A stretch of DNA of 64,000 bases. Origin: Myxococcales bacterium. Its GTDB lineage: Bacteria; Myxococcota; Bradymonadia; UBA7976; UBA1532. Below are positions 1-64,000 of the stretch, one piece after another. Every line of letters starts with the position of its first letter. Position 1 is the stretch's first letter. The stretch spans positions 28,501 to 92,500 of the forward strand of contig JACKDM010000007.1 of NCBI GenBank assembly GCA_020633515.1. Direction: 5' to 3'. The notes below the pieces were generated by a model. That model saw nothing but the letters and a program-made list of their open reading frames with translations, did no database searches and was not told where the DNA came from. Made by a program: the position numbers and the translations under genes.

Positions 1-653
1 CCGGTGATCAACGCGGCGGCGCCGACGCCCATGCCGATGTCGGCGATGAGCGCCTGCGTCTCGCCGGTCTCGCGCAGATCCTTGCGCTCGCCGACGTCGA
101 CGGCGTCATCGAAGTCGGCCTGGGTCTGGCTCGCGAGCAGGCCGAAGACGCCGCCGAGGATGGCGACGCCCGCGCCGGAGCCGGCGACGATCCAGCCGAT
201 GAGGCGCTGGTTGCTCTCGACGGGCTTGGGCGGCGGCTGCTCGGGCTGCTGCGGCGGCGCCTTGGGCTGCTCGCGCTCCTTCTTGAGCTGCTCTTCGGTC
301 AGCTCGACGATGCGCTCGTAGGCGGCGAGGCGGGTGTCGCGGTCGGCGTCGGGCGCGTTGACGAACCGGCGGTAGTAATCGAGCGCGAGCAGCGGGTCGT
401 CGAGCTTCTTGTCGTAGATGAACGCGATGTTGTAGAGCAGCGCGCCCACCGGCTCGAACTGGTAGGCCTCGCGGTAGGCCTTGACCGCGCCCTTGAAGTC
501 ACCGGCCTGGAAGAGACGCAGCCCGCGGTCGGCGAGCTGCTCGATGGGGTCCTCGGCGCCGGCATCGGCGCCGCCCGGGTTCTGAGCGGCGGCGGGGCCG
601 ACGGCCAACGCGCCGAGCAGCAGCCCCTTCGCAACGGTCGACGTCAGGCTCAA
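1..653 (-). CDS. Partial TPR-like protein with C-terminal membrane segments
   Basis: The 3' end runs off the window. I chose a TTG start at 653 because a GGAGGAG ribosome binding site precedes it by five bases and the reading then opens with a signal-peptide-like stretch ending in VGPAAAQN. Residues from about 35 to 110 look like one or two TPR units (ADRGLRLFQAGDFKGAVKAY, then LALDYYRRFVNAPDADRDTR). A Pro/Gln/Glu-rich linker and a hydrophobic segment (LIGWIVAGSGAGVAILGGVF) follow, and a second hydrophobic segment begins at the window edge. The same TPR, linker, two-helix plan appears in the gene at 17460-18803, so the two are probably paralogous exported or membrane proteins. The function is not known. 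Confidence 0.7.
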   Translation of the reverse strand, partial: MSLTSTVAKGLLLGALAVGPAAAQNPGGADAGAEDPIEQLADRGLRLFQAGDFKGAVKAYREAYQFEPVGALLYNIAFIYDKKLDDPLLALDYYRRFVNAPDADRDTRLAAYERIVELTEEQLKKEREQPKAPPQQPEQPPPKPVESNQRLIGWIVAGSGAGVAILGGVFGLLASQTQADFDDAVDVGERKDLRETGETQALIADIGMGVGAAALIT

Positions 654-931
654 TTCGCTCCTCCGCGTCGAGTCGGCCCATCGTAGGGCACGCGCGCCCG
701 GGTGGCCAACTCTCTGTCTATCATGCGGCGCCGTCGATGCGCGCGATTGCGTGTCGTCGGGACGTCGAAAAAGTGGCGTCGACCGCGTCCGGCGGGCGAG
801 CGCGCGGGCCGCAGGGAGACCAGAACGGGTTGTCCGGGGCCGGCGGGGCGCGCTACATACCAGATGCGCGCTACATACCTCACAGCAGGGCGACCGGCAA
901 CCTCATCCGGTCGACGCCGGAGTCCTCATCC
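654..931. other. Divergent intergenic region with a 14-bp direct repeat
   Basis: This gap separates the minus-strand TPR gene from the plus-strand kinase gene. The sequence GCGCGCTACATACC occurs twice, at 848-861 and 866-879, an 18-base period just upstream of the kinase start. The repeat could be a regulator site or carry -10-like TACATA elements. Nothing else recognisable was seen. Confidence 0.4.
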
Positions 932-2795
932 GTGGAATGGCTTTGCCCGCAGTGCCGCCGACGGTACGACCACCTCACCGATCACTGCCCCGACGATGAC
1001 ACGCCGCTCGTCGAAGACCGCACCGGCCAGACGGTCGGCGGGTGCGTGCTCGAGGCGTTGATCGGGGTCGGCCGCGACCGGGCGACGGTGTGGGAGGCGA
1101 GCCGGGCGGGGAGCGACACCCGGGTCGCGGTCAAGGTGCAGCCGGTCGACGACGACGAGGAGCGCGCGGCGTTGCAGGCGGCGGCGCGGTCGGCGGCGGC
1201 GCTGCGCCACCCGGGGCTCGTCGCCATCGCCTCGCACGGGCTGACGCCGGGCGGCGACGTCTTCATCGTGATGGAGCTCCTCGAAGGCGAGCCGCTCGCC
1301 GCCGCCTTCGCCGCCGGTCGGCGCTTCACCCCCGCCGAGGCGGTCGCGATCACCGGCCGCATGCTCGACGCGCTGCACCACGCCCACGCCGCCGACGTCG
1401 CCCACCTCGACCTCAAGCCGGCCAACGTCTTCCTCGGCCCGCTCGACGGCGCCGCGCCGCGGGTGACCCTGCTCGACGTCGGCCTCGGCCGCCCGCTCCC
1501 GCCCGACCCGCCGACCGCGCTCGGCATCGGCGGCGGCGGCGACGAGCCGATCCCCGACTCGCTGCCCTACACCGCGCCCGAGCAGCTCGTCACCGGCCGC
1601 GGCGACGCGGCGGCCGACCTCTACGCGAGCGGCGCGCTCTTCTTCGAACTGCTCACCGGCCGCCCGCCGTTCGTCGGCCGCCGCGCCGATCTCAAGCGCG
1701 GCCACCTCTCGCGCAAGCCACCGCGCCTCGCCGAGCACGTCGAGCTCGACGACCCCGCGCCGTTCCAGACCGTCGTCGACCGCCTCCTCGCCAAGCGCCC
1801 GGCCGAGCGCTACGCCTCGGCCGCCGAGGCGCGGCTCGCCGTCGAGGCGCTCGTGCAGGCGCCGGTGGCGCCCGCGGCCGACGACGAGGGCTTCCTCGAG
1901 GCGATGGAGGACTCGTTCCAGAACCTCCCGACCGCGCCGCCGCCGGTCGACGACGACGACGAGCCGGTGCTGCCGCCGCCGCCGCTCGCCGGGCCGACGA
2001 GCCCGCCGCCGTGGCAGCCGCTCCCGCCGGTCGAGCCGGCGCCGCCGCCCTCGACGATGGCGCGCGCCTGGCCGCTCGTCTTCGCGCTCCTCGTGCTCGG
2101 CGGGGTGCTCGGCTGGATCTACCTGCGCCCGGCCCCGGTCGCGCCGCTCCCCGAGGCGGCCGACGCGGCGACGCTGGTCGCGATCGCCGACGCCGCGCCG
2201 GCCCCGGTCGCGGCGCCCGACGCGCAGGTCGCCGACGCCGCGCCCCACCGCGTGACGCCGCGCCGCCGCCGACGCCGCGCCGCCGCAGAAGCTCAACACG
2301 CTCGCGAGCACGCCGCCCGGCGCCGAGGTGCGCCTCGAAGACGGCACCCCGCTCGGCACGACCCCGTGGCGCGGGCTGCTGCCCGACGGCGTCCTGACCC
2401 TCTCGCTGACCCTCGACGGCCACGCGCCCGCGACCGTCACCCTCGACCGCGCCGAGGCCCGCCGCGGCGGGTGGAGCCGCACCGTCGAGCTCGAAGCCAC
2501 CTCACGCCCGCCGCCCCGCCGTCGCCGCGGCCGCACCACCGCCGCCGCGACCGTCGAGGCGCAAGAGCCCGAGCCCGCGCCCGATCCCGAGCCGGTCGTC
2601 GAGCCGCCCCCGCCGCCGCCGGTCGTCACCGTCGTCGAGCAGCCCGCTCCGCCCAAGGACGAGAAGAAGGGCCCCGTCGTGCTCGGCGACGACATCACCA
2701 GCAAGCCCGCCGGTGGCAAGACCCGGGTGCAGACCCTCGGCGGCGACACCGCCGCGCCCCCCTCGACCGCGCCCCGGGTACCCGTCCTCAAGTAG
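932..2795 (+). CDS. Ser/Thr protein kinase with zinc ribbon, TM helix and PEGA tail; apparent frameshift
   Basis: The GTG start at 932 has GGAG ten bases upstream and opens with a Cys-rich zinc-ribbon-like motif (CPQC near residue 5). The kinase domain covers about residues 40-310: beta-3 Lys near 68 (VAVKVQ), catalytic loop HLDLKPANVF near 158-167, and DVG in place of DFG near 182. A Pro-rich linker and one transmembrane helix (about 376-398) follow. The downstream PEGA-like domain (STPPGAEVRLEDGTPLGTTP) and stop at 2793-2795 lie in a different frame. The shift falls between about 2256 and 2290 in a GCC/GCG-rich run, and the downstream frame has a stop at 2253-2255. It could be a sequencing error, a real mutation or slippage. 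The kinase part is intact and likely acts at the inner membrane. Confidence 0.75.
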
Positions 2796-2810
2796 CGTCC
2801 CGCCCCGGCG

Positions 2811-4367
2811 CTACCGCTCGCCCCACGCCTCCTCGTCGGCGATCCGCAGCGCGTCGAGCATCATCATCGCCGTGTCGAACAGGATCACCGGCGCCTCGGG
2901 CGCGTCGTCGTCGGCCTCGAACGCGAAGTGCCCCTCCGTCCAGCGCAGGATCTCGCCGATCGACTGCACGATCTGCTCGTCGAGCACCGGCCGCAGCGTC
3001 TCCTCGTCGAGCATCCCGCTCTCGATGAGCACCTGCCCGAGCGGCGCCGGCCGCGCGCGCTCCCGCTGGAGCCGGATCGCGTCCTCGACGTCGGCCGCCG
3101 TCAGGTGCCCCGCCCGCACGAGCGCGTCGCCGACCCGCGTCGAGTCCGAGGTCGAGGCGCCGGCGAGCTTGCCCTTGTAGAGCGCCACCTCGCCCATCCG
3201 CCCCTCCCAGATCAGCCGCAGCGTGCCGGTGCGCTGGTTGAGCCGGAGGAACTCGAGCAGGTCGACGACCTTGAACTGCTTGATGTTGCCCGCGAACGCC
3301 GACTCGGTGCGCACGAGCGGCACGTCGAGCGAGCGGTCGAGGTCGGCGTCGTCCGCCTCGTCCACCGCCGCCCGCGCCTTGGTCAGCAGCCGATTGAGCC
3401 CGCGGTCGTCGCCGAAGCGCGCGACCCCGTCCTCGGCCACGTCGACCGCCCGCTCCGCCCGCCCCGTCGCGAGCAGCGCCTGCCCGAGCTGCACGTACAC
3501 CGCCGCGTCCGTCGCCGCCGGCAGCGCCTCGGTCAACAGCGGGATCGCCTCCTCGTACTGCTCGTCCTCGCGCAAGAGCTCCCCGAGCCGCGCTGCCGTC
3601 AGCGGGCTGCGCGCCTTGAGCCGCCGCTGCCGCAGCGTCGCGATCGCCGCCGTCCGATCCCCCGCCCGGATGTGCGCCTCGGCGAGCAGGTCGAGCACCT
3701 CGGCGTCGGGGTGATGGCTCGCCACCGCGCCGAGGGTCGTGATCGCGTCCCGGGTGAAGCCCGCGTCGAAGAGCAGGTGCCCGAGCCGGAAGCCGATGTC
3801 CCGATCGCCCGGCGCCGCCGCCGAGCCCTTGCGCAGCGCCGCGAACGCCTGCGCCGACTCACCCCGCGACAGGTGCAGATCAGCGAGCAACCCCCACGCC
3901 TCGACCTGCTCCGGGTGGTCCTCGACGACCGTCATGAGCTGCTCGCGCGCCTCTTCGTGGCTCTCGAGCGCGATCAACGCCCGCGCCTCGGCGATCCGCA
4001 CCGCCGGATCATCCGGCGCGAGCCACACCGCGGTCGCGAAGAGGTTGGCGGCGTCGTCGGCGTTGCCCTCGGCGAGCAGGCTCTCCCCGAGGCGGAGGTG
4101 GGCGAGCGCCGAGCTGCGGTCGCGCTCGCAGGCCTCGATGTACATCTGGCGGGCGTGCTCGCCGAGGTCGAGCGCGCGGAAGAGGTCGCCGATGCGGATG
4201 AGCTGATCGGCCGTCTCGACGCGGCTCTGTGCCGCCGCCTCGGCCGCGGCGAGCGCCTCGACCCGGTGCCCCTCCGAGAGCCGCGCCTCGGCGAGATCAC
4301 ACCACGCATTGGGGTCGTGCGGCTGGCTCCGGGTGCGTCGCTCGAGTGTGAGAATCCGGTTGATCAT
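2811..4367 (-). CDS. TPR protein with C-terminal DUF4388 domain
   Basis: The protein has about 518 residues. The ATG at 4367 (MINRILTLERR) follows a GGAG site. The first 330 residues are a run of TPR-like helical pairs (for example WCDLAEARLSEGHRVEALAA and DAAVYVQLGQALLATGRAER). The C-terminal 160 residues match the DUF4388/PatA-N type: FKVVDLLEFLRLNQRTGTL, then GEVALYKGKLAGA, VGDALVRAGHLT and QSIGEILRWTEGHFAFE. DUF4388 proteins in deltaproteobacteria are associated with signalling and gliding regulation, but the partner here is unknown. It lies downstream of and co-directional with the ACP, type III PKS and FAAL genes, with a 129-base gap, so it may or may not be part of that unit. Confidence 0.8.
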   Translation of the reverse strand: MINRILTLERRTRSQPHDPNAWCDLAEARLSEGHRVEALAAAEAAAQSRVETADQLIRIGDLFRALDLGEHARQMYIEACERDRSSALAHLRLGESLLAEGNADDAANLFATAVWLAPDDPAVRIAEARALIALESHEEAREQLMTVVEDHPEQVEAWGLLADLHLSRGESAQAFAALRKGSAAAPGDRDIGFRLGHLLFDAGFTRDAITTLGAVASHHPDAEVLDLLAEAHIRAGDRTAAIATLRQRRLKARSPLTAARLGELLREDEQYEEAIPLLTEALPAATDAAVYVQLGQALLATGRAERAVDVAEDGVARFGDDRGLNRLLTKARAAVDEADDADLDRSLDVPLVRTESAFAGNIKQFKVVDLLEFLRLNQRTGTLRLIWEGRMGEVALYKGKLAGASTSDSTRVGDALVRAGHLTAADVEDAIRLQRERARPAPLGQVLIESGMLDEETLRPVLDEQIVQSIGEILRWTEGHFAFEADDDAPEAPVILFDTAMMMLDALRIADEEAWGER

Positions 4368-4496
4368 CCCCGCTCCGTCCGCGATCGCGTGCGCGCCGAC
4401 GAGGCGCCAGAGGCGCCGCGACCGCGTCCTCGAAGGGGGTTTATCGCCTCGACGGACGCGCCGACGCAACCCCGCCCGTCGGTTCGAGGGCGCGCT

Positions 4497-6293
4497 TCAG
4501 CTCGTCGGCGCGAGCACCGCGAGCTTGTCGGCCAGCAGGCGGGTGCGGACCTCGTTGCGGCGCAGCTTGCCGCTCGTGGTCTTGGGCAGGGACTGCGCCT
4601 TGACGGCGACGATGCGGTTGGGGGCGAGCCCGACCTCGCGCTTGATGGCGGCGCTGACCTGCCGGACCATCTGCGCCACCTCGTCGACCGCCTCGCGGCG
4701 CGTCTCGAAGACGACCACCAGGTCTTCGGTGCCGCCGTCCTCGTTGAACACCCCGAACGCCGCCACGCACCCCGCGCGCACGCCCTCGACCTCGGCGGCC
4801 GCCCGCTCGATGCCGTCCGGCTGATAGTTGCGCCCGGCCTTGATGATGAGGTCCTTGCTGCGCCCATAGACATAAAGCCGCCCGTCGGCGACGTAACCGA
4901 GGTCGCCGGTGCGCAGCCACTCCCCATCGAGCAGCTCGGCCGTCGCCTCCGGATCACCGAAGTACCCCGGCGTCACCGACGGCCCCCGGAGCTGGATCTC
5001 ACCCTGCCGCCGCTCCGGCAGCGCCTTGCCCTCTTCGTCGACGATCCGCAGCGTGTGCCCCTCGAACGGCCGCCCCACCGCCACCACCCGCCGCGCCCGC
5101 TCCGTCGTGGGCCCCGGCGGCGCCGCGACCCCTTCGGCCGCGAGCCGGTCGATGTCGATCTCGTCGATCACCGGCCCCTCCCCCGGCGCGGGGAAGGTCG
5201 CGGCGAGCACGCACTCGGCCATGCCGTACACCGGCGACATCGTCGCGGGGTTGAACCCGAGCGGCCCGAACCGCGCCTGGAACGCCTCGACCGTGTCGGC
5301 GTGGATGAACTCCGACCCGTTCTGCGTGCGCCGCCACGAGCTCAGGTCGAGCCCCTCGATGTCGGCGTCGGCCAGCCGATGGGCGCAGATGTGATAGGCG
5401 AAGTTCGGCGCCGCGCTCTGCGTGCCGCGGAAGTAGTGCACCGCCCACAGCCACGCCCGCGGGGTGAAGACGAACGCCATCGGCGGCAACAGCACCGACG
5501 GGATGCCGTGCAGCATCGGCAGGTGCACGCTCGACACCAGCCCCATGTCGTGGAACAGCGGCAGCCAGAACACGGTGATGTCGTTGGTGTTGAGCACCAG
5601 CCCGTCGGTGATGTCGGTGACGTTGGTCAACAGCCCGCCGTGCGTGATCTGCACCGCCTTCTGCCGCGACGTCGTGCCCGAGGTGAACTGGATGTACGCC
5701 AGCTCGTTGGCGTCGGGCTTGATCGGGTCGAACGGCCGCGCGTCGGAGAGCTTGTGCGGCGTCAGCAGCCGGCACCCCTCCCGGCTCGTCACCGGCTCCC
5801 GCGCCGCGAGCGCCACCATGCTGTCGACGAGCACCGCGCGCGCGCCCACCGTGTCGATCGCGTCGCCGAGCTTGCGGCTCCAGATCGGCACGTTGGCCGC
5901 GCCGAGCGGCAGCGACAGCATCACCGGCACCAGCCCCGCCAGCCCGCAGCCATAGAAGGCCGCGACCGTGCGCTGGTTGGTGTCCATGCTGATGATGACC
6001 CGATCGCCCCGCTTACAGCCGGCGTCGACGAAGGTCGCGGCGAACTGCTCGGCGAGCTCGAGCATCTCGCCGTAGGTCACCGAGCGGGTGCGCACATCGG
6101 GCGAGGCGAACCAGAACGCGATGTCGTCCTTCTGCTCGCGCCCCCGGGTCGCGAGCGCCTCGCCGAACGACGAGAAGGAGTGCCGCGCCCGCGGCGGGTC
6201 CTTCGGCAGATCCCGACGGCCCGGATGCACGCCGAGCCCCGGTTGCAGGCACACCTCGTCCGCGGCGGAAACCTTCACAGCCATCCTCCCCAT
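4497..6293 (-). CDS. Fatty acyl-AMP ligase (FAAL-type adenylate-forming enzyme)
   Basis: The protein has about 598 residues. It activates a fatty acid with ATP to acyl-AMP, usually for transfer to a carrier protein. Family motifs are present in order: P-loop YIQFTSGTTSRQKAV (about 200-214), WLPLFHDMGL (243-252), the FAAL-typical APNFAYHIC (295-303) and LDLSSWRRTQNGSE (315-328), YGMAE (356-360), RTGDLGY (461-467), GRSKDLIIKAGRNY (477-490), and the A10 Lys in KTTSGKLRR (571-579). The PNFAY and LDLSSW segments favour FAAL over acyl-CoA ligase. The start is uncertain: ATG codons lie at 6293 and 6284, neither with a well-placed ribosome binding site. It follows the type III PKS gene by 36 bases on the same strand, so the two are probably co-transcribed. 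Confidence 0.88.
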   Translation of the reverse strand: MGRMAVKVSAADEVCLQPGLGVHPGRRDLPKDPPRARHSFSSFGEALATRGREQKDDIAFWFASPDVRTRSVTYGEMLELAEQFAATFVDAGCKRGDRVIISMDTNQRTVAAFYGCGLAGLVPVMLSLPLGAANVPIWSRKLGDAIDTVGARAVLVDSMVALAAREPVTSREGCRLLTPHKLSDARPFDPIKPDANELAYIQFTSGTTSRQKAVQITHGGLLTNVTDITDGLVLNTNDITVFWLPLFHDMGLVSSVHLPMLHGIPSVLLPPMAFVFTPRAWLWAVHYFRGTQSAAPNFAYHICAHRLADADIEGLDLSSWRRTQNGSEFIHADTVEAFQARFGPLGFNPATMSPVYGMAECVLAATFPAPGEGPVIDEIDIDRLAAEGVAAPPGPTTERARRVVAVGRPFEGHTLRIVDEEGKALPERRQGEIQLRGPSVTPGYFGDPEATAELLDGEWLRTGDLGYVADGRLYVYGRSKDLIIKAGRNYQPDGIERAAAEVEGVRAGCVAAFGVFNEDGGTEDLVVVFETRREAVDEVAQMVRQVSAAIKREVGLAPNRIVAVKAQSLPKTTSGKLRRNEVRTRLLADKLAVLAPTS

Positions 6294-6329
6294 CGCTCGG
6301 ACCGGCAAACGATCGACACGGCGCCGACC

Positions 6330-7370
6330 TCAGAACCGGACCAAAAGGCTCTCCATCGTCAGCCCCGGGCCGAAGCCCATCAACACGCCGTAGTCGCCCG
6401 GATCGGGCCGGTCGGTCTTGATGATGTCGTCGAGCACCAGGAGGATCGTCGCCGACGAGCAGTTGCCGACGTTGGCGAGCACCTTGCGGCTCGCGCGGAG
6501 CTGCGCGTCGCTCAGCTTCATCTCGGCGCCGATGAAGTCGACGATCTTGGGCCCGCCGGGGTGGATCCCCCACCAGCGCACGTCGTGCCGGGTGATGCCT
6601 TCTTCGGCGCAGAGCTTGTCGACGAGCGGCCCGACCTTCTCCCCGAGGATGAACGGCACGTACGGCGACAGGGTCATGCGAAACCCGGTGTCGGTCACCG
6701 TCCAGGTCATCATCTCGTTGGTCTCGTAGACCGTCTCGGTGCGGGTCCGCAGGATCACCGGCCCGTCGCCCGGCTCGTCGACCGCGCCGAGCACCAACGT
6801 CGCCGAGGCATCACCGAAGAGCGCGTGGGTGACGACCTGCTCGCGCGTCGCCTCGGGGCGCATGTGCACCGAGCAGACCTCGGTCGCGTTGGCGAGCACC
6901 AGCTCGTCGGGCCGCGCCGCGAGGCTGTCGAGCGAGGTCTTGATCACGTTGAAGCCGGCGTAGCACCCCATGTGACCGATGAAGGTGCGCCGCAGCCCCG
7001 GCGACAGCCCGAACTCCCCGGCGAGCTGCAGCTCGGGGGTCGGCCCCACGTACCCGGTGCACGTCGCCATCACGAAGGAGCCGATCCGCTCCTTGTCGAT
7101 CGTCGCGAACACCCGGTGCAGCAGCTGCCGGTTCATCTCCATCGTCGACTCGGCCCAGATGTCGATCCGCTCGGCCGTCGACGGCATCCGCGCCGCGATC
7201 TCCACCGGATCGCGCGCGAGGTGGCGGCGCTCGACGGTGGTGTTCATGAACAGCGACTCGGCGTCGGGGATGTCGGCGTACCACTTGGAGAAGACCGTCT
7301 CCCACAGCTCTCGCTGGGAATAGGCAACAGGCGGGGTGGTCGTCTCGATCGTCAGGATCCGCGCAGGCAT
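6330..7370 (-). CDS. Type III polyketide synthase (chalcone synthase-like)
   Basis: The protein has 346 residues, normal for this family. The catalytic Cys-His-Asn triad is readable: Cys136 in GHMGCYAGF, His270 in WGIHPGGPKIVD and Asn303 in NVGNCSSATILLVLDD. The C-terminal GFGPGLTMES motif is also present. These enzymes extend an acyl thioester with malonyl units and cyclise the product to pyrones, resorcinols or similar. The ATG at 7370 is preceded by GGAGGAG. The neighbours FAAL and ACP suggest that the starter is a fatty acyl group delivered on the carrier protein; this is inference from context. Confidence 0.9.
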   Translation of the reverse strand: MPARILTIETTTPPVAYSQRELWETVFSKWYADIPDAESLFMNTTVERRHLARDPVEIAARMPSTAERIDIWAESTMEMNRQLLHRVFATIDKERIGSFVMATCTGYVGPTPELQLAGEFGLSPGLRRTFIGHMGCYAGFNVIKTSLDSLAARPDELVLANATEVCSVHMRPEATREQVVTHALFGDASATLVLGAVDEPGDGPVILRTRTETVYETNEMMTWTVTDTGFRMTLSPYVPFILGEKVGPLVDKLCAEEGITRHDVRWWGIHPGGPKIVDFIGAEMKLSDAQLRASRKVLANVGNCSSATILLVLDDIIKTDRPDPGDYGVLMGFGPGLTMESLLVRF

Positions 7371-7400
7371 GTCCTCACTCCTCCAGGCCCAGCGAGAGTA

Positions 7401-7429
7401 AGCCTAACCGTCGCCCATATGCAGGTAAA
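7401..7429 (-). promoter_or_regulatory. Candidate sigma-70-type promoter of the type III PKS gene
   Basis: On the minus strand a TTTACC -35-like hexamer (7429-7424) and a TAGGCT -10-like hexamer (7406-7401) are separated by 17 bases in a locally AT-rich stretch. Transcription would start near 7394, about 24 bases before the ATG. The same TAGGCT hexamer recurs at the feoA and 63455 genes. Confidence 0.45.
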
Positions 7430-7579
7430 TGATCTTTGGGCGGCAGCAGCCGGGCTCGGCGACCGTCGCGCGCCTCGTGATCACCGACCCTCGCGGGGCG
7501 CGTCGTCGGTCTCCGGTGCTCGATATTGGCGAGAGGGGGGCGCCTCGGGCGAGGCGAGCGGCGACGGGCGGCGGCCCGA

Positions 7580-7855
7580 TCAGGCCGCGGCGGCGAGGGG
7601 GCTGCGCTCGGCGATGAAGCGGGCGAGGCTGCCCACGGTGTCGCAGCCGGCGTTCGACGACGAGATGAACCAGGGGGCCAGCTCGATGTGACCGAAGCGG
7701 GCGCGCACGGTGCTGAACAGCGACGAGAGGCTGAGGGAGTCGAGGCCGAGGTGCCCGGTCAACGAGGCGTCGACCGAGATCTCGTCGGCGACCATCTCCG
7801 GGCAGGTGGCCACGATCTCTTCGACCAGGAGCGCTTCGATGTGGTCGGGGGTCAT
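7580..7855 (-). CDS. Acyl carrier protein
   Basis: A 91-residue acidic protein with the phosphopantetheine attachment motif GHLGLDSLSLSSLF; Ser40 is the expected modified residue. It begins MTPDHIEALLVEEI, typical of ACP helix 1. The ATG at 7855 has GAGGAGG six bases upstream. The C-terminal 30 residues (GHIELAPWFISSSNAGCDTV) are less typical but keep the final helix. It is the first gene of the minus-strand set ACP, type III PKS, FAAL, though 209 bases separate it from the PKS gene, which has its own candidate promoter. It is probably the acceptor of the acyl group activated by the FAAL. Confidence 0.88.
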   Translation of the reverse strand: MTPDHIEALLVEEIVATCPEMVADEISVDASLTGHLGLDSLSLSSLFSTVRARFGHIELAPWFISSSNAGCDTVGSLARFIAERSPLAAAA

Positions 7856-7908
7856 GGAGGCCTCCTCGGGGCTTCGGCTTCTCTGTTTGGGGGACGCTGA
7901 CGGGTTTT

Positions 7909-7923
7909 GCGCGAATCGTGCCA
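7909..7923 (-). promoter_or_regulatory. Candidate sigma-54 promoter of the ACP gene
   Basis: The minus strand reads TGGCACGATTCGCGC, with a perfect TGGCACG -24 half and GC at the -12 position, ten bases between GG and GC as sigma-54 requires; the TT of the usual TTGC is missing. The start of transcription would be about 43 bases ahead of the ACP start codon. The element overlaps one arm (7912-7924) of an inverted repeat whose other arm is at 7994-8006 (12 of 13 bases match). Confidence 0.4.
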
Positions 7924-8013
7924 GCCCGGGAATACCGCCTCCCGACGCGGTGACAGGCGCGTGTGCGCTATTCGAGTCTCTCTCGGGTGCAATCTGGCAC
8001 GGTTCGACTCGTG

Positions 8014-8547
8014 TCAGGGTGTGACAGGTTGTGCAGGTGGCACATCGAGGCGCGTCCAGCGATCCCAGTAGTTGCCCGTCACCGTCGCGCCGAGCCCGAT
8101 CACCACCAGCGCCGGCCAGACCGGGTCGCTGCCCTGCGCGTCGAGGCAGCGATCGGCGCCGTCCCGCGTCGCGCAGCCCGGGCTCGCGACCATGCCGGTG
8201 ATGCCGGCGACCACCAGCGCGATCCCGGTGACGATCACCACCCGCGGCCACACCGTCTCCGCCGGCGGCGGCGGCGCGAGGCGCGGATCGCTCGCGACCG
8301 CCGGGTCGAAGCGCGTCGGATCGGCGAGCGCGGCCGGCTCGAGCGGAGCGGCCGGAGCGGCCGGAGAAGCCGGAGCGGCCGGATCGATCGGAGCCGTCGG
8401 CGCGCCCGGCTCGACCGATGCCACGGGCGCGTCAAACGCCCCGATCGCACGCAGCGCGTCGCCGAGCGTGCGCGGCGCGGCGCCCGCCGGCGCGGCGAGC
8501 GCGAACGCCAGCGCCAGCGATCCCACGCACCGGCCGGCCCCTCTCAT
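8014..8547 (-). CDS. Small exported protein with two hydrophobic segments, unknown function
   Basis: The protein has 177 residues. It starts with a signal peptide (MRGAGRCVGSLALAFALAAP, cleavage after about AGA), then an Ala/Pro-rich linker (about 45-95) and two hydrophobic stretches, VVIVTGIALVVAGITGMVA and PALVVIGLGATVTGNYW, with a two-Cys loop (CATRDGADRC) between them. The two-helix tail with a short Cys loop resembles the ends of the TPR proteins at 1-653 and 17460-18803. The ATG at 8547 follows GGAGGCGGG. No family was recognised. Confidence 0.65.
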   Translation of the reverse strand: MRGAGRCVGSLALAFALAAPAGAAPRTLGDALRAIGAFDAPVASVEPGAPTAPIDPAAPASPAAPAAPLEPAALADPTRFDPAVASDPRLAPPPPAETVWPRVVIVTGIALVVAGITGMVASPGCATRDGADRCLDAQGSDPVWPALVVIGLGATVTGNYWDRWTRLDVPPAQPVTP

Positions 8548-8620
8548 CGCCCGCCTCCACTCCGCGCGCGGCGCTGCCGGCTCGCCGCGCGCATCGTCAC
8601 CGCGCCGCGCCGCGCGCCGC

Positions 8621-10435
8621 TCATCGCGGCGGCTCCACCCGCCCCGCCGGCGGCACGTCGAGCTTCACCGGCCGCGCCGCGTCGAGCGGCCACGTCCGGT
8701 TGGGGAACCGCGGCTGCACCGCCTCGAGCGCCGCGAGCCGCGCCCGACGCAGCGACTCCGGCTCGATCCGCTTGTCGCCGAGCACCAGCGCGTCGGCGAA
8801 GAAGGCGTAGGCGTGATGCTCCCCCGTGCTCGGCAGCCCCAGCGCCTCCAGCGCCGCCCGGATCCGCGCCGGCTCCAGCATCAACGAGCCCGCGTCGTGC
8901 CCCACCAGCAACAGCGCCCCGCCCGCGTCTTCGAGCGCCTCGGCGACCAGCAGCTCGGTCCGCGCCTGCGCGAGCCCCCGCCGGTAGGCCGCCTCCAGCT
9001 CCGGCAGCCCCCGCCCCGGCGCCGGCTCGATCGGGGTGACGTGCCGCGGGCACTCCAGGGTGTAGTAGACGATGTGGCTGCCGATCTCGACGCCAGCGAG
9101 GGTGCGCTTGTCGACGCCGAGCAGCGCCTGCGGCCGGATCACCTTGCCCACCCGCGCGTCGGCGCCACAGAGCGGGCAGTGTTCGAGGTCGTCGGGGCGC
9201 TCGACGAAGCGGCGGGTCTCGCGGTCGTAGCCGAGCAGCTCCAGCAGCGCCGCGGTGCGCGCCTCACCATGCGCGTCGCCACGGCCGACGAGGTCGAGCA
9301 GCGGCCATCGCCCCACCGGCACGTCGCTCCCCGGCTCGCTCACGACGAGCACCACCCCGCCGTCGATGCGCAGGTCGTAGCCCTCGATCGACTTCTGCGC
9401 GAGCAGCCACCAGTCGTGCGCCTCTTCCAGCGCCTCGACCATCGGCCGGAAGAACGCGCGCGCGCCCTCCACGAAGCTGCGCCCGGTGTGCAGCGTGCGC
9501 AGGTAGGGGTAGGCGAACGCCATCTCCACCCGCAGCGGCCCGAGGTGCAGCGCCACCTTGATGTCGTCCTCGGGGTCGACCCACTCCACCGCGACCCCGT
9601 GGTGCTTGCACTGGTCCTCGATCGCGGCGAGGAACTCGGACGCGTCGGCCAGCACGAACAGGTCGAGCCGCCCCGCCGCGACCGCCGCGCTCGACGGCCC
9701 GAGCCACTCCGGGTACCGCTCGCCGACGAAGGGATACCGCGACGCCTCGGCGCTGCCGAGGAACTCGATCGTGTCGAAGCGCCCCGCGCCCCACTCGGCG
9801 AGCGCGTCGGCGAGCGCCTCGTCCTCCCGCCCGGCCGGATCGGGGTCGCCCGGCACGCCCTGCCGCACCCCGATCACATAGCCGCCCTGCACCTCCGCCA
9901 CCGCCAGCCGCCCGGTCGCCTCGTGGCGCTCGGCGAGCCAGCGCCAGCCGGCGCGCGGATCGAAGAAGGTCCCCGTCTGGTCGCGGAACATGCCCTCGTC
10001 GTCGGGGAGCGCGAGCTTGACCACCTTGCCCCGCCCGTCCATGCGCCACGCGTGCACCGCCGCGCCCGGCCCCGGATCGTCGAAGTCGGCGGCGAACTCG
10101 ACGCTGTAGTCGAAGCCCACCTCGGCCAGATAGCGCGCGTAGAGCCCCGCGACCGGGCGCAGCTCGAGGTCGTCGACCTCGTCGCCGGTGAAGGTCCGCC
10201 GCCCCGCCCACCAGCCGCGAGCGAGGCGCTCGATGAAGGCATCGACCGGACCGGCCGGCGCCGGCCCGTAGAAGGCATCGCGGATGACGACGTGCCGCCC
10301 GGTGCGCCGGCAGACATACAGCACCTGCGCTTGATCGAAGGCGTCGGGCCCATGGCTGCGCACCAGCGCCTTGCGGTCGCGGTGGAAGGTCTCGCGGAAG
10401 CGATCGAGGTGGACGGGCGGGCGAGCGAGCGTCAT
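8621..10435 (-). CDS. Large protein of unknown function with a Cys/His cluster
   Basis: The protein has 604 residues and I do not recognise it. There is no signal peptide or membrane segment, so it is probably cytosolic. Around residues 430-480 a possible zinc site is visible: CPLCGADARVGK, then YYTLECPRHVTP about 40 residues later. The N-terminal part carries DAFDQAQVLYVCRRTGRHVV and many Trp/Arg/Asp-rich stretches. The ATG at 10435 has GGGAG five bases upstream. It is divergent from the gap operon. Its start region matches no toxin, nuclease or ATPase motif I could identify. Confidence 0.7.
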   Translation of the reverse strand: MTLARPPVHLDRFRETFHRDRKALVRSHGPDAFDQAQVLYVCRRTGRHVVIRDAFYGPAPAGPVDAFIERLARGWWAGRRTFTGDEVDDLELRPVAGLYARYLAEVGFDYSVEFAADFDDPGPGAAVHAWRMDGRGKVVKLALPDDEGMFRDQTGTFFDPRAGWRWLAERHEATGRLAVAEVQGGYVIGVRQGVPGDPDPAGREDEALADALAEWGAGRFDTIEFLGSAEASRYPFVGERYPEWLGPSSAAVAAGRLDLFVLADASEFLAAIEDQCKHHGVAVEWVDPEDDIKVALHLGPLRVEMAFAYPYLRTLHTGRSFVEGARAFFRPMVEALEEAHDWWLLAQKSIEGYDLRIDGGVVLVVSEPGSDVPVGRWPLLDLVGRGDAHGEARTAALLELLGYDRETRRFVERPDDLEHCPLCGADARVGKVIRPQALLGVDKRTLAGVEIGSHIVYYTLECPRHVTPIEPAPGRGLPELEAAYRRGLAQARTELLVAEALEDAGGALLLVGHDAGSLMLEPARIRAALEALGLPSTGEHHAYAFFADALVLGDKRIEPESLRRARLAALEAVQPRFPNRTWPLDAARPVKLDVPPAGRVEPPR

Positions 10436-10513
10436 GCGATCTCCCAGGCGGTCGGGGCGAGCGGCCCACCATAGAGCCGCCGGCGGACGGGCGCCAGCGT
10501 GGCGGCGGGCGCC

Positions 10514-10542
10514 TTGACTCGACGGTCTGGAGCCGCTAGCTT
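10514..10542 (+). promoter_or_regulatory. Promoter of the gap-pgk-tpiA-secG operon
   Basis: TTGACT (10514-10519) and TAGCTT (10537-10542) are separated by exactly 17 bases, a good sigma-70-type arrangement. The predicted transcript starts near 10549, about 49 bases ahead of the gap start codon. Confidence 0.6.
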
Positions 10543-10597
10543 TGCGCGCCTCTCACCCCTGGGAGACGTCCCAGCACCGCCAGTCGGGAGTCGAGCC

Positions 10598-11605
10598 ATG
10601 GCACGCAAGATCGGCATCAACGGTTTCGGTCGCATCGGCCGCGTCGTCTTTCGCATCCTCCAGAGCGATCCCGACGTCGAGGTCGTGGCGATCAACGACC
10701 TGACCGACCCCGCGACCCTCGCCCACCTCCTCAAGTACGACTCCGTCCATCGCACCTTCGGCCCCGACGTCCGCGTCGAGGGCGGCGACCTCGTCGTCGA
10801 CGGCCGCCGCGTCCGCATCACCGCCGAGCGCGACCCGGCGAAGCTCGCCTGGGGCGACGTCGGCGTCGAGCTCGTCCTCGAATGCACCGGCGTCTTCCTG
10901 AGCAAGGAGAAGGCCGCCGGCCACCTCGCCGCCGGCGCGAAGAAGGTGCTGATCTCGGCGCCCGCCAAGGGCAGCGTCGACCAGACGATCGTCGTCGGCG
11001 TCAACGACGGCGAGCTCCGCGACGAGCACACCGTCGTCTCCAACGGCTCGTGCACCACCAACTGCCTCGCCCCGGTGGTCAAGGTCATCGACGACGCGTT
11101 CGGCGTCGAGCACGGCGTGATGACCACCATCCACAGCTACACCAACGACCAGCAGCTCCTCGACCTGCCGCACAAGGACCTCCGCCGCGCGCGGGCGGCG
11201 GCGATGTCGATGATCCCGACGAGCACCGGCGCCGCCAAGGCGATCGGGCTCGTGCTGCCGCACCTCAAGGGCAAGCTCGACGGCATCGCGGTGCGCGTCC
11301 CCACCCCCGACGTCTCGCTCGTCGACGTGGTCCTGACCGTGCGCGAAGAGACGAGCACCGACGCGGTCAACGCCGCGCTTGAGGAGGCCGCCGACGGCGC
11401 GCTCCGGGGCATCCTCGGCTTCGAGCGCGCCCCGCTCGTCAGCGGCGACTACATCGGCTCGTCGTACAGCTCGGTCGTCGACGCCGAGAACACCACCGTC
11501 ATCGGCGGCCGCATGGTCAAGGTGCTGTCGTGGTACGACAACGAGTGGGGCTTCTCCTCGCGCATGGTCGACCTGAGCAAGATGATGCTCGGGCTCGGGC
11601 GCTGA
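10598..11605 (+). CDS. gap: Glyceraldehyde-3-phosphate dehydrogenase
   Basis: The protein has 335 residues. It oxidises glyceraldehyde 3-phosphate to 1,3-bisphosphoglycerate with NAD(P) and phosphate in glycolysis. NAD-binding NGFGRIGR is at 8-15, the catalytic loop [13 protein letters not shown] places the nucleophile at Cys152, and the C-terminal [14 protein letters not shown] is canonical. The ATG at 10598 has GGGAG about eight bases upstream. It is the first gene of a tight operon with pgk 13 bases downstream, so the three lower-glycolysis steps are made together. Confidence 0.97.
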
Positions 11606-11618
11606 GAGACGTTTCTTC

Positions 11619-12815
11619 ATGAGCCGCTACAAGATGACGCTGATCGACGCGCTCCCCATCGAGGGGCTGCGCACCTTCATCCGGGTCGACTTCAACGTCC
11701 CGCTCGAAGACGGCAAGGTCGCCGACGACAGCCGGATCCGCGCCGCGCTGCCCACCATCGAGCACGCGCTCGAGCGCGGCGCGCGCGTCATCCTCGCCAG
11801 CCACCTCGGCCGCCCCAAGGGCAAGCACAGCCCCGAGGACTCGCTCGCGCCCGCCGGCGAGCGCCTCGCCGAGCTGCTCGACCGCGACATCCCGCTCAGC
11901 GACGCGCCGGTCGGCGACGCCGCGACCCGCCTCGCGCGCGACCTGCGCGACGGCCAGATCATGATGCTCGAGAACCTGCGCTTCCACCCCGGCGAAGAGA
12001 AGAACGACGACGCCTTCGCGCGCCAGCTCGCCGCCCTCGCCGAGCGCTACGTCGACGACGCGTTCGGCGCCGCGCACCGGGCGCACGCGAGCACCGCCGG
12101 CATCGCGGCGCACATCCGCGACAAGGCCGCCGGGTTCTTGATGGCCAAGGAGGTCGAGCACCTCGCCCGCCTCCTCGACGCGCCGCGGCAGGGCTTCGTC
12201 GCCGTGCTCGGCGGGGCCAAGGTCAGCGACAAGATCGGCGTCATCGAGAAGCTGATGGATCGCGTCGACACGCTCCTCATCGGCGGCGCGATGGCCTACA
12301 CCTTCCTCGCCGCGCAGGGCCACGCGACCGGCGACAGCCGCGTCGAGCAGGACCACCTCGAGACCGCGCGCCGGCTCCTCGACCGCGCCGAGAAGCGCAA
12401 GGTCGAGCTCTTGTTGCCCGAGGACCACGGCTGCGCGCCCCGCTTCGACGCCGACGAGAAGCGCACCGACGTCGCCGCGGTCGACATCCCCGCCGGCCTG
12501 ATGGGCCTCGACATCGGCAAGCGCACCGCGCGCGCCTACGCCGAGCGCATCGCGCGCGCGAAGACCGTCTTCTGGAATGGCCCGATGGGCGTCTTCGAGT
12601 TCGACGGCTTCGCCGCCGGCACCCGCGCGGTCGCCGATGCGCTCGCCGAGTCGAGGGCCTACACGGTCGTCGGCGGCGGCGACTCGGTCCGCGCCGTCAC
12701 CGAGAGCGGCCGCGCCGACGCGATCGACCACATCTCGACCGGCGGCGGCGCGAGCCTCGAGTTCATCGAAGGCCGCGAGCTGCCCGGCCTGACCGCCCTC
12801 GGCATCCGGAGGTGA
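11619..12815 (+). CDS. pgk: Phosphoglycerate kinase
   Basis: The protein has 398 residues, the usual size. It transfers phosphate from 1,3-bisphosphoglycerate to ADP. The N-terminal [19 protein letters not shown] and SHLGRPKG substrate-binding segments and the C-terminal nucleotide loop [11 protein letters not shown] and [14 protein letters not shown] are all present. The stop codon overlaps the 5' edge of the tpiA ribosome binding site, so translation of the pair is probably coupled. Confidence 0.97.
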
Positions 12816-12817
12816 GC

Positions 12818-13588
12818 GTGGCCCGTCGACCGATCATCGCCGGCAACTGGAAGATGCACCTGACGATCGCCGAGGGCCTCGCGCTCGCGGCGGCGGTGCG
12901 CGACCGCTGCAACCGGTTCCGCGAGGTCGACGTGCTCCTCGGCCCGCCCGCGACCGCGCTCTACGCGATCGGCAAGCGCCTCGAAGGCAGCCGCGTCGGC
13001 CTCGCCGCGCAGAACTGCCACCACGCCGACAAGGGCGCCTACACCGGCGAGCTCTCGCCCGTGCAGCTCGCCGACGCCGGCTGCACCCACGTCATCATCG
13101 GCCACAGCGAGCGCCGCACCCTCTTCGGCGAGACCGACGCCGGCGTCGCGAAGAAGGCCCGCAGCCTGCACGACCACGGCCTCGTGCCCATCATCTGCGT
13201 CGGCGAGACCCTCGCCGAGCGCGAGGCCAACCAGACCAAGGCCGTCGTCGCCCGCCAGATCGCCGCCGCGCTCGCGCCGCTCTCGGCCGACGAGCTCGCG
13301 CGCAGCGTCATCGCCTACGAGCCCGTCTGGGCGATCGGCACCGGCAAGACCGCGACCCCCGAGCAGGCGCAGGACGTCCACGCGGCGATCCGGCGCCAGC
13401 TCGCCGAGATCGCCGGCCCGAGCGTCGCCGAGCAGGTCCGCATCCAGTATGGCGGCAGCGTCAAGCCCGACAACATCCGCGCCCTGATGGCGCAACCCGA
13501 CATCGACGGAGCCCTGGTCGGCGGCGCGAGCCTCGACGCCGACGGCTTCGCCCGGATCGTGGCCTTCGAAGAGGACGTCGACCGATGA
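12818..13588 (+). CDS. tpiA: Triosephosphate isomerase
   Basis: The protein has about 256 residues. It interconverts dihydroxyacetone phosphate and glyceraldehyde 3-phosphate. Asn10 and Lys12 lie in IIAGNWKMH, the electrophile His is in VIIGHSERR, and the catalytic Glu is in AYEPVWAIGTGK; the phosphate loop YGGSVKPDN is intact. Two GTG codons are possible (12812 and 12818). I chose 12818 because GGAGG then sits five bases upstream. The last codons overlap secG by ATGA at 13585-13588. Confidence 0.96.
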   Translation: MARRPIIAGNWKMHLTIAEGLALAAAVRDRCNRFREVDVLLGPPATALYAIGKRLEGSRVGLAAQNCHHADKGAYTGELSPVQLADAGCTHVIIGHSERRTLFGETDAGVAKKARSLHDHGLVPIICVGETLAEREANQTKAVVARQIAAALAPLSADELARSVIAYEPVWAIGTGKTATPEQAQDVHAAIRRQLAEIAGPSVAEQVRIQYGGSVKPDNIRALMAQPDIDGALVGGASLDADGFARIVAFEEDVDR

Positions 13589-14019
13589 TCGATACCCTGG
13601 TGACCATCGTGCACGTGCTGACGTGCATCTTCCTCATCCTGGTCATCCTGCTTCAGTCCGGCAAGGGCGGCGGGGTGAGCGCGGCGTTCGGCGGCGGCGG
13701 CGGCCAGGCGTTCGGGCAGCGCTCGGCGACGACGGTGCTCGGGCGGTTCACCGCGATCGCGGCGACGACCTTCATGGTCACGAGCATGCTGCTGGCGATG
13801 TTCTCGACGCCCTCGGCGCTCGATCCGACGCTGAAGGCGCTCGAAGAGCAGGGCGCCGCGGCGCCGGCCGCGCCCGCTGGTGACGCGCCCGCCGGTGAAG
13901 TGCCCGCGGGTGACGCGCCCGCGGGTGACGCGCCCGCCGCGCCCGCTGGCGACGCGCCCGCTGGCGACCCGCTGCGACGCGCCCGCCGCGCCCGCTGGCG
14001 CCCGCGCGCCCGCGGGTGA
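13585..14019 (+). CDS. secG: SecG preprotein translocase subunit with unstable repeat tail
   Basis: SecG is the small inner-membrane subunit of the SecYEG channel. The first 75 residues are typical: helix 1 VTIVHVLTCIFLILVILLQS, the GKGGGVSAAFGGGGGQAFG loop, and helix 2 beginning TAIAATTFMVTSMLL. An Ala/Pro/Gly/Asp repeat tail (APAGD units) follows and changes near 13969-13976 into an Arg-rich end (PLRRARRARWRPRARG). The next frame continues the APAGD pattern to a stop at 14126-14128 (AGDNQ), so the intended tail probably ended there and one base was gained or lost. The essential part is unaffected. Confidence 0.88.
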   Translation: MIDTLVTIVHVLTCIFLILVILLQSGKGGGVSAAFGGGGGQAFGQRSATTVLGRFTAIAATTFMVTSMLLAMFSTPSALDPTLKALEEQGAAAPAAPAGDAPAGEVPAGDAPAGDAPAAPAGDAPAGDPLRRARRARWRPRARG

Positions 14020-14128
14020 TGCGCCCGCCGCGCCCGCTGGCGACGCGCCCGCCGCGCCCGCCCGCCGCGACGCGCCCGCCGCGCCCGCGGGTGATGCGCC
14101 CGCCGCGCCCGCGGGCGACAACCAGTAA
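13879..14128 (+). repeat. Tandem GC-rich repeat encoding APAGD/APAAP units
   Basis: Fifteen-base units of the type GGTGACGCGCCCGCS, with interspersed GCCGCGCCC, make up the secG tail. Unit order and phase break at about 13970. Slippage within the array explains the frame change. Confidence 0.75.
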
Positions 14129-14462
14129 GACCCGCCCGCCAGCGCGGCGCCTCGCCCCGCGCTCGTCTCGCCGCCGCGCCCGCCGCGCCCGCGGGCGAGT
14201 ATCAGTAGGACCCGCCAGCGCGGCGCCTCGCTCGCGCCCGTCTCGCCGCCGCGCCATCCGTTCGCTGCGGCGCACCGCCTCACGACCACTCCTGATCGCA
14301 TCGCGGCGGGCCGACACCACCGGCGCGCACCGCGCTCGTCGGCCGCAGCGCCAGCGGATCCGCCAGCGTCCGCGGTCGGTCGAGCGACCATGTCGTGGTG
14401 TGGGTCTCGGAGAGCGCCACCGCCCGGCGAGGCTCGCGCACGTCGCGAGCCGGCGGTGATTC
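14129..14462. other. Gene-free region with a degenerate copy of the secG 3' end
   Basis: The sequence around 14101-14165 (CGCCGCGCCCGCGGGCGA, then CCAGTAAGACCCG and CCAGCGCGGCGCCTCG) is repeated imperfectly about 76 bases on, at roughly 14177-14245 (ending ATCAGTAGGACCCGCCAGCG and GCGGCGCCTCG). The secG stop region has therefore been duplicated in tandem. The remaining bases to the tRNA terminator show no gene, and open frames here lack a ribosome binding site. Confidence 0.6.
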
Positions 14463-14501
14463 GAAAAACAAAACCCCCGCCGAGTTGCCCCGGCGGGGGT
14501 T
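14463..14501 (-). terminator. Intrinsic terminator of tRNA-Leu
   Basis: A perfect stem pairs AACCCCCGCCG (14472-14482) with CGGCGGGGGTT (14491-14501) around an eight-base loop. On the minus strand it is followed by TTTTGTTTTTC, a good U-tract, directly after the tRNA 3' end. Confidence 0.85.
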
Positions 14502-14504
14502 GGG

Positions 14505-14588
14505 TGCGAAGGGGGGGAATCGAACCCCCACGCCCTTGCGGGCACCAGGCCCTCAACCTGGCGCGTCTACCAGTTCCGCCACCTTCGC
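14505..14588 (-). tRNA. tRNA-Leu (anticodon GAG)
   Basis: An 84-base class II tRNA on the minus strand. The acceptor stem pairs GCGAAGG with CCTTCGC and the discriminator base is A. The anticodon arm is CCAGG-TTGAGGG-CCTGG, giving anticodon GAG for CUC/CUU codons. A long variable arm and the TTCGATT T-loop are present. CCA is not encoded (CCC follows the discriminator). A TTGACC hexamer at 14631-14626 may be its -35 element, though the -10 is poor. CUC is a very common codon in this window. Confidence 0.95.
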
Positions 14589-14689
14589 GTGACCGGCGAC
14601 GGTTTCTCTCACAGGCGGCAGCGCCGGTCAAGCAGTTGTTTGCGATTTTTTTGGGGCGCCCGCCGCCCGCCTCGCCGCCCCCGTTGCGG

Positions 14690-14718
14690 TTGTTTGCCTG
14701 CGCTCGGGGCGATGCTAT
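14690..14718 (+). promoter_or_regulatory. Candidate promoter of the zinc-ribbon pseudokinase gene
   Basis: TTGTTT (14690-14695) and TGCTAT (14713-14718) are 17 bases apart, followed by ACAGGTACGG. Transcription would start about 36 bases ahead of the ATG at 14761. Confidence 0.45.
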
Positions 14719-14760
14719 ACAGGTACGGCCGGACTTCGCCCACCGAGGGATCTCGCGTCG

Positions 14761-17244
14761 ATGATCATCTGCCCGCACTGCCAGGCCCTCAATGACGACC
14801 GGAACACCATCTGCATCCGCTGCGGCGGCTCGCTGATCGACGATCCGGCGCTCGCCGGCGATCCGTTCGTCGGTCGACGGCTCGGCAAGCGCTTCACCCT
14901 GCACGACATCATCGGCAGCGGTGAGATCGGGATGGTGTACCGCGGCATCGACGACAAGACCGGGCAGGGGGTCGCGGTCAAGATCGTGCACCCCGACGTC
15001 GCCGCGCTGCACGGCGACGAGCTGCTCGACTGGGCCCGCCGCGTCGCCCAGATCCGCCACGCCAAGGTCGCCGCGATGCTCGGCGCGAGCCGCGAGGGCG
15101 ACGGCACCACCTACATCGTCTCCGAGCTCCTCGAAGGCGAGACCCTGCGCGCGCTCCTCGAACGGGTCGGCCCGCTCTCGGCCCGCCGCGCCGTCGACAT
15201 CCTCTTCCAGCTCTGCAACGCGCTCGCCCCGATCCACAAGGTCGGCCGGCCCCACGCCAACCTCAAGCCCGAGAACGTCTTCCTCATCGCCGGGCAGCAG
15301 GGCGACTTCGTCAAGATCGCCGACACCGGCTCGCCGGTGCTCTTCGGGGTGCACCACACGCCGCAGGGCAAGGTGATCATCGGCGCGGCGAAGTACTTCA
15401 GCCCCGAGCAGGCGCGCGGCGACGAGGTCGGGCTCGCCTCCGACCAGTTCACCGTCGGCGTCATCGGCTACCAGCTCCTCAGCGGCGCGCTGCCCTTCTT
15501 CGGCGCGACGCCCGACCAGCTCCTCGACGCGATCGTCAACAACCGCCCGACCCCGATCGCCGAGCGCGCCCCGGCGACGCCGCCCGCGCTCGCGGCGATC
15601 GTCGAGCGCTGCATGGCGAAGTCGCCGGCCGATCGCTACCCGGACCTGCGCGCGCTCGCGGCCGAGCTCGCCGGCGTCATCAAGACCAAGGCCGCCCCGG
15701 CGGCCGCCCCTGCGCGCAAGCCGTTCGGCGGCGGGCAGGACTTCTCGACCGTCGTCGCCCGGCCCGACCACTTCGCGAGCCCGATGCGCCCCGGCAAGGG
15801 CTTCGGCGCGGCCGACGCCGAGGCGACGGTGATGCAGGACATCCCCGCCGAGATCCAGGCGCTGCTGCGCGACGAGGACGACGACCTCCCGCCGCTCGAC
15901 GGCGAGGCGACGCCGATGCCCGACGCCGACGCCGACGACGACCTCGACTTCGCGGGCGGCATCGGCGGCGGTGGTGTTGGCGGTGGCCGGCTCGGCGGAC
16001 CCGACGACCTCGCCGCGGCGCTCGCCGACGCGGCGGCGTCGATCGATCCGCCCCGCGGCGGCGCGGCGGTGCCCGGGGCCGGGATCCGCGCCCGCCAGAC
16101 CGCGCCGCGCGTCTCGCCGCCCGCCCCCGAGAAGCGCGCGCCCGCGCCGCCCGAGAAGCGCGCGCCCGAGAAGCGCCCCGCGGCCGACGATTCGCTCGCG
16201 GCGGCGCTCGCCGAGGCCGAAGCCGAGCTCGACGCGGGCGGAGCGCCCGAGGTCTTCAACCCGTTCGACGACCTCGACCTCGGCCCCCGCCGGCCGGCGC
16301 CCCCCGCGCCGGTCAAGGTCGCCCCGAGCCGCTCCTCGGCGCCCGCGCCGCCGGCGCCGCCCGCCACGCCCGCGCCGCGGATCAGCACCCCCGGGGGCGG
16401 GATCCGGTCGAGCGTGCCCGCCGGCCCGCTCAGCTCCGACGACATCCTCTCGGCGATCGGCGAGGAGCTCTCGCCGGCCGACGCGCCCAAGGTGGTGGTG
16501 CCGGCGGGCGCGGCCAACCCGCTCGCGACCGCGGCCGACTTCGCGAGCCTCTCGGTGCCGCCGCGCGAGGTGGGGCACGTCAGCGTGCGCATGCCGGCGG
16601 TGACCGGGCAGGTGGTCACGGCGGGCGGCCGGGCGCCGCGGTCGAAGGCGCCGTTGATCGCGCTGCTCGTGCTGCTGATCGCGGCGGGCGGCGCGGCGGT
16701 GTGGTTCTTCGTGCTCGCGCCCGGCGAGTCGCCGCCGCAGCCGGTGCGACCGCCCGCGGCCGACAAGAAGCCGGCGCCGAAGCCCCCGGTCGCCGCGGGG
16801 CGGGCGTTCGCGCTCGTCTCCGTCCCGCCCGGCGCCGAGGTCGTCGAGGACGGCGCCACGCTCGGCAAGACCCCGATGGAGCTGCGCGCCGAGGGCCCGC
16901 GCACGCTGGTCCTCAAGCTCGCCGGCCGGCCCGACACGCCGTTCGTGCTCGACCCGCAGGCGATCGCCGTCGGCGCGGACGGCGCGGCGGCCGAGGTCGC
17001 GGTCACGCTCGCCGAGCCCGCCGCCGAGGGCGCGGGCGGAGCGGGCGGCAGCGGCGACGCGGTCGAGGCGGGCGCCGCGGGCGCCGCCGGCGCCGCCGGA
17101 GCAGGGGCGCGCGGCGGCCCGCCGGCCGCCGCCGATCCGCCGCCCGAGAAGGCGACCGAGCCGAAGCCCCCGCGCCGCCGTCAGCCCGCTCGGCGCCGCC
17201 CGCCGAGCGTCAACGACATCCGCGACCCGTTCGCCAACCCCTGA
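14761..17244 (+). CDS. Zinc-ribbon kinase-like protein (probable pseudokinase) with TM and PEGA domain
   Basis: The protein has 827 residues. Residues 4-22 form a zinc ribbon (CPHC and CIRCG). The kinase fold covers about 45-315, with glycine loop IGSGEIGMVY, Lys74 in VAVKIV, and C-lobe YFSPEQARGDEVGLASDQF. The catalytic HRD is replaced by HAN (165-167, in PHANLKPENVF) and DFG by DTG (188-190). With the catalytic Asp changed to Asn, phosphotransfer is doubtful, so it may be a binding or scaffold protein. A long Pro/Ala/Asp-rich linker, one membrane helix (about 630-652) and an extracytoplasmic PEGA-like domain (SVPPGAEVVEDGATLGKTPM) follow. Its plan parallels the kinase at 932-2795. Confidence 0.88.
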   Translation: MIICPHCQALNDDRNTICIRCGGSLIDDPALAGDPFVGRRLGKRFTLHDIIGSGEIGMVYRGIDDKTGQGVAVKIVHPDVAALHGDELLDWARRVAQIRHAKVAAMLGASREGDGTTYIVSELLEGETLRALLERVGPLSARRAVDILFQLCNALAPIHKVGRPHANLKPENVFLIAGQQGDFVKIADTGSPVLFGVHHTPQGKVIIGAAKYFSPEQARGDEVGLASDQFTVGVIGYQLLSGALPFFGATPDQLLDAIVNNRPTPIAERAPATPPALAAIVERCMAKSPADRYPDLRALAAELAGVIKTKAAPAAAPARKPFGGGQDFSTVVARPDHFASPMRPGKGFGAADAEATVMQDIPAEIQALLRDEDDDLPPLDGEATPMPDADADDDLDFAGGIGGGGVGGGRLGGPDDLAAALADAAASIDPPRGGAAVPGAGIRARQTAPRVSPPAPEKRAPAPPEKRAPEKRPAADDSLAAALAEAEAELDAGGAPEVFNPFDDLDLGPRRPAPPAPVKVAPSRSSAPAPPAPPATPAPRISTPGGGIRSSVPAGPLSSDDILSAIGEELSPADAPKVVVPAGAANPLATAADFASLSVPPREVGHVSVRMPAVTGQVVTAGGRAPRSKAPLIALLVLLIAAGGAAVWFFVLAPGESPPQPVRPPAADKKPAPKPPVAAGRAFALVSVPPGAEVVEDGATLGKTPMELRAEGPRTLVLKLAGRPDTPFVLDPQAIAVGADGAAAEVAVTLAEPAAEGAGGAGGSGDAVEAGAAGAAGAAGAGARGGPPAAADPPPEKATEPKPPRRRQPARRRPPSVNDIRDPFANP

Positions 17245-17459
17245 TCACCCGCGATCGGGCGGCGCCCGCTCGCTGCCCGACGCGGCGCCGGTGCCCGCCA
17301 CCCGCCGGGGCGCCCCCCGACGCGCTCACCGCGGCCCCCGCCCGTCGCACCCGGGCACGCGCCCGCGCCGCGCGAGGTGGCGTCGATCGCGCGATTGCAG
17401 TTAGTCTGAGCCACCTCGCCGCGCAGGCGGCGCGGGGAACTCCCGGGGGAAAGACGCAG

Positions 17460-18803
17460 ATGCTCAAGCGATCCATCCTCGCGCTGTTCCTGCTCCTCGT
17501 CGCCGGCCCCCCGCCGGTGATGGCGCAGTCGGCGCGCGACCAGGCCAAGGCGTTCTTCGTACAGGGCCGCGAGCACTACGCCGCCGGCCGCTTCTCCGCC
17601 GCGCTCGACGCCTTCCAGAAGGCCAACACGCTCGCGCCCCACCCGCTGATGGTCTTCAACATCGCCCAGGTCTTCGAAGCGATGGAGGATCTGCCCGCGG
17701 CGATCGACACCTACCAGAAGTACCTCGCCACCGAGCCCGCCGACGCCGAGGCGGTGCGCAAGAAGGTCGGCGATCTCGACGCGCTCCTCGCGAGCTGGCC
17801 GCAGATCCGCCTCTCGACGGTGCCTCCGGGCGCCGAAGTGCGGGTCGGCGCGCTCGCGAACCCGCCGCGCGGGCGCACGCCGCTGACCCTCAAGCTCCCG
17901 CCGCGCCCGCAGACCGTCTACTTCTCGCTCGCCGGCCACGAGACGAGCGAGCGCCCGATCAAGCTCGACGGCGACGCGCCGCCGATGACCGTCGCGCTCG
18001 TCCCGATCCTGCCGATGCTCACCGTCCAGAGCACGCCCCCCGGCGGCAAGGTCATCATCGACGGCGAGGCGGTCGGCACCGCCCCGCTCACCCGCCCGCT
18101 CCCCGCCGGCCCCCACACGATCCGGATCGAGCTCGACGGCTTCGACCCCGCCGAGCGCCAGGTCACGCTCGCCGCCGAGCACACCCGCGAGCGCCCCTAC
18201 CTGCTCCCGATCGAGCTGAGCAAGGCGACCCCCCGCGGCGAGCTGATGCTCACCGTCTCGCCCGTCGGCGCCGAGATCCGCGTCGACGACAAGCTCGTCG
18301 GGCGCGCCCCGCTCACCGTGCCGCTCCAGCTCGAAGCGGGGATGCACCGCATCGACGTGCGCGCGCAGGGCGCCGACCCCTACTCCGAGATGGTCACGAT
18401 CACCGAGGGCGAGACCGTGCAGACCGAGATCGACCTCGCCGGCGGCGTGCCCTGGCGCACCGTCGGCGTCATCGGCATGGGCGTCGGCGGCGCGCTCCTC
18501 GCGGGCGGCGCGGTCACCGGCGCGCTCGCGCTCGGCGCGAACGGCGACCTCGACGACTGCCGCGCCGACCCGAGCTGCGCGCGCACGACCCGCGAGGTCG
18601 CGCTCGCCGACGACGTGCGCAGCCGGGCGCTGATCACCGACGTGCTCGTCTGGTCGGGCGTCGCGATCGCCGCCGGCAGCGCGGTGCTCTGGCTGCTGAC
18701 GCCCGACGGCGCCGCGGTCGACGAGGCCGAGATCCGCGAGCAGAGCTGGTTCGTCGCGCCGCTCGAAGGCGGAGCCGCGGCGGTGGGCCGATTCGAGTTC
18801 TGA
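17460..18803 (+). CDS. Exported TPR protein with three PEGA domains and two C-terminal helices
   Basis: The protein has 447 residues. The signal peptide MLKRSILALFLLLVAGPPPV ends near MAQS. TPR units follow (AKAFFVQGREHYAAGRFSAA, then MVFNIAQVFEAMEDLPAAID), then three PEGA repeats starting near STVPPGAEV, STPPGGKVIIDGEAVGTAPL and SPVGAEIRVDDKLVGRAPL. Two hydrophobic helices at the end flank a loop with two Cys (CRADPSC). PEGA domains are thought to be beta-sandwich modules that bind surface or cell-wall partners. A TAGTCT -10-like element at 17402-17407 lies upstream. The tail resembles the genes at 1-653 and 8014-8547. Confidence 0.85.
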   Translation: MLKRSILALFLLLVAGPPPVMAQSARDQAKAFFVQGREHYAAGRFSAALDAFQKANTLAPHPLMVFNIAQVFEAMEDLPAAIDTYQKYLATEPADAEAVRKKVGDLDALLASWPQIRLSTVPPGAEVRVGALANPPRGRTPLTLKLPPRPQTVYFSLAGHETSERPIKLDGDAPPMTVALVPILPMLTVQSTPPGGKVIIDGEAVGTAPLTRPLPAGPHTIRIELDGFDPAERQVTLAAEHTRERPYLLPIELSKATPRGELMLTVSPVGAEIRVDDKLVGRAPLTVPLQLEAGMHRIDVRAQGADPYSEMVTITEGETVQTEIDLAGGVPWRTVGVIGMGVGGALLAGGAVTGALALGANGDLDDCRADPSCARTTREVALADDVRSRALITDVLVWSGVAIAAGSAVLWLLTPDGAAVDEAEIREQSWFVAPLEGGAAAVGRFEF

Positions 18804-18835
18804 TGCGCGCGCCGGGCGCCGACGAGAGGCGGGAC

Positions 18836-21800
18836 ATGACGATGAAGACGCGGATGGCGAGCCTGCGAGCGGGGCTCGTGCTCTGGGTGTGCGGATGGAT
18901 GGCGGCCGGGTGCAGCCTGATCCTCGACCCCGCGAACTGCGCCGATGACAGCGAGTGCAACGGCGGGATCTGCCAGGACGGGATCTGCGTCGGCGGCGTG
19001 ACCGGGCCCGACATGGACGACGCCGACGAGGCCACGCCCGACGAGGACATGGGTGACCTCGGCCCCGATGTGCAGCCCGACGCCGAGCCCCTCGACATGG
19101 ACGAGGTCGTGCCCGACGTCGCGATCGACATGGCGATCCCCGATCCGATCGCGCCGACGTGCGCGCTCACCGGCGACCCGAGCGGCGCCGAGCCCACCGC
19201 GGCCGCCGAGGTGCGGTTGACCGCCCGGGTCACCGACCCCGACACCGTGTCCGCCGCGCTCACGGTGACCCTCGACGGCGAGCCGATCACGCTCGACGCC
19301 GAGCGCGCCGAGCTGACCCGCCCGCTCGCCGAGGGCGACAACCGCTTCGAGCTCCGCGCGACCGATCCCGAAGGCGGCCGCTGCGAGGCCTCGCTCCACG
19401 TCGTCGTCGACCGCACCGCGCCCGTCTTCGAGGTGCTCACCCCGCCCCGCGGCGCCGACATCCGCACCCGGATCGTCGCGTTCCCGATCTCCGGCCGGGT
19501 CGTCGACGAACACTTCGGCGCCGACCAGGGTGAGAGCGCGCTCGAGGTGCGGCTCGACGGCGCGCTCGTCCCCGTCGACGCCACCTGGGACGGCGGCGCG
19601 TTCAGCTTCGAACTGCCGCTCGCCGAGGGCGCCAACGCCGTCGAGCTCGTCGCGGTCGACGCGCTCGGCAACCGCTCCGAGCCGGCCGCCTTCACCGTGC
19701 GCCTCGACAGCATCGCGCCCGAGGTCGTCGTCGACGCGCCCCTCGACGACGCCGAGGTCTTCACCGACCGCGTCGAGGTCCGCGCGCAGGTGCTCGACAA
19801 CGGCGCGCCGCTCCCCGACGCCGGCTACACGCTCCGCGTCGCCGACGCCGCCGGCCGCCTCGTCGGCGGCGGCGAGATCATGGGCCTCACCGGCCCCGAC
19901 GGCCGCATCAACCGCACCGTGGTGCTCGTGCGCGGGCGCAACACCATCACCGTCACCGGCCGCGACATCGCCGGCAACGCCCGCTCGGTCGAGGTCACCG
20001 TCACCCGCCGCGACGCGCAGCCCTGCGTCACCATCACCGCGCCCGCCGAGGGCGCCTTCGTCGCCGCGCCCGAGCTCGAGATCGCCGGCGACACCTGCCC
20101 GGTCGTCGACCGCATCGAGCTCCAGATCGCCGGCCAGCCGCCGGTCGAGGTCCTCCCCGTCGCCGAGCGCTTCTCCGGCCGCGTCGTGCTCCCCGGCCCC
20201 GGCAGCCACCGCGTCACCGCCGTCGCGTTCAGCGCCGCCGGCCAGGCCCAGGACGACGTCACCGTCACCCTCGACGACAGCGGCCCCCAGCTCGCCATCG
20301 CCGAGCCGCTGCCCAACGCCTGCACCAACGTGCGCGACCTCCGGATCTGCGGCACCGTCTCCGACCCCGAGAGCGGCCTCGCCCGCGTCACCCTCGTCGC
20401 CGGCGCCGCCGAGGTCGGGGTCCCGCTGCCGCCCGAAGGCGGCCCGTTCTGCCAGAACATCCCGGTCGTCGAGGGCCCCGCCCAGCAGGTGACGCTCCGC
20501 GCCGAGAACCGCGCCGGGCTCACCCGAACCACCGACGTCACCGTCCGCGTCGACCGCACCGCGCCCACCGCCTGCATCCTCCGCAACGGCCAGTGCCTCA
20601 ACCCGCAGAGCCGCCCCTGGTTCGGCGCCGACGCCGGCGGCCGCGTCGTCCTCCAGGGCCGCGTCACCGCCGGCACCTGCCCCGCAGTCAGCCTCACTGT
20701 CGGCGGCGCCCCCGCCGTGCTCGACGGCAACGGCAACTTCGAAGCGCAGCGCATCTTCCCCGAGGGCGTCAACCAGCTCGACCTCGTCACCCGCGACCTC
20801 GCCGGCAACGAGTCCAACACCGCGTTCGTCTTCCGCGTCGACACCGTCCGCCCCCGCCTCGTCTCCGTCGCGCCCGCCGTCACCTACACCCGCGACCCGC
20901 AGATCGCGCTCACCGTCACCGCCGCCGACGACGGATCGGGCGTCGTGCGGCTCCTCATCGGCGGCGAGGAGGTCTTCGCCGCGCCCGGCGGGATCGACCA
21001 GGGCCAGCGCGAGCTCCAGATCGGCCGCGTCGTCCCGCTCGTCGAAGGCGCGAACAACATCCCCGTCGAGATCATCGACCTCGTCGGCAACCGCGTCATC
21101 CAGACCATCACCCTCTACCGCGACACCCGCCCCCCCGCCGTCGCGATCACCACCCCCGCGCCCGACCGCCCCATCGCGCTCCCGCTCACCGTCACCGGCA
21201 CCATCGACGACGGCGCCGACGGCAGCGGCCCCGCCCAGGTCACCGTCAACGGCGTCGCCGCCACCATCGACGAAGCGACCGGCACCTGGCGCGCCGACCG
21301 CGTCCCCGTCGACCCCGCCGCCCCCGCCATCAGCGTCGACGCGGTCGACGCGCTCGGCAACCGCCTCCCCGCCCCGATCGAGCAGCCGGTGACCGTGCGC
21401 ACCTTCGGCAGCCGCCTCGCCGCCACCGACGGCCTCGTCTTCAACGGCGCCGTCGGCTGGGCCGGGATCCTCGACATCAACAACGACGGCCGCCTCGACG
21501 TCGTCGCGCTCCCCGCCGACGCCGCCGGCACCGCGATGGTCTACACCCAGGGCGCCGACGGCCGCTTCACCGCCGCCAACGCCGCCACCGTCGGCCTCCC
21601 CGAGAACATCGCCGTCCGCCACGCCGCCGCCGGCGACTTCGACGCCGACGGCAGCCTCGACCTCTTCATCGTCGGCGCCGGCCGCACCGTCGTCGCGCTC
21701 GGCAACCGCCTCGGCACCTGGCAGCTCGTCGACAGCCCCAACCTCCCCAACGTCCCGAACCCCACCGGCCTCATCGTCGGCGACTTCACCCGCAACGGAC

Positions 21801-22753
21801 TCCTCGACGCCATCGTCCTCGCCGGCGCGCAGTCCCGGCTCCTCATCAGCAACGGCGACGGCACCTTCGAACGCGAGCCCCTCGGCAACTTCGGCCTCGC
21901 CGGGCTCACCGATCGGGCGCAAGGCGTCGCGACCGACCTCGACGGCGACGCGATCCTCGACCTCGTCGCCACCGGCCCCACCGGCACCTCGCTGTGGATC
22001 GGCAGCCCGCTCAACGTCTTCGCCGCCGCCCCCGCCGGCGCCGGCTTCTTCAACGAGGCCGGCGCGGTCGTGCTCCCGCTCGACGCCGACCGCGACGGCG
22101 CGCTCGACGTGCTCGTCGGCGGCGCCGGCGGCGCGCGCTTCAGCCTCGGCGACGGCGTCGGCGGCTTCGCGATCGACGGCCTCGGCGTCGGCGGCTGGCC
22201 CGCCGCCGCCGTCGGCGCCGGGCGGATCGACGTCGACGGCGACGCGCGCGACGACCTCATCGCCTGGGGCGGCCCCGCGCCCTCGCTCTGGCGCGGCACC
22301 GAAGCCGGCTTCGAGCCCGCCGATCTCGCCGCGCTCGGCATCGAGCTCGGCGCCGTGCGCACCCTCGCGTTCGGCGACCTCGACGGCGACGGCGACGAAG
22401 ACCTCGTCGCCGGCGGCCCCACCGGCCTCACCCTCGTGCGCTCCAACATCAGCGCGCTCGACCCCGCCTATGCCGCCGTCACGATCACGCCCCGCCGCGC
22501 GCTCGCCGCCGGGCTCGGCCCCCGCGACGCCCACGGCGTGCAGCTCGAAGTCGACCTCGACGGCGACCTCGACGGTCTGCCCGAGCGCATCATCCCCGCG
22601 CGCCCGACCGCGCCCACCATCGTCACCATGGGCCCCGCGCCCACCATCGGCGTCACCGTCGTCTACGTCGACCTCGGCGGCGCCGGGCTCAACCTCCGCA
22701 CGCTCATGGGGCTCCTGCCCGGCGCCCGCGAGACCGTCTTCGCCCGCGAATAG
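18836..22753 (+). CDS. Giant lipoprotein with Ig-like repeats and FG-GAP/VCBS propeller
   Basis: The protein has about 1305 residues. I chose the ATG at 18836 (GAGAGG upstream). It yields a lipoprotein signal with lipobox MAAGC, a Cys-rich motif (CADDSECNGGICQDGIC) and an Asp/Glu-rich spacer. From about 110 to 860 there are repeated Ig-like beta domains (VDRTAPVFEVLTPP, DSIAPEVVVDAPLDDAEV, DDSGPQLAIAEPLPN, and others). From about 880 at least seven FG-GAP/VCBS units of the form DxDxDGxxD follow (INNDGRLDVVAL, DFDADGSLDLFIVG, DLDGDGDEDLVAGG), which usually fold as a calcium-binding propeller. It is likely surface-exposed and adhesive. It follows the TPR/PEGA gene by 32 bases. Confidence 0.85.
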   Translation: MTMKTRMASLRAGLVLWVCGWMAAGCSLILDPANCADDSECNGGICQDGICVGGVTGPDMDDADEATPDEDMGDLGPDVQPDAEPLDMDEVVPDVAIDMAIPDPIAPTCALTGDPSGAEPTAAAEVRLTARVTDPDTVSAALTVTLDGEPITLDAERAELTRPLAEGDNRFELRATDPEGGRCEASLHVVVDRTAPVFEVLTPPRGADIRTRIVAFPISGRVVDEHFGADQGESALEVRLDGALVPVDATWDGGAFSFELPLAEGANAVELVAVDALGNRSEPAAFTVRLDSIAPEVVVDAPLDDAEVFTDRVEVRAQVLDNGAPLPDAGYTLRVADAAGRLVGGGEIMGLTGPDGRINRTVVLVRGRNTITVTGRDIAGNARSVEVTVTRRDAQPCVTITAPAEGAFVAAPELEIAGDTCPVVDRIELQIAGQPPVEVLPVAERFSGRVVLPGPGSHRVTAVAFSAAGQAQDDVTVTLDDSGPQLAIAEPLPNACTNVRDLRICGTVSDPESGLARVTLVAGAAEVGVPLPPEGGPFCQNIPVVEGPAQQVTLRAENRAGLTRTTDVTVRVDRTAPTACILRNGQCLNPQSRPWFGADAGGRVVLQGRVTAGTCPAVSLTVGGAPAVLDGNGNFEAQRIFPEGVNQLDLVTRDLAGNESNTAFVFRVDTVRPRLVSVAPAVTYTRDPQIALTVTAADDGSGVVRLLIGGEEVFAAPGGIDQGQRELQIGRVVPLVEGANNIPVEIIDLVGNRVIQTITLYRDTRPPAVAITTPAPDRPIALPLTVTGTIDDGADGSGPAQVTVNGVAATIDEATGTWRADRVPVDPAAPAISVDAVDALGNRLPAPIEQPVTVRTFGSRLAATDGLVFNGAVGWAGILDINNDGRLDVVALPADAAGTAMVYTQGADGRFTAANAATVGLPENIAVRHAAAGDFDADGSLDLFIVGAGRTVVALGNRLGTWQLVDSPNLPNVPNPTGLIVGDFTRNGLLDAIVLAGAQSRLLISNGDGTFEREPLGNFGLAGLTDRAQGVATDLDGDAILDLVATGPTGTSLWIGSPLNVFAAAPAGAGFFNEAGAVVLPLDADRDGALDVLVGGAGGARFSLGDGVGGFAIDGLGVGGWPAAAVGAGRIDVDGDARDDLIAWGGPAPSLWRGTEAGFEPADLAALGIELGAVRTLAFGDLDGDGDEDLVAGGPTGLTLVRSNISALDPAYAAVTITPRRALAAGLGPRDAHGVQLEVDLDGDLDGLPERIIPARPTAPTIVTMGPAPTIGVTVVYVDLGGAGLNLRTLMGLLPGARETVFARE

Positions 22754-22759
22754 CCCCGC

Positions 22760-23248
22760 TCACTCCGTCTCGATCAGATCGGTCATATCGGGCAGATCGA
22801 CCGGCGGCGGCGGCGGCAGATGCGCCTTGCGCGCCGCGATCACCTCGACCTCGTAGTGCACCTCGCTGTCGTGCAGCGCCGGCAGCAACAGCACCGTCAC
22901 CCCGTCGTCGCGCCGCTCCACCACCTCGAACACCACCGGCTGCCCCTCGGCGTTGCGCGCGCCGAAGCGATCACCCACCTTCGGCGCCGTCCCCGCGGGG
23001 AACTCCGACAAACCGATCGACTGCCGCGGCGCGGTCTCGCGCGGCACGAGCTGCCCGGCGGGGATGACGCCCTTGCGCGTCTCGCCGACCGCCATGCCCT
23101 CGATCGCCTTGGCGAGCCCGGGCAGGATCCGCTGTGAACCGAGGGTGAAGGTGATGGGGCCGCGCTCGGCAGACGACTCGAGCACCGCCCCTTCGGGGCT
23201 CTTGAGGGTGTAGCTGAGGGTGACGACGTGACCGTCGGCGATACGCAT
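22760..23248 (-). CDS. FKBP/SlyD-type peptidyl-prolyl isomerase
   Basis: The protein has 162 residues. The fold signature is MRIADGHVVTLSYTLKSPEG, then GPITFTLGSQRILPGLAKAI and EGMAVGETRKGVIP, which is FKBP type. An insert (about 70-130) resembles the IF domain of SlyD-like foldases, and the tail is acidic and Pro-rich. The ATG at 23248 has GGAGG seven bases upstream. It is convergent with the FG-GAP lipoprotein, with six bases between the stops. The tail lacks the His-rich metal region of enteric SlyD. Confidence 0.88.
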   Translation of the reverse strand: MRIADGHVVTLSYTLKSPEGAVLESSAERGPITFTLGSQRILPGLAKAIEGMAVGETRKGVIPAGQLVPRETAPRQSIGLSEFPAGTAPKVGDRFGARNAEGQPVVFEVVERRDDGVTVLLLPALHDSEVHYEVEVIAARKAHLPPPPPVDLPDMTDLIETE

Positions 23249-23376
23249 GCGGGTCCTCCGGCGAATGACCCTCGGACTATATCGCGTTCGCGGGGGGAGG
23301 TGGGCGTCCATCAGCGCCGAGGCAGGACGCCCCGGGGGGGCAGGACATGCAGGGCGCGGCTGTCGCGCCCGGTCTG

Positions 23377-24450
23377 CTACTCGTTGCAGGCGGCCGGGTT
23401 CATGAAGTTCGGATCGGGGTCGCGGTTGCTGCCATCGGGCAGCGGCGGCTCATCCGAGAACACCACCGAGCTCGCGTCCACGTCGAAGTGGAACGGGTAG
23501 GCGTCGAACTCGCCGTCGCCGTCCATATCGATGTTGAGGTCCTCGGGGTTGAGCAGATCGGTCAGCGGGAACCGGTTGCCCGCGATCGGCACCTCGACCC
23601 GCTGCGCGTCTTCGAGGGTCAGCACGCCGATCAGCTCCACCCGCAGCGTCGGCAGCCCGCCATCGTCGACGCTCGGATAGATCTTCAGCTCGACCGTCGT
23701 CACCAGCTCGGCGAGGCAGTTGACCGTGTTGCCCTGCTCGTCCTCGGCCTGCCCGGCGGGCACGTTGAGGGTGAAGAGCACCTCGTCCTCGGGCGCCCAC
23801 ACCAGCCCATCGCCCGGGATGTCGCGCCAGAAGCCGTAGAAGTTCTGGATCGGGTACAGCGTGGGCTGCCGCAGGTAGACGAAGTCCATCGTCGCCCGGC
23901 GGTAGCCGCCGTTGCCGATGTACCAGAGGAACTCGCCCATGTCGTTGTAGCCGCCCGGCTCGACGATCAGGTTGAGCTGGTGGTCATCGACCGCCGGGTT
24001 GAGGAAGGTGCTGATCAGCTCGGCCGAGCGCGCCGGCTCGACGATGCGGATCTCGCTGACCACGAAGGTCTCGGGGCGCAGATCGACGCTGCACAGGTCA
24101 TCGACGCAGCGCTGGAAGTCACCGCCGCACTCATCGTCCTCGACGCAGGCGGGGCCGCGCTCGACGCGGGTCGAGGCGTCGATCATCTGGTCGACCTCCT
24201 GGTCCACCATCTGATCGGGCATGACTTCCATGTCAGGGTCCATGTCGGGCGTCACCTCCATGTCCATGTTGATGGCCATGTCGGGGACGACGATCTCCAT
24301 GTCGCGGCCCGCGTCTTCCTCGACGTCCAGGTCACCGGGCACGGTGACGTCGGGCAGCATGTCGCGCTCGGGGGTGGGGTTCGACTCGCCGTCGTCACAG
24401 CCAGCGGCGGCCGCGGCGATCAAGAAGGGGAGGAGATGGCGGTGCTTCAT
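23377..24450 (-). CDS. Asp/Met-rich lipoprotein, unknown function
   Basis: The protein has 357 residues. The signal peptide MKHRHLLPFLIAAAAAGC ends in a lipobox Cys followed by Asp-Asp. Next is a spacer very rich in Asp, Met and Pro, then a Cys pair motif (CVEDDECGGDFQRCVDDLC). The C-terminal 220 residues form an uncharacterised beta-rich domain ending in an FG-GAP-like IDMDGDGEFDAYPFHFDVD. The same Cys motif and a similar ending occur in the pseudopilin fusion just upstream (24544-26184), so the two C-terminal domains are probably related. Confidence 0.8.
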   Translation of the reverse strand: MKHRHLLPFLIAAAAAGCDDGESNPTPERDMLPDVTVPGDLDVEEDAGRDMEIVVPDMAINMDMEVTPDMDPDMEVMPDQMVDQEVDQMIDASTRVERGPACVEDDECGGDFQRCVDDLCSVDLRPETFVVSEIRIVEPARSAELISTFLNPAVDDHQLNLIVEPGGYNDMGEFLWYIGNGGYRRATMDFVYLRQPTLYPIQNFYGFWRDIPGDGLVWAPEDEVLFTLNVPAGQAEDEQGNTVNCLAELVTTVELKIYPSVDDGGLPTLRVELIGVLTLEDAQRVEVPIAGNRFPLTDLLNPEDLNIDMDGDGEFDAYPFHFDVDASSVVFSDEPPLPDGSNRDPDPNFMNPAACNE

Positions 24451-24543
24451 GATGCTGTCCTCATCTGTCAGGGGTGATCGATCAACCGTCGAATGACCCC
24501 CATTCCGAGGAGCAAAACCTGGACCACCTCTACTGTCAACGAA

Positions 24544-26184
24544 TCAGAAGCAGTCGGGCGCCGCCAGCTCCTCGCTCGGCTGCTCGGGGAACCACACGCC
24601 CTCCGCCGGCCCCTCGAAGACAAAAAGCCACGCGTCGGGCTGCGCGTCGCCGTTGGTGTCGACGACATACTCCGAGCCCGCGCTCTCGTCGATCGGGAGC
24701 TGGCCCATCAACAGCGCGTCGAGCGTCTCCTGCTCGACCCGGAAGTTGCGCGCGTCGCTGCGGCTGATCGCGGCGTTGAGCGTCACCGTGCCTGTGCTCA
24801 CCCGCGTCAGGCTGTCGTCGATCGTGAACTCGAGATCGAGCGTCATCCGCACCCGCAGCCGTTGATAGGCGCACTGCCCCGCGCCCGCGCCGCCGTTGTA
24901 CGGGATGAAGAGGTCGACCTTCTCCGGGATCGTCACCTTCGCCGTGCAGGTGTTGGTCGCGTAGTCACACTCCAGCGAGTTGCCCTCGGCCAGCGAGCCC
25001 GCGTAGGTCGGCAGCTCGTCGCTCTGCCGATAGCGCTTGAGGAAGTCGGTCGGCCCGCTCCCGATCGACTGCTCGCCGTCGCGCCGACCCTGCACGATCC
25101 AGTTCCGGTCGACGTCGAAGTACGCGATCAGGTTGAGCTGCTCGAAGCCGATCTGCGTCCGCACCAGCTCGGCGACCACCGGCGTGATCCCGGTGAGCTG
25201 CGGCTTGAGGTTGCTCAACGACTTGAGCCGGATCGCGCGGCCGATCGCGTCCGGCACGCACTGACCGCCCTCGCAGGAGCCCCAGCCGAACTGGCCGCCG
25301 CAGGCGTCGTTGTCATCCTCCACGCAGGCGACGCCGAAGCCGCCGCCCGGATCACCCACCGGCGGATCGATCGGCGGATCGACCGGCGGGTCCACCGGCG
25401 GGTCCACCGGCGGCTTGTCGACCGGCGCCGGCGGGGTCACCGGCGGCGGGGTCGCCGGGGGCGCGTCCTCGGTCGGCGGCGCGTCGTTGGACTTGCCATC
25501 GTTGCCCTCGGGCGTCTTCTGGACCGGCGGCCGGTTCGGCGGCGCGGGCGGGTTGAAGCCCGGCCCCACGCCCGAGGCGAGCCCGCCGATACTGCCCTCG
25601 GCGAGGCTCCCGATCTCACCGCTCTCCTCCGGCAGACCGAAGCCCGCGAAGTCGCGCTCGATCCCCGGCCGCCCGCCGGGCCGCGCCGCCCGCCCCTCGA
25701 CCACCTCGATCTCGCCCCCGCTCGGCGGGATCACCACCGAGTAGAGGACCTCCTCGACGCCGAGCACCACCACCGCGCCCTCGGTCTGCTCGCCCCGAAA
25801 CACCACGTAGCCCGTGCCCGAGCGCAGATCCTGGCTCGCCGCGCTGTCGACCGCGTCCACCCGCGTCGGCGACCGCACCTCGAAGACCTCGGCCTTCTCG
25901 TCGGCCTCCCACAGCTCCTCGGTGATCGCCGCGCCCACCCGCGTCACCTCGCGCCGGATCGTCCCGCTGTCGAGGTCGACCACCACCCGCACCGGCGCGT
26001 CGCGCATCACCGCCTCGGCCGAGGCGGCCATCATGAACGCCGCGAGCCGCTCCGCCTCGAGCCGGCACCGGCGCTCGTTCGACGGGAACAGCACCGTCAG
26101 CAGCACCGCGATCAGGATCCCCGCGATCGCGAGCACCACGAGGGTCTCGATGAGGGTCAACCCGCGCGCCAGTCGCCTTCGCAT
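24544..26184 (-). CDS. Type IV pilin-like / type II pseudopilin fused to a large C-terminal domain
   Basis: The protein has 546 residues. The class III prepilin signal MRRRLARG is followed by LTLIETLVVLAIAGILIAVL, so cleavage is expected between Gly8 and Leu9 and the conserved Glu is at +5. A GspH-like head (to about 200) precedes a Pro/Asp repeat linker of PVDPP units. The C-terminal 240 residues carry the CVEDD-to-CEGGQC motif and a domain ending VDTNGDAQPDAWLFVFEG, as in the neighbouring lipoprotein. Pseudopilins are usually 150-200 residues, so this fusion is unusual. The ATG at 26184 follows GGAGTGAGG. No other pilus or secretion genes are in view. Confidence 0.85.
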   Translation of the reverse strand: MRRRLARGLTLIETLVVLAIAGILIAVLLTVLFPSNERRCRLEAERLAAFMMAASAEAVMRDAPVRVVVDLDSGTIRREVTRVGAAITEELWEADEKAEVFEVRSPTRVDAVDSAASQDLRSGTGYVVFRGEQTEGAVVVLGVEEVLYSVVIPPSGGEIEVVEGRAARPGGRPGIERDFAGFGLPEESGEIGSLAEGSIGGLASGVGPGFNPPAPPNRPPVQKTPEGNDGKSNDAPPTEDAPPATPPPVTPPAPVDKPPVDPPVDPPVDPPIDPPVGDPGGGFGVACVEDDNDACGGQFGWGSCEGGQCVPDAIGRAIRLKSLSNLKPQLTGITPVVAELVRTQIGFEQLNLIAYFDVDRNWIVQGRRDGEQSIGSGPTDFLKRYRQSDELPTYAGSLAEGNSLECDYATNTCTAKVTIPEKVDLFIPYNGGAGAGQCAYQRLRVRMTLDLEFTIDDSLTRVSTGTVTLNAAISRSDARNFRVEQETLDALLMGQLPIDESAGSEYVVDTNGDAQPDAWLFVFEGPAEGVWFPEQPSEELAAPDCF

Positions 26185-26338
26185 CGCCTCACTCCAAATC
26201 GGGACTCGCCAGAGCATAGCGCCGGGCACACGACACGCGCCAACCGGCGTCGACCGCGGCGCTGCGGCGACCGTGCACCGTTGCGGAGACCGTGCCAATC
26301 GGCCCCAGAGCGCGGGGCATTCCGCGACGCGCGCCCGA

Positions 26339-26367
26339 TTGCATCCGGGCGACGAGCGGGCTAGGCT
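26339..26367 (+). promoter_or_regulatory. Candidate feoAB promoter
   Basis: TTGCAT (26339-26344) and TAGGCT (26362-26367) are 17 bases apart. The transcript would start near 26374, about 53 bases ahead of feoA. Confidence 0.5.
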
Positions 26368-26376
26368 CGCGCGAAT

Positions 26377-26394
26377 TTGCAATTCAATTGGCAA
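26377..26394. promoter_or_regulatory. Candidate repressor site (Fur-like position) before feoA
   Basis: TTGCAATTCAATTGGCAA is a near-palindrome in an AT-rich island just downstream of the predicted start of transcription. Ferrous iron uptake genes are commonly repressed by Fur at such a place, but the match to the classical Fur consensus is weak. The regulator is inferred from position. Confidence 0.35.
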
Positions 26395-26426
26395 CGTCCA
26401 CCCGCTCGCCCGACGGAATCGCCACG

Positions 26427-26654
26427 ATGACCCTCGCCGACCTCCGCCCCGGTCAGCGCGCCACGCTCGCCGCGATCGGCGGCGACCGCGCCTTCCGCCG
26501 CCGCCTCATGGAGCTCGGCTTCGTGCCCGGCACCGCCGTCGTGCTGCAGAAGGTCGCCCCGCTCGGCGACCCGCTCGAGTTCACCGTGCGCGGGTGCAGC
26601 GTCTCGATCCGCCGCCGCGAGGCGAGCGCCGTCACCGTCACCGCCGGCGCCTGA
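26427..26654 (+). CDS. feoA: FeoA ferrous iron transport accessory protein
   Basis: The protein has 75 residues. It is a small SH3-like cytosolic protein that works with FeoB. The sequence MTLADLRPGQRATLAAIGGD then RRRLMELGFVPGTAV and the end DPLEFTVRGCSVSIRRREA is typical FeoA. The feoB start is 22 bases after the stop codon, with its ribosome binding site in between. Confidence 0.93.
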   Translation: MTLADLRPGQRATLAAIGGDRAFRRRLMELGFVPGTAVVLQKVAPLGDPLEFTVRGCSVSIRRREASAVTVTAGA

Positions 26655-26675
26655 AGCCGCGGGAGGATTGCGCCC

Positions 26676-28853
<2,178 letters not shown>

Positions 28854-28936
28854 GCGACACCCTCCTGACACGATCCGCTTCCGCTCGTCGGCGACCGTGC
28901 TAAGGTGCGGCGCAGACCAGCGCCAGGAGGGGAGTC

Positions 28937-28968
28937 ATGGCAGCACGTCAGCCGCGGGGTGAGCATCG

Positions 28969-28972
<4 letters not shown>
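28937..28972 (+). CDS. 11-residue leader peptide coupled to the OPT transporter gene
   Basis: A strong ribosome binding site (AGGAGGGGAG) precedes ATG at 28937, which opens the frame MAARQPRGEHR. Its TGA (28970-28972) overlaps the transporter start codon at 28969 (ATGA). Translation of the leader could deliver ribosomes to the transporter start or sense supply of an amino acid; three Arg codons are present. No attenuator hairpin was identified. Confidence 0.45.
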
Positions 28973-30801
<1,829 letters not shown>

Positions 30802-30804
30802 ACC

Positions 30805-31359
30805 ATGGGCATCATCGGATTCCTCGTCTTCGCCGTCGGGGTCGCGCTGACCGTCGTCGGCGGCGCCAAGGTGCCCGCGGAGGGCGCCGAGTGGCCCGAC
30901 ACGCTGCTGCTCGTCGGCGTCGGCATCGCCGTCGGCGTCGTCGGGCTCGTGCTGTGGCACCTCGACGAGCGCCGCAAGGCGCAGGCGATGGCGCGCGGTG
31001 AGCTCGGCGCCCGCGCTGACGCGGCGAAGCTCTTGCGCGAGGTGCAGGCGCCGCTCGACGCGCTCGCCGGCGAGCTCGAGCGCCTGAAGCCCGCCGAGAT
31101 CACCGCCCGCGTCGACGCGATCCTCGTCGGCTACGTGCTGCCGTTCGCCGAGGTGCGCCAGCAGCTCATCACCCGCTTCGGCATGCAGCGCGGCGCCGAG
31201 ATCCTCGTCACCGTCGCGTTCGGTGAGCGCCTGCTCAACCGCGTCTGGTCGGCGGCCGGCGACGAGCACGTCGTCGAGGCGCGCAACAGCTTCCCCGAGG
31301 CCTATCACGCCTTCAAAGAGGCGCTCGCCCAGCTCGACCGCGCGCTCGCCGCCGGTTGA
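30805..31359 (+). CDS. Membrane protein partner of the OPT transporter
   Basis: The protein has 184 residues. Two hydrophobic helices (GFLVFAVGVALTVVGGA, then LLLVGVGIAVGVVGLVLW) are followed by a 130-residue soluble helical region beginning LDERRKAQAMARGELG. It starts three bases after the transporter stop, so it is almost certainly co-translated. I do not recognise the family; an accessory or regulatory subunit of the transporter is inferred only from context. Confidence 0.75.
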   Translation: MGIIGFLVFAVGVALTVVGGAKVPAEGAEWPDTLLLVGVGIAVGVVGLVLWHLDERRKAQAMARGELGARADAAKLLREVQAPLDALAGELERLKPAEITARVDAILVGYVLPFAEVRQQLITRFGMQRGAEILVTVAFGERLLNRVWSAAGDEHVVEARNSFPEAYHAFKEALAQLDRALAAG

Positions 31360-31409
31360 TCCTCGCCCGCAATGGCGCCCGGCGCCGCTCCACCCTCATC
31401 GGAGAGTCC

Positions 31410-33551
31410 ATGCGCTTCGCACCTGCTCTGCTGTGCTTCGCCGCGCTGCTCGCGGCGTGTGACGACGATACGACCGAGGCGCCGCCGCCCGACGCGCGCC
31501 TCCCCGACGCGGCGGTCGACGGGGCGAGGCCCGACGCCGATCGCGACGCGGCGCCGCCGGCCGACGCCGCGCCCGACGCGACGCCCGACGCGGTCGTCGA
31601 CGCCGCCGTGCCCGACGCGGCGCCCTGCGACGAGCCGCCGGCCTGCGAAGACCGCGAGCGCCTCGTCGGCTGCGCGTGTTACCCGGTCGTCGACCGCCGC
31701 TGCCTCGGCGACGCCGACTGCCGCCCCGGCGAGCGCTGCGAGGGCGTCATGGGCAGCGCGACCCGGGTGTGCATGTTCACCCCGCCGCCGCTGCGCGCCT
31801 GCCCCGGCCCCGACTGCGCCGCCGACGACGATCCGGTGCTCTACGCCGGCGCCGCCAGCCGCGTCGTCACCCCCGACGGCTTCGAAACCCCGACGCCCGC
31901 CGGGCTCGACGGCAGCCACCTCAACTTCGCGCCGCCGTTCACCCCCGGCCTGTGGAACGACTGCGGCCGCGACGGGCTGTGCCCCGGCGACGACGGCTAC
32001 GTCGCGCCCGACGAGGGCGAGGGCGACGGCGAGATGCAGGGCATGTGGCTCGCCGGCTTCAGCACCGGCCGCCCCGCGCAGTACTGCCCCGAAGAGCTGA
32101 TCGGCTGCGATCGGCCGGAGTGCTGCGTCTCGAAGTTCGCCCACGACGACCTCAAGGTGCAGATCGCGGTCGTGCGGCAGCGCGGGGTCACCGTCGCCTT
32201 CGCCGCGCTCGACGCGGTCGGCTACTTCCACACCGACATCGACCGGATCCGGGCTCGCGTCGAGCCGATGGGGATCGATCTGCTCGTGATGGGCGCGAGC
32301 CACGACCACGAGGCGCCCGACACGGCGGGGCAGTGGGGGCCGGGCGACGGCGTCCCGGTGCGGACCGGGCGCGAGGCGGCGTTCATGGACAAGATCGAGG
32401 AGCAGACCGTCGCCGGGATCGAAGAGGCGCTCGCGGCGATGGTGCCGGCGACGGTGCGGGCGGGCGTCGTCGACACCGGCGTGGACGGGCTCGCGATCAG
32501 CGATAGCCGCACGCCCTACATCTTCAACGACGACCTGCCGATCGTGCACCTCGCGGCGGTCGAGGACGGGCGCAGCATCGCGACCGTGATCAGCTTCGGC
32601 AATCACGCCGAGGTGCTGTGGTCGGACAACCCGTACATCACCGCCGACTACTTCCACTTCACCCGCAAGTACGTCGCCGAGGGGCTCGCCGGGGTGACGG
32701 CGGTCGACGGCGCCGACAAGCCCGCGCTCGAAGGCACCGACGGGGTGGTGGTGATGTTCGCCGGCAGCGTCGGCGGGCTGATCAACCCCGGCCAGGGCGG
32801 CGCGAAGGACTACGCGGGCGTCGAGTACCCCGAGGAGACCTTCGCGACCGCCGACGCGGTGGGGCAGACGCTCGCGAGCCACGTGCTCGCCGGGCTCGCC
32901 GACGGGCGGGTCGCGCCGGTCGAGACCGACGGGCTGCGCTTCGCGACCCGGCAGTTCCTCGTGCCGGTGCAGAACCAGACCTTCCGCCTCGCCGCGGTCT
33001 CGCTCGACCTCATCCAGCGCGACGTCTACAACGTCGCGCTCCTCGGCGGGCGCATGGTGCCCGGCGACCCCTACGTGCTCTCGCAGGTCGCGGCGGTGCG
33101 GCTCGGGCCGATCACGTTCTTCACCGCGCCGGGCGAGGTCTTCCCCGAGACGCTCGTGGGCGGGCTGCCGGGGCGCAACCGGGCGCGCACGCCGGTGATC
33201 GGCGACGTCTCGCGGCACCGCGTCGACTACATCTGCGGCGCCGACGGGCTCCCGGTCGAGGGCGGCGACCAGCCGTGCATCGTCAAGCCCGACGCCGAGA
33301 ACCCGCCCGACTGGGCCGCCGCGCCCGAGGGGCCGGTCGTCTACGAGCTCATCCCCGGCGAGGTCCCGTTCTTCATCGGGCTCGGCATGGACTTCCTCGG
33401 CTACATGGTCCCCGACTACGACTTCGAGGCCTCGCCGCTGCCGTTCACCGAGGCGCCGGGCGACCACTACGAAGAGACCAACAGCATCGGCGGCACGATC
33501 AGCGGGCTGTGGCGCACCCACCTCGAAGAGGCCCTCGACGCGCTGCGCTGA
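31410..33551 (+). CDS. Lipoprotein resembling neutral/alkaline ceramidases
   Basis: The protein has 713 residues. The signal peptide ends in LLAAC followed by three Asp. An Ala/Pro/Asp spacer and a Cys-rich segment lead to a domain starting YAGAASRVVTPDG. Motifs fitting the neutral ceramidase superfamily are MWLAGFSTGRPA, VALDAVGYFHTDI-like VAFAALDAVGYF, GASHDHEAPDT, SFGNHAEVLWSDN and SVGGLINPGQGG; the His residues would bind zinc. The family hydrolyses N-acyl linkages in sphingolipids, and the true substrate here is unknown. GGAGAG precedes the ATG. It is 50 bases after the membrane protein gene. Confidence 0.72.
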   Translation: MRFAPALLCFAALLAACDDDTTEAPPPDARLPDAAVDGARPDADRDAAPPADAAPDATPDAVVDAAVPDAAPCDEPPACEDRERLVGCACYPVVDRRCLGDADCRPGERCEGVMGSATRVCMFTPPPLRACPGPDCAADDDPVLYAGAASRVVTPDGFETPTPAGLDGSHLNFAPPFTPGLWNDCGRDGLCPGDDGYVAPDEGEGDGEMQGMWLAGFSTGRPAQYCPEELIGCDRPECCVSKFAHDDLKVQIAVVRQRGVTVAFAALDAVGYFHTDIDRIRARVEPMGIDLLVMGASHDHEAPDTAGQWGPGDGVPVRTGREAAFMDKIEEQTVAGIEEALAAMVPATVRAGVVDTGVDGLAISDSRTPYIFNDDLPIVHLAAVEDGRSIATVISFGNHAEVLWSDNPYITADYFHFTRKYVAEGLAGVTAVDGADKPALEGTDGVVVMFAGSVGGLINPGQGGAKDYAGVEYPEETFATADAVGQTLASHVLAGLADGRVAPVETDGLRFATRQFLVPVQNQTFRLAAVSLDLIQRDVYNVALLGGRMVPGDPYVLSQVAAVRLGPITFFTAPGEVFPETLVGGLPGRNRARTPVIGDVSRHRVDYICGADGLPVEGGDQPCIVKPDAENPPDWAAAPEGPVVYELIPGEVPFFIGLGMDFLGYMVPDYDFEASPLPFTEAPGDHYEETNSIGGTISGLWRTHLEEALDALR

Positions 33552-33636
33552 GCGCGGCGCGACACCGAGTTGTTGCTGGTCTCCGGCGCGGGCATCGGGC
33601 AAAGGGTGGCGCCGTCCACCGACGAGGAGCTCGCTG

Positions 33637-34473
33637 ATGTCACCGCGCCTCACCCGGCTGTTGCCGTTCCCGCTCGCGCTCGTGCTGTGCGCGGGCTGCC
33701 TCGAAGACGACCCCGAGGCCACCGCCGACGCCGGCGGGATGGGGGGCGAGGGCGGCGGCGGTGAGGGGGGCGAGGGCGGCGGCGGTGAGGGCGGCGAGGG
33801 CGGCGTCGGCGGGATGGGCGGCACTGGCGGCATGGGGGGCGCTGGCGGCATGGGCGGCGCCGGCGGCATGGGCGGCGCGCTCGACTGCGACGCGGTCTGC
33901 GCCGGCTACGCAGCCTGCGCCGACACCCAGGTGATCATCGACGACTGCAACGACTGCGCGGACATCGCCGAGGCGATGGCGGCCGGATCGACCGCGATCC
34001 TCGACCGCGCCGCCGCCGTCTGCGCCGAGGCCGTGCGCACCGGCGACTGCCGCGCCTACGCGCTCTGCCTCACCGACGACGACGGCCACAACGCCTCGGC
34101 CTGGGGCGGCGTCACGGTGCAGATCGGCGGCGCGCTCGACGCCGAGGTGATCGAGCTGACCGTCGCCGACGCCTGGGCGGTCGTCGGCGCCAAGAGCGAC
34201 GGCGCGCCGGGTGACGTCGAGGTCTACTTCGAGGCGGAGGACGGCTTCCACGGGCTCGAGTTCGACGATCTCGCCGTCGTCATCGACGCGGCGCCGGTCG
34301 ACGTCGCCGATCACCCGATCACCTGGTATCGCCCCGGCGTCGCCGCGCCGATCGAGCTCGCCGAGGGCACCGTCGAGGTCGCGGCGTTCGCGCTCGACGG
34401 CGCCTTCGACTTCACCGCCCGCGTCGCCGGTGAGACGCTCACCGTGCGCCTCAGCGGCGCGTTCACCGAGTGA
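33637..34473 (+). CDS. Gly-rich lipoprotein, unknown function
   Basis: The protein has 278 residues. The signal peptide ends LCAGC. It is followed by about 45 residues made almost only of Gly, Glu, Met and Ala (GGMGG and GGEGG units), then a Cys-rich helical segment (CDAVCAGYAACAD through CNDCADIAEAM to CLTDDDGHN) and a beta-rich C-terminal half. The Gly linker probably holds the domain away from the membrane. The 3' end overlaps the convergent gene by 11 bases. Confidence 0.78.
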   Translation: MSPRLTRLLPFPLALVLCAGCLEDDPEATADAGGMGGEGGGGEGGEGGGGEGGEGGVGGMGGTGGMGGAGGMGGAGGMGGALDCDAVCAGYAACADTQVIIDDCNDCADIAEAMAAGSTAILDRAAAVCAEAVRTGDCRAYALCLTDDDGHNASAWGGVTVQIGGALDAEVIELTVADAWAVVGAKSDGAPGDVEVYFEAEDGFHGLEFDDLAVVIDAAPVDVADHPITWYRPGVAAPIELAEGTVEVAAFALDGAFDFTARVAGETLTVRLSGAFTE

Positions 34474-35257
34474 CGCTCACCACCGCCGCGCCCTCGCCTC
34501 CGCCCGTCGCCGGCCGCGCCGCGATCAGCGCCCGCAGCTTCGCGTCGACCTGCCGCCCGAGCCGATCGGTCGCCTTGTCGAGCAGCCGCTCCTGCAGCTT
34601 CCGCGCGGTCCGATCGGTGTGCCAGATGGTCGCGTCCTCCTCGCCGTCGATCCGCTCGAAGACGGTGAAGAGCAGCGTCCCGCTCTTGACGTCGAAGAGG
34701 GTCGCCTCGAGCACGCCGGCGGTCTCGAAGGTCTCGGCCGGCACGACGAGCCCGCCGACGAGGGTCAGCCACGCCCAGCCCCAGGCGTTGGTGTACTGCC
34801 GCTCGACGAAGCGGTGCCGGTAGAGCAGCAGGTACTCGGCCCGGTAGCGGGTCGCGAGCTCGCGCAGCCCGGCGATGCTGCTCGTCGAGGGCCAGTCGGT
34901 GCTGATCTCGGAGACGACCTCGAAGAAGCCGGCGTCGGCGAGCGCCTGCGCGACGCGGCCGGTGACGGTGGTGAGCGGGATCGCCTCGTCGGGCTCGTAG
35001 CGGTCGACGACCGGCACCACGCCGATGCGGGCGTCGGCCTCGAGGAAGACCGGCGCGCGCAGGATCTCGCGGATCCGGTCTTCGGAGAGGTCGCCGACGC
35101 GGTCGCGGCTGAAGTGGTTCTCGACGAGCGGGGCGGGCGCGGCGGTGGGGGCGGCGAGCGCGAGGGGCTGCATCTCGGGGCGCATCGGCGCGGCGGCGCC
35201 GCAGCCGGCGGCGGTGAGGGCGGCGAGCGCGAGCAGGGGCAGGGCAGGGGACTTCAT
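34463..35257 (-). CDS. Lipoprotein, unknown function
   Basis: The protein has 264 residues. The signal peptide MKSPALPLLALAALTAAGC has a clear lipobox. The middle part has the sense of an outer-membrane assembly or stress lipoprotein (RIGVVPVVDRYEPDEAIPLT, then YRAEYLLLYRHRFVERQY and GTLLFTVFERIDG), similar in pattern to CsgG/LpoB-like folds, but I would not assign one. It overlaps the convergent gene at 34463-34473. It is divergent from the lipoprotein at 35442 with a 184-base spacer. Confidence 0.75.
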   Translation of the reverse strand: MKSPALPLLALAALTAAGCGAAAPMRPEMQPLALAAPTAAPAPLVENHFSRDRVGDLSEDRIREILRAPVFLEADARIGVVPVVDRYEPDEAIPLTTVTGRVAQALADAGFFEVVSEISTDWPSTSSIAGLRELATRYRAEYLLLYRHRFVERQYTNAWGWAWLTLVGGLVVPAETFETAGVLEATLFDVKSGTLLFTVFERIDGEEDATIWHTDRTARKLQERLLDKATDRLGRQVDAKLRALIAARPATGGGEGAAVVSVTR

Positions 35258-35441
35258 GGCGGGCCTCCATCGTGGATGACCCGAGGATGCCGCGGCCGCG
35301 CCGGGCGTGGGTCACCCGGGCATCACCGCGCCGTCATGGTTTCATCATGGCGAGAGTTCGCGTCGGCGGTGGCGGCGTGGCATCACAGTCGCGGGCGGTC
35401 GGCCGCCCGTCGACTTCGATGCGGATCAGGGGGGAACCACG

Positions 35442-36095
35442 ATGCGGACGATGCAGCTCTACACGATCGCGCTCGCCCTCACCGTCGGCTGCGTGCCCGG
35501 CGGTGGTGGCGGTGGGGATGATGACGACAGCGACGGCGGCCGCCCCGGCGCGGGCGGCATGGGCGGCGCGGGCGGTGCCGGTGGCGCGGGTGGCGCGGGC
35601 GGCGGCGGACCGGGCGGTGACACCTACGACTTCTCGTCGGTCGCCGACCCCGAGACCCCGGTCGCCGAGCTGACGCCCGACCAGGTCACCGATCTCTGCG
35701 AGCTCGCCCAGCAGCAGATCGAGCGGGCGTTCACCGATCAGGAGTTCCAGCAGCTCGCCTGCGCCTCGTTCGGCGCCTTCGCCGCCGCCTTCGCCATGGG
35801 CAGCGATCCGGTCGCCGCCTGCCAGGACGCCTATGACCAGTGCCTCCAGCAGCCGCTCGAAGAGACGCCGTCCGAGTGCCCCGCCGAGAACGACAGCGAC
35901 TGCACCGCGACCGTCGCCCAGGTCGAGCGCTGCCTCGACGACCAGGCGGCGCAGCTCCGCGTCTTCATCACCGCGTTCGAGTGCGCGATCTTCGCCGACG
36001 GCGAGCCGATGCTCGAAGGGGAGGAGCCGGCGAGCTGCGCCGAGGTCGAGGCGATCTGCCCGGGCTTCTTCGACGACCCCGAAGACGACCTCTGA
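35442..36095 (+). CDS. Gly-rich lipoprotein, unknown function
   Basis: The protein has 217 residues. The signal peptide ends in LTVGC. A Gly/Asp/Ala linker of about 45 residues follows, then a helical Cys-containing domain (VTDLCELAQQQIERAFTDQE; CQDAYDQCLQQ; CPAENDSDCTATVAQVERCL) with at least eight Cys after the lipobox, probably disulfide-bonded. The plan is that of the lipoprotein at 33637. GGGGGGAACC precedes the ATG. Confidence 0.78.
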   Translation: MRTMQLYTIALALTVGCVPGGGGGGDDDDSDGGRPGAGGMGGAGGAGGAGGAGGGGPGGDTYDFSSVADPETPVAELTPDQVTDLCELAQQQIERAFTDQEFQQLACASFGAFAAAFAMGSDPVAACQDAYDQCLQQPLEETPSECPAENDSDCTATVAQVERCLDDQAAQLRVFITAFECAIFADGEPMLEGEEPASCAEVEAICPGFFDDPEDDL

Positions 36096-36101
36096 CGGCG
36101 C

Positions 36102-40892
<4,791 letters not shown>

Positions 40893-41113
40893 GGGTGGGC
40901 CTGTCCCGCCTTTCGGACTGGGGGGGAGCGTCCGTCAGAGTCGTTTGCAGTTTATGTTCCGCCGCATCGGGCGGGGGGCTGCGCCGCGCGCCTCGCAGCT
41001 CGTCCGCCGGGGCGAACGGGCTACCCTTCTAACCGGTGGGGGATCGCTCGACAAGGGGGTGACCGGAAAAAAACACAACGCCGCGGAATCCGTGGGGGTT
41101 TGGCAGGGGGGCC

Positions 41114-41154
41114 CTAGATATGGGGGGTCGCCCGCGGTGGGACGTCAGATGTTG
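41114..41154 (-). promoter_or_regulatory. Pair of NrdR-box-like operators before nrdJ
   Basis: On the minus strand the cores CAACATCTGA (41154-41145, flanked ACA...CGT) and CCATATCTAG (41123-41114) resemble the NrdR consensus CwATATwtwG. Their spacing is exactly 31 bases, the three-turn spacing typical of NrdR box pairs. They lie 220-260 bases ahead of the nrdJ start. Confidence 0.5.
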
Positions 41155-41240
41155 TGTCTTGCCTGTGACATGAGGCGACCCCTCGGTGAGGGTGTCCGCG
41201 GGTGGCGCGCGGACGCTCGGATGGGTTGCAGTGAGGCTGT

Positions 41241-41265
41241 ATCCGCCCCGAAACACGGGGCGGAT
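41241..41265. terminator. GC-rich hairpin, possible terminator of the response regulator gene
   Basis: ATCCGCCCC (41241-41249) pairs perfectly with GGGGCGGAT (41257-41265) around a seven-base loop. It lies downstream of the minus-strand response regulator. There is no U-tract, so the role as a terminator is uncertain. Confidence 0.35.
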
Positions 41266-41346
41266 GGTGCATGCCATCACGCGGCGCGGGCGGGCGATGT
41301 ATTCATCACACGAATGCGGAGACGACCGGATGGGATCAGGAGCCCA

Positions 41347-41721
41347 TCAGCCGAGGCGGTCGAGGGTCTCGCGCAAGTGGGCGAGGGTATAGGGCTTGTC
41401 GAGGTAGCCATCGGGCTGGAGTCCGGCGACGCCCTCGCCGGTCGCGCCCGGGCTCGCGCCGCTCGAGACGATGACTCGAACGTCCGGTCGCAGGCGGCGC
41501 ATCTCGACGAGGACCGCTTCGCCGGAGATGTCGGGGAGGCCGAGGTCGAGGATGACGAGGTCGATGGGGTCTGCGCGGCCGAGCGCGGCGAGCGCCGCTT
41601 CGCCGCGCTCGGCCTCGATCACGCGGTAGCCGAGGCGCTCGAGCATGCGGCGGGTGATGCGGAGGATGGTCGGGTGGTCCTCGACGAGGAGGACCACGCC
41701 CGCGGGCGGCGTCTCGGTCAT
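41347..41721 (-). CDS. Single-domain response regulator
   Basis: The protein has 124 residues. It is a CheY-like receiver alone: acidic pocket LLVEDHPTIL, phospho-acceptor Asp59 in LVILDLGLPD, the Thr/Ser position in VIVSSGA, and Lys in GYLDKPYT. The ATG at 41721 is preceded by GGAGG eight bases away. No histidine kinase is next to it. It probably receives phosphate from a kinase elsewhere and acts by protein contact. Confidence 0.92.
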   Translation of the reverse strand: MTETPPAGVVLLVEDHPTILRITRRMLERLGYRVIEAERGEAALAALGRADPIDLVILDLGLPDISGEAVLVEMRRLRPDVRVIVSSGASPGATGEGVAGLQPDGYLDKPYTLAHLRETLDRLG

Positions 41722-41839
41722 GGCTGGGCCTCCGGCTGACCGCGGCATGATAGATCACGGCTGCACCGAGAGCAGCGGGTGAGGTGACAAAAACGACATG
41801 TGTCCCCGCCGAGCGGCTCGCGTCGGCGAGCCGGCGCCG

Positions 41840-42400
41840 TCAGGGCTTCTGGCCGTCGTAGAGCCGGGGCAGGAAGCCGGGCCAGACCTCGTCGCCGTCG
41901 AGCCGCCAGGCGCCGGTGACGTCGCGGGTGACGGTGACGAAGTCCTGCACGCCGCCGCAGCTCACCCGGATGCGCTTGTCGGCGCCGCGGTTGAGCACGC
42001 CGACGACCTCGCAGCTCGCGGCGCGGTTGAGCACGCGCCCGAGCGCCTGGCGCACGTAGCTCTGCCGGCAGGGCGGGTGCTGGTAGTCCTCGCAGGGGTC
42101 CTCGCCCTTGGCGGCGCTGACGACGACCCACCGGCCGCGGTTGCCGTCGAAGCGGGCGGCGATGCAGGCGTCGCGGCGGCAGGCGAGCGAGGCGGCGCGC
42201 ATGATGGACGGGCCGAGCGCGTCGATGGCGACGACCGGGCCGTGCTCGATGATGACGCGCTGGAGCGCGCGGAAGGGCGCGGCGGGGTCGTCGTCGGCGC
42301 GGCGCACGATCCAGATGCTGGCGAGCACGATGAGCCCGACCGCCTGGATGGCGAGCGTGATCTTGACGAGGCGTTGCACCCGGCGAGTGTGCCACGGCAC
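41840..42400 (-). CDS. Membrane-anchored small protein, unknown function
   Basis: The protein has up to 186 residues. An N-terminal helix (ITLAIQAVGLIVLASIWIV) anchors a periplasmic domain of about 150 residues with at least six Cys (CRRDAC, CEDYQHPPC, ASCEV, VSCGG). The start is unclear: GTG at 42400 or 42379, neither with a good ribosome site. It is divergent from the CBS protein gene. The family was not recognised. Confidence 0.65.
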   Translation of the reverse strand: MPWHTRRVQRLVKITLAIQAVGLIVLASIWIVRRADDDPAAPFRALQRVIIEHGPVVAIDALGPSIMRAASLACRRDACIAARFDGNRGRWVVVSAAKGEDPCEDYQHPPCRQSYVRQALGRVLNRAASCEVVGVLNRGADKRIRVSCGGVQDFVTVTRDVTGAWRLDGDEVWPGFLPRLYDGQKP

Positions 42401-42480
42401 CCGTCGACGGTGAAGTCGGCGCGGGCGGTTGGCGGGGGCGCGGCCATGGGGTAGAACCGGGGCACCGAACGGAGGGAGCG

Positions 42481-42903
42481 ATGCGCGTCAGCCAGTACAT
42501 GTCCGCCAAGGTGATCACCGCCCGGCCCGAGGACGGCATCCGGGAGACGTTCTTCCGCATGCGGCAGCATCGGGTGCGCCACCTGCCGGTGGTCGACGGG
42601 GCGGGGCGCCTCGTCGGCTTCATCAGCGACCGCGACCTGCGCCGGCCCGACTGGGTCGACGAGGCGGTCGACATCAGCCACGCCTACCAGCTCGAAGACG
42701 ACCTCCAGGTCGCGGATCTGATGACCCGCAACGTCGAGGTCGCGCACACCTACGATCCCATCGCCCGCGTCGTCGGGATCATGCTCGACCGGCGCTACGG
42801 CGCGCTGCCGGTGCTCGACAAGGAGGGCGACCTCGTCGGCATCATCTCGGCGATCGATCTGCTGCGCGCGCTCGCCGAGCTGCTCGACGCCCAGAAGGGT
42901 TAG
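42481..42903 (+). CDS. CBS-domain pair protein
   Basis: The protein has 140 residues. Two CBS motifs are evident: YMSAKVITARPEDGIRETF with VRHLPVVDGAGRLVGFISDRDL, and DLMTRNVEVAHTYDPIARVV with YGALPVLDKEGDLVGIISAIDL. Such stand-alone CBS pairs bind adenine nucleotides and sense energy or stress. GGAGGGAG precedes the ATG by four bases. Confidence 0.92.
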   Translation: MRVSQYMSAKVITARPEDGIRETFFRMRQHRVRHLPVVDGAGRLVGFISDRDLRRPDWVDEAVDISHAYQLEDDLQVADLMTRNVEVAHTYDPIARVVGIMLDRRYGALPVLDKEGDLVGIISAIDLLRALAELLDAQKG

Positions 42904-42935
42904 CTCGGGCGAGCTCGGGCGCGCGCCAGCGGCGG

Positions 42936-44843
42936 TCAGCGCGAGCGGGCGAGCCGCGCGCGGAGCCATCCGAAGCCGTTGGTGGGCGGCGCGTCGACGG
43001 CGGCGGTGACCGCCTCGCCGAGCGGCGGCGGCTCGGCGCCGGGGAGGCGGGCGGTGTAGTGCCCGGCGGCCTCGGCGGCGAGCGGCGCGTCGAGCTGCTG
43101 TGCGCCGAGCCGCAGCCGCGCCTGTCGGCCGCCGGCGTCGACGAGCGCGGCGAGCTCCGGCGCGACCGGGTCGAAGCGCGCGACGAGGACGTCGGTCGGG
43201 CCGAGGGTGTAGAGCGGCCGTCCCACCTCGACCGGCGCGCCCGGCGGCTCGGTCGGCGCGGTCTCGACCCGCCCGGTCACCGGCGCGGCGACCGTCACCC
43301 GCAGCCGCCCGCCCAGGCTCTGCCGGCGCTGCACGAGCTTGCCGAGCTCGGCCGCCGCCGCCCGCGGATCGGGTCCCGCGCGCCGATCGGCCCGCCGCGC
43401 CCGGGTCGCCGCCTGCCGCCCGGCCGCCTCCGCCTGTTTCACCCGCGCCGCCCGCGCCGCCTCGAAGCGCTCTTCGCCCGCAGCGAACGCCGCGTCCGTC
43501 GCCTCGACCGCGCGGGTCGCCTCGGCGAGCGCCGCGTCGGCCGCCTCGACCGCGCTCGCCGTCGGCCGCCCGGGGCGGGCGTAGACCTCGAGCTCGCCGA
43601 TCCGGGTCGAGAGGCGGTCGATCTCTTCTTCGATCGCGCCGTCGGCGAGCTGCACCAGCGGCGCGCCGCCCGCACCAGCCCGCCGACCGGCGCGAGCCAG
43701 CCGCACCAGCCGGCCCCGCACCGGCGCCGAGGCGGTCACCACCGGCCCCGTCTCGATCCGCCCGGCGAGCGCGACCTCGCGGGGCACCGGCACCGCCGCC
43801 GCGACGCCGACGACGACCACCGCTGCGATCCCCGCGATCATCCACCCGCGCCGCGCGCGCCGCGGCGGCGTGATCGCCGCGACCCGGCCCGTGCGCCGCG
43901 CGAGCTGCTGCCGCGCCTCGTTCGCGTCGACCATCAGCGTCGGCCGCGGCCCCGGCCGCTGCGCGGGCGGACGCACCGCCGAGGGCGGCATCGGCGCCTC
44001 GCCGGCGAGCACCTTGGCGACCATCGCGCCGAGCGGCGACAGATCCATGATCGTGCGGCGGTTGTAGGCCCGCGGGTCGTGCCCCATCAGCCGCGCCTCG
44101 ACGAGCGCCGCGTCGCCGCGAGGCTGCGACTCCGCGGCGGGGAGCCGCGCCGCGTCGACCGCGGTCACCGCGAAGCGATGAGCCCCGATCTCGAGCCGCG
44201 CGCCCGCTTCGAGCGGCGTGATCCCGGTCAGCGCCGCGCCGCCGCTGCGCACCGGATGACCGCCGTCGAGCGGCACCGCGTACACCCGATCGGGCGCGTA
44301 GGCGTCGATCCGCAGGTGGCGCCGGGTCAGCTCGCCGGGCAGCTCGACGTCACAGCCCCGCCCGCCGACCGTCGCCGAGCCCGCCTCCGAGAGCACCCGC
44401 CGCCCCGCCAGCGGCCCCCGGTCGAAGGTGAAGCCCACCCGCACCGGGCTCTCGCGCAGGCTGTAGAGGAAGCGCACCTCGCAGTGCCCGATGATCAGCG
44501 TCACCCCGTCGGCGAGCACCTCGCGCTGGATCGGGTGGCCGTCGAGCCAGGTGCCGTTGGTGCTGCCGAGGTCTTCGATGTAGAGCGCCGCGCCGCGCGC
44601 GAAGATCCGGGCGTGCCGGCCGCTGACCGCTTCGTCGTCGATCCACACCGCGCTGTCGGCCGCCCGCCCCATGACCAGCGAGCGGCCGCCCTCGAAGCTC
44701 ACCGGCAACAGCGCGTACCACTCGACCCGCCCGTCGGGGTGGTGCAGGTAGAGGTTGGCCCGGAAGGTCTCGGCGGGGAAGCCCGGCGGCGAGGCCGTCG
44801 GGTCGGCGCCCGGGACCGGTGCGGCGGCGAACGCGGCGGACAC
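42936..44843 (-). CDS. FHA-domain protein with membrane helix and HlyD-like periplasmic half
   Basis: The protein has about 635 residues. A GTG at 44843 with AGGA five bases upstream is the best start; an ATG at 44903 lacks a ribosome site. The first FHA domain (about 50-130) has Arg60, Ser74 and GRH plus STNGTWLDG; a second FHA-like domain covers about 150-230. A helix (334-352) crosses the membrane. The rest looks like a membrane-fusion protein: beta region SAPVRGRLVRLA, a long Ala/Arg/Glu coiled coil (about 395-490) and a lipoyl-like barrel. A phosphopeptide-binding head fused to a secretion-type periplasmic arm is unusual. Confidence 0.8.
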   Translation of the reverse strand: MSAAFAAAPVPGADPTASPPGFPAETFRANLYLHHPDGRVEWYALLPVSFEGGRSLVMGRAADSAVWIDDEAVSGRHARIFARGAALYIEDLGSTNGTWLDGHPIQREVLADGVTLIIGHCEVRFLYSLRESPVRVGFTFDRGPLAGRRVLSEAGSATVGGRGCDVELPGELTRRHLRIDAYAPDRVYAVPLDGGHPVRSGGAALTGITPLEAGARLEIGAHRFAVTAVDAARLPAAESQPRGDAALVEARLMGHDPRAYNRRTIMDLSPLGAMVAKVLAGEAPMPPSAVRPPAQRPGPRPTLMVDANEARQQLARRTGRVAAITPPRRARRGWMIAGIAAVVVVGVAAAVPVPREVALAGRIETGPVVTASAPVRGRLVRLARAGRRAGAGGAPLVQLADGAIEEEIDRLSTRIGELEVYARPGRPTASAVEAADAALAEATRAVEATDAAFAAGEERFEAARAARVKQAEAAGRQAATRARRADRRAGPDPRAAAAELGKLVQRRQSLGGRLRVTVAAPVTGRVETAPTEPPGAPVEVGRPLYTLGPTDVLVARFDPVAPELAALVDAGGRQARLRLGAQQLDAPLAAEAAGHYTARLPGAEPPPLGEAVTAAVDAPPTNGFGWLRARLARSR

Positions 44844-44962
44844 GGTTCCTCGCGACAACGTGGGCGGCGAGTGTAACACGCTCCCGCGCCCGGCGGTTGA
44901 CATCCGACGAGCGGGTGCTTAATCCCACGCCCGCACAGCAACCCCCTGTCGGAGTCACGGCG

Positions 44963-45325
44963 ATGCCGATCTACCCCTACCGCTGCGAGGCGTGCGGCAA
45001 GTCCACCGAGGTGTGGGCCAAGATGAGCGACCCGCCGCCCGAGCGCTGCCCCCACTGCGGCGGCGGGCCGCTGAGCCGGGCGGTCGCGCGGACCGCGTTC
45101 CACCTCAAGGGCGGCGGCTGGTACGCCCAGGGCTACGGATCGGCGGGCGGCGGCGGCAAGAGCGGCGGCGGGAGCGAGGGCAAGAGCGGCGAGTCGGGCG
45201 GCGGCGCGAGCAGCGGCGCCACGAGCACCAGCGAGTCGAGCAGCGGATCGAGCAGCGCTTCGAGCGCCAGCGAGTCGAGCAGCGGTTCGAGCAGCGCCAA
45301 GAGCAGCACCTCGGAGTCGTCTTGA
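44963..45325 (+). CDS. FmdB-like zinc ribbon protein with Ser/Gly-rich tail
   Basis: The protein has 120 residues. The N-terminal zinc ribbon is MPIYPYRCEACGKSTEVW with CPHCGGGPLSR, the FmdB family pattern. The last 70 residues are Gly/Lys then Ser/Glu/Ala repeats (SESSSGSSSASSASES). Function of the family is unsettled, with formamidase-linked regulation proposed. GGAG lies nine bases before the ATG. Its stop overlaps the start of the next gene (TTGA at 45322-45325). Confidence 0.85.
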   Translation: MPIYPYRCEACGKSTEVWAKMSDPPPERCPHCGGGPLSRAVARTAFHLKGGGWYAQGYGSAGGGGKSGGGSEGKSGESGGGASSGATSTSESSSGSSSASSASESSSGSSSAKSSTSESS

Positions 45326-45885
45326 CCCGCGCCCGCCGGGCGCGCCCCGCCCCGGCGTTCCTCGCCGCGCTCCTCGCCGCGCCCCTCCTCGGCCTCACGC
45401 TCCCCGGCTGCGACGACGACCGCCCCCGCGCCGACGTCGACGCCGGCGACCCCACCCGCTGCGGCGTCGGCCCCGCGACCATCACGCTCGGCGTCGACCA
45501 CCCCTTCGTCCCCACGCCCGACCACCGCTTCCCCATCGACCAGGGCCGGCAAGGCGGCCACCACCTCGACATCTCGATCCGCGCCACCGGCGCGCTCGAC
45601 CCCGACCACACCGACGTCGAGCTCGGCCTCTACGACGGCGCCATCCGCCTCGCCCGCCACGTCACGGTCGACTGGCTCCTCTACATCGCCCCCGACGGCG
45701 CCGGCTGCGACTACCCCCGCGCCCGCCTCGTGCTCCTCGACGAAGACGGCGGCCTCCTCCCCCCCGACCGCGTCGCCGCGCTGATCGGGCGCCCCCTCCG
45801 CCTCGACGTGCACCTCCGCAGCCCCCTCGGCGACGCCGACGGCGAATTCACCGTCACCCCGACCGGGATCCGACCCATCGAGTGA
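45322..45885 (+). CDS. Small lipoprotein, unknown function
   Basis: The protein has 187 residues. The TTG start at 45322 overlaps the FmdB-like stop and has GGAG six bases upstream, so translation is probably coupled. The signal peptide ends LTLPGC followed by Asp-Asp-Asp. The mature region is beta-rich with two Cys (CGVGP, CDYPR) and an HHLDISIRATGALDPDHTD stretch. It is not recognised beyond being exported. Confidence 0.7.
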   Translation: MTRARRARPAPAFLAALLAAPLLGLTLPGCDDDRPRADVDAGDPTRCGVGPATITLGVDHPFVPTPDHRFPIDQGRQGGHHLDISIRATGALDPDHTDVELGLYDGAIRLARHVTVDWLLYIAPDGAGCDYPRARLVLLDEDGGLLPPDRVAALIGRPLRLDVHLRSPLGDADGEFTVTPTGIRPIE

Positions 45886-45925
45886 CAGCCCCCCGACGCG
45901 CAGAGCGTGACGGAATCGTCGCCCT

Positions 45926-45947
45926 CCGTGCGGTCATGACCGGACGG
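45926..45947. promoter_or_regulatory. Palindromic site, candidate operator
   Basis: CCGT-G-CGGTCATGACCG-G-ACGG is a near-perfect palindrome with a perfect 12-base core (45931-45942). It lies 67 bases ahead of the gene at 46014 in a spacer of 128 bases. The binding protein is unknown. Confidence 0.35.
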
Positions 45948-46013
45948 TGACGTTTCGGGCTTGCGCGTCGCCCCACCGTGGATGAGTATCGCCCGCGTAT
46001 CGGGAGGGGATCG

Positions 46014-46598
46014 TTGCCTCGGTCGCGAGCACCGAATGGCGAGGGGATGACCACAAGGTCGCCCGCAGGAGGGGCACGCGCGCGGCGCTGGAGCCGCGTC
46101 GAGTGGGTCCGACTGTGGGTGAGCTACCAACGTTATGCGTTCCTGATGGCCGGGATCCCGGCGGCGATCGTCGCCGGGGTCGCGTGGATCTGGCCGCACG
46201 CCTGGTGGGCGTGGGGCGGGCTCGCGCTCATCGCGCTCCGGTTCTTCGGGATCGCACACGAGATCGGGGGCCGCTGGCCGCGCAAGGTGCGCGCCACCCG
46301 GCTCGCTGATCGCCGCATCGCGGCGGGCCGCTTCGACGCGCGCACGGTCCGTCGCTACTGCGGTGATCCCTGCTTCCGGGTGGTCGCCCGGGAGATCCTG
46401 CGTCGCGCCGGGTACGACGCCGCCGAGCGGCGGCGCCTGATCCGGCAGTTGTCCGCCGAAGAGGCGGAGCGCGGACATTCGCTGGTCTTCGCCGACGCGA
46501 CCGGCGCCGTGCGGTTCGAGGTCGACGGCCGAACGATACGTCGTTTCACACCCGAAAACGGTGGCGCGCTGACGCCCCGAACCACGCAGGAGAATTGA
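46014..46598 (+). CDS. Small two-helix membrane protein, unknown function
   Basis: The protein has about 194 residues. I chose the TTG at 46014 because GGGAGGGG lies four bases upstream; an ATG at 46047 is the alternative. Two hydrophobic helices (AFLMAGIPAAIVAGVAWIW, then AWWAWGGLALIALRFFGIA) are followed by an Arg-rich cytosolic part with two Cys (YCGDPCFRVVAREILRRAG). The PH-like gene follows by five bases. No family was recognised. Confidence 0.65.
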   Translation: MPRSRAPNGEGMTTRSPAGGARARRWSRVEWVRLWVSYQRYAFLMAGIPAAIVAGVAWIWPHAWWAWGGLALIALRFFGIAHEIGGRWPRKVRATRLADRRIAAGRFDARTVRRYCGDPCFRVVAREILRRAGYDAAERRRLIRQLSAEEAERGHSLVFADATGAVRFEVDGRTIRRFTPENGGALTPRTTQEN

Positions 46599-46603
46599 GA
46601 CTC

Positions 46604-47071
46604 ATGGCCGGTGAACTCACCCCCAAGGCCCAGGAAGCCCTCCAGGAAGTCGTTCTGATGCAGGGCGAAGAGATCCAGTACTGCATCCAGGCCGACGGCT
46701 TCTTCCTCGGCTCGCTGCCGATCCAGAAGCTCATCGCCAACTTCCAGGCCTTCATGGCCAAGGTCACCGGCGGTCACATCCGGGTCTTCCTGGTGCTGAC
46801 CAACATGCGGGTGCTCCTCATCCAGTCGGCCGCGCAGTGGTGCGGCTGCACCAAGATCAAGGCGATCAACACCGTCGCGAGCAACGCGGTCATCGAGGCC
46901 GGGTCGAGCAAGGAGACCCGCCTGTGCTTCGTGCACACCCGCGTGGTGCACATCGAGACCCGCAGCCAGCGCTACACGCTCGCGATCAAGAAGCTCAAGG
47001 ACGCCGACCTCCAGGCGTTCGTGACCCACATGAGCCAGCTCATCATCGCCAACAGCAGCCACACCCACTGA
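46604..47071 (+). CDS. Small protein with bacterial PH-like domain
   Basis: The protein has 155 residues. After a helical lead (LTPKAQEALQEVVLMQGEE) come strands reading IRVFLVLTNMRVLLIQS, AINTVASNAVIEAG, VVHIETRSQRYTLAIKKL, a pattern like bacterial pleckstrin-homology (bPH) domains. It has no signal peptide or helix. Base composition is a little less extreme than in its neighbours. It is probably co-transcribed with the upstream membrane protein. Confidence 0.6.
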   Translation: MAGELTPKAQEALQEVVLMQGEEIQYCIQADGFFLGSLPIQKLIANFQAFMAKVTGGHIRVFLVLTNMRVLLIQSAAQWCGCTKIKAINTVASNAVIEAGSSKETRLCFVHTRVVHIETRSQRYTLAIKKLKDADLQAFVTHMSQLIIANSSHTH

Positions 47072-47149
47072 TCCGATCGGGCGCGCTGTCATGCGCGCTT
47101 GACACCCCGCCGCCGCGCGCTGTCGCTCCCGCTTGACAGCCTCCTCCCG

Positions 47150-47930
47150 CCGCAGTCATCCCACCTCGCCTGCGCCGCGCACGTCCGCGGCCTCGCCGCC
47201 GAATGCATCGCCGCTCACTGCGGCGATGGCGATCTGCGCGCCGCCCGAGCCCGAGCCCCGAGGCGCCGATGTGTGAAGAGCGTTGCCGGAACGCGGCGGC
47301 GGCGTGGAACCAGGCGTGCGTCGCGCAGAACGGCCGGGCGCCGGCCCGGCGGTGATTGGCCCCATGGCGACCGCCCGGCGGGTGACCGGCCGAACGGTGA
47401 CCGCCCGGCCGGTGACCGCCCGGCAGGTGACCGGCCGAACGGTGACCGGCCGAATGGTGACCGGCCGAACGCGGACCGCCCCGACAGCCGCCGCCTGCGT
47501 GGCCGAGCGCTGTGAAGCGGCGCTCGAGGAGCCGCCGTCCTGTGAAGAGGCGTGCGGGGGGCCCGTGGGCGCGAGATCGATCGGGTCTGCCGCGAAGAGG
47601 CGCACGCGCCGGAGCGGTGCCGCCAGAACGTCGTGGCCGCGGTCGAGGCGTGCGGCGCGCGCGGCGTCGACCTGCACCGCCAGTGCGTCGCGGCCCACTG
47701 CGACGACGCGGCGCCCGAGCCGGAGCGCCCTGCGGGCGACCGACCGGATCGGGCGCGTCCGGACGCCGACTGCCCCGACGAGCGCCGCCCCGGCGGTGAT
47801 CGGCCGGACGGCGGCCGCCCCGCGGGTGATCGGTCGAACGCGGACCGCCCCGACGCCGACGCGCCCGCCGGCGACGCCCACCCCTCGCGGTCGGGGCTCG
47901 CCCCGCTCGTCGCCCCGCCGTATACTGCGC
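47150..47930 (+). pseudogene. Frame-scrambled Cys-rich repeat region, possible decayed gene
   Basis: Pieces of a Cys-rich protein appear in all three plus frames. One (about 47160-47250) reads LACAAHVRGLAAECIAAHCGD; the next begins with ATG at 47269 and reads MCEERCRNAAAAWNQACVAQ; a tandem GDRPAGDRPNGDRP array (about 47350-47480) follows; then CVAERCEAALEEPPSCEEACG; then EIDRVCREEAHAPERCRQNV and CVAAHCDDAAPE. At the end another GDRP-type array occurs. No single frame joins them. A slippery 15-base repeat (GGTGACCGSCCGRM) like that in secG probably produced the shifts, or the assembly is wrong. Confidence 0.45.
47921..47926 (+). promoter_or_regulatory. TATACT -10 element seven bases before the start codon of 47934
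   Basis: TATACT sits seven bases from the ATG, so transcription would begin at or next to the start codon, giving a leaderless mRNA. There is no ribosome binding site in the gap. The -35 region is poor. Confidence 0.45.
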
Positions 47931-47933
47931 CGC

Positions 47934-49010
47934 ATGACTGAAACCGACATCGAATCGGCCCGCCGGCGCGCCAACCAGATCCAGGCGCGCTACGACGCCC
48001 ACTTCGCCGGACAGCCCCGCGTGTCCCGCGACGCGTCGCTCCTCGACACCCTCATCGCCGAGTCCGACCGCCTGCTGACCGAGCTGCGCAGCCACCGCGA
48101 CGCCGCCGCGCTGCGCGACACCGTGCAGAAGAACCGCGACCTCTACCGCCGCGAGGCCGAGGCCGTGCGCGCCGCCCAAAACGCGCCCGCCGAGGTCCTC
48201 GCCGCCCACGAGTTCGCCGCCTGGGCGCAGTTCACCTTCAACCGCTACCGCCGCCACTTCGCCGGTCAGGCCCGCGCCACCCGCGACCTCGGGCTCCTCG
48301 CCGAGCTCATCGCCGACCTCGCCCGCTTCGAGCGCAGCCTCGCCGGCCTCGCCGATCGCAACGACGACCCGATGATCCGCTCGACGCTCGACCAGGTCCG
48401 CGAGAGCCTCGCGCTCTACCGCAGCGAGCAGGCCGCCATCGCCGAGGCGCGCGGGGCCGGCACGCTGCAGGAGCAGGCCGACATCCTCGCCGCGGTCGCC
48501 AACGGACAGTTCGTCTTGTACCGCGCCCACTTCGCCGGCAAGTCGCGCGTCTCGCGCCGCCCCGCGCTCCTCGAGCGCATGGTCGAGACCCTCGCCACCG
48601 TCGCCGATCGCATGAAGGCGCTCGACGCGCAGGGCCTCCGCGCCGAGAGCAACACCCGCAACGTCGGCATCGTCACCGAGCGCCTCGCGCTCTACCGCGA
48701 AGAGCTCGAACGCGTCCGCGAGACCCGCCAGCAGACCAGCTTCCAGACGCTCGTCAGCGGGCTCGGCGAGGCGGCCAACACCGTCTTCACCACCTGGCGG
48801 GAGCAGTTCGCGGGGAAGGATCGCACCACCCGCGATCCGCAGGTTCTGTCCGAGATGTGCGACGCGCTGTACGATCTGGCGCGCCAGATGGACGACCTGG
48901 ATCGGGTCCGCGAGGACGACACCAACCAGCACAACCTGGCGGTGGTCCTCGATCATCTCCGGCTCTACGAGCGGGAGTACGGGCTCATCCAGGAGGCGAA
49001 AGCGAGCTGA
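47934..49010 (+). CDS. Helical protein with four ~85-residue repeats, unknown function
   Basis: The protein has 358 residues. Four tandem helical units each carry a phrase of the form FAGxxRxxRxxxLL: HFAGQPRVSRDASLLDTLI (about 22-40), HFAGQARATRDLGLLAELI, HFAGKSRVSRRPALLERMV and QFAGKDRTTRDPQVLSEMC. Units end with a long helix containing LYRREAEAVRAAQ-like sequences. There is no signal peptide or membrane segment. I do not recognise the family; it looks like a soluble helical-repeat scaffold. The start is the ATG directly after a TATACT element. Confidence 0.75.
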   Translation: MTETDIESARRRANQIQARYDAHFAGQPRVSRDASLLDTLIAESDRLLTELRSHRDAAALRDTVQKNRDLYRREAEAVRAAQNAPAEVLAAHEFAAWAQFTFNRYRRHFAGQARATRDLGLLAELIADLARFERSLAGLADRNDDPMIRSTLDQVRESLALYRSEQAAIAEARGAGTLQEQADILAAVANGQFVLYRAHFAGKSRVSRRPALLERMVETLATVADRMKALDAQGLRAESNTRNVGIVTERLALYREELERVRETRQQTSFQTLVSGLGEAANTVFTTWREQFAGKDRTTRDPQVLSEMCDALYDLARQMDDLDRVREDDTNQHNLAVVLDHLRLYEREYGLIQEAKAS

Positions 49011-49016
49011 AGCGAC

Positions 49017-49292
49017 ATGCGAGAGCGTCTGTCCCTGCGGATTCGGGGCAAGGTTCAGGGTGTGTGGTACCGGGCGAGCGCCCGGGAGGAAGCGCGCAAG
49101 CTGAGGGTCGTCGGCTACGTGCAGAACTGCCCGGATGGCTCGGTCGAGGTGGTGGCCGAAGGCTCCCGCCCGGCGCTGGAGCGGCTGATGGCATGGTGCC
49201 ACCAGGGCCCGCCGGCGGCGCAGGTCAACCTGGTGGACTGCGAATGGCTGCCGCCGACCGGCGAGTTCGACAACTTCGACATCAAACGCTGA
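49017..49292 (+). CDS. acyP: Acylphosphatase
   Basis: The protein has 91 residues. It hydrolyses acyl phosphates. Catalytic Arg19 is in GKVQGVWYRASAREEA and Asn37 in GYVQNCPDGSVEVV. The ATG at 49017 starts four bases after the preceding stop codon, without an obvious ribosome site, so coupling to the upstream gene is likely. The 3' end overlaps the next gene. Confidence 0.94.
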   Translation: MRERLSLRIRGKVQGVWYRASAREEARKLRVVGYVQNCPDGSVEVVAEGSRPALERLMAWCHQGPPAAQVNLVDCEWLPPTGEFDNFDIKR

Positions 49293-51331
49293 CGCCGCAG
49301 ACGCTGCCGCGCCGCGAGCGCCTCTGCGGACCGCTGCTCGCCGCGCTGGTCGCGACGCTCGCCGCGGGGCGCGCGCCCGCCGCGCCGGGGCCGCTGCGCT
49401 ACCCGCTCGAGCACCCGCCGCGGGTCAGCGCGACGTTCGGCACCTACCGCATCGGCCACCACCACGCCGGCATGGATCTCACCACCGACGGCGACGCGAC
49501 GGTGCCCGTCGTCGCCGCCGCCGCCGGCCAGATCGTGCGGATCCGCCGCAACCACGTCGGCTATGGCCGCGCCGTGTACATCAACCACCCCGACAAGCGG
49601 CAGACCGTCTACGCCCACCTCGCCGCGTTCGACCCCCGCCTCGCCGCCGCCGAGCGCGAGGCCGAGGCGCGCGCCGGGGCCTACCCCTTCGACCACCGCC
49701 TCCGCGAGCCGATCCCCGTCGCCGCCGGCGACCGCCTCGGCTGGATCGGCACCAGCGGCACCGATCTGCTGCACCTGCACTTCGAGGTCCGCCGCGGCGG
49801 CCAGCCGGTCAACCCGCTCCTCGACGGCCTCAAGCTCCCCGACCGCCAGCGCCCCGCCGTCCGCCGCCTCCTCGCCGTGCCCCGCGCGCCCGACGCCCAC
49901 GTCGCCGACCAGCTCGGCGAGCGCATGTACGTCTTCGCCGCCGACGGCACCCTCCCCGCGCCGGTCGTCATCGGCGGCGACGTGCAGCTCCTCGTCGAGG
50001 CGGTCGACTTCATCGACGGCCTCAGCCGCGCGGTCACCCCCTTCGAAGTCGAGCTCCGCGTCGACGGCCGCCGCTGGCACCGCTCGCGCTACGACCGCGC
50101 CTCGTACCGCGACCGCGGCCACACCGAGCTCGACTTCGAACCCGGGCTGCGCGCCCGCGGCGAGGGCATGTTCCACAAGCTCGTCGCCGACACCGACGGC
50201 CCCGCCGTCCGCGCCCACCAGCCCGCCGGCAAGCCCCTCACCGCCCTCGGCCGCGGGATCCACCCCGCCGAGATCATCGTGCGCGACGCCGCCGGCAACC
50301 AGACCACCGCCCGCTTCCGCCTCGACGTCCGCCCGCTCGACCCCCCCTGCGCCCCCAAGACCCGCACCCTCGGCGACGGCCCGCCCGGCGACCACGCCCC
50401 CGTCGTGCTCCGCGACCGCCTCCTCGTCATCCCCGCGCCCGGCCTCTGCGACGACGGCGCCCGCCACGACCTGCGCGTCGATGGCAAGAAGGCGCGACCC
50501 GGCCGCGCGGTGGTGTCACGCCTCGACGACACCCCCGCGATCGCGCTCACCGTCGACGGCGAGGCGCCCGTCGCCGTCGACCTCCGCGTCCGGACCGCCG
50601 ACGGCACCCGCCGCTGGCAGGTCGACACCCTCGCCGCCCCCGCCGGCAAGGAGGCCAGCGCCGGCCCCATCCAGCTCACCGTCGGCAAGGACGCCCGCTT
50701 CTGGCCCTACCCCACCCGCCTCGAAGCCGTGCGCGACAACCCCGGCGCCAGCGGCCTCGTCGCCATCACCCCGCTCTACCGCCTCGCCAACGGCTGGGTC
50801 CCCACCAAAGGCGGCAGCACCCTCGGCGTCCGCGTCCCCGCCGGCGCGCCCGCGACCAGCGCGATGTACTTCCACGAAGACGGCCACTGGTGGTGGATGG
50901 GCCGCGGCCGCCGCGGCCCCTGGATGCGCGGCTGGACGGTGCACATGGGCGAGGTCGCGATCATGGCCGACGGCGAGCCGCCCTGGATCGGACCGCCGCG
51001 CGTCGAACAGCACCCCGCCGGTCCGCGGCTCGTCGTCCCGGTCGAAGACGAGGGCAGCGGCCTGCGCCGGGTCGAGCTCCGCGTCGACGGCGCCCCCGTG
51101 CTCGCCGAACAACAGCGCGCCTGGGGCCGCATGGTCTGGCTCCCCCTCGAAGCGCTCGCGCCCGGCCCGCACCGCGTCGAGACCGTCGCCACCGACCGCG
51201 TCGGCCACTCCACCCGCGCCGCCGCGACCATCACCTGGCCCGCCGCCGCCGCGCCGCCCCCGCTCCCCCCGACCCCCGCAAACCCCACCGAGGCCACCCC
51301 CCGCGACGGCATCGGCGACGGGAACCGCTGA
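49244..51331 (+). CDS. M23-family metallopeptidase
   Basis: The protein has about 695 residues. It is a secreted peptidase, probably acting on peptidoglycan. Zinc ligands are in HHHAGMDLTT (His72-74, Asp78) and HLHFEV (His177, His179). The C-terminal 500 residues form beta domains of unknown role. The start is uncertain: the only in-frame ATG upstream is at 49244, inside acyP, giving a 28-residue Arg-rich lead before the hydrophobic core LLAALVATLAAG. A CTG near 49307 is an alternative. Confidence 0.82.
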   Translation: MAAADRRVRQLRHQTLTPQTLPRRERLCGPLLAALVATLAAGRAPAAPGPLRYPLEHPPRVSATFGTYRIGHHHAGMDLTTDGDATVPVVAAAAGQIVRIRRNHVGYGRAVYINHPDKRQTVYAHLAAFDPRLAAAEREAEARAGAYPFDHRLREPIPVAAGDRLGWIGTSGTDLLHLHFEVRRGGQPVNPLLDGLKLPDRQRPAVRRLLAVPRAPDAHVADQLGERMYVFAADGTLPAPVVIGGDVQLLVEAVDFIDGLSRAVTPFEVELRVDGRRWHRSRYDRASYRDRGHTELDFEPGLRARGEGMFHKLVADTDGPAVRAHQPAGKPLTALGRGIHPAEIIVRDAAGNQTTARFRLDVRPLDPPCAPKTRTLGDGPPGDHAPVVLRDRLLVIPAPGLCDDGARHDLRVDGKKARPGRAVVSRLDDTPAIALTVDGEAPVAVDLRVRTADGTRRWQVDTLAAPAGKEASAGPIQLTVGKDARFWPYPTRLEAVRDNPGASGLVAITPLYRLANGWVPTKGGSTLGVRVPAGAPATSAMYFHEDGHWWWMGRGRRGPWMRGWTVHMGEVAIMADGEPPWIGPPRVEQHPAGPRLVVPVEDEGSGLRRVELRVDGAPVLAEQQRAWGRMVWLPLEALAPGPHRVETVATDRVGHSTRAAATITWPAAAAPPPLPPTPANPTEATPRDGIGDGNR

Positions 51332-51385
51332 CCCCCCGCCCGACCGACTCGTCTGCCGCCCCATCGCCCGCTACACTGCCCCACC

Positions 51386-53236
51386 ATGACCGCCCGAACC
51401 CCGCGCCCGACCGCCCTCTTCGCCCTCGTGGCCCTCCTCGCCACCGCCGCCCTCGCCGCCGCGCCCCCATCGACCCCCCAGGTCAGCACGGTCCCCGACG
51501 ACGGCTACCACCCCATCGAAGAGACCCCCCTCGAACTCAGCGACGCCGCCCGCCGCTACCTCCTCCGCTACGCCCGCCAGCTCTGCGGCGGCGACATCGG
51601 CGACCTCCCCCGCCTGCCCCCCGCCGAGCTCGCCGACATCCGCCGCCCCATCATCATCACCCTCTTCCACGAGAGCGGCCAACGCCGCGTCCGCCGCCGC
51701 GTCGACGGCGACGGCACCCTCGCCGAGAAGCTCCGCCGCGCCATGCCCGAGGTCTGCGCCGGCCTCGACGGCAAAGGCGCGCTCTCCCACTACATCCACC
51801 TGCTCATCGTCACCCGCACCGTCCGCCTGCCCAACTTCGGCTTCAAGTCCCTCTTCCAGAACCGCCTCTTCGAACCCCAGGTCATGGGCGTCGCCTTCGA
51901 GTACCGCGGCAAACGCAGCGAGCGCGACCCCATCGAACAGGTCATGTACAACCACGGCCCGCAGTCGATCCGCCGCGCGCTGATGGACGACTTCGGCCTC
52001 TCCGGCGGCGCGCTCGACACCGCCCACGGCCTCATCATCGAGTTCTACGAGGTCATCCACCTCGGCGAGCGCTACCCCGACTTCGCCCACACCGAGTTCT
52101 TCCGCGGCGTCACCCGCCTCACCCCCGAAGAGGTCACCCCCGAGCTCCTCCGCGAGCGGATCCGCCTCATCGGCGAGTGGTACCGCCACAACATCCGCGC
52201 CGACGGCCAGGTCACCTACGAGTACTCCCCCGCCAGCCGCCAGGAGTTCGACAGCAAGCGCACCATGGTCCGCTCCACCATGGCCGTCTGGATCCTCAAC
52301 CGCCTCGCGCAGTTCCTCGGCGACGCCGAGCTCGCCCGCCTCGGCCAGGGCGGCATCGACTACTACCTCGACCGCTACTTCCAGATCGAAAAGTCGCGCG
52401 CCGCCGGCCGCATCATCCCGTCTACCCAGCCTCTCGCCAACGGCAACCTCGTCGACAACCGCTACACCGTCGCCAGCTTCATCGCCGCCGCGATCATGGA
52501 GCGCCCCGACTACGCCGAGCACCGCGCCGACATCGAGCTGCTCATGCGCTACGCCATGAGCAAGATGCGCCCCGACGGCACCATCTGGACCCAGTTCGCC
52601 GGCGGCCAGTACTTCGAACCCGGCCAGCTCCTCCTCGTCGTCAGCTACGCCGCCGAGAAGCTCGGCGGCGGCGAGTACAAGGCGTTCTTCGACAAGGCCC
52701 TCGCCGCCTACGGCCCCGCGCTCCGCGGCCAGATGGCGCTCGCCCCGCCGCTCTGGGTCCCCTACGCGCCCGCCTGGTACACCCAGCCCGCCGCCCACAT
52801 GTACCACCAGACCAAAGACCCCGCCCTCGCCCAGCTCGTCTTCGCCATCAACGACCGCGTCGCCCGCCACCACGCCTACAACGCCGAAGACCAGCGCGCC
52901 TACGACTACGACGGCGCCATGACCCCCAAGCGCGGCTACTTCGGCAACAACTCCGTCACCGCCGCCTCCCTCGAAGCCCTCGCCGACGCCGCCCTCGTCG
53001 CCCGCGCCGCCGGCGACACCGAGCGCTACGCCACCTACACCCGGGTCATCCGACACGTCGTGGCCTACCTGCTCCGACTGCAGTTCACGCCCGCCAACAC
53101 CTGGTGGGTCCGCGACCGCGAGCGCGTGCTCGGCGGCTTCAAGACCGACCTCATCAACCAGAACGTCTGGATGGACAACGTCTGGCACCTCACCAGCGCG
53201 TTCATCAAGATCGAGCAGAACCGCCTGCTCGAGTGA
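51386..53236 (+). CDS. Secreted protein, unknown function, helical-barrel-like
   Basis: The protein has 616 residues. The signal peptide TALFALVALLATAALAAAP precedes a mature domain with repeated helical segments (STMAVWILNRLAQFLGDAEL; DNRYTVASFIAAAIMERPDY; SLEALADAALVARAAGDTER), suggestive of an alpha/alpha barrel as in some glycosidases or lyases. Asp, Trp and Tyr clusters (MRPDGTIWTQFAGGQYFEPG) could line a sugar site, but no catalytic motif was identified. A TACACT element lies eight bases before the ATG. It is followed by the DUF442 gene after 13 bases. Confidence 0.72.
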   Translation: MTARTPRPTALFALVALLATAALAAAPPSTPQVSTVPDDGYHPIEETPLELSDAARRYLLRYARQLCGGDIGDLPRLPPAELADIRRPIIITLFHESGQRRVRRRVDGDGTLAEKLRRAMPEVCAGLDGKGALSHYIHLLIVTRTVRLPNFGFKSLFQNRLFEPQVMGVAFEYRGKRSERDPIEQVMYNHGPQSIRRALMDDFGLSGGALDTAHGLIIEFYEVIHLGERYPDFAHTEFFRGVTRLTPEEVTPELLRERIRLIGEWYRHNIRADGQVTYEYSPASRQEFDSKRTMVRSTMAVWILNRLAQFLGDAELARLGQGGIDYYLDRYFQIEKSRAAGRIIPSTQPLANGNLVDNRYTVASFIAAAIMERPDYAEHRADIELLMRYAMSKMRPDGTIWTQFAGGQYFEPGQLLLVVSYAAEKLGGGEYKAFFDKALAAYGPALRGQMALAPPLWVPYAPAWYTQPAAHMYHQTKDPALAQLVFAINDRVARHHAYNAEDQRAYDYDGAMTPKRGYFGNNSVTAASLEALADAALVARAAGDTERYATYTRVIRHVVAYLLRLQFTPANTWWVRDRERVLGGFKTDLINQNVWMDNVWHLTSAFIKIEQNRLLE

Positions 53237-53249
53237 CGAGGAGACAGCC

Positions 53250-53678
53250 ATGACCCCCCGCATCCCCAACGCCATGGTCCCCGAAGACGGCGTCCTCACC
53301 GGCGGCCAGCCCACCCGCACCGACTTCGAGTACGCCCGCGACGCCGGCTACAAGACCATCATCAACCTCCGCGCCCACGGCGAAGACCGCGTCGCCGAAC
53401 AGCAAAAGACCCTCCCCGAGATGGGCTTTCGCTACATCCACTTCCCCATCGACGGCGCCGCCGACGTCACCGCCGAAAACGCCCGCGCCTTCGCCGCCGT
53501 GCTCGCCGAGGCCGAGAAGCCGGTCATGATCCACTGCGGCAGCGGCAACCGCGTCGGCGCCCTCGCCGCGATGAAGGCGTACCACGTCGACCGCAAGCCC
53601 GCCGCCGAAGCCCTCGCCATCGGCCGCGCCTGGGGCCTCACCGCGCTCGAACCCGTCGTGCGCGACCGCCTGAAGTAG
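53250..53678 (+). CDS. DUF442-like protein phosphatase
   Basis: The protein has 142 residues. It matches the beta-lactamase-hydrolase-like phosphatase family. The P-loop VMIHCGSGNRVGA has the HCxxGxR Cys-Arg pair, preceded by TIINLRAHGED and a conserved Asp in HFPIDG. GAGGAG lies seven bases before the ATG. Substrate is unknown; relatives have phosphatase activity or link to sulfide oxidation. Confidence 0.87.
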   Translation: MTPRIPNAMVPEDGVLTGGQPTRTDFEYARDAGYKTIINLRAHGEDRVAEQQKTLPEMGFRYIHFPIDGAADVTAENARAFAAVLAEAEKPVMIHCGSGNRVGALAAMKAYHVDRKPAAEALAIGRAWGLTALEPVVRDRLK

Positions 53679-53784
53679 CGCCCGCCCGAGCCCATCCGCA
53701 CAACCCCGCACCCCCCGCGATCACCCGCGCGACGAACCGCGCCCGGCGCTACCTTCATCGGCTTCCACCGCCGAGGCCGCGCCC

Positions 53785-54147
53785 ATGTCGACCGTACTCC
53801 TGCTCGTCGTCTCCAACGTCTTCATGACCTTCGCCTGGTACTGGCACTTCCGCTGGGGCAAGCCCGACACCGGCTGGGGCACCATCATCATCCTGAGCTG
53901 GCTCTGCGCGCTCCCCGAATACGCCCTCGCCGTGCCCGCCAACCGCCTCGGCCACGTCTCCCTCGGCGGCCCCTTCACCGCCCCCCAGCTCAAGATCATC
54001 CAGGAGGCCATCGCGCTCGGCGTCTTCATCGTCTTCTCTGCCGCCGTCCTCCGCGAGATGCCCACCTGGCGCTTCTTCGTCGCCACCGCCCTCATCCTCG
54101 CCGGCCTCGCCATCGCGCTCGGCGGCCGCGCCCCGGTGGCCGGATGA
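53785..54147 (+). CDS. DUF486 integral membrane protein
   Basis: The protein has 120 residues with four hydrophobic helices: VLLLVVSNVFMTFAWYWHFR, TIIILSWLCALPEYALAVPA, LKIIQEAIALGVFIVFSAAV and FVATALILAGLAIALGG. The WYWHFRWG motif and ALPEYALAVPANR are typical of DUF486, an EamA-related family. The transported substrate is unknown. It stands alone. Confidence 0.9.
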   Translation: MSTVLLLVVSNVFMTFAWYWHFRWGKPDTGWGTIIILSWLCALPEYALAVPANRLGHVSLGGPFTAPQLKIIQEAIALGVFIVFSAAVLREMPTWRFFVATALILAGLAIALGGRAPVAG

Positions 54148-54199
54148 CACCCGCCAGCGGTACACTGCGCCGTCTCCCGAACCGCCCCGGAGCCCGCCC

Positions 54200-55300
54200 A
54201 TGAACCGCCTCGCGCTCCTCGCGCTCCTCGCCCCGCTCGCCCCCGCCGCCGCCCACGCCTGCGGCGGCGTCTTCGCCCCCGTCGAAGCCGAAGCCACCAT
54301 CGCCTTCGACACCCAGACCGCGCTCATCCACCGCCGCCCCGACCGCGTCGACGTGCACCTCCGCATGACCATCGCCCCCGGCGCCGAGACCTTCTCCTGG
54401 GTCCTCCCCGCCCCCCAAGGCGCCACCCTCGACCTCGGCGACGACGCCCTCTTCGACACCCTCGACGGCCTCACCCGCCCCGTCATCACCATCGAACACG
54501 TCGGCGGCGGCGGCCTCTGCTCCGGCGACGCCGCCGCCGGCGCCGGCGGCCCGCCCGACCTCGACATCGAAGAGCTCGGCCGCATCGGCGAATACGACTA
54601 CGCCATCATCGCCACCGGCGACGCCACCGCCGCCGTCACCTGGCTCACCGACAACGGCTTCGCCGTGCCCGACGGCGCCGCCGCCGCCATGCAGCCCTAT
54701 GCCGACGCCGGCATGGACTTCATCGGCGTCCGCCTCGCCCGCCCCGACCCCGACGCCGTCCGCCCCACCCCGCTCGTCGTCTCCACCCCCGACACCACCG
54801 ACGAGCTCCCCCTCTACCCGCTCGGCATGAGCCGCCTCAGCGCCGGCGACGCCCTCCCCGTCGTCCTCTACGTGCTCGGCCCCGCCCGCGCCGCCGTCAC
54901 CAACGCCGACGCCAGCACCGTCGTCGAGCTCGCCGACCTCATCCGCGCCGACCGATCGCTCGACTACGAAGACGCCACCGACCTCCTCCAGCGCGACACC
55001 ACCGAGCCCCTCTGGATCACCGACGCCGTCGTCGTCGACCCCGACCACCCCGACCTCGCCGCCCTCGGCGGCCGCTACCTCACCCGCCTCTCCGCCCGCC
55101 TCCCCCCCGACCGCATCCGCGACGTCGCCCTCGCCGCCCACCCCGGCACCGAGCCCATCGACCCCCACCAGCACCGCACCGTCGGCGAAGACGACGGCTG
55201 CGCCGCCCTCGCCGGCGGCCACGCCCCCGCCTGGGCGCTCGTCCTCCTCTTCGGCGCCCTCCGCCTCCGCCGCCGCGCCCCCCGCGCGCCGAGCCGTTAA
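54200..55300 (+). CDS. DUF2330 exported protein with MYXO-CTERM-like tail
   Basis: The protein has 366 residues. The signal peptide ends AAAHACGGVFAP, the DUF2330 opening (CGG). Sequence follows the family (DTQTALIHRRPDRVDVHL; FSWVLPAPQGATLDL). The last 35 residues have a Cys, a hydrophobic stretch and an Arg cluster (CAALAGGHAPAWALVLLFGA then LRLRRRAPR), as in MYXO-CTERM sorting signals. This would anchor it and favours Myxococcota. A TACACT element (54161-54166) and GGAG precede the ATG. The stop sits one base before an inverted-repeat element. Confidence 0.82.
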   Translation: MNRLALLALLAPLAPAAAHACGGVFAPVEAEATIAFDTQTALIHRRPDRVDVHLRMTIAPGAETFSWVLPAPQGATLDLGDDALFDTLDGLTRPVITIEHVGGGGLCSGDAAAGAGGPPDLDIEELGRIGEYDYAIIATGDATAAVTWLTDNGFAVPDGAAAAMQPYADAGMDFIGVRLARPDPDAVRPTPLVVSTPDTTDELPLYPLGMSRLSAGDALPVVLYVLGPARAAVTNADASTVVELADLIRADRSLDYEDATDLLQRDTTEPLWITDAVVVDPDHPDLAALGGRYLTRLSARLPPDRIRDVALAAHPGTEPIDPHQHRTVGEDDGCAALAGGHAPAWALVLLFGALRLRRRAPRAPSR

Positions 55301-55461
55301 CAGGCTGCTGAAATGCGCCCTCCCGTCGCTCCGCACCGTCTCGCGGGCCGATTTCCGCGTTGCGCAAGCTCGACAGACCTTCGGGTATGCCTGCGCTTGC
55401 GCGCCTTGAACTCGGCCCGCGATCCGGCACGGTGCTCGGTCCGGCCTTTTTCAGCAGCCTG
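55301..55461. mobile_element. MITE-like inverted-repeat element
   Basis: A 161-base element is bounded by perfect 13-base inverted repeats CAGGCTGCTGAAA (55301-55313) and TTTCAGCAGCCTG (55449-55461). Further inner inverted pairs (GCGGGCCGA with TCGGCCCGC; GCGCAAGC with GCTTGCGC) allow the whole element to fold into a long hairpin. It has no coding capacity. TAA flanks both sides within two bases. Such CAGGCTGCTGAAA-ended repeats are probably non-autonomous elements moved by a transposase elsewhere. Confidence 0.6.
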
Positions 55462-55531
55462 CTAAGCCTTCCCCCCACGCGCTCTGTTTCGTAGACTCCC
55501 GCCTCCCCGCCGCCCTGCAAGGAGGCCCCCC

Positions 55532-56176
55532 GTGAAGTTCTTCCTCGACACCGCCGACATCGACGAGATCCGCGAAGCCCGCAGCATGGGCCTCCTCGAC
55601 GGCGTCACCACCAACCCCAGCCTCGTCGCCAAGACCGGCCGCCGCTTCCGCGAGGTCCTCGACGACATCTGCAAGATCGTCGACGGCCCCATCTCGGCCG
55701 AGGTCATCTCCACCGACTTCGACGCCATCAAGAAGGAAGCCCGCGAGCTCGCCCGCATCCACGAGAACATCGTCGTCAAGATCCCGCTCATCCCCGCCGG
55801 CCTCAAAGCCGTCGCGTGGTGCGCCGAGAACGGCATCGCCACCAACGTCACCCTCTGCTTCAGCCCGCTGCAAGCCCTCCTCGCCGCCAAGGCCGGCGCC
55901 GACTACATCAGCCCCTTCATCGGCCGCCTCGACGACATCGCCCACGACGGCATGGAGCTCGTCCGCCAGATCGTCGAGATCTACGACCAGTACGACTTCG
56001 ACACCGAGGTCCTCGTCGCCTCGATCCGCCACCCCATGCACGTCCTCGAAGCCGCCCGCATCGGCGCCGACGTCGCCACCGTGCCCTTCTCCGTCCTCGG
56101 CAAGCTCGCCCACCACCCGCTCACCGACAGCGGCCTCAAAGCCTTCCTCGCCGACTGGGAGAAGGTCCCCCGCTGA
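55532..56176 (+). CDS. tal: Transaldolase (short, fructose-6-phosphate aldolase-like)
   Basis: The protein has 214 residues. The GTG at 55532 follows AAGGAGG by seven bases. The opening [16 protein letters not shown] with [10 protein letters not shown], the Schiff-base Lys83 in IVVKIPL, and [14 protein letters not shown] with [12 protein letters not shown] fit the short transaldolase/FSA clade. It interconverts sugar phosphates in the pentose phosphate pathway. Confidence 0.94.
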
Positions 56177-56185
56177 GCCCGCCGC

Positions 56186-57031
56186 TCACCCCGCGATCGA
56201 CGCCAGCCACCGCCGAAGCACCCGCTCCGCCACCGCCAGCCGATACCCGGCCGTGCTCCGCACATCATCGATCGGCGTGATGTCGTCGCGCACCTTCGCC
56301 GCCGCCCCCGGATCCACCGCCCGCCCCACCAGCGCCGCCTCCACCGCCCGCGACCGCACCGGCGTCGCCGCCACGCTCCCCCACCCGATCCGCGCCTCGG
56401 TCACCACCCCCCCCTCGACCCGCACCCGCGCCCCGAGCACCACCTTGCTGATCGACTGCGCCATCCGCGTCCCCACCTTGCGGAAGTGCACCCGATCACG
56501 CGCATCCCGCCTCGGCAGCCACACCGCCACGATCAGCTCGTCCCCCGCCAGATCGACCCGCTTGTACCCCCGATAGAAGTCCGCCAACGCCACCCGCCGC
56601 GTCCCCCGCGCCGCGCTCGCCAGCTCCAGCTCCGCATCCAGCGACAACAGCACCGGCATCGAATCCCCCGCCGGGCTCGCGTTCGCGATGTTCCCCCCCA
56701 GCGTCCCCCGATTCTGGATCTGCCGCGCCCCCACCGTCCGCGCCGCCTCCACCAACGTCGGCGCCGCCGCCACCACCCGCGCATCCTCGATCAACGCCGA
56801 AAAGCTCACCGCCGCCCCGATCCGCAGCCCCGCCGCCGTCTCCTCGACCCCACACAGCCCCTCCACCCCCCACAGGTCGATGAACGCCGGCGGATCGATC
56901 TGATGCGCCTCCAGATACACCATCACATCCGTCCCACCCGCCAACGGCAACGCCGCCGGATGCGCCGCCCGCAGCGCCAGCGCCTCGGCGAGCGACCCCG
57001 GCACATGCACCACCGCCTGACTCGTCATCAT
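56186..57031 (-). CDS. FAD-binding subunit of a molybdenum hydroxylase
   Basis: The protein has 281 residues. It matches the CoxM/XdhB medium subunit: LPLAGGTDVMVYLEAH (FAD loop), IGAAVSFSALIED, and QIQNRGTLGGNIANASPAGDS. It carries electrons between the Mo/2Fe-2S centres and an acceptor. The ATG at 57031 overlaps the previous stop (ATGA) and has AGGAGG. It is third in the minus-strand operon Mo subunit, 2Fe-2S subunit, FAD subunit. Confidence 0.92.
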   Translation of the reverse strand: MMTSQAVVHVPGSLAEALALRAAHPAALPLAGGTDVMVYLEAHQIDPPAFIDLWGVEGLCGVEETAAGLRIGAAVSFSALIEDARVVAAAPTLVEAARTVGARQIQNRGTLGGNIANASPAGDSMPVLLSLDAELELASAARGTRRVALADFYRGYKRVDLAGDELIVAVWLPRRDARDRVHFRKVGTRMAQSISKVVLGARVRVEGGVVTEARIGWGSVAATPVRSRAVEAALVGRAVDPGAAAKVRDDITPIDDVRSTAGYRLAVAERVLRRWLASIAG

Positions 57032-57507
57032 CGCCCCACCTCCTCGCCCGCCCCGCCACTGCTCAGGCTCGCCACCACCGAATCGACGATCTTCTGGTAC
57101 CCCGTACACCGACACAGATTGCCCGCCAGCGCCTCCCGGATCTCCACCGCCGACGGCTTCGCGTTCCGCGCCAGCAGCTCCGCCGCCGCCACGATGAACC
57201 CCGGCGTACAGATCCCGCACTGCGCCCCGCCATGCTCCACGAACGCCTGCTGCACCGGATGCAGCACCGCGCCCGCCACCCCCTCCACCGTCTGCACCCG
57301 CGCGCCCCGCACCTGAACCACCGGCACCAGACAGCTATTGACCGCCCGCCCCTCGATCAACACCGTACACGCCCCGCACTCCCCCTCACCGCACCCCTCC
57401 TTGCTCCCCGTCAGCCGCAGCTCCTCCCGCAGCACATCCAGCAACCGCATCATCGGCGGCACATCCACCGCCACCGCGCCCCCGTTCACCTCCATCTCGA
57501 TCTTCAC
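57028..57507 (-). CDS. [2Fe-2S] subunit of a molybdenum hydroxylase
   Basis: The protein has 159 residues. It carries two 2Fe-2S sites: GCGEGECGACTVLIEG with NSC in the plant-type cluster, and QCGICTPGF with CRCTGYQKIV in the second. The GTG at 57507 overlaps the stop of the large subunit (GTGA) with AGGAGG eight bases upstream. It is the small subunit of a CoxS/XdhC-type trimer. Confidence 0.93.
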   Translation of the reverse strand: MKIEMEVNGGAVAVDVPPMMRLLDVLREELRLTGSKEGCGEGECGACTVLIEGRAVNSCLVPVVQVRGARVQTVEGVAGAVLHPVQQAFVEHGGAQCGICTPGFIVAAAELLARNAKPSAVEIREALAGNLCRCTGYQKIVDSVVASLSSGGAGEEVGR

Positions 57508-59738
57508 GCGCACGCCTCCTCGCGCTCGCACAGCGCCGCCAGCACCACCTCGGGCGTCATCGGCAACCGATCCAGCACCGCGCCCGTCGCCGCCTCGATC
57601 GCCTGCGCCACCGCCGGCGCCGGCACGTCATGCGGGATCTCCCCGATCCCCTTCGCCCCGAACGGCCCCCCCGCGAACGGATTCTCCACCAGGATCGTCA
57701 CCATCTCCGGCGCATCCAGCGCCGTCGGGATGATGTAGTTCGTCAGCCGGTTGTTCCGCATCCCCCCCTCGGCGTCGAGCACCACCTCCTCACACGTCGC
57801 GTACCCCAGCCCCTGCAACGCCCCCCCCTCCAGCTGCCCCGCCGCCAGCACCGGATTCAGCGCCCGCCCCACATCCGTCGCCTGCACCAGCCGCCGATAC
57901 AACACCTCGCCCGTGTCCTCATCGACCTCCACGTCCACCACCACGCACGACCACCCATAGGTCGGATACGCATCCCCCTGATACTTCACCGGATCCCACG
58001 CCGCCCCCGCGTCCTCGTACACCGCCCGCACCCGCAACGCCGCCCCGCTCACCCGCTTCGCGCACAACGCATCGAACGACAACGCCTCGCCCCCCGGCCC
58101 CACCTCCGCCCGCAGCGCATCCAGCAGCTTCCCCGCCGCCTTCTTCACCACCCCCCCCACCACCATCGCCGTCCGGCTCGCCACCGTCGGCCCGCTATCC
58201 GGCACATCCGCCGTATCGTGCGGCGCCATCGCCACCCGACTCACGTCGATCCCCAGCGCATCCGCCACGATCGCCAGGAAGATCGTATCCGTCCCCTGCC
58301 CGATGTCCGTGCTCGCCGTGTGGATCAACACCCGATCCCCATCCAGCGAAACATCCGCCTCCCCCCGCAGCGCCGCCTCCCCATTCCCCGTGAACCCGCA
58401 CCCATGCCACGCGATCGCCACCCCCCGCCCCGACCGCCGCCGCGCCGCCGCCTGCCCCCCCCCCGGCCGCACCGGCACGAACGACGCAGAGAGCGGCGCC
58501 TCCGCCGCGGCCAACGCTCGATCCAACACCTCCGCCGCCGCCACCTGCGACAGCACCTGCCCGCTCGGCGTCACCGCCCCATCCCGGTACAGATTCAACC
58601 GCCGCAACGCGATCGGATCGAAGCCCAACGTCCGCGCGATCCGATCCATATGCCGCTCGGCCGCGAACATCACCTGCGGCGCCCCGAACCCCCGAAACGC
58701 CCCATTCGGCGGCGTATGCGTCGCCACCATCCGCGCATCCAACCGCGCGTGCGGCACCACATAAGGCCCCAGCGAATGCAGGATCGCCCGACTCAACACC
58801 ACCGGGCTCAACGTGTTGTACGCCCCCCCATCGAACAGCAGATCCACATCCGCCGCCAACAGCTTGCCCGTCCCCGGATCCACCGCCGTCGCGTACCGCA
58901 TCACCGCCGGATGCCGCTTCGTCGTCGCCCGCAGATCCTCGTCCCGCCGATAGATCAGCTTCACCGGCCGCTTCGTCGCCAGCGCCAGCACCGCCGCGTG
59001 CGCCGCCACCATCGACGGATACTCCTCCTTCCCCCCGAACCCCCCCCCCGTCACCGCCTGCACCACGTTCAGCCGCCCATGCCCCAGCACCCGCTTCAGC
59101 GCCTTGACGATGTAGTACGGACACTGCATCGACCCGAAGATCGTCAGCCCCCCATCCTCCCGCGGCACCGCGATCATCCCTTGCGGCTCGATATAGAGCT
59201 GCTCCTGCAACCCCACCCGATACGTACCCTCGACGATCACCGCCCCCGCCGCCTCCGCCGCCGCCAGCGCATCCAGCCCATCCCCATGCTCCATCGAGAT
59301 CCGATGGAACAGGTTGTCCTCCCCGAAGATCCGGATCGCGTTGCCCTCGCTCTCCTCCGGCGCGAACAACGCCGGCCACGGCTCGCACAGCACCTCGATC
59401 GCCCGCGCCGCCGCCAGCGCCCGATCCCGCGACGGCGCCGCCACCAGCGCCACCGGCTCCGCCACATGGCGAATCACACCCCGCGCCAGCACCGGCTGGT
59501 CATCGGTCATCAACGCCACCACGTTCTCGCCCGGGATGTCATCGGCCGTACAGACCGTCACCCCGCTCCAATCGAAGCCCGGATCCCGCCGCAGCCCCAA
59601 CAGCTTCCCATGCGCGATCGGCGACCGCACCGTCGCCCCGTACAGGCACCCCTCCGGCCGCACGTCATCCACGTACAGCGCCGCCCCCGTCACCTTCGCC
59701 GGCCCGTCGGCGCGAGCGAGCCCCAAGCCGATGTGCAT
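57504..59738 (-). CDS. Molybdopterin-binding subunit of a xanthine dehydrogenase-like enzyme
   Basis: The protein has 744 residues. Motifs of the xanthine dehydrogenase family include VTGGGFGGKEEYP, PPNGAFRGFGAPQ and the catalytic Glu near the end in FGAKGIGEIPHD. The trimeric order and divergent XdhC-like gene support a purine or other heterocycle hydroxylase, but CO dehydrogenase can be ruled out only by substrate-loop comparison: I do not see the AYXCSFR motif of CoxL. The ATG at 59738 has AGGAGG five bases upstream. Confidence 0.9.
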   Translation of the reverse strand: MHIGLGLARADGPAKVTGAALYVDDVRPEGCLYGATVRSPIAHGKLLGLRRDPGFDWSGVTVCTADDIPGENVVALMTDDQPVLARGVIRHVAEPVALVAAPSRDRALAAARAIEVLCEPWPALFAPEESEGNAIRIFGEDNLFHRISMEHGDGLDALAAAEAAGAVIVEGTYRVGLQEQLYIEPQGMIAVPREDGGLTIFGSMQCPYYIVKALKRVLGHGRLNVVQAVTGGGFGGKEEYPSMVAAHAAVLALATKRPVKLIYRRDEDLRATTKRHPAVMRYATAVDPGTGKLLAADVDLLFDGGAYNTLSPVVLSRAILHSLGPYVVPHARLDARMVATHTPPNGAFRGFGAPQVMFAAERHMDRIARTLGFDPIALRRLNLYRDGAVTPSGQVLSQVAAAEVLDRALAAAEAPLSASFVPVRPGGGQAAARRRSGRGVAIAWHGCGFTGNGEAALRGEADVSLDGDRVLIHTASTDIGQGTDTIFLAIVADALGIDVSRVAMAPHDTADVPDSGPTVASRTAMVVGGVVKKAAGKLLDALRAEVGPGGEALSFDALCAKRVSGAALRVRAVYEDAGAAWDPVKYQGDAYPTYGWSCVVVDVEVDEDTGEVLYRRLVQATDVGRALNPVLAAGQLEGGALQGLGYATCEEVVLDAEGGMRNNRLTNYIIPTALDAPEMVTILVENPFAGGPFGAKGIGEIPHDVPAPAVAQAIEAATGAVLDRLPMTPEVVLAALCEREEACA

Positions 59739-59807
59739 CCCTGGCCTCCTCGCAATCATCCGCGCACCATACTCCACCACATCCTCGAACGGCGACCCCC
59801 AGCCGCG

Positions 59808-59813
59808 TACACT
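59808..59813 (+). promoter_or_regulatory. TACACT -10 element seven bases before the start codon of 59821
   Basis: TACACT lies seven bases before GTG at 59821 with no ribosome binding site between them, so a leaderless transcript is likely. The -35 hexamer is weak (TCGAAC at 59785-59790). Confidence 0.4.
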
Positions 59814-59820
59814 CCGCCCC

Positions 59821-60453
59821 GTGAAACGCTACCTCTACCTCGTCATCGCCCTGAAGCTCGCGCTCCTCGCCCTCTTCGGCCTCGTCACCCTCCTCGGCGT
59901 CCCCCTCCTCACCGACCCCGCCCCCTACATGCCGGCCGCCACCCTCCCCGTCGCCGCCCTCGGCGTCGCGCTCCTCATCGCCGACGTCCTCATCCCCGTC
60001 CCCTCCAGCCTCGTCATGGTCGCCCACGGCGCCCTCTTCGGCACCCTCGGCGGCACCCTCCTCTCCCTCGCCGGCAGCATCGGCGCCGCCGCCCTCGGCT
60101 TCTGGATCGGCCGCAAAGGCGGCCCCCTCCTCGACCGCATCATGACCCCCGAAGAACGCACCCGCGGCGACCGCCTCCTCGCCCGCCACGGCGGCCTCGC
60201 CATCGTCCTCAGCCGCCCCCTCCCCATCCTCGCCGAGACCACCGCCATCCTCGCCGGCACCAGCCCGCTCCCCTGGCCCCGCCTCCTCATCGCCGCCACC
60301 CTCGGCGCCCTCCCCCCCGCGCTCCTCTACGCCATCGCCGGCGCCGCCGCGACCGGCTTCGACGACCAGCTCCTCATCTTCGCCGCCGTCATGGGCGCCG
60401 CCGCCCTCTTCTGGCTCATCACCCACCGCCTCGAAGCCCGGCTCGCCCCATGA
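59821..60453 (+). CDS. VTT/DedA-like membrane protein
   Basis: The protein has 210 residues. It has five or six hydrophobic segments and a VTT-like centre (ALLIADVLIPVPSSLVMVAH, then AALGFWIGRKGG and LSRPLPILAETTAILAGTS). VTT/DedA proteins are scramblases or flippases of phospholipids and undecaprenyl phosphate. The stop overlaps the xdhC-like start by ATGA. Confidence 0.85.
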   Translation: MKRYLYLVIALKLALLALFGLVTLLGVPLLTDPAPYMPAATLPVAALGVALLIADVLIPVPSSLVMVAHGALFGTLGGTLLSLAGSIGAAALGFWIGRKGGPLLDRIMTPEERTRGDRLLARHGGLAIVLSRPLPILAETTAILAGTSPLPWPRLLIAATLGALPPALLYAIAGAAATGFDDQLLIFAAVMGAAALFWLITHRLEARLAP

Positions 60454-61280
60454 CCCGCTTCTTCGCCCACCTCGCCACCTACGAAGCCACCGGCACCCCC
60501 TTCGTCCTCGCCACCGTCATCGAGACCGGCGGCAGCACCCCCCGCGACGCCGGCGCCCGAATGGCCATCACCCACCGCGACTTCGCCGGCACCATCGGCG
60601 GCGGCGCCTTCGAAAAACACGTCATCGACGAAGCCCGCGCCCTCCTCGCCGACCCCGGGCGCGAAGTCCACCGCCTCGACGTGCACCTCGTGCGCGATCT
60701 CGGCATGTGCTGCGGAGGCCGAATGAGCGTGCTCCTCGAGACCATCGACCCCGCCCCCCCGCTCCGCATCTACGGCGCCGGCCACGTCGGCACCGCCCTC
60801 GCCGAAGCCGCCCGCCTCGCCGGCTTCGCCGTCACCATCATCGACGCCCGCGCCGAATGGTCCGACCCCGCCCGCTTCCACCCCGACATCACCGTCATCG
60901 ACGCCGAACCCGAAGACCACCTCCGCCACCACCCCCCCGGCTCCGCCGACTACGTCGTCGTCGTCACCCACGACCACCCCCTCGACGAAGCCCTCGTCCG
61001 CGCCATGCTACCCGCCCCCCCCGGCTACCTCGGCCTCATCGGCAGCCGCGGCAAATGGGCCCGCTTCCAGAACCGCTACCGCGCCCGCGGCTTCGACGAC
61101 ACCCAGCTCGCCCGCGTCCGCTGCCCCGTCGGCCTCGACATCGGCGCCCGCACCCCCCCCGAGATCGCCATCAGCATCGTCGCCGAGCTCATCGCCGCCC
61201 GCCGCGGCGGCCCCCGCTGGCAGAAACCCCCTCGCCCGGCGGCCGGGGAGGGGACCTCAACCGAACCTGAGCAGCGGTGA
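60450..61280 (+). CDS. XdhC/CoxI-family maturation factor
   Basis: The protein has 276 residues. The N-terminal part (ATVIETGGSTPRDAGARMAI, then LGMCCGGRMSVLLE) and the Rossmann-type LRIYGAGHVGTALAEAARLAG fit XdhC, which inserts sulfurated molybdenum cofactor into the hydroxylase encoded on the other strand. The C-terminal 15 residues are low-complexity and end EPEQR inside an inverted repeat. Confidence 0.9.
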   Translation: MTRFFAHLATYEATGTPFVLATVIETGGSTPRDAGARMAITHRDFAGTIGGGAFEKHVIDEARALLADPGREVHRLDVHLVRDLGMCCGGRMSVLLETIDPAPPLRIYGAGHVGTALAEAARLAGFAVTIIDARAEWSDPARFHPDITVIDAEPEDHLRHHPPGSADYVVVVTHDHPLDEALVRAMLPAPPGYLGLIGSRGKWARFQNRYRARGFDDTQLARVRCPVGLDIGARTPPEIAISIVAELIAARRGGPRWQKPPRPAAGEGTSTEPEQR

Positions 61281-61429
61281 TCGAGTCCGCTGATCCCGTC
61301 GCACTTGTCCGCAGCCCCGCTGGCGGCGTCCTCGTTCTCGACGATGCACCACATCGCCTGCGTCCTCGATCCTTGCCAGCGGGGCCGCGTCCGGCGTGCT
61401 TTGGGGATCATCGAACTCGCTCACCGCTG
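61272..61429. mobile_element. Inverted-repeat element between xdhC-like and methyltransferase genes
   Basis: A 158-base element has 26-base ends, left 61272-61297 and right 61404-61429, that match at 23 of 26 positions as inverted repeats (CAGCGGTGATCGAGTCCG vs CAGCGGTGAGCGAGTTCG). A second perfect inverted pair GCCCCGCTGGC/GCCAGCGGGGC lies inside (61314-61324, 61375-61385). Both flanking genes end in QR-stop in the same frame inside the ends. It looks like a MITE or a bidirectional terminator-type repeat. Confidence 0.55.
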
Positions 61430-62475
61430 TGACCCCGGCACCCGCCCCCACGCCGCGAACCCCTGCCCCGAAGCGTCCACCACCTCCACCCCCTCGAACC
61501 CCGCGAACCACCGCAACAGCTCATCCCGACTCAGATAATGCGTCACCGGCGGATTCAGCCGATCGAACACCCGCCGCACCTTGTACCGCCACGGCCGCCC
61601 CGCCGCCTCCGCCCACGGCAACCGCCCCGCGCCCGCCACCCCCAACCGCCCCGCCACCCGGATCGGCCCCCACCACCCCACCTCCAACGCCGCCGCCCCC
61701 ACCGCCGCCAACCCCACCTGCGCTCCTCGCGGCAACCGCCCGCTCACCGGCCGCAACCACCGCAGATGACTCGCCCGATACCACCACCGCATCCCCTCCA
61801 GCCCATACACCCACACCCGCACCTCGCCCCCCGCCCGCACCAACGGCGCCACCGCCAAAAACGCCGCCCCCGGATCCGGCGTGTGATGCAGCACCCCATT
61901 GCTGTACAGCGCATCGAACGCCCCCCGCCGCAGCGGCGCCCGATGCAGATCCCCCTGCACATACAACACATTCGCCCGCCCATCCCGCCGCCGCGCCACC
62001 TCCACCCCAAGCGACAGATCCAGCCCCACCAACCGCGCCGCGTGCGCCCCCACCAACGCCGCGTGCCGCCCCTCTCCGCACCCGATCTCCACCACCGTCT
62101 GCCCCCCGAACCCCTCCGGCGCCCCCCCCGGCTGAAACCGATCCCACGTCGCCCGCCAGTCATCCACCGGCAGCGCCGCATCCGCCATCGCCACATGCTG
62201 AAAATCGTACGCCCGCAACGTCTCCGCCACCGCCCCGCTCACCCCGTCGCTCGCCTCACCCACCGTCTCCGCCACCGCCGGCCACCGCCGCAACACCCCC
62301 GGATACACCCCCGCAACAACACCCCAACAACCCCGGCGGCAACAACCGCAGCACCCCCGATCACCGGAAACGCCCGCCCCGCCCCCGACACCAACACCCC
62401 CTCACCGCCCGCGCCCACCCACCGCAGCGCCTCCCCCGACACCGGACACGCCAACAGATCCAGCCACCGATCCAC
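61421..62475 (-). CDS. Trm112-like/SAM-dependent methyltransferase with apparent frameshift
   Basis: The catalytic part (GTG near 62308 onward, 295 residues) has SAM motif VVEIGCGEGRHAALV, GLDLSLG, and LYSNGVLHHTPDP. Upstream in another frame from a GTG at 62475 (GGAGCGGG before it) lies a Trm112-like N-terminal module: DRWLDLLACPVSGEALRW and AGRAFPVIGGAAVV. The frames meet near 62320; one extra G in the run CGGGGG at that point would join them. The Trm112 part lacks the second pair of Cys. The gene ends ...GSQR inside an inverted repeat. Confidence 0.7.
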
Positions 62476-62528
62476 GCACCCGCTCCGCGCCGACCACGAG
62501 CCCCCACCATACCCCAACGCCCGCCCGC

Positions 62529-63251
62529 TCACCCCCCGTGCGGCACCGCCGCCTGCACCCCATGCTCCGCGTCGTCCTCCTCCCGCTCCTTCAAGAACGC
62601 CTCCAGCGACACCCCCTCCACCTCCTCGAACACCTCATCCAGCACCGCCAGCCCCGACATCCGATCCGGCCGGAAGCTCCGAAACGCCCGCCGCAGCTCA
62701 CACCACGCCGCCAGGTTCCACTTCGCCCCCCAGAAGTACAACCCAAGCGGCCGCACCACCCGCCGCGACGACACCCCATCCCCCCGCACATAATCGAACG
62801 CCAGCCGATTCCGCCCGCTGATCGCCCCCCGCAGCACATCCAGCCCCATCGTCCGCGACCGCGTCCACTCCCCCCCCGGCGCGAACAACGCCGTCCGCAA
62901 CAGCACATCGCGCAACGGCTCCGGCACCATCGCCTCCACCTTGTCCAACACGCTCCGCGCCGCCGCCGCCAGCGCCGGATCCGCCCACGCCACCGCCATC
63001 CGCGCCCCCAACACCAACGCCTCGATCTCCTCGCTGTTGAACGTCAACGGCGGCAGCACCGCGCTCCGCTCCATCTGATAGCCCACCCCCGCCTCGCCCT
63101 TGACCGGCACCCCCCCCGCGATGATGTCCCGCACATCCCGATAGATCGTGCGCTGCGACACCTCCAACATCTCGGAGAGCTGCTCGGCCGTCACGAAGCG
63201 ACGGTTGCGGAGGATCTGGACGATCCGGAACAGGCGATCGGCGCGACGCAT
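62529..63251 (-). CDS. HTH and WYL-domain transcriptional regulator
   Basis: The protein has 240 residues. The N-terminal DeoR/HTH_11-type DNA-binding domain is RADRLFRIVQILRNRRFVTA with QLSEMLEVSQRTIYRDVRDI. The WYL domain covers about 140-215 (GRNRLAFDYVRGDG, RRVVRPLGLYFWGAKWNLAAW). WYL regulators control DNA-damage or stress genes, and in some bacteria defence islands. The ATG at 63251 has AAGGAG eight bases upstream. It is divergent from the protease gene. Confidence 0.9.
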   Translation of the reverse strand: MRRADRLFRIVQILRNRRFVTAEQLSEMLEVSQRTIYRDVRDIIAGGVPVKGEAGVGYQMERSAVLPPLTFNSEEIEALVLGARMAVAWADPALAAAARSVLDKVEAMVPEPLRDVLLRTALFAPGGEWTRSRTMGLDVLRGAISGRNRLAFDYVRGDGVSSRRVVRPLGLYFWGAKWNLAAWCELRRAFRSFRPDRMSGLAVLDEVFEEVEGVSLEAFLKEREEDDAEHGVQAAVPHGG

Positions 63252-63417
63252 CCGACGACTCCTTCGGCGACAACCCGACCGCGACGATCCACCAGCCCAA
63301 CCGCCACCGTCCCGTCAGCAGAGATCGAGCGCGGAGACCGGCTCCCCGATCGGGTTCTGATCACATGTTCAGTATTCTGCGCCCACGCCCCGATGATCGC
63401 AAACTCGATCGCGACGA

Positions 63418-63447
63418 TTATGCCCGACCCGGCCCGCGGTGTAGGCT
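63418..63447 (+). promoter_or_regulatory. Candidate promoter of the protease gene
   Basis: TTATGC (63418-63423) and TAGGCT (63442-63447) are 18 bases apart. The start codon is seven bases after the -10, so the mRNA may be leaderless. The shared spacer with the WYL gene is 203 bases. Confidence 0.4.
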
Positions 63448-63454
63448 GCACGCC

Positions 63455-64000
63455 ATGATCCGCACCCTCGCCCCTCTCCTCCTCGCCGCCGCGATCCTCG
63501 CGACCCCCACCCCATCCCCCGCCGGCGCCCCCCCCGCGCTCTACGACCGCGCCGCCGCCGCCGCCGTCGAGATCCTCACCGACGACCACCTCGACGGCTC
63601 CGGCTTCATCGTCGACCCCAAAGGCATCGTCGTCACCGCCGCCCACGCCGTCACCGACCCCCGCCGCCGCATCGAGATCCGCTCCCCCCGCCTCGGCCGA
63701 GCCATCGTCCGCCTCATCGCCCGCGACATCGGCCACGACATCGCGCTCCTCGCGCTCCCCGAACGCGCCGAACCCTACCCCGCCCTCGAGCTCGCCCCCG
63801 CCATCCCCCCCGTCGGCACCGACCTCTACCTCTACGGCGCCCCCCTCTTCCGCCACGGCGTCCTCCTCCCCGCCATGCTCGCCCGCCCCACCCCCACCTA
63901 CGAGTACCTCCCCGACCAACAGTACTACCTCCGCATCTACCACCTCGGCGGCCCATCCCCCGTCGGCACCTCCGGCGGCCCCTGGCTCACCGCCGACGCC
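63455..64000 (+). CDS. Partial trypsin-like (S1-family) serine protease, exported
   Basis: The 182 visible residues run off the window. A signal peptide (IRTLAPLLLAAAILATPTPS) is followed by a chymotrypsin-fold protease: His64 in VVTAAHAV, Asp95 in GHDIALLAL, and Ser173 in GTSGGPW. The GSGFIVDPKGIVVTAAH pattern resembles HtrA/DegP-type proteases, but whether a PDZ domain follows cannot be seen. The ATG at 63455 is seven bases after a TAGGCT element. Confidence 0.85.
   Translation, partial: MIRTLAPLLLAAAILATPTPSPAGAPPALYDRAAAAAVEILTDDHLDGSGFIVDPKGIVVTAAHAVTDPRRRIEIRSPRLGRAIVRLIARDIGHDIALLALPERAEPYPALELAPAIPPVGTDLYLYGAPLFRHGVLLPAMLARPTPTYEYLPDQQYYLRIYHLGGPSPVGTSGGPWLTADA

Follow-up and report, generated by a model that had tools for sequence, protein, structure and literature searches.

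A fatty acyl-AMP ligase, acyl carrier protein and type III polyketide synthase cassette in Myxococcota, with a predicted route from free fatty acids to ringed lipids

In the 64,000-nucleotide stretch of Myxococcales DNA analysed here (the window), genes for a stand-alone acyl carrier protein (ACP), a type III polyketide synthase (PKS) and a fatty acyl-AMP ligase (FAAL) follow one another on the minus strand, and this neighbourhood recurs in other bacteria beyond chance. We favour, with a probability of roughly 70%, a reading in which the cassette supplies the starter unit of the type III PKS: a fatty acid would pass from the FAAL to the ACP and on to the PKS, yielding a ringed lipid. The cassette would represent a compact path of three genes that leads from a free fatty acid to a ringed lipid. 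The first-pass annotation had suggested the same route, which proved to be the best-supported reading; its further hint at an undescribed combination did not hold, since the ftp-type locus (FAAL, ACP and type III PKS) and CylA/CylB/CylI precede it.

Genes and proteins of the cassette

The order on the minus strand was ACP (7855–7580), type III PKS (7370–6330), FAAL (ending at 4497) and a TPR-DUF4388 gene. All three cassette ORFs were open on this strand at the coordinates first annotated, and protein families, active-site residues, PDB matches and a predicted fold were in agreement. The intergenic gaps were 209 bp between ACP and PKS and 21–51 bp between PKS and FAAL. The former gap, which measured about 265–350 bp in the two relatives L122 and L123, makes a single operon uncertain. 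ORFs in the relatives were called by a home-made codon-usage method trained on the window genes, giving approximate gene starts, and the genes of L124 were taken from the plain ORF list instead.

The 346-aa PKS (6330–7370, minus strand) matched PF02797 at 94.9 bits and PF00195 at 52.9 bits in the Pfam profile search (cut-off 27), and its triad C136-H270-N303 was invariant in 22 aligned sequences including its own. Its PDB relatives by sequence were Pks18, Pks11 and CylI. An AlphaFold2 model (pLDDT 90.2) had 7d41 as its top Foldseek match (TM-score 0.93 by query length, E 5.3e-33), with the M. marinum type III PKS, CylI, Pks11 and Pks18 among the best structural matches. By its domains, triad and predicted fold, the protein is a type III polyketide synthase. 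A quick tree of 62 chosen rows, with SH-aLRT support only, placed a window-type clade of 29–30 rows (support 98–99) apart from an ftp-type clade of 15 rows (support 100). Trp223, which occupies the position of Pks11 W230 and Pks18 L266, was considered as proof of a resorcinol product and dropped: Trp was found in 151 of 204 aligned PKS rows (some loci being repeated among the rows), so it cannot separate resorcinol from pyrone. The top NCBIfam model was DpgA at 175.9 bits against a cut-off of 425; with an ftp-type PKS scoring alike (179.7 bits), a DpgA function was rejected.

The ACP (91 aa, 7580–7855, minus strand) was recognised by PF00550 at 27.7 bits against a cut-off of 20.8, by five homologues and by alignment with other cassette ACPs. 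Its phosphopantetheine serine lies in a GLDSL motif that was invariant in six aligned ACP sequences. An additional segment surrounding a conserved Trp (mostly as PWF, PWY or DWF) sets the cassette ACPs apart from three aligned ftp-type ACPs, in which it was absent. Judged by this alignment, the window ACP is a member of a subfamily marked by the segment. Counted against the favoured route were an ACP score not far over the Pfam cut-off and a paralogue in L126 that fell under it. This paralogue, an orphan ACP, is found in L126 and L127 and sits near lipid-export genes (LolA-like, MMPL).

The FAAL (4497–6308, minus strand) comprises 603 aa from a TTG start at 6308 or 593 aa from a GTG start at 6278, and matched PF00501 at 205 bits. 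Its PDB search was topped by 3pbk (Fatty Acyl-Adenylate Ligase; 284 bits), aligned in one stretch. Three entries named acyl-CoA synthase (5d6j, 5icr and 7wua), which we take to be FadD32-type FAALs, matched at 180–199 bits; the remaining CoA ligases reached at most 106 bits, many of them split into two stretches. The ligase thus appears nearer to FAALs than to acyl-CoA ligases and colinear through the FAAL-specific insertion region. Against the FAAL-cassette reading we counted the NCBIfam result, in which the first model bore a CoA ligase name (long-chain-fatty-acid--CoA ligase, 433 bits) and the FAAL model came second (410.5 bits), none reaching its cut-off. According to an excerpt of PMC8460268, residues T83, P107 and T252 of EcFAAL form the pocket for the ACP phosphopantetheine, T83 and P107 being needed for acyl transfer to holo-ACP. 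In the PDB-match alignment, with a numbering offset of one assumed, T83 and P107 would correspond to T110 and P134 of the window protein and T252 to P276.

Conservation of the gene neighbourhood

The distribution of the cassette was assessed at 34 loci with a similar PKS, chosen because this protein was at least about 44% identical to that of the window over most of its length; the tree did not include all of them. L019, 45% identical over part of the length, was excluded; L003 and L006 repeat L124 and L125, and L009 is the same as L131, so that 34 loci remained from 35 rows. A FAAL lay on the same strand within 7 kb at 27 of the 34, an ACP was also present by profile at 25, and the tight order ACP-PKS-FAAL was kept at 20, in Myxococcota and Microvirga. 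The co-occurrence in relatives on which the first-pass annotation had staked its proposal was therefore found. The trio was retained in Myxococcaceae (14 of 20 places examined), the window lineage, a Myxococcota MAG and Microvirga. Four Actinobacteria loci (L001, L002, L004 and L005) had the genes spaced 3–6 kb apart, with other genes interspersed. Seven of the 34 loci had no FAAL within 7 kb, one of them (G003) near a contig end, indicating that the PKS can exist without a FAAL. Across 17 triplets the distances of the three proteins correlated (Mantel r 0.77–0.89, p 0.0001), a pattern that plain joint inheritance would produce as well.

A further 100 places, in addition to G001, G060 and G215, were examined; a FAAL lay within 7 kb at 31 of these 100, once on the opposite strand, and many were on short contigs. 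The figure of 94/377, for which at most five candidates per genome were scored, is possibly too low, and one set of loci consisted of the best 80 among the matches listed.

Proposed route, known systems and alternatives

In the route we favour, a free fatty acid, probably a long-chain one, would be adenylated by the FAAL, which would then load the acyl group on the dedicated ACP by way of its phosphopantetheine arm. Cys136 of the PKS would receive the chain from acyl-ACP, and the enzyme would then extend it with malonyl units from CoA, perhaps with methylmalonyl units too, and cyclise it; an alkylresorcinol, an alkylresorcylic acid or an alkylpyrone would result. Since no methyltransferase, monooxygenase or other tailoring gene was recognised among the genes beside the cassette, this primary product may already be the end lipid, or genes elsewhere may complete it.

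The principle has precedents. Passages of PMC10896814 and PMC8460268 credit Hayashi et al. 2011 with alkylresorcylic acid formation in Myxococcus xanthus from a FAAL and the type III PKS FtpA. The Myxococcus locus L272 is presumably the ftp locus, judging by its genus and gene content and by parts of PMC5006271 and P0126. Like the window, it holds a FAAL, a stand-alone ACP and a type III PKS in a short block with the same predicted logic. The proteins of the two were 31–38% identical (PKS 31%, FAAL 38%, ACP 33%), and the gene order in L272 was PKS-ICMT methyltransferase-ACP-FAAL-FAD monooxygenase, whereas that of the window was ACP-PKS-FAAL-TPR. The window PKS also fell outside the ftp-type clade, and its ACP differed from ftp-type ACPs by the inserted stretch. 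An M. xanthus FAAL-ACP pair with in vitro acyl transfer is reported as well, in passages that do not call it the ftp pair.

For the cylindrocyclophane set, excerpts of PMC11837247 and PMC8086630 describe the FAAL CylA as loading a fatty acid on the free ACP CylB and the type III PKS CylI as forming the resorcinol ring. The likeness extends to the FAAL/ACP/type III PKS combination and to CylI as one of the best structural matches. In that pathway, however, chain extension by type I PKSs comes between ACP and CylI, and CylC/CylK carry out halogenation and dimerisation; no type I PKS, CylC or CylK was seen among the genes on either side of the window cassette (the TPR-DUF4388 protein, the small protein and the 604-aa protein). 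In Azotobacter, part of PMC6274091 indicates that an acyl chain can go from ACP to type III PKSs in the ArsABCD system, although the donor is the ACP domain of the fatty acid synthase ArsA rather than a free ACP served by a FAAL. Use of acyl-ACP is ascribed to GCS, ArsB/ArsC and CylI in the excerpts covered.

BGC0001831, a type III PKS cluster with conservation across Myxococcia, appears in a review table of FAAL-containing clusters, as excerpted. On distribution alone, it is better matched with the ftp-type PKS, present in 76 of 96 Myxococcaceae genomes, than with the window type, present in 14 of the 96. BGC0001831 is reportedly the conserved myxobacterial alkylpyrone cluster of Hug et al. 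2019, said to yield alkylpyrone-407/393. The FAAL/type III PKS principle is known from Myxococcus, with the window containing a separate version whose product is apparently undescribed. What is new is the PKS clade, the ACP subfamily, the lack of a recognised tailoring gene alongside and a conserved sigma-54-like site before the ACP.

Most type III PKSs use acyl-CoA. The window PKS might do the same, leaving FAAL and ACP as a separate acyl-ACP salvage pair that neighbours it by history only. The seven PKS loci without a nearby FAAL and the ACP-PKS gap, wider still in L122 and L123, fit such an arrangement, but the persistence of the trio from Myxococcaceae to Microvirga and the coupling of a FAAL to a type III PKS in M. 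xanthus speak against it, and we consider it improbable. We give even less credence to a variant in which the route holds but the starter is a short, branched, aryl or hydroxy acid, or the product a non-lipidic DpgA- or PhlD-like phenol. This variant would be in keeping with DpgA being the highest-scoring NCBIfam model of the PKS, though far below its cut-off, and with the bulky Trp at the equivalent of Pks18 L266, a residue lining the acyl tunnel of Pks18. Yet DpgA was the top model for the Myxococcus ftp-type PKS too, so this match may merely mirror the scarcity of type III models, and the nearest bacterial structures included Pks18, Pks11 and CylI.

Type III PKSs were long thought to be limited to CoA-activated starters, according to an excerpt of PMC8086630. 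On the favoured starter-supply reading, a PKS that travels with its own loader and carrier across distant bacteria would provide a case for acyl-ACP recognition independent of M. xanthus. A broader proposal, which we regard as tentative and rather doubtful, is that these genes constitute a second FAAL-ACP-type III PKS family, a deep one that has so far gone undescribed, with its own ACP subfamily and spread over Myxococcota, Microvirga and, loosely arranged, Actinobacteria. In the window lineage it would be a minimal three-enzyme line with a sigma-54 promoter like that of the orphan ACP, possibly gated by TPR-DUF4388, and would serve as a regulated envelope-lipid system.

Putative promoter, TPR-DUF4388 gene and flanks

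A sigma-54-like site (TGGCACG-N6-GCA, 7908–7923, minus strand) with 10 of 12 consensus letters was located 52 bp ahead of the ACP start; GG-N10-GC was present and the TT before GC absent. L122 and L123 had comparable sites ahead of the ACP, and so did L126 and L127 ahead of the orphan paralogue. Scores of at least 10/12 were obtained for all five ACP upstream regions within the lineage and for none of the 11 trio loci outside it. The frequency of the site alone was not significant (2 against 0.64 expected, with 17 of 100 shuffles giving at least 2), and its conserved position alone was therefore used as evidence. The ACP gene of the window lineage is probably read from this putative sigma-54 promoter, which suggests on-demand lipid production in a little-studied Myxococcota family. 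A separate promoter ahead of the PKS, a candidate picked by eye only, was not settled by the upstream alignment and was set aside.

The TPR-DUF4388 protein (518 aa, 2811–4367, minus strand, ORF open from 4469; PF14559 and PF14332) may be a lineage-specific accessory with a regulatory or scaffold role. The first-pass annotation had thought it a possible regulator, and part of the evidence agrees: among 13 genomes, a close orthologue (64–65%) was found only in the two cassette-bearing relatives, with a 4-bp overlap between its start and the FAAL stop in L122. A stronger form, compatible with the starter-supply reading, would make the protein integral to the cassette, which it would gate in response to a signal, possibly c-di-GMP perceived by an MshE-type motif. 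The c-di-GMP_motif model did score 40.3 and 40.7 bits against a cut-off of 38. However, neither the L122 nor the L123 orthologue had the motif listed at E 1e-7, yet two other DUF4388 proteins without a cassette link (L311 and L302) did, and c-di-GMP binding was rejected as a conserved trait. Around the trio in Myxococcaceae, L124 and Microvirga, no TPR-DUF4388 match exceeded the limits used. We accordingly lean against such gating, while according it better odds than either alternative concerning the starter.

A search for a plasmid origin by distant plasmid comparison gave partial matches only, the largest covering 13% of the query, and this origin was rejected. GAPDH, PGK, TPI and SecG were named by eye from their sequences. 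Upstream of the ACP lie two minus-strand genes without a Pfam match, one for a small protein of 170–177 aa (8014–8526), which also occurs in cassette-less relatives, and one for a 604-aa protein (8621–10435) present in all 13 genomes of the relatives' family. Two relatives share the cassette neighbourhood, and three others (G167, G110 and G248) keep the flanks without the cassette.

Cassette genes and the reactions they may catalyze

The first-pass annotation had placed a fatty acyl-AMP ligase (FAAL), an acyl carrier protein (ACP) and a type III PKS next to each other on one strand, and the minus-strand open reading frames, with concordant Pfam and PDB families, bore this out. Gene identity was directly established for the ACP (7855-7580) by a Pfam search, and for the type III PKS (7370-6330) and the FAAL (stop end at 4497, start at TTG 6308 or GTG 6278) by agreement of Pfam and PDB searches. 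The next gene after the FAAL, also on the minus strand, encodes a TPR-DUF4388 protein (4367-2811). The E. coli FAAL 3pbk aligned with the window FAAL in a single stretch (284 bits, PDB search), and the two leading NCBIfam models, long-chain-fatty-acid--CoA ligase (433 bits) and then fatty acyl-AMP ligase (410.5 bits), both scored below cut-off. The alignment showed that the window PKS retained the active-site residues C136, H270 and N303. Its structure, predicted from an alignment of 22 sequences, reached a pLDDT of 90.2 and a pTM of 0.91, and the M. marinum type III PKS 7d41, CylI, Pks11 and Pks18 were among its best structural matches. Only five homologs of the window ACP were found at E 0.001 in a large protein set, and for three of these the longest contig was exactly as long as that of a close homolog of the PKS (P0122/P0002, P0123/P0001, P0124/P0009).

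According to passages of PMC8460268, FAALs hand fatty acids to holo-ACP, as an M. xanthus pair did in vitro, and parts of PMC8086630 and PMC6274091 describe acyl-ACP as accepted by certain type III PKSs, namely GCS, ArsB/C and CylI. The window FAAL, ACP and type III PKS would act in series, and any chain length and ring type assigned to the product would be equally provisional. Trp223 of the window PKS aligned with a residue tied to resorcinol formation; as a pointer to a resorcinol ring it was set aside, being too common among PKSs to decide.

Relation to the ftp-type system and distribution of the trio

The gene combination had initially been regarded as undescribed, a view overturned by the precedent of Hayashi et al., who in 2011 reportedly found that the alkylresorcylic acid of M. 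xanthus is made with a FAAL and a type III PKS. The portion of a review table covering the M. xanthus system lists C18:0 and in-vitro data. L272, a Myxococcus locus assigned to the ftp type from genus and gene content, encodes a PKS, an ICMT methyltransferase, an ACP, a FAAL and an FAD monooxygenase, which matches the M. xanthus stilbene synthase, methyltransferase, AMP-dependent synthetase and monooxygenase as named in an excerpt of PMC5006271; its PKS shared 99% identity with a protein attributed to Myxococcus by name. PKSs of the ftp type occurred in 76 of 96 Myxococcaceae genomes (E 1e-80). L272 and the window shared 31% (PKS), 38% (FAAL) and 33% (ACP) identity, and the two PKS types formed separate clades in a 62-row tree. 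The three ftp-type ACPs compared lacked a Trp-containing insertion present in window-type ACPs. The window system follows the same logic as ftp and cyl and differs from them in clade, gene order and ACP type, and probably also in its control. No paper on the window-type clade or its ACP subfamily was recognised in the open literature, a scope outside which subscription papers mostly lie.

Co-occurrence of the three genes in Myxococcota relatives, on which the annotated route depended, was confirmed. The comparison covered 34 distinct loci selected on PKS identity: the window itself and loci from Myxococcota, Microvirga, Mycobacterium MAGs and other Actinobacteria. The PKS had a FAAL nearby in 27 of them and a profile-detected ACP in 25, with a further ACP recognized by motif in L011; the tight ACP-PKS-FAAL order was found in 20. 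Within Myxococcaceae, the window-type PKS was present in 14 of 96 genomes at 20 places, all examined, 14 of which had this order on one strand. Pairwise distances of the three proteins were correlated (r 0.77-0.89, p 0.0001; 17 triplets), as expected if they were inherited as a set, co-adaptation not being demonstrated by correlation alone. The neighbors varied: an O-methyltransferase and a UbiA prenyltransferase lay within 9 kb of 10 and 8, respectively, of 13 Myxococcaceae trio loci, and both were present at L125. An FAD monooxygenase was encoded at the Myxococcaceae trio locus L243 and, together with a methyltransferase, at L124.

Thirteen Myxococcaceae genomes had an intact trio, and 10 of them carried an ftp-type PKS on the same contig at a distance of 6-29 kb. 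Part of a preprint (PMC12224551) attributes Archangium alkylpyrone clusters to gene duplication. Because the PKS identity found here was 31%, our data suggest that the Archangium case, compared with the preprint by description only, may at least in part represent two old paralogous systems side by side. Separately, four Myxococcaceae genomes (L248-L251 and L277) combined a window-type ACP-PKS-FAAL cassette with an ftp-type cassette on the other strand, ~6 kb away; in L277, from the same genome as L251, the ftp-type cassette was cut down to PKS-ACP-FAAL.

Conserved gene block and promoter-like site

Of 377 Myxococcota genomes sampled, at least 94 carried a type III PKS (E 1e-40 or better), and among these only G060 and G215 had one close to that of the window (79-80% identity). 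Both shared a directly observed gene set with the window: kinase, SecG, TPI, PGK and GAPDH (the last four named by eye from sequences), followed by genes for a 604-aa protein and a small protein, the ACP-PKS-FAAL cassette, and then TPR-DUF4388, whose start in G060 had a 4-bp overlap with the FAAL stop. Outside this block the genes of the three genomes diverged. The 604-aa gene was present in all 13 genomes of the family, and the window-type PKS in two (E 1e-60); G248 and G158 had more distant type III PKSs. G167, G110 and G248 retained the glycolysis block together with the 604-aa and small genes, and there genes other than the cassette came next. TPR-DUF4388 orthologs (64-65%) were confined to the two cassette genomes of the family, with weaker matches in three others. 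ACP, PKS, FAAL and TPR-DUF4388 thus seem to have been gained or lost jointly in this family, a reading drawn from only three cassette genomes and with some genomes perhaps incomplete. The 604-aa protein (8621-10435, minus strand) had no Pfam or NCBIfam match; its gene adjoined the GAPDH block in the cassette loci L122 and L123 and in L302-L304, and not in L305-L307. In L302-L307, from relatives without the cassette, its neighbor was a gene encoding 369-402 aa with weak similarity to the TPR-DUF4388 protein of the window; the PF14332 domain was confirmed for L302 and L303. The window, L122 and L123 had no such gene at the equivalent spot.

A sigma-54-like site, TGGCACGATTCGCGCA (7923-7908), which misses the TT of the -12 element, precedes the window ACP start. 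Its conservation was directly observed: similar sites preceded the ACP in L122 and L123 and an orphan ACP paralog (61% identical to the L123 ACP) in L126 and L127 of the same two genomes (G215 and G060). All five lineage upstream regions matched the consensus at 10 or more of its 12 letters, although they share descent and so are not five independent cases. The window held three sites with at least this score among ~128,000 positions on both strands, with no over-representation of the exact sigma-54 pattern. Of the trio loci from other lineages, 11 were compared, and none had such a site before the ACP. The pattern points to possible sigma-54 control of the cassette ACP. A LolA-like/DUF1329 protein was encoded near both orphan ACPs, an MMPL transporter and a P450 also near that of L126, and LolA-like and MMPL genes close to the ACP of the L124 trio; a connection with lipid export is a lead.

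Other genes in the window

A Ser/Thr kinase gene (737-2795, plus strand) showed a coding signal that seems to move into a different frame around position 2330, as an assembly error or a frameshift would produce. FeoB is followed by an OPT-family transporter (26676-30801), and a molybdenum hydroxylase subunit is encoded with an XdhC-like protein (57504-61280). The class II B12-dependent ribonucleotide reductase (36102-40892, minus strand; 1596 aa) carries an intein with Intein_splicing and LAGLIDADG_3 domains within its barrel domain.
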